Positions 1 to 26,535 of a stretch of 26,535 nucleotides of DNA are shown here, in pieces. The position numbers and the translations under genes were made by a program. The notes under the pieces were generated by a model. The model saw only the letters and a program-made list of their open reading frames with translations. It was not told the DNA's origin and ran no database searches. The first letter of the stretch is position 1. Each line of letters begins with the position of its first letter. Origin of the DNA: a virus; IMG/VR virus record IMGVR_UViG_3300032087_004950, positions 1 through 26,535 of that record; one strand, given 5' to 3'.

Positions 1-38
1 ACGTGTCTTTGACCCCGCGGCATCTGGGGGCCTTTCAT
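1..38 (-). CDS. possible 5' end of a gene running off the left edge
   Basis: A minus-strand ATG at 38 opens a frame (MKGPQMPRGQRH) that stays open to the window edge, 17 nt after the previous gene stops. The leader contains a run of nine C on this strand and no good Shine-Dalgarno sequence. It fits the continuing direction of the early operon, but twelve residues are too few for a family call and it may be chance. Confidence 0.25.
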   Translation of the reverse strand, partial: MKGPQMPRGQRH

Positions 39-55
39 AATGGGGGGGGGTGCTC

Positions 56-628
56 TCATCCCCTCGTTTTATGCTCTTCAGCGGCTTTCGCTGCATTAGT
101 TCGACCCCGTATGCACCTATGCACCGTCGAGACGTTCACGGCGAAGATCTCGGCGATCTGGCTCATGGTCCTTCCGCGCTCGTATCGATCCCGAATATCG
201 ATCGCCTCTTCGATGGTCAACCGCCGAAGCCTCCGAGCGTCGTCCTCGATCTGCCTGCGATGCTGAACCCCAGCCGCGTAGTCGCCGAAGTCTGCCCACC
301 ATGCCGCCGTGGGGTCACAGCGCAGCGCCATCGCCTCAACGCTCGCGCGGTCTCCATTCTCTTCGTCTGTAAGTCCGCATCGGAAACCGTGTCGCCAGAG
401 CGCGCAAACCAGCCAAGCGCCTAGCCTATCCGAGTCGCACGGCATGAGGTCAAGCCCATCGAGCACGCTAGCTCGTAGCCTGCCCACGCTGATCCCGGTC
501 GCCTCGCTTTGTTCCTGCACATCAGAGCCAGCCGCGCACGCCAGAACGACAAGCGCGCCGGTCGGCGTTGTCGGTTGAACGTCAAGCTCCAGCTCGCGCA
601 GATACCAGCGAACGATCCGTTTCGTCAC
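56..628 (-). CDS. hypothetical protein with C-terminal helix-turn-helix
   Basis: 190 residues, function not recognised. The last third (about residues 135-180) reads as a helix-turn-helix of the resolvase/sigma-like kind: a run containing LTIEEAIDIRDRYERG, then TMSQIAEIFAVNVSTVHRCIRGRT, where SQIAEIF and NVSTVHRCI would be the two helices. The N-terminal part has several Cys and Trp but no motif I know. The start is GTG at 628 and overlaps the stop of the preceding gene by 4 bases (GTGA), so it is translationally coupled to the early operon. It could be a DNA-binding regulator or a small-terminase-like protein. The HTH is inferred from sequence pattern only. Confidence 0.75.
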   Translation of the reverse strand: MTKRIVRWYLRELELDVQPTTPTGALVVLACAAGSDVQEQSEATGISVGRLRASVLDGLDLMPCDSDRLGAWLVCALWRHGFRCGLTDEENGDRASVEAMALRCDPTAAWWADFGDYAAGVQHRRQIEDDARRLRRLTIEEAIDIRDRYERGRTMSQIAEIFAVNVSTVHRCIRGRTNAAKAAEEHKTRG

Positions 629-852
629 TTCTTCGCCTTGCCCTTGCTCTTCGGCTTGGCCTTGGGCTTCGGCTCCTCGGGCTTAACGCTCGCGGTCCAC
701 GTCTCCGCCGTGACGCTGATCCGTGGCATCCCCTCGATCACGTATCGCACGCGACCGGGGACGGCCTTACCTCCGCGCATCTCCATCGTGACGCGCTCGA
801 TCGTCGCCTTGGCTCCGCTCTTCAGTGTGTAAGTTTTGTTCTCTTTGAACAT
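625..852 (-). CDS. small protein with Lys/Pro-rich tail
   Basis: 75 residues if started at the ATG at 852, chosen because GAGGAGGTG lies just upstream; a GTG at 882 is in frame but has no such signal and would overlap the methyltransferase gene. The body (about residues 1-50) is polar and probably beta-rich (TYTLKSGAKATIERV, RVRYVIEGMPRISV). The C-terminus is a low-complexity basic tail of alternating Lys and Pro (KPEEPKPKAKPKSKGKAKK) that could bind nucleic acid. It sits 23 nt after the methyltransferase and overlaps the next gene by 4 bases. Family not recognised. Confidence 0.7.
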   Translation of the reverse strand: MFKENKTYTLKSGAKATIERVTMEMRGGKAVPGRVRYVIEGMPRISVTAETWTASVKPEEPKPKAKPKSKGKAKK

Positions 853-875
853 GTCGGCACCTCCTCGCGCGCAGA

Positions 876-1529
876 CTACCACAGTGATCCCTGTATCGCT
901 TCGATCTGATCGGCCTCGACCCAGTGCCTATGCCACTCGTCATCACTTATCGCCGGACGCTCCAACCATGACACCTCACAACGTGAGCTGTGCTCACCTC
1001 CATAGATGAGCCATGAGTGCGTAGTCGCGTCGCTCGCGTCATTAATAAACCGAAGGCGCCACGGCATGCGCCAGATCTGCGACGGTCTAAACCTCTCGTG
1101 TCTGTCCTGGCCATCGTCGAGCCACTGGACCCGAACCAGGACGGCCGCCCATGTCTGGTGTCGCTCCACGTGCCGCACGATCTTTTCAACGAACTGATCA
1201 AGCATGTTGAAGGGCGGATTGGCTATGACGCACGACGGCGGCCAAGGCTCGGCTAGTGAGTCGCACGTCTTCGCCACGTCGGCCACGTCGGCCGCTAGTG
1301 CTGCTCGGCACCCGTCCAGTTCTAGAGCCACGGTCTCGCCCACGTGCGGCTTGATCTCCCGTAAGAGCGCGCCACATCCCGCCGCCGGGTCAAGCCATCG
1401 GTGACGGCCCTCCTCGCTCTCGGGTATGCCCTCGCCTAACATCCACGGACACACAGCCCGCATGTGCTCGATTAGAGCGCGGGCCGCGTCCGGTGGCGTA
1501 GGATAGAAGTCTAGGTGACGGCGAGACAC
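876..1529 (-). CDS. SAM-dependent DNA methyltransferase, adenine type
   Basis: 217 residues from the GTG at 1529, which follows a GGGAGG Shine-Dalgarno. Residues 8-13 are FYPTPP, common at the start of phage adenine methylases. Residues 47-55 (DPAAGCGAL) match motif I, the S-adenosylmethionine loop. Residues 104-107 (NPPF) match catalytic motif IV of N6-adenine/N4-cytosine enzymes. These motifs make the class firm; the recognition site cannot be read from the sequence. It overlaps the zinc-ribbon gene upstream by 19 nt. The frame stays open to 1694, but that extension is Arg-rich and is the shadow of the upstream gene. The likely role is self-modification against restriction. The unusual abundance of GATC in this DNA makes that site an obvious candidate target. 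Confidence 0.88.
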   Translation of the reverse strand: MSRRHLDFYPTPPDAARALIEHMRAVCPWMLGEGIPESEEGRHRWLDPAAGCGALLREIKPHVGETVALELDGCRAALAADVADVAKTCDSLAEPWPPSCVIANPPFNMLDQFVEKIVRHVERHQTWAAVLVRVQWLDDGQDRHERFRPSQIWRMPWRLRFINDASDATTHSWLIYGGEHSSRCEVSWLERPAISDDEWHRHWVEADQIEAIQGSLW

Positions 1530-1714
1530 GGCGCCTCCCGCTCTTCTTTGCACCTGGGGCAGAAGTCGCGGCCGCCGAGTGCCCCCACGCGCCACCCGGC
1601 CTCGGCCAATGCGAGCCTTGCCGCGTGAGGTCGCCATCGCCCGTAGCGAACGCCATCGCCCTGCGTCGCCCCGTGAAGCCCGCACCCATCGCACACGATC
1701 TCACTTGCAATCAC
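1511..1714 (-). CDS. small zinc-ribbon-like protein
   Basis: 67 residues from a GTG at 1714, preceded by AGAGGTG at good spacing; an ATG at 1732 is in frame but lacks a ribosome-binding site. Two Cys pairs, CDGC near the N-terminus (residues 8-11) and CPRC near residue 53, are spaced like the two knuckles of a zinc ribbon. No enzymatic motif. It lies directly before the methyltransferase and overlaps it by 19 nt, and overlaps the preceding tiny gene by 14 nt, so it belongs to the same operon. Role unknown. Confidence 0.7.
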   Translation of the reverse strand: MIASEIVCDGCGLHGATQGDGVRYGRWRPHAARLALAEAGWRVGALGGRDFCPRCKEEREAPCLAVT

Positions 1715-1820
1715 GGAGCACCTCTCGCGCATCGTAAATCGTGATCCTGTCGGGGAGAACAGAAAACGAAGACCATGCGGTGTCGGCGTTCTTGATTATG
1801 ATCTTGTGGTAAACGCTCAT
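1701..1820 (-). CDS. tiny hypothetical protein (39 aa)
   Basis: ATG at 1820 overlaps the stop of the upstream gene as ATGA, and the frame runs 39 codons (beginning MSVYHKIIIKNADTAWSSF, ending REVLRDCK) to a TGA at 1701, overlapping the zinc-ribbon gene by 14 nt. It exactly fills what would otherwise be a gap in a gap-free operon, and the 4-base overlap is the same join used by its neighbours. Function unknown. Confidence 0.6.
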   Translation of the reverse strand: MSVYHKIIIKNADTAWSSFSVLPDRITIYDAREVLRDCK

Positions 1821-2038
1821 AGCTTCCGCTCCGTCAGTTGATCCGCCAGCCACCTAAGCCGGTCGATCTGGTTGTGAACCGTTCGGTGCGACGTCCAGTC
1901 GTACTCTTGTTGCTCCAGAACGTCGGCCACCTCTTCGCAGATATCCCGCGCGTGGCTCACGATGTCTGTCACAGCGTCGTCCATTGAGACCGCCGCAATC
2001 TTCAGTTCGTCAAGCATCGTTCTCTCTTGTGCCTTCAT
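1817..2038 (-). CDS. small alpha-helical hypothetical protein
   Basis: 73 residues from the ATG at 2038, chosen for the AGAGGTG six bases upstream and the ATGA overlap with the transglycosylase gene; the frame is open further up but without a start signal. The protein looks entirely helical and acidic (MDDAVTDIVSHARDICEEV) with a basic C-terminal helix ending LADQLTERKL. No known motif. It may be a small accessory or inhibitory protein of the early operon, which is inference only. Confidence 0.65.
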   Translation of the reverse strand: MKAQERTMLDELKIAAVSMDDAVTDIVSHARDICEEVADVLEQQEYDWTSHRTVHNQIDRLRWLADQLTERKL

Positions 2039-2481
2039 TGTCCGCACCTCTTGTCTGTTCCGATGTTTGATAGTTCGTGAGCCCGTCGCAACACCGCCCG
2101 AGCGAAGATCCGAGCACGTCTCACGCACTGGTTGCCGCTGTTCCAATGACAAAGCGCTGTGATCCAGGATGGCCCATACTTCGACCGGTATCGCTTCAGC
2201 GTCCGAACCCCGACCCCCACAAGGTCACAGCCCCGAGCGCGTCGCCTCGGGCAATGCCAACGCGGGATCACTTGCAACGGCCCGAGCGCCCCGGCCGAGC
2301 TTTCCGCGTCCGGGTTTAACCGGCTTTCTGTGTACGCCAGCGCAAGCGCCAGCTCGACCGGCACGCCCTCGACAAGCGCCGCCGCTCCTACGTCCTCACA
2401 GACCGATAGTGCGACGTCCTGCACGGGTGCGACATTCCACGCCGCAAGAATCCAGGCACATAGAGCGCTAACGTGATCCAT
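2035..2481 (-). CDS. lytic transglycosylase-like (SLT/lysozyme fold) protein
   Basis: 148 residues from the ATG at 2481, nine bases after GGAGG; a TTG two codons earlier is also possible. Residues about 46-72 (LALALAYTESRLNPDAESS, then GALGPLQVIP) match the catalytic region of SLT/LysM-type transglycosylases, with Glu52 as the expected acid. CHWNSGNQC near residue 112 matches the late N/Y-containing block of the fold. A hydrophobic N-terminal stretch (about residues 5-20) could be a weak signal or membrane anchor. The oddity is context: it sits between a nuclease and small early genes, far from the lysis module, which has its own M15 endolysin. Three more Cys than usual (near 85, 111, 119) could form disulfides. 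Confidence 0.78.
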   Translation of the reverse strand: MDHVSALCAWILAAWNVAPVQDVALSVCEDVGAAALVEGVPVELALALAYTESRLNPDAESSAGALGPLQVIPRWHCPRRRARGCDLVGVGVRTLKRYRSKYGPSWITALCHWNSGNQCVRRARIFARAVLRRAHELSNIGTDKRCGQ

Positions 2482-2830
2482 ATCCAAGCCCCTCCAGCCA
2501 TTCGATAGCAGGCTCGTGACCGTGCGACACGTAGACCATCCACCCTAGCCTCGCGAGATCGTCCAGCCAGCGCCGCTGCGAGCTGGACAGCCTTCCGCCT
2601 TTCTTCGCCTTGAGTTCGACCACGCACCCCGGCGCGTCTGGCACGTTTGGCGGTGGAGTAATGATCCAAACGTCTGGAACCCCGGCCTTGACCCCTTCGG
2701 CCTTAAGTTTCGCCGCGACTCGCGCATGACGAAAACCCCCATTCGGCGGGTGAAACCAGAGCACGCCTATCGCGTCGAGCCAGTCGGCTAAGGCTCGCTG
2801 ATGATCGGCTTCGGTGAGCTTCAACTTCAC
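2468..2830 (-). CDS. VRR-NUC domain nuclease
   Basis: 120 residues from the GTG at 2830, which overlaps the previous stop as GTGA and follows GGAGGGTGA. The single domain carries VRR-NUC signatures in order: PNGG at 29-32, GVPD at 50-53 (catalytic Asp), VELKAKKGG at 71-79 (Glu and Lys of the PD-(D/E)XK core) and Gln85 in the SSSQRRW helix. Enzymes of this phage-common family cut branched DNA such as Holliday junctions or nick near the replication fork. Its place between the helicase loader and the methyltransferase supports a replication or recombination role. The domain call is firm; the exact substrate is inference. Confidence 0.88.
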   Translation of the reverse strand: MKLKLTEADHQRALADWLDAIGVLWFHPPNGGFRHARVAAKLKAEGVKAGVPDVWIITPPPNVPDAPGCVVELKAKKGGRLSSSQRRWLDDLARLGWMVYVSHGHEPAIEWLEGLGYGSR

Positions 2831-3060
2831 GCGATCACCCTCCAAAGCTTCTGCGGAAGCCCCTTCCCATAAGCTCGCGGCTCTTCGTGGGTCTCCCCTG
2901 CGATCCAGCCCTCACGCCTGAGCCTGTCGCAGTTGCTCAGAATCGCCTTCTTGCGTGAGGACAGTTCGATCACGAGTTCACCCGTCGTCGCGCCCTGGGG
3001 CCTCTCGTACAGGTAGATCAGGATCCTGTCTGCCAATGATCGCGCCGGTCGTCCGCCCAT
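2827..3060 (-). CDS. winged-helix DNA-binding protein
   Basis: 77 residues from the ATG at 3060, seven bases after GGGGGGAG; a GTG at 3066 overlapping the previous stop is the alternative. The protein is one compact winged helix: a first helix (LADRILIYLYERP), a TGELVIEL/SSRKKAILSNCDRL helix-turn-helix (about 27-48), and a wing ending in GLPQKLWRVIA. The same plan, with matching helix 1, recognition helix and a terminal G.PKRWIAV strand, is seen in the gene at 9677-9937, so the two look like paralogues. Probably a regulator or replication accessory protein; operator unknown. Confidence 0.72.
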   Translation of the reverse strand: MGGRPARSLADRILIYLYERPQGATTGELVIELSSRKKAILSNCDRLRREGWIAGETHEEPRAYGKGLPQKLWRVIA

Positions 3061-3062
3061 TG

Positions 3063-4052
3063 TCACGCTCCCCCCATTCGCATGTCTGGGCCGCTGCACC
3101 TCACAGCGACCCCGCACCCCTGAAAGCGGCTGTCGATCCGCTCGTCCAACCACCCCAAGTGAGACAACCGCCCCTCCGCGTCGAGCTGGGACGGCGCGAG
3201 GTTCGTAACGATCATCGTCGGCAGTCGTTCGGACAATCGCTTATGCAGAAGCCGAATGATCTCTTTCTTCTCTCGCTCGCTGTAGCCGTGCGACCGAGTA
3301 GACCCAAGCTCATCGAGGACCAGGAACGGGATCGCCCCGGCCCGATACATCAGCCCACGCGAATGATTCGCCACGTCTTTCGCGTCGCTGAACTGGTCGA
3401 CTGCCGCCCGAATGAACTCGTCCTCGGTCATATAGAGCGCATTCCCGATCACCTCATCGTTCACCGACTTAGCGATCGCCCATGCTGCGGCTACGCTCTT
3501 CCCTGAGCCCCTCGAACCATGCACGAGCAGACAAGACGGGCCGCCGACCGATCCGAGCTTGTCCGTCCCGATCCACCGATAGAGCGCCGCCATGAGATCG
3601 GCTCTGTGCTCGTTCTTGTAGAGCGCTTTCGCCGCCTGCCGGAGCTGGTCCGGGATGATCCGCTCGATCGTCGCTCGGGTCTGTTGCCGGTGGCGACCCT
3701 TCGCGCAGTCGTCACAAAACGCCGCCGGGCGGTCCCAATGCCTCCCGACCTTCGCGGGCTGGACAATATTGGTGCAGCTCGCGCACGGCCAAGGCATAGG
3801 ACAACCGCACACGCCGGGGCGACAATACATCGGCGGCGCCTCTGTCGGCCTCTCGGGTGACTGGTCACAGCATGGACACAAGTACTCTCCAGGCTCCTGA
3901 CCCGTGAGGATCAGCCATTGATCCCGGATCGGCGTTCTCTTGACTGTCTGTGGAATCTGAAACATAACGATCTCGGCCTCCATTGTGGTTCTTTGGTTGG
4001 TCTCCCGCGCGGTCTGCCTCTCGCTGAAGCTGACCGCGTTTTTTTTGCTCAC
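3063..4052 (-). CDS. DnaC-like AAA+ helicase loader with N-terminal Cys-rich domain
   Basis: 329 residues. Walker A GSRGSGKS at 179-186, Walker B FLVLDELG at 243-250, sensor-I-like TMIVTNLAP at 279-287 and an arginine-finger-like DERIDSRF near 303-310 define a DnaC/IstB-type AAA+ ATPase. Residues 59-116 hold ten Cys in CxCC, CxC and CxxC groups, probably two zinc-binding sites, as in many phage loaders. It should deliver the host replicative helicase to the phage origin, the job of lambda P. It directly follows the initiator (GTGA overlap at 4049-4052). The GTG at 4052 has no visible Shine-Dalgarno and relies on coupling; an internal ATG at 3983 is an alternative start. Confidence 0.9.
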   Translation of the reverse strand: MSKKNAVSFSERQTARETNQRTTMEAEIVMFQIPQTVKRTPIRDQWLILTGQEPGEYLCPCCDQSPERPTEAPPMYCRPGVCGCPMPWPCASCTNIVQPAKVGRHWDRPAAFCDDCAKGRHRQQTRATIERIIPDQLRQAAKALYKNEHRADLMAALYRWIGTDKLGSVGGPSCLLVHGSRGSGKSVAAAWAIAKSVNDEVIGNALYMTEDEFIRAAVDQFSDAKDVANHSRGLMYRAGAIPFLVLDELGSTRSHGYSEREKKEIIRLLHKRLSERLPTMIVTNLAPSQLDAEGRLSHLGWLDERIDSRFQGCGVAVRCSGPDMRMGGA

Positions 4053-5026
4053 AGCACGTCGGCAAGTTCGTTGTCCGGGTCGACCGTCCGATCGACTGGC
4101 CCCATAGTCGGCGCCTCTCCGATTCTCACGAAGTCGGATCCGCGCTTGTTTCGCTTCCTGGCTCGCGCTTTGCTCTTCGTCTCGGCGCTCCAGTTCACGG
4201 CGATCTTGCGAAGATAGGCGATCCCGTCCCTCGGGCCTCCCCTGCCAAAGCCCACGCCTTGATCGATCATGGTCTCGATCGCCCCGGCTAAGCTCTCGGG
4301 CTTCTCGGCGAGCCTCATCAGTTCGGACCCGTGAGCGTTCAAGGTCTCCTCGGCTGTTGAGGTGGCCGCGAGGACTCCGCCGGTCTCCCTGCGCCTCTGG
4401 GCCATCTCTTCACACCAACGGGCTACTTGATCGGCACAACCCGCCGGGAAGTCTCCGAGCCCTACGCGCGAGCGCCTGAGTGTGTCCGCGCCCCCGCGCG
4501 GTTTGTTTCTTCTCTTCTCTTTTCTTTTCTTATCATATAGGCCGATCGCGGATCGTTCGTTGTCCGTACCGTGATCGATCAGTGATCGATCATCGTTCGA
4601 TCCGTGGTCGTGTTGTGGTCGGTTGTCGATCGGCTTGTCCTGGCCTTTCCGGTAGTCGCCAACGATCTGCGCGGCCTCCCATGTCTCGGACGGCGGCGCC
4701 GGGTGAGACGGGCGCGGACGCTTGGACCGGTGGTCTCGGGTTATGTCCTGATCGAACCGGTCCAGCACGCCATAGGTCGAGCCCTCTACTTCGTAAGTGT
4801 GAACCAGCCCGGCCGACTTGAGCCGGTCCAGGATCTCGGTCATCTCGCCTGGGGCAATGAAGGCGCCAAGCGCGCGACGTAGCGCCGTGGCTCCGGCCTC
4901 GAACCGCCCATGCTCATCGGCCGCGAGGTACAGGCTCAAGAGCATTCCGCGATCGGCGTGCGATAGGTCTAGGACGCGCTCCTCGGATAGAAGTCGTCGC
5001 GGTACGGGCATCCATGGCCAGCTCAT
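4049..5026 (-). CDS. phage replication initiator (lambda O-like/replisome organiser)
   Basis: 325 residues. The N-terminal 90 or so form a winged-helix domain of the kind that opens phage replication proteins: RRLLSEERVLDLSHADRG, then a bilobed helix region and GLVHTYEVEGSTYGVLDRF as the wing. A hydrophilic linker (about 95-180) full of Asp, His, Arg and Lys follows, then a helical C-terminal domain that would contact the helicase loader. The next gene is the loader, which reproduces the lambda O-P order. The linker-coding DNA (residues about 135-175) carries tandem 11-bp repeats and an A+T-rich pyrimidine tract, so the gene probably contains the origin. The ATG at 5026 overlaps the regulator's stop as ATGA. 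Confidence 0.82.
   Translation of the reverse strand: MSWPWMPVPRRLLSEERVLDLSHADRGMLLSLYLAADEHGRFEAGATALRRALGAFIAPGEMTEILDRLKSAGLVHTYEVEGSTYGVLDRFDQDITRDHRSKRPRPSHPAPPSETWEAAQIVGDYRKGQDKPIDNRPQHDHGSNDDRSLIDHGTDNERSAIGLYDKKRKEKRRNKPRGGADTLRRSRVGLGDFPAGCADQVARWCEEMAQRRRETGGVLAATSTAEETLNAHGSELMRLAEKPESLAGAIETMIDQGVGFGRGGPRDGIAYLRKIAVNWSAETKSKARARKRNKRGSDFVRIGEAPTMGPVDRTVDPDNELADVL
4502..4635. other. probable phage replication origin inside the initiator gene
   Basis: Two perfect tandem copies of GTGATCGATCA (4571-4581, 4582-4592), each containing the palindrome TGATCGATCA, are followed in the same 11-bp register by degenerate copies (TCGTTCGATCC, GTGGTCGTGTT, GTGGTCGGTTG) to about 4625. Next to them, 4502-4540 is an A+T-rich, almost pure pyrimidine tract in otherwise G+C-rich DNA, a good duplex-unwinding element. 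Iterons beside an unwinding tract inside the initiator gene is the lambda ori arrangement. Because 11 is not a multiple of 3, the repeat cannot come from a repeated peptide. Confidence 0.7.
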
Positions 5027-5241
5027 CGGTCAACCACCCAATCAGCTGCTCGGACCTTGCCGAAGGTGAAGTCCTCCAGGACCAACGCCATACGAAGCCC
5101 CGGACGGTGCTCGCCGCGCGTCCATCGGCTGATCGTGGCCTGCGGGATCCCCGTTCGTCGGCTGATCTCGTTCTGGCTGATCCCGGTCGCCTGTATCCAT
5201 TCGACGAGAGCAAGGCGCCCTTTGTTTGTGTCGTTCGTCAT
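5023..5241 (-). CDS. Cro/CI-type helix-turn-helix regulator
   Basis: 72 residues from the ATG at 5241, after GGGAG. GISQNEISRRTGIPQATISRW (about residues 20-40) is a textbook lambda-repressor-like HTH (XRE family); the protein has no oligomerisation or protease domain, so it is Cro-sized. It is the first gene of the early minus operon and is transcribed away from the exonuclease/RecT operon across a 75-bp region with TATAC half-sites, so it probably represses one or both promoters. The stop overlaps the initiator start as ATGA. A role as a YdaS/Cro analogue or as a copy-number brake on replication would both fit. Confidence 0.85.
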   Translation of the reverse strand: MTNDTNKGRLALVEWIQATGISQNEISRRTGIPQATISRWTRGEHRPGLRMALVLEDFTFGKVRAADWVVDR

Positions 5242-5316
5242 GCGATCTCCCGCTTTCGTATTGGCACCGTATACGACTTGTTATACCCTGGCAACTAAAC
5301 TAACCACGGTGGACGT
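5242..5316. promoter_or_regulatory. divergent promoter/operator region
   Basis: The only DNA between the regulator and the exonuclease. It is A+T-richer than its surroundings and holds three evenly spaced GTATA/TATAC half-sites at 5257-5261 (CGTAT), 5269-5274 (GTATAC) and 5282-5286 (TATAC); the last two form an inverted repeat GTATA-N8-TATAC. Plus strand: TTGGCA (5261-5266) and TATACC (5282-5287) could be -35/-10 with a short 15-bp spacer. Minus strand: TTGCCA and TATACG mirror this. The two promoters would overlap over the operator, so one bound dimer could block both. GGTGGA before 5317 is the exonuclease ribosome-binding site. Confidence 0.6.
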
Positions 5317-6708
5317 ATGCCAAGACCTACGAAGGCACAAGCGCGCGCCTTGAAGCGCCTACATGACAACGGAGGGACGGTTGGGAAGTTTCTACTTCCT
5401 GAACCATGCCCGAAGACCGGACACCCAAAGATCCACGGGCACACGGTCAATAAGCTGGTCGATCTGGGCTGGTGTCAGTTCGGCATGGATGAGCGCCGCC
5501 CGGTGTTCTGTCTCACCAATGCCGGTTGGCTCGCGTGTGCCGCCCTCTTCGGAGACGTACCGCTTCCCCCTGGGGTTCACCCTGAGCCCGAGCCTGAGCC
5601 AGATCCTACGCCTGTCGAGCCTGTGAGCGCGCACACTGTCGAACTAACAGAGGACGAGGCTCGGGCCTTTGGGCTGTGGCTCGCGCATCGTCGAGCGGCT
5701 CCTAAGATGCCACCCGAAGCGATCAAGCGCGCTGAGCCTATCCCGATCGAACTGCCCGAGGATCACGAGGCTTGGTTAGAGCTCCGCAAGCAATCGATCG
5801 GGTCGTCCGATGTTCCGACCGTCCTGGGCCTGAATCCCTGGTCTGGGCCGTGGAAGCTCTGGGCTCTGAAGACCGGCAAGATCCCAAACCAGGATGCCGG
5901 ATGGTATGCCGCGCTGGGGACGAAGATCGAGCCGCTGATCCTTGAGCTGGCAAGCGAGGATCTCGGGGTGGATGTCTTAAAGCCCCGGAACGCATACCGC
6001 CACGGGCTGATCTCGTGTCTGACCGCAAACCTCGACGGACTCGCACGCGACCCGCTCGATCCGGCGCGGACGGTCATCGTTGAGGCGAAGCACGCCAGCC
6101 TCTACGCGAAGAAGGCGATCGAAGCTCTCCGCGATCATGGAACGGTGACGCCGGGATCGGACGTCGAGCGGTGGTACTACCAGATCCAAGAACAGATCGC
6201 GGTTATGGCTGTCGACGCGGCTTACCTCGCCGCCCTGGTGAACAAGGACTTTTATACCGTCCGAATCGAGCGAGACGATCGAGCCATCGCGACGATCGAG
6301 CGTGAGTGCTCGGCATTCTGGGATCGGTTTGTCGCTGGTCCAGACGGCCCGAAGCCCCCACCGGCTAGTGCTGCAGATTTGGGGACGCTCACAAGCGTTG
6401 CTGACACAGACCCGGAAGAGACGGTGGAAATCGATGATCTCGCGGCCGAGCTTCTCCGCGTCCAGGCGATCAACGATGAGATCCGGGAGCTGAAGACCGA
6501 GAAAGACGGGATCGACGCGAAGATCCGGCAAGCCCTCGGAGACGCCGGGATCGGAACCGTTGAAGGCGTGACACGTGTTCGGATCTCACACAGCGAGCGA
6601 ACGAGCCTCGACACGAAGAAGCTACGCGCCGAGCACGGCGACCTTTTAAAGAACTATCAAACCACGAGCCGCACGAGCCGGCTCACGTACACGAAGGCGA
6701 AGAAATGA
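5317..6708 (+). CDS. YqaJ-family viral exonuclease with N-terminal winged-helix extension
   Basis: 463 residues. The nuclease domain starts near residue 150: IGSSDVPTVLGLNPW (161-175), a G-K-EP element at 201-206, NLDGL at 238-242 and VEAKHA at 255-260 carry the catalytic Asp, Glu and Lys of the PD-(D/E)XK fold, followed by YYQIQEQ near 287. This is the YqaJ family, a lambda-Exo-like 5'-3' exonuclease. Residues 1-80 look like a separate winged helix (QARALKRLHDNGGTVGK ... HTVNKLVDLGW ... FCLTNAGWLA), joined by a Pro-Glu linker (PEPEPEPDPTPVEP). The C-terminus has a coiled coil (EIRELKTEKDGIDAKI) and the usual small C-terminal fold. It overlaps recT as ATGA, so the pair is co-translated. Confidence 0.92.
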   Translation: MPRPTKAQARALKRLHDNGGTVGKFLLPEPCPKTGHPKIHGHTVNKLVDLGWCQFGMDERRPVFCLTNAGWLACAALFGDVPLPPGVHPEPEPEPDPTPVEPVSAHTVELTEDEARAFGLWLAHRRAAPKMPPEAIKRAEPIPIELPEDHEAWLELRKQSIGSSDVPTVLGLNPWSGPWKLWALKTGKIPNQDAGWYAALGTKIEPLILELASEDLGVDVLKPRNAYRHGLISCLTANLDGLARDPLDPARTVIVEAKHASLYAKKAIEALRDHGTVTPGSDVERWYYQIQEQIAVMAVDAAYLAALVNKDFYTVRIERDDRAIATIERECSAFWDRFVAGPDGPKPPPASAADLGTLTSVADTDPEETVEIDDLAAELLRVQAINDEIRELKTEKDGIDAKIRQALGDAGIGTVEGVTRVRISHSERTSLDTKKLRAEHGDLLKNYQTTSRTSRLTYTKAKK

Positions 6709-7451
6709 ACGACAAGACCCCAACACTTGAGATCGTAAAGCATGAACTGGTCGAAAACGGCGCCAAGCTCCGCGCATCCCTGCCCGATCACTTGAAAGAC
6801 TCGGCCGGTGACTTCATTCGGCTGGCCCTGGTCGAGTTCCGGCGCACGCCAGCTCTCCAGAACTGCGCGCCCGCGTCCGTTGTCGCCGCCGTGCTCGACT
6901 GCGCGCGCCTGGGGCTCAAGCCTGGGCCGCTCGGACATGTCTACTTTGTGCCATATCGGACCGACTGCACGCTGATCATTGGATATCGCGGGCTTATCAA
7001 GTTGGCGCTACGCTCGGGTGATATCACGGCCGTTGAAGCTCACCCCGTGTTCGAGACTGAGCGCTTTGACGTCGAGCTAGGCAGCGAGCCGAAGATCACG
7101 CATGTGCCGGACTACAGCGTGCCCCGGTCGCCTCAAAACGTGCGGCTCGTCTATGCCATCGCACACAAGGCCGATGGGCGGTCTCTGTTCGACGTTATGA
7201 CTCGTGGGGAGATCGAAGCTATCCGCAACCGCTCGAAGGCGCGCGGCGGCCCCTGGGCGACGGACTGGATCGAGATGGCGCGCAAGACCGTTGTGAAGCG
7301 AGCTGCCAAATACTGGGACGTCTCCGCCGACCTAGCCGAAGCCATCGCGATCGACAACGAAGCGACCGGGTATGAAGAGACCCCGAAGCCTGAGCCGGTG
7401 GCGGTCGCAACGCCTGAGCCGGTGATCTCCCGGTGGTCTGAAGACGAGTAG
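6705..7451 (+). CDS. recT: RecT single-strand annealing protein
   Basis: 248 residues, close to RecT length. The core has the family's blocks: CARLGLKPGPLGHVYFVPY (about 66-84), then IIGYRGLIKLALRSGDI, and ARKTVVKRAAKYW near 195-207. RecT coats single-stranded DNA made by the partner exonuclease and anneals it to homology. The ATGA overlap with the YqaJ gene makes a full RecE/RecT-style pair. The tail (ETPKPEPVAVATPEP ... WSEDE) is a Pro-rich linker with an acidic tip, as seen on proteins that need flexible partner contacts; that function is inference. Confidence 0.94.
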   Translation: MNDKTPTLEIVKHELVENGAKLRASLPDHLKDSAGDFIRLALVEFRRTPALQNCAPASVVAAVLDCARLGLKPGPLGHVYFVPYRTDCTLIIGYRGLIKLALRSGDITAVEAHPVFETERFDVELGSEPKITHVPDYSVPRSPQNVRLVYAIAHKADGRSLFDVMTRGEIEAIRNRSKARGGPWATDWIEMARKTVVKRAAKYWDVSADLAEAIAIDNEATGYEETPKPEPVAVATPEPVISRWSEDE

Positions 7452-7460
7452 ACAAAGAAA

Positions 7461-7488
7461 AGCCCGCCGGGATTGCTCCGGGCGGGCT
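7461..7488 (-). terminator. Rho-independent terminator (hairpin module copy 1)
   Basis: AGCCCGCC and GGCGGGCT form a perfect 8-bp stem around a 12-nt loop; on the minus strand the stem is followed by TTTTCTTTG, so it ends the transcript of the gene at 7508-7726, about 20 nt after its stop. On the plus strand the same hairpin follows recT by 9 nt but lacks a T-run. CCCACGCA precedes the stem on the minus strand, as in copies 2 and 3. Confidence 0.8.
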
Positions 7489-7507
7489 GGCGGGTGCGTG
7501 GGTGCGG

Positions 7508-7726
7508 TTACTCGTCTAGTCTGGTTAGCCAAAGATCTTTCCATCCGTCCGGGTGAACTGTCAGACGAACGCGGCCCATGCCATCAAACTCAGACGCGAG
7601 ATCCCTTGCTTCTGCCTTTCGGACCTGGACCCATCCGAAGTCATGAGCGACAACCCGAACCGGTCCCGGCTTGTTAATCTCAGATAGAACGCTCGCGCCG
7701 CTAACCGTGTAGGCCTCTTCCGTCAT
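7508..7726 (-). CDS. small hypothetical protein (72 aa)
   Basis: Start ATG at 7726, five bases after AGGGTGA; a GTG at 7735 is in frame but has no spacing. The protein looks beta-rich with a basic middle: GPVRVVAHDFGWVQVRKAE and RVRLTVHPDGWKDLWLTRLDE. No known motif. It follows the 54-residue gene by 10 nt and is the last gene before terminator copy 1, so the two are probably one transcript. Not recognised. Confidence 0.65.
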   Translation of the reverse strand: MTEEAYTVSGASVLSEINKPGPVRVVAHDFGWVQVRKAEARDLASEFDGMGRVRLTVHPDGWKDLWLTRLDE

Positions 7727-7736
7727 GCCGATCACC

Positions 7737-7901
7737 CTATTGCCCGGCCTGAGGCGCGGCCTCAGACTTGCTGATCATTCCCTGGCTTCGGATTGCCTGA
7801 ACGATCGCGCTTAGGGTCGTGTTCTGCGTCTTCTGTCCGGTCTGGCGGTAGATTGCGTCTGCGATCGCCGACTGAATCATCATCTCTTCGTGCTTCGTCA
7901 T
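7737..7901 (-). CDS. small hypothetical protein (54 aa)
   Basis: ATG at 7901, eight bases after GAGGAG, and TAG at 7737. The product starts MTKHEEMMIQSAIADAIYRQ, is helical and polar with a Gln/Thr-rich centre, and ends EAAPQAGQ. It lies 45 nt after hairpin copy 2 and no convincing promoter is visible between, so it probably depends on read-through. Family unknown. Confidence 0.6.
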   Translation of the reverse strand: MTKHEEMMIQSAIADAIYRQTGQKTQNTTLSAIVQAIRSQGMISKSEAAPQAGQ

Positions 7902-7945
7902 GGTCTCTACTCCTCGGCCCCTCGGCCTAGTGGTTCTACCCAGAA

Positions 7946-7972
7946 AGCCCGCCGAGCTGAGCTGGGCGGGCT
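7946..7972 (-). terminator. hairpin module copy 2, weak terminator or attenuator
   Basis: The same AGCCCGCC/GGCGGGCT stem as copies 1 and 3, with an 11-nt loop of different sequence. It begins about 22 nt after the stop of the 7994-8203 gene and is followed on the minus strand by only TTTCTGGG, a poor T-tract. It may allow partial read-through into the two genes beyond. Confidence 0.6.
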
Positions 7973-7993
7973 ACTTTAGTGCGTGGGCATCGC

Positions 7994-8203
7994 CTACGGG
8001 ATGCGACCGGGCGCGGGCCGCTTGTCTCCAATGGGAGCCAATCCGTAATGAACCCTCACGGCATCAATGACGACAACGCCCGCCGCTGTGCGACCGGCCC
8101 AAGTAGTCATCGCATGGTTCACAGAAAACCCCTCGCCGACAATGAAGTCGATCGTCTCGATTGCGTCATCGATCAGAAGCTGTGCGGTGGTTGCGTTCGT
8201 CAT
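7994..8203 (-). CDS. small hypothetical protein (69 aa)
   Basis: ATG at 8203 after AAGGAAG. The N-terminus is helical (TTAQLLIDDAIETIDFIVGEG), followed by AGVVVIDAVRVHYGLAPIG and a Pro-rich basic tail. No transmembrane segment and no known motif. It is the first gene behind the promoter in repeat copy A (leader of about 33 nt) and is followed by hairpin copy 2, so it forms a nearly self-contained unit. Role unknown; a host-takeover or superinfection function is only a guess from position. Confidence 0.65.
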   Translation of the reverse strand: MTNATTAQLLIDDAIETIDFIVGEGFSVNHAMTTWAGRTAAGVVVIDAVRVHYGLAPIGDKRPAPGRIP

Positions 8204-8234
8204 GTCGTCTTCCTTTGGGCTCCCGCCCTGTGTT

Positions 8235-8280
8235 CTGAGACCTTTATACGTCGGAACGATTTAAGAACGCAACCAAAAAA
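8235..8280. repeat. 46-bp direct repeat, copy A, with minus-strand promoter
   Basis: Identical at every base to 9112-9157. On the minus strand it holds TATAAA (8243-8248) and TTGCGT (8267-8272) 18 bp apart, a plausible sigma-70-type promoter for the 7994-8203 gene. It also contains GAACG twice, 11 bp apart, a possible operator. Similarity continues more loosely to about 8330, including an 8-T run (8306-8313), here flanked by the inverted repeat TCGGTG/CACCGA. Confidence 0.8.
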
Positions 8281-8407
8281 CACATGTTTCTGTACCTTTT
8301 CGGTGTTTTTTTTCACCGATGCGGTTCGGTGCAGCGTTTAGCAGACGAAGAAAAACGCGGCGCGAGCTGTCCAGGACGGCCGGATCGCCTCTAGCGCGTC
8401 GGCGTGA
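8281..8407. other. gene-free stretch beside repeat copy A
   Basis: No convincing reading frame on either strand. It holds the TCGGTG-T8-CACCGA hairpin (8300-8319), which has no T-run after it in either direction. In the matching place next to copy B the plus-strand HTH gene begins, so this stretch may mark where a second plus-strand gene was lost or never present. Confidence 0.4.
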
Positions 8408-8701
8408 TCACCATTTGACCTTGTCGGACCAGTAGGCGGCTGACATCTTGCCCTTCGCAATGTTCTTCGCGTGTCGGGCTTTGAAGGCTCGCCTTTTGGC
8501 TCGGTCTGCGTCTGTGTCGCTCTTCTTCGGGTTCCCGGCGGTCTGCGCGCCTTGCTGGCCGAATCGGATGAGTTTGATCCGGTCGCCCTCTTTGGCAACG
8601 ACCACGTGAGATTTCGTCGGATGCTTCGGTGTCCGCTTCGGTTTATTGAAGGCGTCGACGCCTGCGAGTTTCAACCGGTAGTCTTTCTGTTTCGGTGGCA
8701 T
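8408..8701 (-). CDS. small basic phage protein (RFG...FKARH...YWS-KW type)
   Basis: 97 residues from the ATG at 8701, after a strong GGGGAGGTGA. The N-terminus is Lys/Pro-rich. The rest carries a pattern I have seen in small conserved proteins of many phages: IKLIRFGQQG, then KRRAFKARHAKN, then MSAAYWSDKVKW at the very end. Function is unknown to me; high charge suggests a nucleic-acid or virion-internal role. It lies 37 nt after hairpin copy 3. A TGCTACGAT extended -10 is present just upstream but no -35, so whether it has its own promoter is unclear. Confidence 0.72.
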   Translation of the reverse strand: MPPKQKDYRLKLAGVDAFNKPKRTPKHPTKSHVVVAKEGDRIKLIRFGQQGAQTAGNPKKSDTDADRAKRRAFKARHAKNIAKGKMSAAYWSDKVKW

Positions 8702-8737
8702 GGTCTCACCTCCCCGGTGATCGTAGCACAAAAGAAA

Positions 8738-8765
8738 AGCCCGCCGAGATTGCTCCGGGCGGGCT
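8738..8765 (-). terminator. Rho-independent terminator (hairpin module copy 3)
   Basis: Nearly identical to copy 1, differing at one loop base: 8-bp AGCCCGCC/GGCGGGCT stem, 12-nt loop, then TTTTCTTTTG on the minus strand. It starts about 23 nt after the stop of the 8788-9078 gene and is preceded by CCCACGCA as in the other copies. Confidence 0.8.
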
Positions 8766-8787
8766 GGGTGGATGCGTGGGTGGGTGG

Positions 8788-9078
8788 CTAGACAGACGGC
8801 CACCTTGCCCCGAGATCGCTAGGCAACGGAAAGTTCAGCCCGCTGTCCATAGCGCCAAGCACAGCCGCCATGCGGTTGATCGCAAGGTCGGAAGAGTCGC
8901 GAACATGCGACCAGTCCCAAAAGTCAGCGGAGCCCTGCTTCGGGGCTCCGAGCCCATCGGCCGCGACGCGAACCCACTGATCCTGAAGATCGGTGAGCTG
9001 GCCAAAACGGCTACCCGAAGGATGGAGAAACGAGACAACAATGTCCCAAGATGAAGAAACCGAAAAAGCACTAGCCAT
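8788..9078 (-). CDS. hypothetical protein (96 aa)
   Basis: ATG at 9078, five bases after GGGAGG, behind the promoter of repeat copy B. The sequence is Trp- and Ser-rich (SSSWDIVVSFLHPSG, ADFWDWSHVRDSSD) with a short amphipathic helix (LAINRMAAVLGAM). No signal peptide, membrane segment or motif I recognise. It is bounded by its own promoter and by terminator copy 3, so it is an independent transcription unit. Confidence 0.65.
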   Translation of the reverse strand: MASAFSVSSSWDIVVSFLHPSGSRFGQLTDLQDQWVRVAADGLGAPKQGSADFWDWSHVRDSSDLAINRMAAVLGAMDSGLNFPLPSDLGARWPSV

Positions 9079-9111
9079 GCTGGCCTCCCTGGGGTCGCCC
9101 CCGTCCGTTGA

Positions 9112-9157
9112 CTGAGACCTTTATACGTCGGAACGATTTAAGAACGCAACCAAAAAA
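9112..9157. repeat. 46-bp direct repeat, copy B, with minus-strand promoter
   Basis: Perfect copy of 8235-8280. Minus-strand TATAAA (9120-9125) and TTGCGT 18 bp away would drive the 8788-9078 gene with a leader of about 35 nt. Rightwards it separates that gene from the divergent HTH gene at 9229, so it may also be that gene's control region. An 8-T run (9182-9189) is kept at the equivalent place downstream, but without the flanking inverted repeat seen at copy A. Confidence 0.8.
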
Positions 9158-9228
9158 GCACATTTTTTTATCTTTCTGGTGTTTTTTTTCGTCGGGTCGG
9201 TTATGAATGGGGGCAGGAGGTGCACAAA

Positions 9229-9432
9229 ATGGACTTGCACGAGCTGGCCAAAATCAAAGGTGAGGGCGCGATCGCAGACGTGATCGGGTGCCAAGTGACG
9301 AGCTTTCGGAACAAGCGATCGGGACAACGCCCGCTCTCTATCGATGATCTGTACGCGATCAAAGCCGCGTTTTCGGAGTTCGACATCGGAGCGACGGTGA
9401 TCAAGATCGGCCGTCGCCGGTCGTCGCGATAA
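9229..9432 (+). CDS. small Cro-like DNA-binding protein
   Basis: 67 residues from the ATG at 9229, seven bases after AGGAGG; the in-frame GTG at 9220 lies inside that Shine-Dalgarno. GAIADVIGCQVTSFRNKRSG (about 13-32) reads as a helix-turn-helix, followed by RPLSIDDLYAIKAAF and a basic tail IKIGRRRSSR. It is divergent from the 8788-9078 gene across repeat copy B, the usual place for an autoregulator, and copy A gives it a second possible target. Binding to the repeat is inference. Confidence 0.75.
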   Translation: MDLHELAKIKGEGAIADVIGCQVTSFRNKRSGQRPLSIDDLYAIKAAFSEFDIGATVIKIGRRRSSR

Positions 9433-9442
9433 TTTTGACGGG

Positions 9443-9475
9443 CCTCCCGATCCGGTTGAATGTCGGATCAGGAGG
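9443..9475 (+). promoter_or_regulatory. hairpin that hides the ribosome-binding site of the 9483 gene
   Basis: CCTCCCGATCCG (9443-9454) pairs with CGGATCAGGAGG (9464-9475) over 12 positions with a single C-A mismatch and a 9-nt loop. The right arm is the AGGAGG Shine-Dalgarno of the next gene. The left arm starts 10 nt after the stop of the HTH gene, so a ribosome finishing that gene would melt it: a likely translational coupling switch. Confidence 0.7.
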
Positions 9476-9482
9476 TGCCGAC

Positions 9483-9680
9483 ATGACCACAACCGCCACA
9501 GAGACCCGCTACACTGTTGATCACGCATTGCGCCTAGGCTTTCGGATCATCCGACTCGCCCCGGCCCGCTATCACGTCACCCTGTGCGGTCGAGAGCTGG
9601 TGCCCGATCTAGCGCTCTCGACTTATGAGGAGGCGCTCGGGCTGATCGTTGACTCGATCGAACTGGCCCCGGAAGCCTAG
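9483..9680 (+). CDS. small hypothetical protein (65 aa)
   Basis: ATG at 9483, after AGGAGGTG; an in-frame ATG at 9435 lies within the hairpin leader and has no ribosome site. The protein is mixed alpha/beta (ALRLGFRIIRLAPARYHVTL, then STYEEALGLIVDSIELAPEA) with an acidic end. Unknown family. It shares an mRNA with the HTH gene 50 nt upstream. Its TAG overlaps the TAG of the convergent gene at 9677 in the palindrome CTAG. Confidence 0.65.
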   Translation: MTTTATETRYTVDHALRLGFRIIRLAPARYHVTLCGRELVPDLALSTYEEALGLIVDSIELAPEA

Positions 9681-9937
9681 ACCGCGATCCATCGCTTAGG
9701 ACACCCGCCGCGCTTGCCTGTGGGTTCCCATGCGCTCACAAGGTGCCCTTCCCGCTCTAGTTTCCACAGGTACCACCGGATCCGCTCACCTGTGACGCCT
9801 AGACCCTGTGCGGCCTCTTTCACGGTCGCGCCAGTCTGGCCCCGGCCAATGATCCAGGCTAGAAGTTGATCGCCTCGGCTCTGGAAGCCGCCAAGATTCC
9901 GATCACGATCCCAACGACTACGCCGCCGGTCGTCCAT
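9677..9937 (-). CDS. winged-helix DNA-binding protein, paralogue of 2827-3060
   Basis: 86 residues if started at the ATG at 9937; GTG at 9955 is the alternative and neither has a clear Shine-Dalgarno. After a very basic N-terminus the domain runs GDQLLAWIIGRGQTGATVKE, a second helix, RIRWYLWKLEREGHLVSAW and a closing CPKRWIAV. This matches, block by block, the winged helix of the early operon. The first 27 codons overlap the end of the spanin-like gene in another frame; since the winged helix seems to begin inside that overlap, the overlap is probably real. It closes the late minus operon, so it could be a late regulator. Confidence 0.68.
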   Translation of the reverse strand: MDDRRRSRWDRDRNLGGFQSRGDQLLAWIIGRGQTGATVKEAAQGLGVTGERIRWYLWKLEREGHLVSAWEPTGKRGGCPKRWIAV

Positions 9938-10284
9938 GTCGCAGTTGTGATCCACGTCGATCGAGTCTGAGGGCTCACGGCTGCGGTGTCTAGCAATCCA
10001 GAAAGACGCTCTGATCTTGCCTGCTCGGCCTCTAGCACGGTTCGCAACCTGTAGATCTCCGCTGCGCTCTGGGCTGCTTTGCTCTTCGCTCTGGCTTCAC
10101 ACTCGGGAAGATCAGCGCGTAGGCACGTGATCGCCTCTGTCGCCTTCTGGGGTGGCACGAGCAATCCGCCGCACGGTGCGATCTCTCCGCCCTCAATGGG
10201 CTGGACCTTTGGACACTCGGCCGCTTGTGTCGAGCTGGTGAGCAGTGCTCCGGCGATCATGAGCGCGATCCTAGTCTTCTGCAT
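9859..10284 (-). CDS. spanin-like protein: signal peptide plus C-terminal membrane anchor
   Basis: 141 residues. Residues 1-21 are a signal peptide (RIALMIAGALLTSSTQA, cleavage likely before AEC); a strict lipobox is absent. The middle has five Cys (CPKV, PCGG, TCL, EC) and a coiled coil (SAAEIYRLRTVLEAEQARS). Residues about 118-137 (GGVVVGIVIGILAAS) are a C-terminal transmembrane helix. Export signal plus C-terminal anchor recalls single-chain spanins, but without lipidation the assignment is tentative. It overlaps the i-spanin-like gene by 14 nt. The role would be joining or disrupting inner and outer membranes at lysis. Confidence 0.62.
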   Translation of the reverse strand: MQKTRIALMIAGALLTSSTQAAECPKVQPIEGGEIAPCGGLLVPPQKATEAITCLRADLPECEARAKSKAAQSAAEIYRLRTVLEAEQARSERLSGLLDTAAVSPQTRSTWITTATWTTGGVVVGIVIGILAASRAEAINF

Positions 10285-10576
10285 TCCACAGATCCGCGAG
10301 TGCTTGTTTGTCTAAAGCCGCCGCCGAGAGTTTGCGCCGGATGTCCTTGATCTTGGCCTGCGCCTCGGCCTCGCGCTTTTGTGCGGCTTCGATCTCTTTT
10401 TGCGCGCGTGTGAGTGCAGCGCGTGACGTGATCACAATCTGGCGCGCCTCCTGTGCGTCGATATGGTAGGCCTGACTGCGCCTTTGCCATTCGTCGCGCT
10501 CGTCTACAGTCCGCGCCAGTGCGAGCCCTAGCAAGACGCACACGACGATTAGAGCCGCGATGGTGCCGATCATCAA
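10271..10576 (-). CDS. Rz-like inner-membrane spanin candidate
   Basis: 101 residues. One N-terminal transmembrane helix (IGTIAALIVVCVLLGLALA, residues 4-22) followed by a long charged coiled coil (about 24-90, rich in Ala, Gln, Glu, Lys, Arg: AALTRAQKEIEAAQKREAEA). That is the topology of lambda Rz: anchored in the inner membrane with a helical periplasmic rod. It lies directly after the holin-like gene (ATGA overlap) and before the second spanin-like gene, the usual order. No sequence-level family match is claimed. Confidence 0.68.
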   Translation of the reverse strand: MMIGTIAALIVVCVLLGLALARTVDERDEWQRRSQAYHIDAQEARQIVITSRAALTRAQKEIEAAQKREAEAQAKIKDIRRKLSAAALDKQALADLWNAED

Positions 10577-10899
10577 AACTCGGCCGCTTCGTCGCTCGCG
10601 GCCTCGCCTTTCGCGCGAAGGAATCGACGAACAGACCCGACCGCCTCAGTTGTCAGATTAGCCGAGCCGATGCCCACGAGAAGCCCGGTTCGCATTGCGT
10701 CCGGGAACATGAGAAGCCCCGCGCCAGCTCCACAAACAACCGCGACAGCCCGAAGCGCTGAGGCTTTCCACCATGGTTTGGACTCGCGCGCCTTCAACCA
10801 TCCATTAAGCCCACGTCGCACGGCCTCCGTGATAGAGCCCGCCGCGAGCGCACAGAGCACCATGTTTTGGACTAGGCTCGTCATGTCTAGATCGTTCAC
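10573..10899 (-). CDS. holin-like membrane protein
   Basis: 108 residues with two or three hydrophobic segments: about 8-22 (SLVQNMVLCALAAGSI), 47-65 (ALRAVAVVCGAGAGLLMFP) and 69-85 (MRTGLLVGIGSANLTTEAV), and a charged C-terminus (RRFLRAKGEAASDEAAEF). Size, segment number and place between endolysin-linked membrane genes and spanins fit a holin that times lysis. Start GTG at 10899 overlaps the previous stop as GTGA and follows GGGGGAAGA; an ATG five codons later could give a second product, as dual-start holins do. Confidence 0.65.
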   Translation of the reverse strand: MNDLDMTSLVQNMVLCALAAGSITEAVRRGLNGWLKARESKPWWKASALRAVAVVCGAGAGLLMFPDAMRTGLLVGIGSANLTTEAVGSVRRFLRAKGEAASDEAAEF

Positions 10900-11207
10900 T
10901 CTTCCCCCCGTGGCTTGATCGCCGTCTGTGTTCTGGTTCGCTTCGATTGCCGCACGATTTCTTTCATGCGGTCCTCTTGATATTTTTCGGCCATCTTTGA
11001 GAGACCTTGATCGAGCTTCTGGTGAGCCTCCGCCATGAGTCGCGACAGTTCATCGAGCCGCTGATCGATCTGGCTTGCGAACTCTTCTCGCTTGTCTTCG
11101 AGCTTGTCGAGCCTCTTCCCGTTCGAGACGTCGCGAGCGATGAGGTAGATCGCGAAGATCCCGAGCGCTCCATAGTTTAGGAGTTCCTGCAGGATCTCGC
11201 TTTCCAT
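10896..11207 (-). CDS. BhlA/UviB-like small membrane protein with coiled coil
   Basis: 103 residues. One hydrophobic segment near the N-terminus (LLNYGALGIFAIYLIAR, about 9-25), then a long charged coiled coil (KRLDKLEDKREEFASQIDQR onward). The short acidic start, single helix and following Lys/Arg/Glu rod resemble the BhlA/UviB holin-like family. It could be a second holin, an antiholin or a lysis regulator. It starts one base into the stop of the previous gene and overlaps the next by 4. Confidence 0.6.
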   Translation of the reverse strand: MESEILQELLNYGALGIFAIYLIARDVSNGKRLDKLEDKREEFASQIDQRLDELSRLMAEAHQKLDQGLSKMAEKYQEDRMKEIVRQSKRTRTQTAIKPRGEE

Positions 11208-11518
11208 TAGCGCGCCTTGATCAACGTCTGCACCTCGACGGTCACAGCCTCAAGACGCCGGATCGCTTCTTCCTGGCGATCCATGAGTTCGCCGGACCGC
11301 TTGGCTTGGCTCTTCATCACCTCAACGTCCGTCTTGATCTCGGTAATGTCCTCGCGGTTCTTGGCGGTATCTTGTCGCGTCTCCATCACGTCGGCTTGGA
11401 TCTCCGCAACGGATCCCTGCATTTGAGCCGCGCTCATGCCGAAACCGAAGACCACGGCCAGCATAGTGGCGAGCCATCCCGTGAGCGTGGCGCCATTGAC
11501 TTTGATCCACTCGTTCAT
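11207..11518 (-). CDS. membrane-anchored coiled-coil protein of the lysis module
   Basis: 103 residues. A transmembrane helix at about 10-30 (ATLTGWLATMLAVVFGFGM) is followed by heptad repeats to the end (SVAEIQADVMETRQDTAKNR, then EDITEIKTDVEVMKS). The build is like XhlA-type or other coiled-coil lysis accessory proteins. It overlaps the endolysin stop as ATGA. It and the next gene share the same plan (helix plus rod), which is either functional pairing or old duplication; sequence identity is too low by eye to tell. Confidence 0.6.
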   Translation of the reverse strand: MNEWIKVNGATLTGWLATMLAVVFGFGMSAAQMQGSVAEIQADVMETRQDTAKNREDITEIKTDVEVMKSQAKRSGELMDRQEEAIRRLEAVTVEVQTLIKAR

Positions 11519-12159
11519 GATGTCGGCTTCCCTTGTTCAACAAGCCACCTAAACAGCTCGGGCCGTAGTGGCATCAAGCGAGACGCACGCCATGAGACCC
11601 GCCACGGCTTGCCCGCGTCCCCGCTAGCCGCCTCGATCGCCTTCTTGGTCATCTTACCGATCACGCCGTCGACCTCTCCGCAATGATACCCGGCGTTGTT
11701 TAGCGCCTCTTGAAGCGCACAAAACCGATCATGCTTGTTTAACTGGACGTGCGGCCCGTCACCCATGCGCCAGAACGCCCCGGATTCAAGCCCGGCTTCC
11801 TCGGCGAGCTTGCCCATGGGCCTGTAATACATCGAGAGTGCGCCGCGCTTTAGCTGGAGCTTGAGCCCGAGATCCCTGGGCGGCCGGTTTTCGAAGAATG
11901 CGTGATCACCGTCGTGATCTCCCGTGTAGACCCACAGGTCGGCGGCTAATCCGTAGTTATGAAGGCTGAACCGCTTTACCCCGTCGAGCTTTGAGCGTCC
12001 GGCCTTGTATGCGGCTCGCTGTTCTGCCGCCGTCCTGAGCCCCCAGATGAGCGCGAGCGCACGCTCAGGAAATGCGGCCTCGTGGAGCTCTGCAAGCTTC
12101 TCGACCTTTTCCCGGAGTCGAGGGACCAGATCGGACATTTTCGGGAGTGTGCGTGCCAT
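11515..12159 (-). CDS. endolysin: M15-family peptidase with peptidoglycan-binding domain
   Basis: 214 residues from the ATG at 12159, joined to the previous stop as TAATG; an ATG at 12177 is in frame. The N-terminal two thirds are a D-Ala-D-Ala-carboxypeptidase/L-Ala-D-Glu-peptidase domain: GLRTAAEQRAAY (40-51), SLHNYGLAAD (65-74, zinc ligands His67 and Asp74) and PHVQL (136-140, zinc ligand His137). Residues about 144-178 (FCALQEALNNAGYHCGEVDG ...) look like a peptidoglycan-binding domain of the PG_binding_1 kind. No signal peptide, so release needs the holin. It cuts the peptide stems of the cell wall. Confidence 0.9.
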   Translation of the reverse strand: MARTLPKMSDLVPRLREKVEKLAELHEAAFPERALALIWGLRTAAEQRAAYKAGRSKLDGVKRFSLHNYGLAADLWVYTGDHDGDHAFFENRPPRDLGLKLQLKRGALSMYYRPMGKLAEEAGLESGAFWRMGDGPHVQLNKHDRFCALQEALNNAGYHCGEVDGVIGKMTKKAIEAASGDAGKPWRVSWRASRLMPLRPELFRWLVEQGKPTS

Positions 12160-12356
12160 TAGTCCGTTGGGTTCCATGCCGCGCCGCGTGTGATCGCTAG
12201 CGTGTCCGCCTGATTCATCGAGCCGGAGACCTCGGAGCTATACCGGATCACGGCCTGGGCGCCGTTGTTAGAGTATCGCGGAACCGTTGTCACGCATTCG
12301 GGCCGGTTCAGTTCGTCCGCTACGTCTGCGGCGCTCACGATCTTATACCAACTCAT
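12159..12356 (-). CDS. small hypothetical protein (65 aa)
   Basis: ATG at 12356 overlaps the LamG gene's stop as ATGA; its TAA shares one base with the endolysin ATG. The sequence (MSWYKIVSAADVADELNRP ... QAVIRYSSEVSGSM ... TRGAAWNPTD) has no motif I recognise. It looks like a compact alpha/beta protein. Its place between a tail-tip adhesin-like gene and the endolysin suggests either a tail-tip chaperone or the first gene of the lysis group. Confidence 0.65.
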   Translation of the reverse strand: MSWYKIVSAADVADELNRPECVTTVPRYSNNGAQAVIRYSSEVSGSMNQADTLAITRGAAWNPTD

Positions 12357-13102
12357 GACGGAGCCCCGTCGCGCAGGTCATCCGCAACGCCATTGTTGAG
12401 CGTGACCGTTCCATTGTTGAGCCCGTGATCTCGAATGTCGGTCAAGGCGTCCTTGTCACCCATCCAAGACCAAAACACGGGATCAAGCGCGGTGTAGTCC
12501 ATGACGGGCGCCGTCGCGAGCTTGGCCAGCTCGTCCGAATCCACAACGCGATCAAACACCGAAATATCAGCGATCGAGCCCGCAAGCGGATAGGTTGTAG
12601 CGGAACCGGAGACCCGCCGAGCGCCGATCGACATAATGTCGGGCGTTAGGCTTCCGGCGCCCACCGAGACAGTCGTACCGGTGCCGCCGTCGACGTGACA
12701 TGTCAGCGTGTCAGAACCGTTGTAGGTCATGCAGACATGGTGCCACGCATCATCATCAATCGCGGTCGAGCACGTGACGCCTCCCGCGCTCACCGGAAAG
12801 CCGGTGCCATCACCCCAACCGAACACGATCAACGCTCCAGAAGAATTGAGAGCGAGCCAGTATCGGACGTGTGCGTCTGTCGTTCGAGTGAATGACCACA
12901 AAACCGAGTATGTGATCCCCGATGTGTCTGGCACCTTAACCCAACACGAGACCGTGTGCGCCGTGTCGTTAAACGAGATCGTCGAGGCTGCGTCGTTCGC
13001 GTTCATGTATTCGTCGATCCCATCGAAGAGGATCGACTTCACCGCCGGGTATACTTCGCGCGTAGCGCCAGCCTCGACGCCTGGGCTCTTAGCGTAGCGC
13101 AC
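12353..13102 (-). CDS. LamG/concanavalin-like domain tail protein
   Basis: 249 residues, start GTG at 13102 after AAGG. Residues about 20-195 form a LamG-like jelly roll: SILFDGIDEYMNA, AHTVSCWVKVPD, DDAWHHVCMTYNGSDTL then CHVDGG, and GSIADISVFDRVVDSDELAKL, the sequence of blocks typical of Laminin_G_3 domains. A short C-terminal element (FWSWMGDKD ... NNGTVTLNNG) follows, also often seen with these. Such domains bind sugars; at the end of a tail operon it is a good candidate for host-surface binding. Which sugar cannot be told. Confidence 0.82.
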   Translation of the reverse strand: MRYAKSPGVEAGATREVYPAVKSILFDGIDEYMNANDAASTISFNDTAHTVSCWVKVPDTSGITYSVLWSFTRTTDAHVRYWLALNSSGALIVFGWGDGTGFPVSAGGVTCSTAIDDDAWHHVCMTYNGSDTLTCHVDGGTGTTVSVGAGSLTPDIMSIGARRVSGSATTYPLAGSIADISVFDRVVDSDELAKLATAPVMDYTALDPVFWSWMGDKDALTDIRDHGLNNGTVTLNNGVADDLRDGAPS

Positions 13103-13104
13103 GT

Positions 13105-13476
13105 CTAGACCTTCTCGAATCCGTTGGCCGATGTCAGCGCCGGGAATTGCGAGGACTGGATCCGGTTGAGTGTCGCGACGATCGCATAGTTGACCGAGGT
13201 TCCCGTGATCTTCTTCAGGCTGATCGCTTTCATGCGAGCCTCAATCGTAATGCTCTCGCCCGTCCCGAGCTGGATCGAGTTCGTGCCTGCAAGGCTCGCT
13301 TCGCTCAACGCGATCTGCAGCGAGGTAGTGCCGCTCGACGTCGCATTGACGATCGTGATCTTGTCGGTCACGTTCGCGAAAGTAATGTTGACCGCGTTCG
13401 AGTCTGAGATCGTGCCGGACTGTAGAGCCGGAATGTGATCAACGATGGGGTTCGGCTGCTCGGCTGTGTACGACAT
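13105..13476 (-). CDS. beta-rich tail-tip or decoration protein
   Basis: 123 residues, ATG at 13476 after GGAGG. Ser/Thr/Ile-rich and almost without charge, with alternating beta strands (NAVNITFANVTDKITIVNA, SLQIALSEASLAGTNSIQLG, GESITIEARMKAISLKK). No catalytic motif. It reads like a small beta-sandwich virion protein; the neighbours are tail-tip genes. A 67-bp gap separates it from the 13544 gene; apart from its ribosome site I see nothing definite there. Confidence 0.68.
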   Translation of the reverse strand: MSYTAEQPNPIVDHIPALQSGTISDSNAVNITFANVTDKITIVNATSSGTTSLQIALSEASLAGTNSIQLGTGESITIEARMKAISLKKITGTSVNYAIVATLNRIQSSQFPALTSANGFEKV

Positions 13477-13543
13477 TGAGCGATCCTCCGTGTGTTCGTG
13501 CCGAGATCATAGCCTAAGCCATCCCCGGAGCCCACGATCGCAA

Positions 13544-14161
13544 CTAGACCGTGATCGTCGTCGACGTGTCCGCGACTTCAAAAATGAACTCAAAACACAG
13601 CGCGTGGATCTGTCCTGGCGTGGAGTCATCGTCGATATAGTCGTCCACGTCTGTGCGCTGTAGAACAAACGTCCACGTTGACCCGAGCCACTTCGCAAGC
13701 GGTGACGCCCGCACCTGGGGGGCTCGTTTGCTGGTAGCTCCGGCGCCGGAATCTAGGATCCCGACCGTCTCGATCCATTTGGCCTCGTCGAGATTGCGAG
13801 AGCCGCTCACTCCCCATGATAGCACCGTGCCGGTCGCGTCATAATCGGTTGTGATCGTCGCCTTCGAGCGTCCAGAGACCAGAGCTTTGACATTCACGTA
13901 CCGAACGCCCGGAGGCACTTGGATCCCCAAAATGTAGGTTTTACTCACCGGCTGATAAGCGCCGCCGCTATATGTTGTGCCGCCGTCGCCCATCTGGACG
14001 ATCACGGAGGTGTCCGGCCCACCCCATCGGCTTGCGAGCTGATGTTGATACTGGTTCGCGTCTGCGAGCGTGGCGATCCGAGCCAGCGCGAGATCTGTGA
14101 TCTGATACTCCGGGAGGGTGTCGAGCGGAGATTGTCCGAGCAGCGGCGCGCGCGTTGCCAT
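13544..14161 (-). CDS. tail-tip structural protein, unknown family
   Basis: 205 residues. The N-terminus is helical (SPLDTLPEYQITDLALARIA, LADANQYQHQL), the rest a beta-rich body (YILGIQVPPGVRYVNVKALV, STWTFVLQRTDVDDYIDDD) ending in EFIFEVADTSTTITV. ATG at 14161 two bases after the previous stop. It has no recognisable motif. Order within the late operon makes it a distal tail or fibre-associated protein. Confidence 0.7.
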   Translation of the reverse strand: MATRAPLLGQSPLDTLPEYQITDLALARIATLADANQYQHQLASRWGGPDTSVIVQMGDGGTTYSGGAYQPVSKTYILGIQVPPGVRYVNVKALVSGRSKATITTDYDATGTVLSWGVSGSRNLDEAKWIETVGILDSGAGATSKRAPQVRASPLAKWLGSTWTFVLQRTDVDDYIDDDSTPGQIHALCFEFIFEVADTSTTITV

Positions 14162-14163
14162 CT

Positions 14164-15105
14164 TTAGACCTTCCTGAAGAGCTGAAGAGCACGAAGGTAC
14201 GCATAGCCCGATCCGGCTGTGATCTTGACCTTCACGGACCCCTCAAGCCCTGTCGGCGGTAACGTGACCGTGCTAGTCGTCCAGCCTGACGCCGTAGTCG
14301 TGACAAGCTCTGATCCGATGTTGACGGTAGCACTGAAGCTCACGCCTCCGTCCGCCTGCCAGTACTGCGCGAGCGTGTATTCGCGCGGCGCTGCATCCAC
14401 GCCCGGATACCAAAAACGCGCGACCGTCTCGGGCGTCGTTCCGTCGGCCGCGTAGGGGCTTCGAGCGCTTGCGGCTCCTAATTGGTCCGCAAGATTCACC
14501 ACAACGGCGCGGCGGTCGGCTGCGAGCTGGCGCGGCCCGTTCGCCATCCGCTCCCAGACCTCGGAGACGTGCGGGGCACCCGTAGCGGTGTAAGTGCTTT
14601 CATTTAGGTATGTAAACCCGCTAGACGCCTCTCCGAGATCAACATCTACCTGCCGAAGCTGGGCGCCCATGTTGGTTATGTTCATCTGTCCCGCTGATAC
14701 CAGACCCTCAATCAGCACCTCGCTTGGATCTGTGCTCGTTGTCGGGGTGATCACGATCGAGTAGGTGTTCGCGCTCGTGACGCTCACTGTGCCGGTGTCC
14801 GTTCCGTCAATCGTCGCCCTGATCGTTCCAGTTCCGCCGACCGCGACGGCCGAGAATGTAAACGACACGTCTCTATTGTCCGTGTTGCCGGGGAAGTAGA
14901 ACCGCGCCACGTCGACATAGCCCGTTGAGGTGACCGCCGCGCCGTCTCCGCCAATCGGGCCAAGGTAGGCCGTGATCGCCGGGGGCCTCGTCTCAACGCC
15001 AAGAAAGTTATGATTTCCGAGCGTGGAGGCATAGAGCGTCGAATTACCTTTGACGCCTGAAAAGAAGGCGCTCGGGCTGATCGAGGTGTAGCCATAGGTC
15101 GGCAT
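14164..15105 (-). CDS. tail-tip/fibre structural protein with two beta-sandwich halves
   Basis: 313 residues, Thr/Ser/Gly/Val-rich. Two stretches look like related carbohydrate-binding-type beta sandwiches: about 55-140 (VARFYFPGNTDNRDVSFTFS ... VLIEGLVSAGQMNITNM) and 225-310 (VARFWYPGVDAAPREYTLAQ ... GSVKVKITAGSGYAYLRALQ). The shared VARF(Y/W)(F/Y)PG opening suggests an internal duplication. A helical segment (SEVWERMANGPRQLAADRRA) lies between. The start shares one base with the 839-residue gene's stop (TGATG). Function inferred from position only. Confidence 0.72.
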   Translation of the reverse strand: MPTYGYTSISPSAFFSGVKGNSTLYASTLGNHNFLGVETRPPAITAYLGPIGGDGAAVTSTGYVDVARFYFPGNTDNRDVSFTFSAVAVGGTGTIRATIDGTDTGTVSVTSANTYSIVITPTTSTDPSEVLIEGLVSAGQMNITNMGAQLRQVDVDLGEASSGFTYLNESTYTATGAPHVSEVWERMANGPRQLAADRRAVVVNLADQLGAASARSPYAADGTTPETVARFWYPGVDAAPREYTLAQYWQADGGVSFSATVNIGSELVTTTASGWTTSTVTLPPTGLEGSVKVKITAGSGYAYLRALQLFRKV

Positions 15106-17624
15106 CAGACAAGCCCCGTGCCTGAGTCATAGAAGGCGTAGTCATCCTGTCGCGTTGAGCAGTCCGCGAGCACGGGATACGTCACGCGCGTACCGGCGCC
15201 GACCCATGTTGCGAACGTTGAGCCGGTGATCGTGATCACGGAATCGTTGATCGTGTCGATCTCGTGATCTGCCGTCTCCGGCGTCGATGCCGTCTCTTGT
15301 CCTGGGTTGTAAACCGTGATCGTCTCGCCTGCCTTGTACATGTTCGCCGCCGCCGTGCTCGTCAGTGTGATCTCTGTGCTCGAATCCTTAGATTGTACAA
15401 CCTGAGCAGGACACAGAAGCCGCGCGCCAGTGTAGCCGCCGCGAATCAGGATCGTGAGGTCCTGGGTTCCGTCCGCGAGGTTGAAGCGCGAGCCGACCAC
15501 CCGACCCGCAACGCTCGACGGTGCCCGCTCGGCCTCCCCGAAGTCGTAAACTGCCGGATGAGCAAGATCGACCCTCACGGGATCCCCCGGCTCTAATTCC
15601 ACCCACGCGCCAACCTTTACGGTCATGCTCTGGAGCCCATCGCCAAGCGCGATCACCGCCTGGGCATATGCGCCCGCCTGGGCGATGCTGATCCCCGGCG
15701 CAATGAGCGCCAGCTCGTTCGGCCCTTCGGCCTGCACGCGGGGCAAGTCCACCGCCGTGAGCGTCTGCCCGCCCGTAACGCCCGATGTGTCGATTTTAAC
15801 GATGTTCGGCGCATCGATAAGCCGCGCGGGCTCGACCCGAGACAAGATCGCGTCGTCGGCCTCTAGCGTCGTCATCGTCTGATCGACAGATGCCGGTGGA
15901 GACGTCGACACGAGCGCCACCCGAACGCCATCATCCGATCTCTGTTGCGTGAGCGCCGTTTGATTTAGGACCAGATACCCGCCCGCGAGCTCTTCGAGGC
16001 TGCTACGACCGCCCGCGACCATATCCACGGTATTAGTGCTGAGCCCTTGAAAGCCCCCAAGCCCTCCGGCCGTCTCATCGATCCAAGCTTCCGGGATCCC
16101 GTATCCAAATCCGAGCGCGAGCGTGTCATAGGTGCCGCGCGCGCCAGTGCCCGAACTTTGAAGAAGCGTGCGGATCGCATTCGTAACCGTGCCTGCATAC
16201 CCTGCCACGACTGTAAAGGTGCCGCCGTTGCTAAGATCCTGCGGCCCCGTTCCGTTGATCCCGCGCTGTTTGATTTCCAGCATAACGATCGGGCCTAGTT
16301 CGGCATCCAGGCTCGCGGTGTTGTCCACAATGTCCGACCATTCGATCAGCTCGGCGCCTGTGTCTGTCTCGATTAGCCCAAAGCCATTGCTCGGGATCGC
16401 TTGGCTCATCCAACCTGCGCCGTCTGCGGTCCTCACAGGCAAATAGCCGGACTGGACCGGCGCGAACCGGATCGGAATGACGAAGCGCGCGCGACGCACT
16501 GCAAAGTATTCTAAAGAGTAGGTTCCGGGTTCCAGGAAATAGGGTCCGCTTTGTGGCACGGTGAGGTGCCCGGCCAACTCATCATTTCCGATATAGACCC
16601 AATTCAAAACGATACACGGATCCCCCGAGCGCATCGTGTAGCGAACCTCGCTACTGCTAAAGCTCAAAGAGCTAAAAGCCGAGTCCGTATTGATTGCGTC
16701 AGTAAGCGTTTGTGCCCATTGCCCGAGCCAGTGCACGGAATCTGGGAGATCGTCGAAGGCATCGATCTCCGCCGATCCGCTGTTTGATCCCTGCTCTAAG
16801 TAAACTAGAACGCTTTGAGCGAAGTCGCCGACCGGGAACCCGGCAAACGAGCCCGGATCGCTTGGGTCAACGGCATACAGATCGCCTTTCGTATCACTCC
16901 CGATCGGCTTCGCGAGGCTCCGTACCAGGGGCATGCACCGAAACTTGAAGCCCCGCCCGATCGGCTGCGGGACGCTCTCGATCTGACCTTTCCAGATCTC
17001 ACGGTGATAGGTGCCGGTCGACCATTGCGAGTCCAACATGCGCCCTTCCGGGGATACAAGGTGCGCGTGTATCGTGACGAAGCGACCGCGCCAGACGATC
17101 GGAATATCGGACACAACCCGATAGGTCGGCGAATCGTCCGTGTACTTGTATGCATATCCTACGACTCCGCGTGTGCATCCTGTGAAGGTGGTAGCTGTCG
17201 TCCCTGTGTATCCGACCAGCTCACGGCCCACATACAGGCTTCCGGCCGCTGCGAAACCGGTCGTGTCGTCCACCGTGATCGTCGTGTCATTGTAAGCCAG
17301 ATCGGCCGTCATGACCGCGCGGTTGACCGCTTGCTTGAAAAGAACAGAGAGCAACGAAGCGTCTTCGAGAGAGTCATAGTCGAGCGTGAGATCAAACGAC
17401 GTGCCCGAGGATCCTCCCGACTGCCGATCCAGGGTGATCGAGACGCTCTGATCCGTCTCGATTGTGAGCGCGTCGACGGCCGAAACATACCCCGCTGGCA
17501 AACCTACGCTTGCGGTTGTGTCGACGCGCTTGGGGTGACGCTCCACGAACACGTAAGGGATCCCCTCGATGGTCACGGCGTAGACCTCAGACCACCCGCG
17601 CTGCAGTTGTGTTGAATTGCTCAC
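15105..17624 (-). CDS. large tail hub / tail-tip protein
   Basis: 839 residues, the largest tail protein here after no other than the tape measure in role. The N-terminus (WSEVYAVTIEGIPYVFVERH) starts a beta-rich region; around 105-165 there is a small beta domain (AYNDTTITVDDTTGFAAAG, LYVGRELVGYTG) of a type common in hub proteins. The C-terminal part includes YAQAVIALGDGLQSMTVKVG and DPVRVDLAHPAVYDFG, resembling the clamp-like segment of baseplate hubs, and ends in another beta domain (AGETITVYNPGQET). Its place after tape measure and two distal tail genes fits a central hub that closes the tube. No enzymatic motif seen. Confidence 0.75.
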   Translation of the reverse strand: MSNSTQLQRGWSEVYAVTIEGIPYVFVERHPKRVDTTASVGLPAGYVSAVDALTIETDQSVSITLDRQSGGSSGTSFDLTLDYDSLEDASLLSVLFKQAVNRAVMTADLAYNDTTITVDDTTGFAAAGSLYVGRELVGYTGTTATTFTGCTRGVVGYAYKYTDDSPTYRVVSDIPIVWRGRFVTIHAHLVSPEGRMLDSQWSTGTYHREIWKGQIESVPQPIGRGFKFRCMPLVRSLAKPIGSDTKGDLYAVDPSDPGSFAGFPVGDFAQSVLVYLEQGSNSGSAEIDAFDDLPDSVHWLGQWAQTLTDAINTDSAFSSLSFSSSEVRYTMRSGDPCIVLNWVYIGNDELAGHLTVPQSGPYFLEPGTYSLEYFAVRRARFVIPIRFAPVQSGYLPVRTADGAGWMSQAIPSNGFGLIETDTGAELIEWSDIVDNTASLDAELGPIVMLEIKQRGINGTGPQDLSNGGTFTVVAGYAGTVTNAIRTLLQSSGTGARGTYDTLALGFGYGIPEAWIDETAGGLGGFQGLSTNTVDMVAGGRSSLEELAGGYLVLNQTALTQQRSDDGVRVALVSTSPPASVDQTMTTLEADDAILSRVEPARLIDAPNIVKIDTSGVTGGQTLTAVDLPRVQAEGPNELALIAPGISIAQAGAYAQAVIALGDGLQSMTVKVGAWVELEPGDPVRVDLAHPAVYDFGEAERAPSSVAGRVVGSRFNLADGTQDLTILIRGGYTGARLLCPAQVVQSKDSSTEITLTSTAAANMYKAGETITVYNPGQETASTPETADHEIDTINDSVITITGSTFATWVGAGTRVTYPVLADCSTRQDDYAFYDSGTGLV

Positions 17625-18307
17625 GAGATATCACCACCCGAGATGAGCATGCGGACCCGCGCCATGCTCTCCACGCTATCGATCCAGTCTACGCCCTCGA
17701 TCCCCATCGACCAGCCCTCGATCCATCCTGAATCATTCGTTTTGGATATAACGGCCGAAGCGCCTACAGGATTGACCCGCACCTTGCCCGAGACAGCCCA
17801 CCCGGTGCGAAGCGCCTCCAGATCCGATCGAGTCATCGTGAGCGTGCATCGCCAGACCCTGGCCCCACCCCAGACGTACCCATGACCGCGCGCCGCTCGG
17901 TCAATCTCTAGCACGCTCTCGCGCCTGAGATCGACGGCCTCCCATGTCGCACCCATGAGCGCAATGTGTGCCGGTGAGACAAACGAGCTACGGATCGCGG
18001 TGATCGTGCCTGCGTCGTGCCCCGGCTCGACATTAAACCCGAGAGCCCACCCGAGCCGATCCGTAAACACCACCGCCGCCGAGCTACCCGCGAGCTGAAC
18101 TTGTCCTGTGTTCGAGACCGTCACGGTCCACCCGGCGCCGCTGATCGCGGTGTTGATCGCGCTTATGTAGTCGGCCCAAACGTAGAAGCCATTTGCGACC
18201 GTGTAGACCGTCCCACCGATTGAGATCTTTCGATAGCCGGGGATCGACGTGTCCACGTAGCCATCGAGAAAAACAGGCGCGTTGTATGTGAGAGGTGCGG
18301 TGCTCAC
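17621..18307 (-). CDS. distal tail protein
   Basis: 228 residues, GTG at 18307 overlapping the previous stop as GTGA. Beta-rich: YRKISIGGTVYTVANGFYVW, TVTVSNTGQVQLAGSSAAVV, then a helix and VWRCTLTMTRSDLEALRTGW. The last part (VRVNPVGASAVISK, DWIDSVESMARVRMLISGG) looks like the closing domain of tube-ring proteins. It lies between tape measure and hub genes, the place of distal tail or tail-tip ring proteins. Family not identified. Confidence 0.7.
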   Translation of the reverse strand: MSTAPLTYNAPVFLDGYVDTSIPGYRKISIGGTVYTVANGFYVWADYISAINTAISGAGWTVTVSNTGQVQLAGSSAAVVFTDRLGWALGFNVEPGHDAGTITAIRSSFVSPAHIALMGATWEAVDLRRESVLEIDRAARGHGYVWGGARVWRCTLTMTRSDLEALRTGWAVSGKVRVNPVGASAVISKTNDSGWIEGWSMGIEGVDWIDSVESMARVRMLISGGDIS

Positions 18308-18969
18308 TGAAATGGGCTCCTAACGAGGTCTGCGGCTATGTTCAGGCTCGCCTGTGTGCCGAGCGAGCCCCACCGATTCCGCGTCGTCTTGCCAAGCCTT
18401 AGGCGCGCGACGTAAAAGCCATCGCGCCACAGATCCCACGTGTCATGATTAGACAGCGCCACCTCTTGATCCCATTGGTTCGATAGCGTGTCGTACCCGA
18501 CCAGCGAATACGACCGGGAATCTAGCCGAGTGCTCGGCGCATAGGCTCCCGCTGAGGTGGGATCAGCAGTTGTAAAGGCGGCCGGTGCCCCGTTAACCCG
18601 TAGGCCATACTCCGGGTAATACCCGTCGCTGTGCGCGCTCGATGCCTCAAACGTGACCCCGGCCGAATAGATCGCGCTCGCTGGAGTGTCTAACCGGGTT
18701 TGCGTCGTGCCTGAACTCGCGAGCCTCCAAGCGGCCGCACAATAGATCCGCACCTTGCCCGCGCTATCAACCCACGCCTGCGTCTCTGTGCCTGTATCGC
18801 GCGCCGTCTCTGTCACGAGCTGGATCAGGATGCGCGCCGCACTGTCTCGGGCCTCTGGGGTGATCGTCGTCGTGACGCCGCCCGTAATCAGCGAGATCGA
18901 GCCGGTCCAGCCTGTTACGACCTTAGCCAGCCCGATCACGCCTTCGTCAGCTTTTGTTCCAAAGCCCAC
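18304..18969 (-). CDS. distal tail protein
   Basis: 221 residues, starting at a GTG that shares one base with the tape-measure stop (TAGTG). N-terminal alpha/beta region (ARDSAARILIQLVTETARDT), then beta strands (KVRIYCAAAWRLASSG, IYSAGVTFEASSAHSDGYYP) and a C-terminal part with SQYSL-like Trp-rich stretch (DTWDLWRDGFYVARLRLGKT). No known motif. Being the first gene after the tape measure, it may cap or initiate the tail tip. Confidence 0.7.
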   Translation of the reverse strand: MGFGTKADEGVIGLAKVVTGWTGSISLITGGVTTTITPEARDSAARILIQLVTETARDTGTETQAWVDSAGKVRIYCAAAWRLASSGTTQTRLDTPASAIYSAGVTFEASSAHSDGYYPEYGLRVNGAPAAFTTADPTSAGAYAPSTRLDSRSYSLVGYDTLSNQWDQEVALSNHDTWDLWRDGFYVARLRLGKTTRNRWGSLGTQASLNIAADLVRSPFQ

Positions 18970-21287
18970 TAGATCCCGCCTCCCATGCGACCTTGGCCGC
19001 GTGCCGCGAACTCGGCTTGTGCAATCGCTTGCGCGACGTCAGACGGACGCCCGAGGACGATCCCGCCTCCAAAGGTGACGTTGATCGACCGACCCTCGCC
19101 GCCGTCTCCACCGCCACCCGTAAAACCTGCGCTTGCACCTGTGGCCTGAGCCTCACCGCCGCCACCCGCACCACCGCCGCCGCCGGACGCGCTTTTAATT
19201 GCGCCTGTAGCGATGCCGAAGAACATAGCCGCCGCCGCTGCGTGAGCCACTGCCGCCGCTTGGCCCCCTGGCGTGAACGCCAGCGCGATAGCCTGGGCCG
19301 TGTGCATTGCGGACAGGATCCCGGCCTTCTCTTTCTCGGAGTCTACGAACGCGGTGGAAGCCGCCCCGATTGCCGCCGCTGAGCCAGCCACAGCCATGCC
19401 GATCTTCGCTTGTCCCATGCTGTATTTCTGCCACTGTGCCGCCGTTTGGCCTACCGCCCCGGCCGTAGCTCCAAGCTCCTTGTTCATGCCGCGCAGTTCG
19501 CCCGATGCCTTGGCGCTCGTCTGCTCGAAGAGCGCAAGGCTCGCGCTTTGCTGCTCTCGCATTGTGTCGAGCTTCTCTTTGTTTGCGGCCTGCTCTTTCT
19601 CGTTCGCCTCTCGCTGGATCTCGGCTTTCTGCTCGGCCGTCATGCGGGCCAACTCGATCTCTTTGATCTGTATCTGGTGAGCGAGCGCGAGCTTGCGATC
19701 GTCCTCGGCCTGGATATCCGTGAACTCAGTTTCAGCCATCGACCGCCGGATCTTGGCGATCTCCATTTCGATGGCTGTGCGACGCCTCAGTGCCTCGTCT
19801 GGAATCTTAATCAACCGAAGTTCGGCGCGCACACTGTCGAGCGTTGCGATCGCGCTGGCTCGCTGTGCTTCGACGTTCTTCCGTAGTGCTTCGGTGTTGT
19901 CTCGGACTGCCCGCGTTCCCGATTTTCGCGACCTAGTGGCGGAGGCGATATGGAGCACTAGCCCCTGCAAACTCTTGATCTCTTCGTCCGTGGCCCCTCT
20001 TTTTCGCGCCTCTGCAAGTTGGTTTTCTGCGTCGGTCAACGCGAGCTGCATAGCCGTCGCACCTTTCGCGATCTTGATCCGCTGATCCATGATCGCCCGT
20101 GCTCGCTTTTCCTCCTCTCCGGCTTCCCGGATTCGCGCGCTGTAGATTGCTCTAATCGACTCAATATCGCGCTGCACGGCTTCGCGCTCTTTCCTCGCGA
20201 TAGTCGCCGAGATCCTGGCCTTCTCTTTCTGCCATCCTTTGAACTTGTTTTCTTCCACGGTCTGGAGTTGTGCGCGCTCGTTGATCGTGGCTCGCGTTGC
20301 CTTCGCCCTGGCCTCCGCGATCTTGGCTTCCATTTCTGTTGTGAGCGCTGCGATTGCGGCCGACTTTCGATAGCTTGAAGCCAATTGGTTTAAAGACTTG
20401 GACACCGCATCGATCGCGGCTGTCGTTCGTCCTAGGTTTCGCGCGCTTGCCGCTGCGATCTTCTCGGTCTCAACCTCGGCCGTCGATCCCAGATTCATCC
20501 AGAACTTGACCACGCTCGTGAGTTCATCGGTGAGGCTCGTAAGTATCGGCATGACCGCCGATCCGATCGTGCGCTTTACGCCCTCGAAGGATGCGTCTAG
20601 CCGGGTGAGGCTGTCCGTGTACTCCTCGGCCGCTCGTGCCGCCTCTGTACTCATGACGGCCCCGAGCGCCTCCGCCTCGTCTCCTAGCTTGCGTATGCCC
20701 TCGGCCCCAAGGTTCAGGAATTGGAGCATGTCGGTCCCTTTCCGACCGAATAGCTCCGCCGCGAGCGCGGTTTTCTCTGTTCCGTCCGCCGTGCGCGCGA
20801 ATGCGTCCGCCACCTCCGCCAATAGTTGCGGTTGGTTCTTCAGGACGCCATCGGCATCAGTGACCGAAACCCCGAGCCGGTCGAAAGCGTCTTTCGCACT
20901 CTTTAACCCACTGTTTGCATCATCAGCCACGCGGGCCAGACGAATGAAGGACCCTTTTTGTTGCTCCATCGAAGAGCCGGAGATCTTGAGCGCGTGATCG
21001 AGCCTCTGGAACTCCTCAACCGTGACGCCGATCCTGGTCGACGTCTTCGCGACGTTGTCACCATAGGCCGCTGTTTCGTTAGCCAGATCGAAGAGCTTTT
21101 TGGCTACCAGCGCGGTCGCGCCCGCCGCCGCCGCGAGGGCAATGTTGAGCTTGCCCATCTTTCCGGCAGCCGCCCCGGCTTCCTTGCCGGTGCCTTTGAC
21201 GGAGGCGTTCACCTTCTTCATGGTCGCCGACACTTTGTCGGTCGCCTTCGCCATAAAGTCGATCTGAATCTTGCCGCCGCGTGCCAT
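18969..21287 (-). CDS. tail tape measure protein
   Basis: 772 residues, ATG after AGAGGT. Almost wholly helical: an N-terminal basic/Ala-rich part with a hydrophobic helix (LNIALAAAAGATALVAKKLF, about 47-67), the conserved early block VTVEEFQRLDHALKISG and AELFGRKGTDMLQFLNLG, a long charged coiled coil (about 290-600), a second hydrophobic Ala/Gly region (about 650-725), and a Gly-rich end. At about 1.5 angstroms per residue, the usual rule for these proteins, the tail would be roughly 115 nm. It follows the GT frameshift chaperone, the canonical order. Confidence 0.93.
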   Translation of the reverse strand: MARGGKIQIDFMAKATDKVSATMKKVNASVKGTGKEAGAAAGKMGKLNIALAAAAGATALVAKKLFDLANETAAYGDNVAKTSTRIGVTVEEFQRLDHALKISGSSMEQQKGSFIRLARVADDANSGLKSAKDAFDRLGVSVTDADGVLKNQPQLLAEVADAFARTADGTEKTALAAELFGRKGTDMLQFLNLGAEGIRKLGDEAEALGAVMSTEAARAAEEYTDSLTRLDASFEGVKRTIGSAVMPILTSLTDELTSVVKFWMNLGSTAEVETEKIAAASARNLGRTTAAIDAVSKSLNQLASSYRKSAAIAALTTEMEAKIAEARAKATRATINERAQLQTVEENKFKGWQKEKARISATIARKEREAVQRDIESIRAIYSARIREAGEEEKRARAIMDQRIKIAKGATAMQLALTDAENQLAEARKRGATDEEIKSLQGLVLHIASATRSRKSGTRAVRDNTEALRKNVEAQRASAIATLDSVRAELRLIKIPDEALRRRTAIEMEIAKIRRSMAETEFTDIQAEDDRKLALAHQIQIKEIELARMTAEQKAEIQREANEKEQAANKEKLDTMREQQSASLALFEQTSAKASGELRGMNKELGATAGAVGQTAAQWQKYSMGQAKIGMAVAGSAAAIGAASTAFVDSEKEKAGILSAMHTAQAIALAFTPGGQAAAVAHAAAAAMFFGIATGAIKSASGGGGGAGGGGEAQATGASAGFTGGGGDGGEGRSINVTFGGGIVLGRPSDVAQAIAQAEFAARGQGRMGGGI

Positions 21288-21290
21288 GGC

Positions 21291-21641
21291 CTACCTCTTG
21301 AGCGCGTGCTCGGTCCGATCATCTTGCGCGGCTCGAAGTATAGCCCACGCCTCCCAAGCCCACGCCGCAAAGCGATCCGGCCATCCGTCGATCGGCGACA
21401 GTTGTGCCGACCTGTCGAGCATTAGCGCAGACTGGAAGACTACAGACCGCCGAGACTCGGCGATCGGGCACCTGTCCCACTCCGTATTTAGATAGCGCCC
21501 CGCCTTATGTCTGCACCCTCCCGGCTCACATTGGCTCGCGTCCCCGGTCGCACACTTCAACCGATAAAGCCCCGCGAGCTGATCGCGCCATACGTGCGCG
21601 CGCGCAAGCCGGGTTAGGTAGGGCGCTCGTCCTCGCCTAAA
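21291..21641 (-). CDS. tail assembly chaperone T domain, made only as a -1 frameshift product
   Basis: This frame is open with no stop from 21680 to 21291 and overlaps the end of the upstream gene in the -1 register. It has no credible start of its own: the first possible one (TTG at 21560) lacks a Shine-Dalgarno, and good coding sequence lies before it (GRAPYLTRLARAHVWRDQLA). Reading through from the upstream gene gives a fusion of about 237 residues, 122 from G and 115 from T. The T part is Cys/Trp-rich (CATGDASQCEPGGC, WPDRFAAWAWEAWAIL). This is the GT chaperone that recruits the tape measure. Confidence 0.78.
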   Translation of the reverse strand, partial: FRRGRAPYLTRLARAHVWRDQLAGLYRLKCATGDASQCEPGGCRHKAGRYLNTEWDRCPIAESRRSVVFQSALMLDRSAQLSPIDGWPDRFAAWAWEAWAILRAAQDDRTEHALKR

Positions 21642-22003
21642 AGAGTAATGTTGATCACGTAGGCGCCAAGGGCTGAGAGTTCAGCCGGTGGGAATTTGTC
21701 GAGCCACCCTCGAAGGTCGGCCGTATCTGTGCTCGTCTTGCCTTCGGCCTCGACCGTGCAGATCCCTACCTCGGCGGCTCGTAGAACCAACTCGATCTCG
21801 GGGCTCGGGCTTTGTTGGACCTCGCCCTGTAGGCGTAGGAACTCGCGCGAGTTCAGAGGCCTGACCTCGACGATCAGCGCGTCGGGCTTGTGCTCTGTGT
21901 CCTTGGCATCGAGCCAGATCACCGCGTCCAGTTCGCTCGACACAGACGGATCAGACGAGCACACGAGCCGCGCTCGGTCCTCAGTGGATAACAGCTTGAT
22001 CAT
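21614..22003 (-). CDS. tail assembly chaperone G
   Basis: 129 residues, ATG at 22003 after GGGAGGGA. The acidic, mixed fold (LDAVIWLDAKDTEHKPDALI, VRPLNSREFLRLQGE) and the end WLDKFPPAELSALGAYVINI resemble small tail chaperones of siphoviruses. It sits between the tail tube and tape-measure genes, where G/GT pairs are always found. The frame ends LLGEDERPT; a TCTTTTA run just before allows some ribosomes to slip into the T frame. It would coat the tape measure during tail assembly. Confidence 0.82.
   Translation of the reverse strand: MIKLLSTEDRARLVCSSDPSVSSELDAVIWLDAKDTEHKPDALIVEVRPLNSREFLRLQGEVQQSPSPEIELVLRAAEVGICTVEAEGKTSTDTADLRGWLDKFPPAELSALGAYVINITLLGEDERPT
21638..21644 (-). promoter_or_regulatory. 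candidate -1 frameshift site
   Basis: On the minus strand the heptamer is T CTT TTA in the G frame; a slip of one base back puts the ribosome on TCT TTT and into the T frame. It is the most slippery run in the only window (21680-21614) where both frames are open. It is not the canonical X XXY YYZ, so the exact slip point is uncertain although the frameshift itself is well supported. Confidence 0.55.
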
Positions 22004-22050
22004 GGTGCGTCCCTCCCATGTGAGAGCAGCACCCTAGCACATGGCGCGGC

Positions 22051-23265
22051 CTACAGGAACGCGATCCGCGCGGCCGTATTCGCTGCAGCCCCAAGCGTGC
22101 CGTCTCCGCTGTCGCCGCTGTACACCTGGGGAGCGTAACGAGTCGTCAGCGCTACCAGCCCGTTGGAATCGCCGATCTCGGAGAGTTCCTCGACCTGGGC
22201 GCTCGGGAGAGTCATCGTCATTGCCCGCCCTGGCGTCGTGTTCGCGTCGAACTGAACCACGCCCGTCGCGGTTCCTGGGGAGACGAGCGATGCGAGGCTA
22301 GCGGCCTCGGCTACTGCAGTCATCGCGACCGATCGATTCGTCGTGACATACTGAGCGAGACCCTCGGTCCCTGCGTGGCTCATGACGGCCTGCACGTCGT
22401 TTGTGATCTCAATCTCCAGGCTGGAGACAGTCACCGCCGATCCGTTGACCCGGAAGCGTGAGCCATTCGATCCGATGAGGGCGGGCATTTGCGGCCGGTC
22501 GGTCATCGCGTAGTCACCCGGAGCGCCACCCGATCCGATGTTCGTCCATCCACCCGCTTGGATCGTGAATTCGCCGATCGGCTGCTCTGTGGCGTTGAGC
22601 GTGATCTTCGCGCTCGTCACCACGCAATCATAAAACCGCACATGGATCGAGGCATCCGAGCCGACCCAGTCGAAGGTTAGCGCGTTGTTGATCGTGTTCG
22701 TGAGATAGCACGTGATCGAGCCGAGCAGATCGCCCGAGCCTGAAGGCGCCGCGCTTAGGTCATCGAGAAGCGTCAGCGTGTCATCACCTCCGCCGCCGTC
22801 CGTGTAGGTCTTCACGAACCCGAGAGAGTGACCGCCGGAGATCGGGACCGCGACGGCCTGACCCACCCACAGATTATAATCCGAATCGCTGACCGTTGGA
22901 GCGCTCGCCGTGCCGCCTGTGACGGCCGATGAAGCGAAACCCTTAATGTTGAAGTCCCCGAGAGCGGCCGCTACGAGAAGCGCATCAGGATGGGCCGCGC
23001 CTGGGTCCGCGCTAGGCGTCGAATCGCTGAACCCATGCATAGGCATGGAAACCGTAAAGGTCGTGTCCTTCTTCGAGCCTGCGACCACCCGCTGAGCGTA
23101 GTACCCGCCGCGCGTTGCATCGGTCCGCAATGCCTCTTGTACGGGCGTGGGGATGAACACCGAAGCCTCAACGTAGTTCGCCGCCGCAAACGAGGTTTCC
23201 GCGGTTCCCCAACTGCTCTGAGTCTTCAGCGCGAAGCGTCCAATGTTTGAAGGTGCGTAGCCCAT
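22051..23265 (-). CDS. major tail tube protein
   Basis: 404 residues, ATG after AAGGGG. The N-terminus (IGRFALKTQSSWGTAETSFA) has the form common to long phage tube proteins, followed by beta-rich domains: TTFTVSMPMHGFSD (about 65-80), DYNLWVGQAVAVPISGG, a region ending in TLNATEQPIGEFTIQAGGWT, and SSLEIEITNDVQAVMSHAGT, the strand-helix pattern of the tube fold. Ala/Gly/Thr-rich and slightly acidic like other tube proteins. Its place between tail terminator and chaperone genes is decisive for the call. An inserted Gly/Asp loop (DGGGGDD) lies near residue 157. Confidence 0.82.
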   Translation of the reverse strand: MGYAPSNIGRFALKTQSSWGTAETSFAAANYVEASVFIPTPVQEALRTDATRGGYYAQRVVAGSKKDTTFTVSMPMHGFSDSTPSADPGAAHPDALLVAAALGDFNIKGFASSAVTGGTASAPTVSDSDYNLWVGQAVAVPISGGHSLGFVKTYTDGGGGDDTLTLLDDLSAAPSGSGDLLGSITCYLTNTINNALTFDWVGSDASIHVRFYDCVVTSAKITLNATEQPIGEFTIQAGGWTNIGSGGAPGDYAMTDRPQMPALIGSNGSRFRVNGSAVTVSSLEIEITNDVQAVMSHAGTEGLAQYVTTNRSVAMTAVAEAASLASLVSPGTATGVVQFDANTTPGRAMTMTLPSAQVEELSEIGDSNGLVALTTRYAPQVYSGDSGDGTLGAAANTAARIAFL

Positions 23266-23274
23266 GGGATCCCC

Positions 23275-23700
23275 TTAAATGTCTGTCTGGTAGGTGAGAT
23301 CGACGGTCAACGTAGCCGTGAGAATGTTCTCGTAAATCGTATCGTTGACAGCGATCGGACCAATGTCCGCCTTATATAAGTCGGCGGCCTGTTCGTGGAT
23401 AGAATATAGAGCATTGATGATCCGCTCTGCATCCAGCGCAATGCGATCTTCAACGCCGTTCTGGGCCATGTAGTACACGTCGATCTCATACGTCGCGTTC
23501 TGCGTGTTCGGCGTGATTAGAATCGACGGCGTGAGCTGTGCAAGCTCGACCGTAAAGCACCGATCCGCAACCGTGACGCCTCGATCGGTGTTGTGCCGAA
23601 GGTCCAGAGCCACGAAGCGATCGCGGTGCGTGGCTTGGTCGTCTGGGGTGATCGCCTCGATGCGGTCGATCAATGCAGTTCTGACTGCTGAGGCTCTCAC
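23275..23700 (-). CDS. tail terminator / tail completion protein
   Basis: 141 residues. The N-terminal helix (RTALIDRIEAITP), strand-loop-strand centre (RCFTVELAQLTPSILITPNT, ATYEIDVYYMA), second helix (ALDAERIINALYS) and closing strands (NILTATLTVDLTYQTDI) match the alpha/beta fold of tail terminators such as lambda gpU. GTG at 23700 overlaps the connector gene as GTGA. It would cap the tube and join it to the head. Confidence 0.75.
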   Translation of the reverse strand: MRASAVRTALIDRIEAITPDDQATHRDRFVALDLRHNTDRGVTVADRCFTVELAQLTPSILITPNTQNATYEIDVYYMAQNGVEDRIALDAERIINALYSIHEQAADLYKADIGPIAVNDTIYENILTATLTVDLTYQTDI

Positions 23701-24593
23701 GCTCGCTTCGCCCTAAACGAGTAGAAGCCGCGCACCTCGTCGACGTCCACGGTGTCGTCATCGTTGCGATCCACCCACGTATTCGCGATCGACTCTCGAA
23801 GCTGTGTCCCAAGTCGTGATTCCTGGGCGTTGATATACGCCTCTGGATCAAAGCCCGCCACGATGAGCCCTTCGTGAGCCAGCTCGATCCTCATGGCGAT
23901 CATGCCTGCGGGCTTAAACACCGATTGATCGCCGATTCGGTGGGGATAGTTCCCGGCGGCTACCAACTTCTGTTTGATTCGGTCGCTCGCGCGCTCGGCG
24001 ATGCCTCGAAACCATCCGGCATCTTTCTGCGTCGCCACGCCTGGAAAGTTCGCCGCCGCGTATCGGGCCGCTTCTGAGGACGTCACAGGCTCGGCGAAGA
24101 GCATAGCCACCACGTTGATCATCTGGCGCCGGTAGGTCACTGAACCATCCGCGCTCGTGATCGTGTAATCAACACGATAGTTCTGATCGCGCGTGTCGGT
24201 CTTCGAGGCCGATATGGTGCAAGTCAGCGCGAGCCCATATAGAGCCGCGTTCGTGTTGACTGTCCCCGGTGGCCTGCTCTCCAGGGTGATCGCCGTGCCG
24301 GTGATCTCGGAGACACGAACCGCGCCTTTCCACCCGTCGTCGGTCTCCATCCACAAGAAAGCGCCGGAAACGATGCCGGTCGCATCGTCTACGCTAAACT
24401 GCGTCTGATTCGTGACGCTCGAAACGCTGGAGACGCCGCCGCTACCGATGGACGCAACCGTTACGGTCGGCGTCTCCAGCTCGTCCCCGCTCGGCTTCCG
24501 AAAAGAGGCCGTGCAAGACGACGGCCGGGACGCCAGATCTTCGGGAATGAAGACCAGCGACCCGGCCGTATCTTTGACGATATCGATCGCCAC
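23697..24593 (-). CDS. head-tail connector protein with EF-hand-like loop
   Basis: 298 residues, GTG at 24593 after GGAGGG. N-terminal 150 residues are beta-rich (VTVASIGSGGVSSVSSVTNQ, GAFLWMETDDGWKGAVRV, including an SH3-like stretch). The C-terminal 120 are helical (SEAARYAAANFPGVA, WFRGIAERASDRIKQKLVAA) like gp6-type head-tail adaptors. Near the end DRNDDDTVDVDEV (about 277-289) fits the 12-residue calcium loop of EF-hand/dockerin proteins (Asp1, Asn3, Asp5, Glu12). It looks like a fusion of a beta domain and a helical adaptor. Position between capsid and terminator supports the role. Confidence 0.7.
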   Translation of the reverse strand: MAIDIVKDTAGSLVFIPEDLASRPSSCTASFRKPSGDELETPTVTVASIGSGGVSSVSSVTNQTQFSVDDATGIVSGAFLWMETDDGWKGAVRVSEITGTAITLESRPPGTVNTNAALYGLALTCTISASKTDTRDQNYRVDYTITSADGSVTYRRQMINVVAMLFAEPVTSSEAARYAAANFPGVATQKDAGWFRGIAERASDRIKQKLVAAGNYPHRIGDQSVFKPAGMIAMRIELAHEGLIVAGFDPEAYINAQESRLGTQLRESIANTWVDRNDDDTVDVDEVRGFYSFRAKRA

Positions 24594-24614
24594 GTTGAGC
24601 CCTCCGGCTTCGGT

Positions 24615-25499
24615 CTATGCGACCAGTCCGCCGAATGCGCCCGTGGGATCGGGGTGAGCCGAAACGCCCATCGCGTATGTTGCGGTGATCTTGAGCGTCT
24701 TCGTATCCTGGTCGCGAGTCGTGACGACTTCGAGAGGCATACGATCGAAAGCCACAAACGGCCCGCCGTTAACCGCCGGATCGACCACAAGGTGCCACTC
24801 ATTGCCGGTGAGGTGCGGGCTTTGGATAACCTCGACGTTCAGTCCGCGAGCCGCGTTCACCTGGAGCTGGTCGCTCGTGAACTGGCTTTGCGCGATCTGC
24901 ACAGCCGTCTGGTAGAGGCTCGGCGGGACGCAGAGGTAGAGCCGCTCGCCGTTCATAGCCTGCGGATACTTCTGATCCTGGTAGTTCACCCACTCGTTAA
25001 GCGCCTGAACGCCTGCCATAAAGGCCGACTGAGACAGCGCCGAGGTGCCGACATTCGAGCGCGTGCCGCTGGTCGTCGTGTGATCCGCCGCGTAGAGCGC
25101 CTTTCCGTCCGCCGTCGTGAGCGAGCCGAAAGCGTTGTTCATCGCGGTATAAGCCTGCCCGGCCTGCGTCGATGCCACGGAAACGCCGATCTTCCGGGAA
25201 GCGTCATCCACGATGCCGGGCACGTCAGCCTCCGACAAATATCCAATGTGGCAGCTGATCGCCTTGGCTTGGTAAGAAATGTCCTTAGCGCCCATCGAGT
25301 CGACGCTCGCCGTCGTGATCGAGCTTGTGCCGTCCCAGTTCTGGAGATCTCCGATCCCCTCCATGGAAGCGATGCGAAGCCCGGCCGCGTCGCGCTGGTG
25401 AATCTTAAAGACCTTGGTCCACTGGTCATCGACGGCCGCAAGACCCTCGAAGACCCGCTCAAGGACTCGCTCTTTTACGTTGTCGAAAGACAGTGCCAT
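24615..25499 (-). CDS. major capsid protein, Mu gpT-like
   Basis: 294 residues, about the length of Mu gpT. The run of features fits that HK97-fold family: an N-terminal helix (NVKERVLERVFEGLAAVDDQ), WTKVFKIHQRD, GAKDISYQAKAISCHIGYLS, then LYAADHTTTSGTRSNVGTSA and RLYLCVPPSLYQTAVQIAQS, ending with LEVVTTRDQDTKTLKITATY. No N-terminal delta/scaffold domain, consistent with a separate scaffold. It forms the icosahedral shell. The ribosome site is weak (AAGG 11 bases off) behind a 100-bp leader with a hairpin. Confidence 0.87.
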   Translation of the reverse strand: MALSFDNVKERVLERVFEGLAAVDDQWTKVFKIHQRDAAGLRIASMEGIGDLQNWDGTSSITTASVDSMGAKDISYQAKAISCHIGYLSEADVPGIVDDASRKIGVSVASTQAGQAYTAMNNAFGSLTTADGKALYAADHTTTSGTRSNVGTSALSQSAFMAGVQALNEWVNYQDQKYPQAMNGERLYLCVPPSLYQTAVQIAQSQFTSDQLQVNAARGLNVEVIQSPHLTGNEWHLVVDPAVNGGPFVAFDRMPLEVVTTRDQDTKTLKITATYAMGVSAHPDPTGAFGGLVA

Positions 25500-25600
25500 T
25501 GATTGATCGCCTTTTTTGCTAGGTGACTGCGCGCAGGTTCCTCGCCTGCGATGCCAAGTCTAACCGCACAAAAAACGCCGGCACCCAAAACGCAAAATGG
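25500..25600 (-). promoter_or_regulatory. leader of the capsid gene with a stable hairpin
   Basis: The longest gap in the late operon. On both strands CGCAGG (25532-25537) and CCTGCG (25545-25550) form a 6-bp stem with a 7-nt loop, about 30 nt before the capsid ATG. Further up, the minus-strand sequence GGTGCCGGCGTTTTTTG has a T-run but no proper stem. No convincing -35/-10 pair. It may stabilise or process the capsid mRNA. Confidence 0.4.
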
Positions 25601-26101
25601 CTAGTCCTTCAACTGTGCCTTGGCTTGCCGGATCGCATCGGCAGCGTTTGAACTCTCAGCACTTGCCGTAGTCACCCGCCCCGGGATGTTTTGAAGCGAC
25701 GGAAGAGTTCCGGCGAAAGACTCCTTAAGGTTCTTGCGGATCGCCATATCGGCGAGCTGGCGGCGCTCTGCGTGCATAGCGCGCACCTCGGGCGGAGCCC
25801 AAACGTAGATCCCCTCCCGGCCGTCGAACTCCTCAAAGCCTCGACACATGATCCCAGCCGGCGCGCGCTTGTATCCCATTCGTTCCAGGCGCTGAGCCAT
25901 CGCCGCCGCTGCTGCAGTGTTCCGATCGCCGCATCGCACAATGTGCCAGTTTTCGTAGCCTGCAGGTATGTTGTAATAGTCCCCAATGTGGCGCTGACTG
26001 TGGCCGATAAGCTCAATATATTCCTGAGCTACGGCGACTTGCTGGGCCTTCTGTTCTTCGGCTGTAAGCTGTGACGGGTCGTGTCCCTTTCTGCGTGCCA
26101 T
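25601..26101 (-). CDS. hypothetical head-module protein
   Basis: 166 residues, ATG after AAGGGGT. It reads as alpha/beta at the N-terminus (QVAVAQEYIELIGHSQRHIG, YENWHIVRCGDRNTAAAAAM) with YKRAPAGIMCRGFEEFDGRE and YVWAPPEVRAMHAERRQLAD following, then a helical and Gln/Ala-rich tail. No family recognised. It lies between the scaffold-like gene and the capsid gene, so a minor head protein, decoration protein or assembly factor is likely. Confidence 0.68.
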   Translation of the reverse strand: MARRKGHDPSQLTAEEQKAQQVAVAQEYIELIGHSQRHIGDYYNIPAGYENWHIVRCGDRNTAAAAAMAQRLERMGYKRAPAGIMCRGFEEFDGREGIYVWAPPEVRAMHAERRQLADMAIRKNLKESFAGTLPSLQNIPGRVTTASAESSNAADAIRQAKAQLKD

Positions 26102-26104
26102 GCG

Positions 26105-26535
26105 TTACCCCTTGAGATTGCGCCGGAAGAACTCCGCGGCTCGGTCTTCGTTCCAATAACTGCGGCCCTGCGTCGACTTCGCGACGTTTGCGGTCAACGT
26201 GTCAGCCGTGATCTTCGGCGTTTCAACCTGCCGGAAGAGCGTCGGGACACTGGACCGCCATTCCTCCAGCTTCACACGGCCCGCGAGCGTGTTCACGTCC
26301 ACCCGTGGCGCGAGCTTGAGCAACTCCTCATCAGGAACCGCATTGATCGCACCCATCGCGCGAAGGTGCGCCAATCGATGATTATTCTTGTTATGGTCGA
26401 CGATCTCGCGCATCTCGGCGCGCGTCTGCTCCAAAGCCTCGCGCGCTTCCTGGGCGGCTGCAAGCTCGGCTTTCAGTTGCTCCGCCAGTGCGTCGGCCTC
26501 GGACTTCTTCGCCTTCACGCTCTTCGGCTTTGGCG
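26105..26535 (-). CDS. C-terminal part of scaffold / prohead protease gene (cut by window edge)
   Basis: The frame is open from the right edge to the stop at 26105. An internal GTG at 26518 exists, but the codons before it (PKPKS) continue the same basic linker, so the true start is probably outside. Visible part: a coiled coil (ADALAEQLKAELAAAQEARE ..., about 55 residues) followed by a helical C-terminus ending YWNEDRAAEFFRRNLKG. A coiled coil just before a Mu-like capsid gene is typical of the scaffold, often the C-terminus of the prohead protease (Mu gpI/gpZ arrangement). The protease part, if present, lies outside the window. Confidence 0.65.
   Translation of the reverse strand, partial: PKPKSVKAKKSEADALAEQLKAELAAAQEAREALEQTRAEMREIVDHNKNNHRLAHLRAMGAINAVPDEELLKLAPRVDVNTLAGRVKLEEWRSSVPTLFRQVETPKITADTLTANVAKSTQGRSYWNEDRAAEFFRRNLKG

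Follow-up and report, generated by a model that had tools for sequence, protein, structure and literature searches.

A probable composite replication origin within the linker-coding part of a phage initiator gene

The 26,535-base IMG/VR virus record that was analysed in its entirety for this study (hereafter termed the window) carries two adjoining repeat arrays at positions 4505-4636. Judged from sequence comparisons, this segment very probably serves as the composite replication origin of the phage, placed where the phage's own initiator gene encodes the linker of its protein. The same in-gene layout appears to occur in hundreds of relatives, both viruses and integrated viruses. The features computed here are the two arrays, their order and phase, selection on the DNA, the link between the repeat unit and the N-terminal domain (N-domain) of the initiator, and the gene context.

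In the proposed mechanism, the winged-helix N-domain of the 4049-5026 product would bind 11-bp, often palindromic units. Because there is one unit per helical turn, bound N-domains would line up on one face of the DNA to form a phased nucleoprotein array, whose end would keep a constant helical distance to a second array of short-period, purine-rich repeats. The duplex would open at this second array and one strand would be engaged, and the exchangeable C-terminal domain (C-domain) and the adjacent DnaC-like loader would then deliver a host DnaB-type helicase. We infer binding, opening and loading by analogy with lambda O (PMC7466680), SPP1 gp38 (PMC6316719) and RepA_N plasmids (PMC5703833); strand capture and use of the site in vivo are likewise presumed.

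Two arrays in the initiator gene of the window

The gene containing the candidate origin (4049-5026, minus strand; 325 aa) encodes what profile matches place as a divergent member of the PHROG 16167/1408/2149 initiator family. Its N-domain matches PHROG 16167 (3.8e-6), 1408 (4.9e-5) and 2149 (2.1e-3) and is BLAST-similar to 56 other family members, and the protein lacks the MARxRTIKP start that is common in the family. An AlphaFold2 model built on a 60-sequence alignment (59 relatives) predicts a winged-helix core at residues 23-88 (4763-4960, minus strand) with a pLDDT of 84.6; the full initiator modelled without an alignment reached only 39.6 and was unusable. A sequence search of the PDB with the single initiator protein gave no match. 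In Foldseek comparisons with solved structures, the top matches are N-domains of RepA_N-type plasmid initiators (4pql, E 6.2e-4, TM 0.50), and a viral structure library returned many proteins named ‘replisome organizer’. VIA-align scored the RepA_N N-domain at Z 7.9 over 90 residues, a value tied with unrelated winged helices.

The next gene (3063-4052, minus strand) matches DnaC-like helicase loaders (phrog_50, 5.8e-16; phrog_3277, 9.1e-12). An earlier note made from the DNA letters alone had proposed a winged-helix initiator beside such a loader, and the predicted fold and profile matches bear out both assignments. The first gene of the operon (5023-5241, minus strand) encodes a Cro/CI-type HTH regulator (HTH_3, 7.2e-9), and the RecE-like and RecT genes of the window are in the opposite orientation.

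The exact tandem repeat described in that note, GTGATCGATCA at 4571-4581 and 4582-4592, is present there and nowhere else in the 26,535 bases. Each copy of this perfect pair includes the 10-bp palindrome TGATCGATCA, with 1 base separating the two, and a lone third copy of the palindrome lies at 4260-4269, inside the C-domain coding part. With additional decayed copies, the same 11-bp register extends to nine units at 4538-4636 (minus strand), of which about five, the perfect pair included, had been noticed; the core is nnGnTCGnTCn as read on the plus strand. In order of position the units are TAGGCCGATCG, CGGATCGTTCG, TTGTCCGTACC, GTGATCGATCA, GTGATCGATCA, TCGTTCGATCC, GTGGTCGTGTT, GTGGTCGGTTG and TCGATCGGCTT. 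Columns 3 (G), 6 (C) and 7 (G) are invariant in all nine and hold most of the information; apart from the perfect pair, the units are degenerate.

Among periods of 5 to 30 scanned over 26.5 kb, the nine-copy information score at period 11 ranks first (z = 9.06 at 4540-4638). None of 200 sequences drawn from a fifth-order Markov model of the remaining window sequence, which preserves its GATC excess, reached the period-11 score (best 8.05 versus 11.26). Likewise, random synonymous recoding that retained the same protein never reached the array score in 2000 attempts. Against codon permutation, the linker of the window gives z values of 9.9 at period 11 and 7.6 at period 5. GC skew has no clear switch at the site and lends the origin no support; the measure is confounded by gene direction and uninformative here. 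GATC itself occurs 397 times in the window (1-26535) versus 93 expected from base composition, and CGATCG 49 times versus 9. A methyltransferase-like gene is located at 876-1694 (phrog_799), and host identity or modification may lie behind the excess.

The period-5 signal comes from a purine pentamer array at 4505-4534 (minus strand), which reads GATAA GAAAA GAAAA GAGAA GAGAA GAAAC on the coding (minus) strand from 4534 down to 4505. It corresponds to the A+T-rich polypyrimidine tract at 4502-4540 that had been taken for an unwinding tract. The first part of that description stands: the tract has 26% GC inside a gene of 63% GC, 4501-4540 is the least stable 40-mer of the entire window (-1.12 kcal/mol per bp, versus -1.10 for the lambda tract in the identical calculation), and the longest pyrimidine run of the window is 4506-4531 (26 nt). 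A+T-richness, however, is not what the family conserves, as described below.

The linker layout among relatives

Relatives were recovered through the N-domain. The full initiator matched nothing among annotated phages and plasmids, the loader retrieved no relatives from viral contigs, and a first scan of genome contigs with the N-domain of the window also gave no match. Viral contigs yielded two near relatives only (L002 and L003), which are the sole other carriers of the exact repeat pair and its TGATCGATCA units. Both of these contigs end inside the origin region (at window positions 4513 and 4568), and the breaks may reflect strain mixtures sharing this segment. Dispersed repeats of about 50-130 bp, which in the window sit in short-gene and intergenic stretches (7454-7514, 7926-7987, 8180-8314, 8731-8792 and 9085-9193), are present in both near relatives as well.

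Use of the N-domain alone with a loose E-value identified three remote phage homologues, which provided a bridge to the family. In two of them, from uncultured spring phages, the same linker has its strongest period at 11 bp exactly; their units differ, and purine repeats follow the array. The third (F10) has a period of 8. The spring-phage result made the layout a prediction that could be tested blind in a wider sample. Further relatives were fetched with N-domain peptides as the sole query, and retrieval was therefore blind to the repeats. The samples comprised 18 annotated phages, 80 viral contigs out of at least 588 matches, and 80 prophage loci out of 392 matches, from which 149 non-redundant genes were obtained (81 in the first set, and 68 from bacterial genomes of many phyla). 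Cultured phages such as HK639 (E. coli) and Redi (M. smegmatis) also belong to the family. Since per-gene period scans with few copies are noisy, pooled and permutation tests were used.

In the 81-gene first set, self-similarity pooled over the linkers (nt 300-440) has peaks at lags of 11, 22 and 33, and nothing comparable is seen at these lags in the parts that encode the N- and C-termini. With the window left out (80 genes), the value at lag 11 is 0.366 versus 0.307 for codon-permuted sequences (z 16.7), with z values of 13.7 at lag 22 and 10.7-12.5 at lag 5. Single genes exceed z = 3 at lag 11 in 57 of 81 cases. The 68 further genes repeat this outcome, with lag 11 (0.375) as the top of lags 4-33, followed by lag 22. 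A lag-11 segment is found in 60% of family genes versus 4% of control ORFs from the same loci, and both arrays are found in 54% versus 2.5%; at the cut-off used, about 40% of relatives have no clear lag-11 segment. When examined in related phages and by lag-11 autocorrelation, the array recurs while the sequence of its unit varies. The spacing between ACGCG/CGCGT cores is 11 bp in 187 instances versus 10 bp in 20 (88 genes), and these cores occupy all three reading frames. In 41% of the arrays tested, the 11-bp units have a dyad symmetry above the 95th percentile obtained after column shuffling.

The order of the two elements is also retained, with the iterons ahead of the short array in 42 of the 44 genes that have both, and a helicase or loader gene adjoins the initiator in the family. 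Short-array periods are 5, 7 or 8. In the first set the array is a polypurine pentamer in 51 genes and is absent in 14 of 81; the rest have heptamers or octamers, including GGGAACA and also TGATTCC, whose purine-rich strand is the opposite one. The short array matches its gene in GC content (median difference -0.01 in the family), and the label ‘unwinding tract’ therefore misses the conserved feature. The conserved property of the second element is a short-period, strand-asymmetric purine array, not A+T-richness.

Several other observations concern these relatives. Six of them (L014, L017, L018, L028, L098 and L103) carry TGATTCC heptamers on the coding strand, with the purine-rich strand opposite, and strand choice may differ between this subclass and those with purines on the coding strand. 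A motif resembling CTTGTGCAAGTCCAAGG or CTTAATCTAGATCAAGG is located between the iterons and the purine array, about 25 bp before the latter, in many relatives (e.g. L031, L037, L038, L043 and L047), and is possibly a hairpin or a third element. The ‘HNH endonuclease’ profile phrog_5718 is also matched by the initiator N-domain family (L008, L012, L014, L018, L024, L025 and L026). If real fusions exist, an origin-reading domain may guide a nuclease to the origin of a rival; PMC8263062 deals with a chimeric nuclease that acts on a satellite. In L009 (MW202713), the initiator gene at 1899-2693 is unannotated in the deposited genome even though its 264-aa frame is open, and a 192-base feature beside the initiator start is named ‘DNA gyrase subunit a isomerase’.

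Selection, unit recognition and helical phase

Synonymous change was examined at codons with a conserved amino acid in 42 independent pairs of family genes, with the expectation for each pair derived from its own N-domain divergence and amino-acid mix. The iteron array has 56 synonymous differences versus 176 expected and the short array 45 versus 139 (both 0.32 of expectation), compared with 731 versus 613 (1.19) in the C-domain. These family pairs replace a comparison of the window with its two closest relatives (0 of 42 versus 31 of 129 codons in one of them), which was dropped as support because identity to the other relative extends further, such that recombination or assembly could explain the suppression.

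It is exceedingly improbable that the arrays have no function as DNA and that, in a genome rich in GATC, chance or slippage produced them while selection acted on the protein sequence of a charged linker (K, E, G, R, D). The linker is indeed of low complexity, GATC is present at four times its expected frequency in the window, and a weak protein repeat exists (33 bp = 11 residues). However, a protein repeat as the cause of the array is ruled out by the protein-preserving null, the Markov null fails as well, and synonymous change is suppressed in the family. Furthermore, periods of 5, 7 and 11 are not multiples of three, and the cores fall in all three frames. Selection on DNA rather than protein, previously argued from the period alone, is therefore upheld.

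The identity of the unit follows the N-domain. Unit similarity tracks N-domain identity (Spearman 0.70, 0 of 300 permutations) and not C-domain identity (Spearman 0.05), and the short-array type also tracks the N-domain (partial correlation 0.47, 0 of 200). Among pairs, 99% are BLAST-similar in the N-domain and 4.8% in the C-domain, and the C-domains of the family include DnaT-like (PF17948) and lambda-O-like types. Recognition of the units by the N-domain is thus likely from these sequence correlations, and only likely because DNA linkage could account for part of them and unit classes are best told apart by residues mainly within 15-50, not in the helix at 59-71.

This link also bears on whether the array might be an operator or silencer for an HTH regulator or for the initiator itself, with no origin involved. 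An HTH regulator gene lies directly upstream and initiators often autoregulate, but the array is about 400 bp within the coding region, its unit tracks the initiator's own N-domain, and the short array, phase and position are retained in phages with different neighbouring genes, all of which make an operator very unlikely. A partition, packaging or recombination site set in the initiator gene is a highly improbable explanation as well. Partition sites also contain phased palindromic arrays, and C-domains past the array are exchanged as at a recombination seam; yet the association of the arrays with a replication-initiation protein, and with a gene for a helicase or loader, is constant, and lambda, SPP1 and RepA_N plasmids offer precedents for an origin.

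The two arrays are held in helical register. In 54 of 60 genes, the distance between the last CGCG dyad and the first GGAAR pentamer is 8-10 modulo 11 (Rayleigh R 0.81), and most distances are 10, about 20 or 31 bp. The first G-pentamer of the window begins 9.5 bp (modulo 11) past the dyad register. The p-value for phase is nominal, since the genes are related by descent and the family pattern was already known when this start was picked.

Two readings of the purine array have to be weighed. A classical lambda design would have the initiator bound at the iterons, and the tract would melt only because it is A+T-rich, with its pentamer pattern incidental. We regard this as a possible but lesser reading. 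The window itself fits, given its 26% GC tract in a 63% GC gene, its least stable 40-mer and a similar tract in lambda. In the family, by contrast, the short array has the GC content of its gene and yet keeps a period of 5, 7 or 8, its purine asymmetry, its synonymous constraint and its helical phase. Alternatively, and we hold this tentatively at somewhat below an even chance, the initiator binds the purine array sequence-specifically as a single strand, which would make this array, phased with the iterons, the phage equivalent of the DnaA-trios. N-domain, iterons and pentamers would then constitute a portable module that has been swapped onto unrelated helicase-recruiting C-domains (DnaT-like, lambda-O-like and others).

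If the in-gene origin proposed here is real, hundreds of uncharacterised phages and prophages, whose hosts range from Acidobacteria to Actinobacteria, would have origins that can be read from one gene, and the K/E/G-rich linkers of many phage initiators would be explained, since the linker would be origin DNA. Two ideas that are confounded in lambda, melting by A+T-richness and strand recognition, would also be separated, because most relatives retain the purine periodicity without A+T-richness. Moreover, the protein-DNA pairs would offer a natural series for learning how this winged helix reads its unit.

Comparison with known systems

The lambda-like origin proposed in the earlier note is sustained in layout but not in components. 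As in lambda and Stx phages, where initiator-binding repeats are located within gene O (PMC7466680), the window has repeats in mid-gene (codons 130-163, versus 117-145 in lambda), then a weak tract whose purines are on the coding strand, and a loader gene adjoins. However, the protein of the window does not match PF04492, which lambda O matches at 5.7e-36, and its partner matches DnaC-like loaders and no P-type profile. In addition, its 11-bp units keep one 11-bp register, whereas the 18-bp iterons of lambda are 20-24 bp apart, and the pentamer array is a further difference.

Replication genes of the RepA_N plasmids pSK41 and pTZ2162 (PF06970) offer a second parallel. According to the available text of PMC5703833, a winged-helix N-domain binds boxes central in rep, the linker is dispensable as protein, and the C-domain is host-specific; plasmid pPR9 carries an N-domain and ori segment on a pSK41 C-domain, and this N-domain is similar to a phage replication protein. 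The family of the window similarly has boxes in a linker between a conserved N-domain and exchangeable C-domains. Nevertheless, the window protein has no match to PF06970 (or to any Pfam entry at E 0.1), its fold scores are not above those for other winged helices, and that same text mentions no purine pentamer array for these plasmids. By Pfam, the protein is a member of neither the lambda O nor the RepA_N group.

The oriL of Bacillus phage SPP1, in gene 38, also places direct repeats and an AT-rich unwinding element within the initiator gene, with loader gp39 and helicase gp40 as partners (PMC6316719). Its likeness to the window is drawn from this layout (in-gene repeats, second element and loader). 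By analogy only, bacterial oriC combines double-stranded DnaA boxes with a short-period, strand-specific element, as DnaA-trios and a DnaD recognition element are found there (PMC10201434). That element has a period of 3 and is used with the AAA+ protein DnaA, whereas the family combines a winged-helix protein with periods of 5 to 8.

Origins inside genes are already known, and repeats within a single O-like gene have been noted in Pseudomonas phage MD8 (PMC8508860). The literature searched holds no description of an in-gene origin for the PHROG 16167/1408/2149 family, nor of the family-wide layout seen here, which is weak evidence given that subscription papers were mostly beyond reach. Apparently new relative to those papers is a large phage family that has one-turn iterons of freely changing sequence with a phased, short-repeat purine array that is not generally A+T-rich. 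To the PHROG 16167/1408/2149 initiators the window is linked both by the sequence match of its protein and by the family-wide linker layout. The best reading is a composite in-gene origin that would resemble lambda O/ori and the RepA_N plasmids in its working, with an initiator that carries the Pfam domain of neither.
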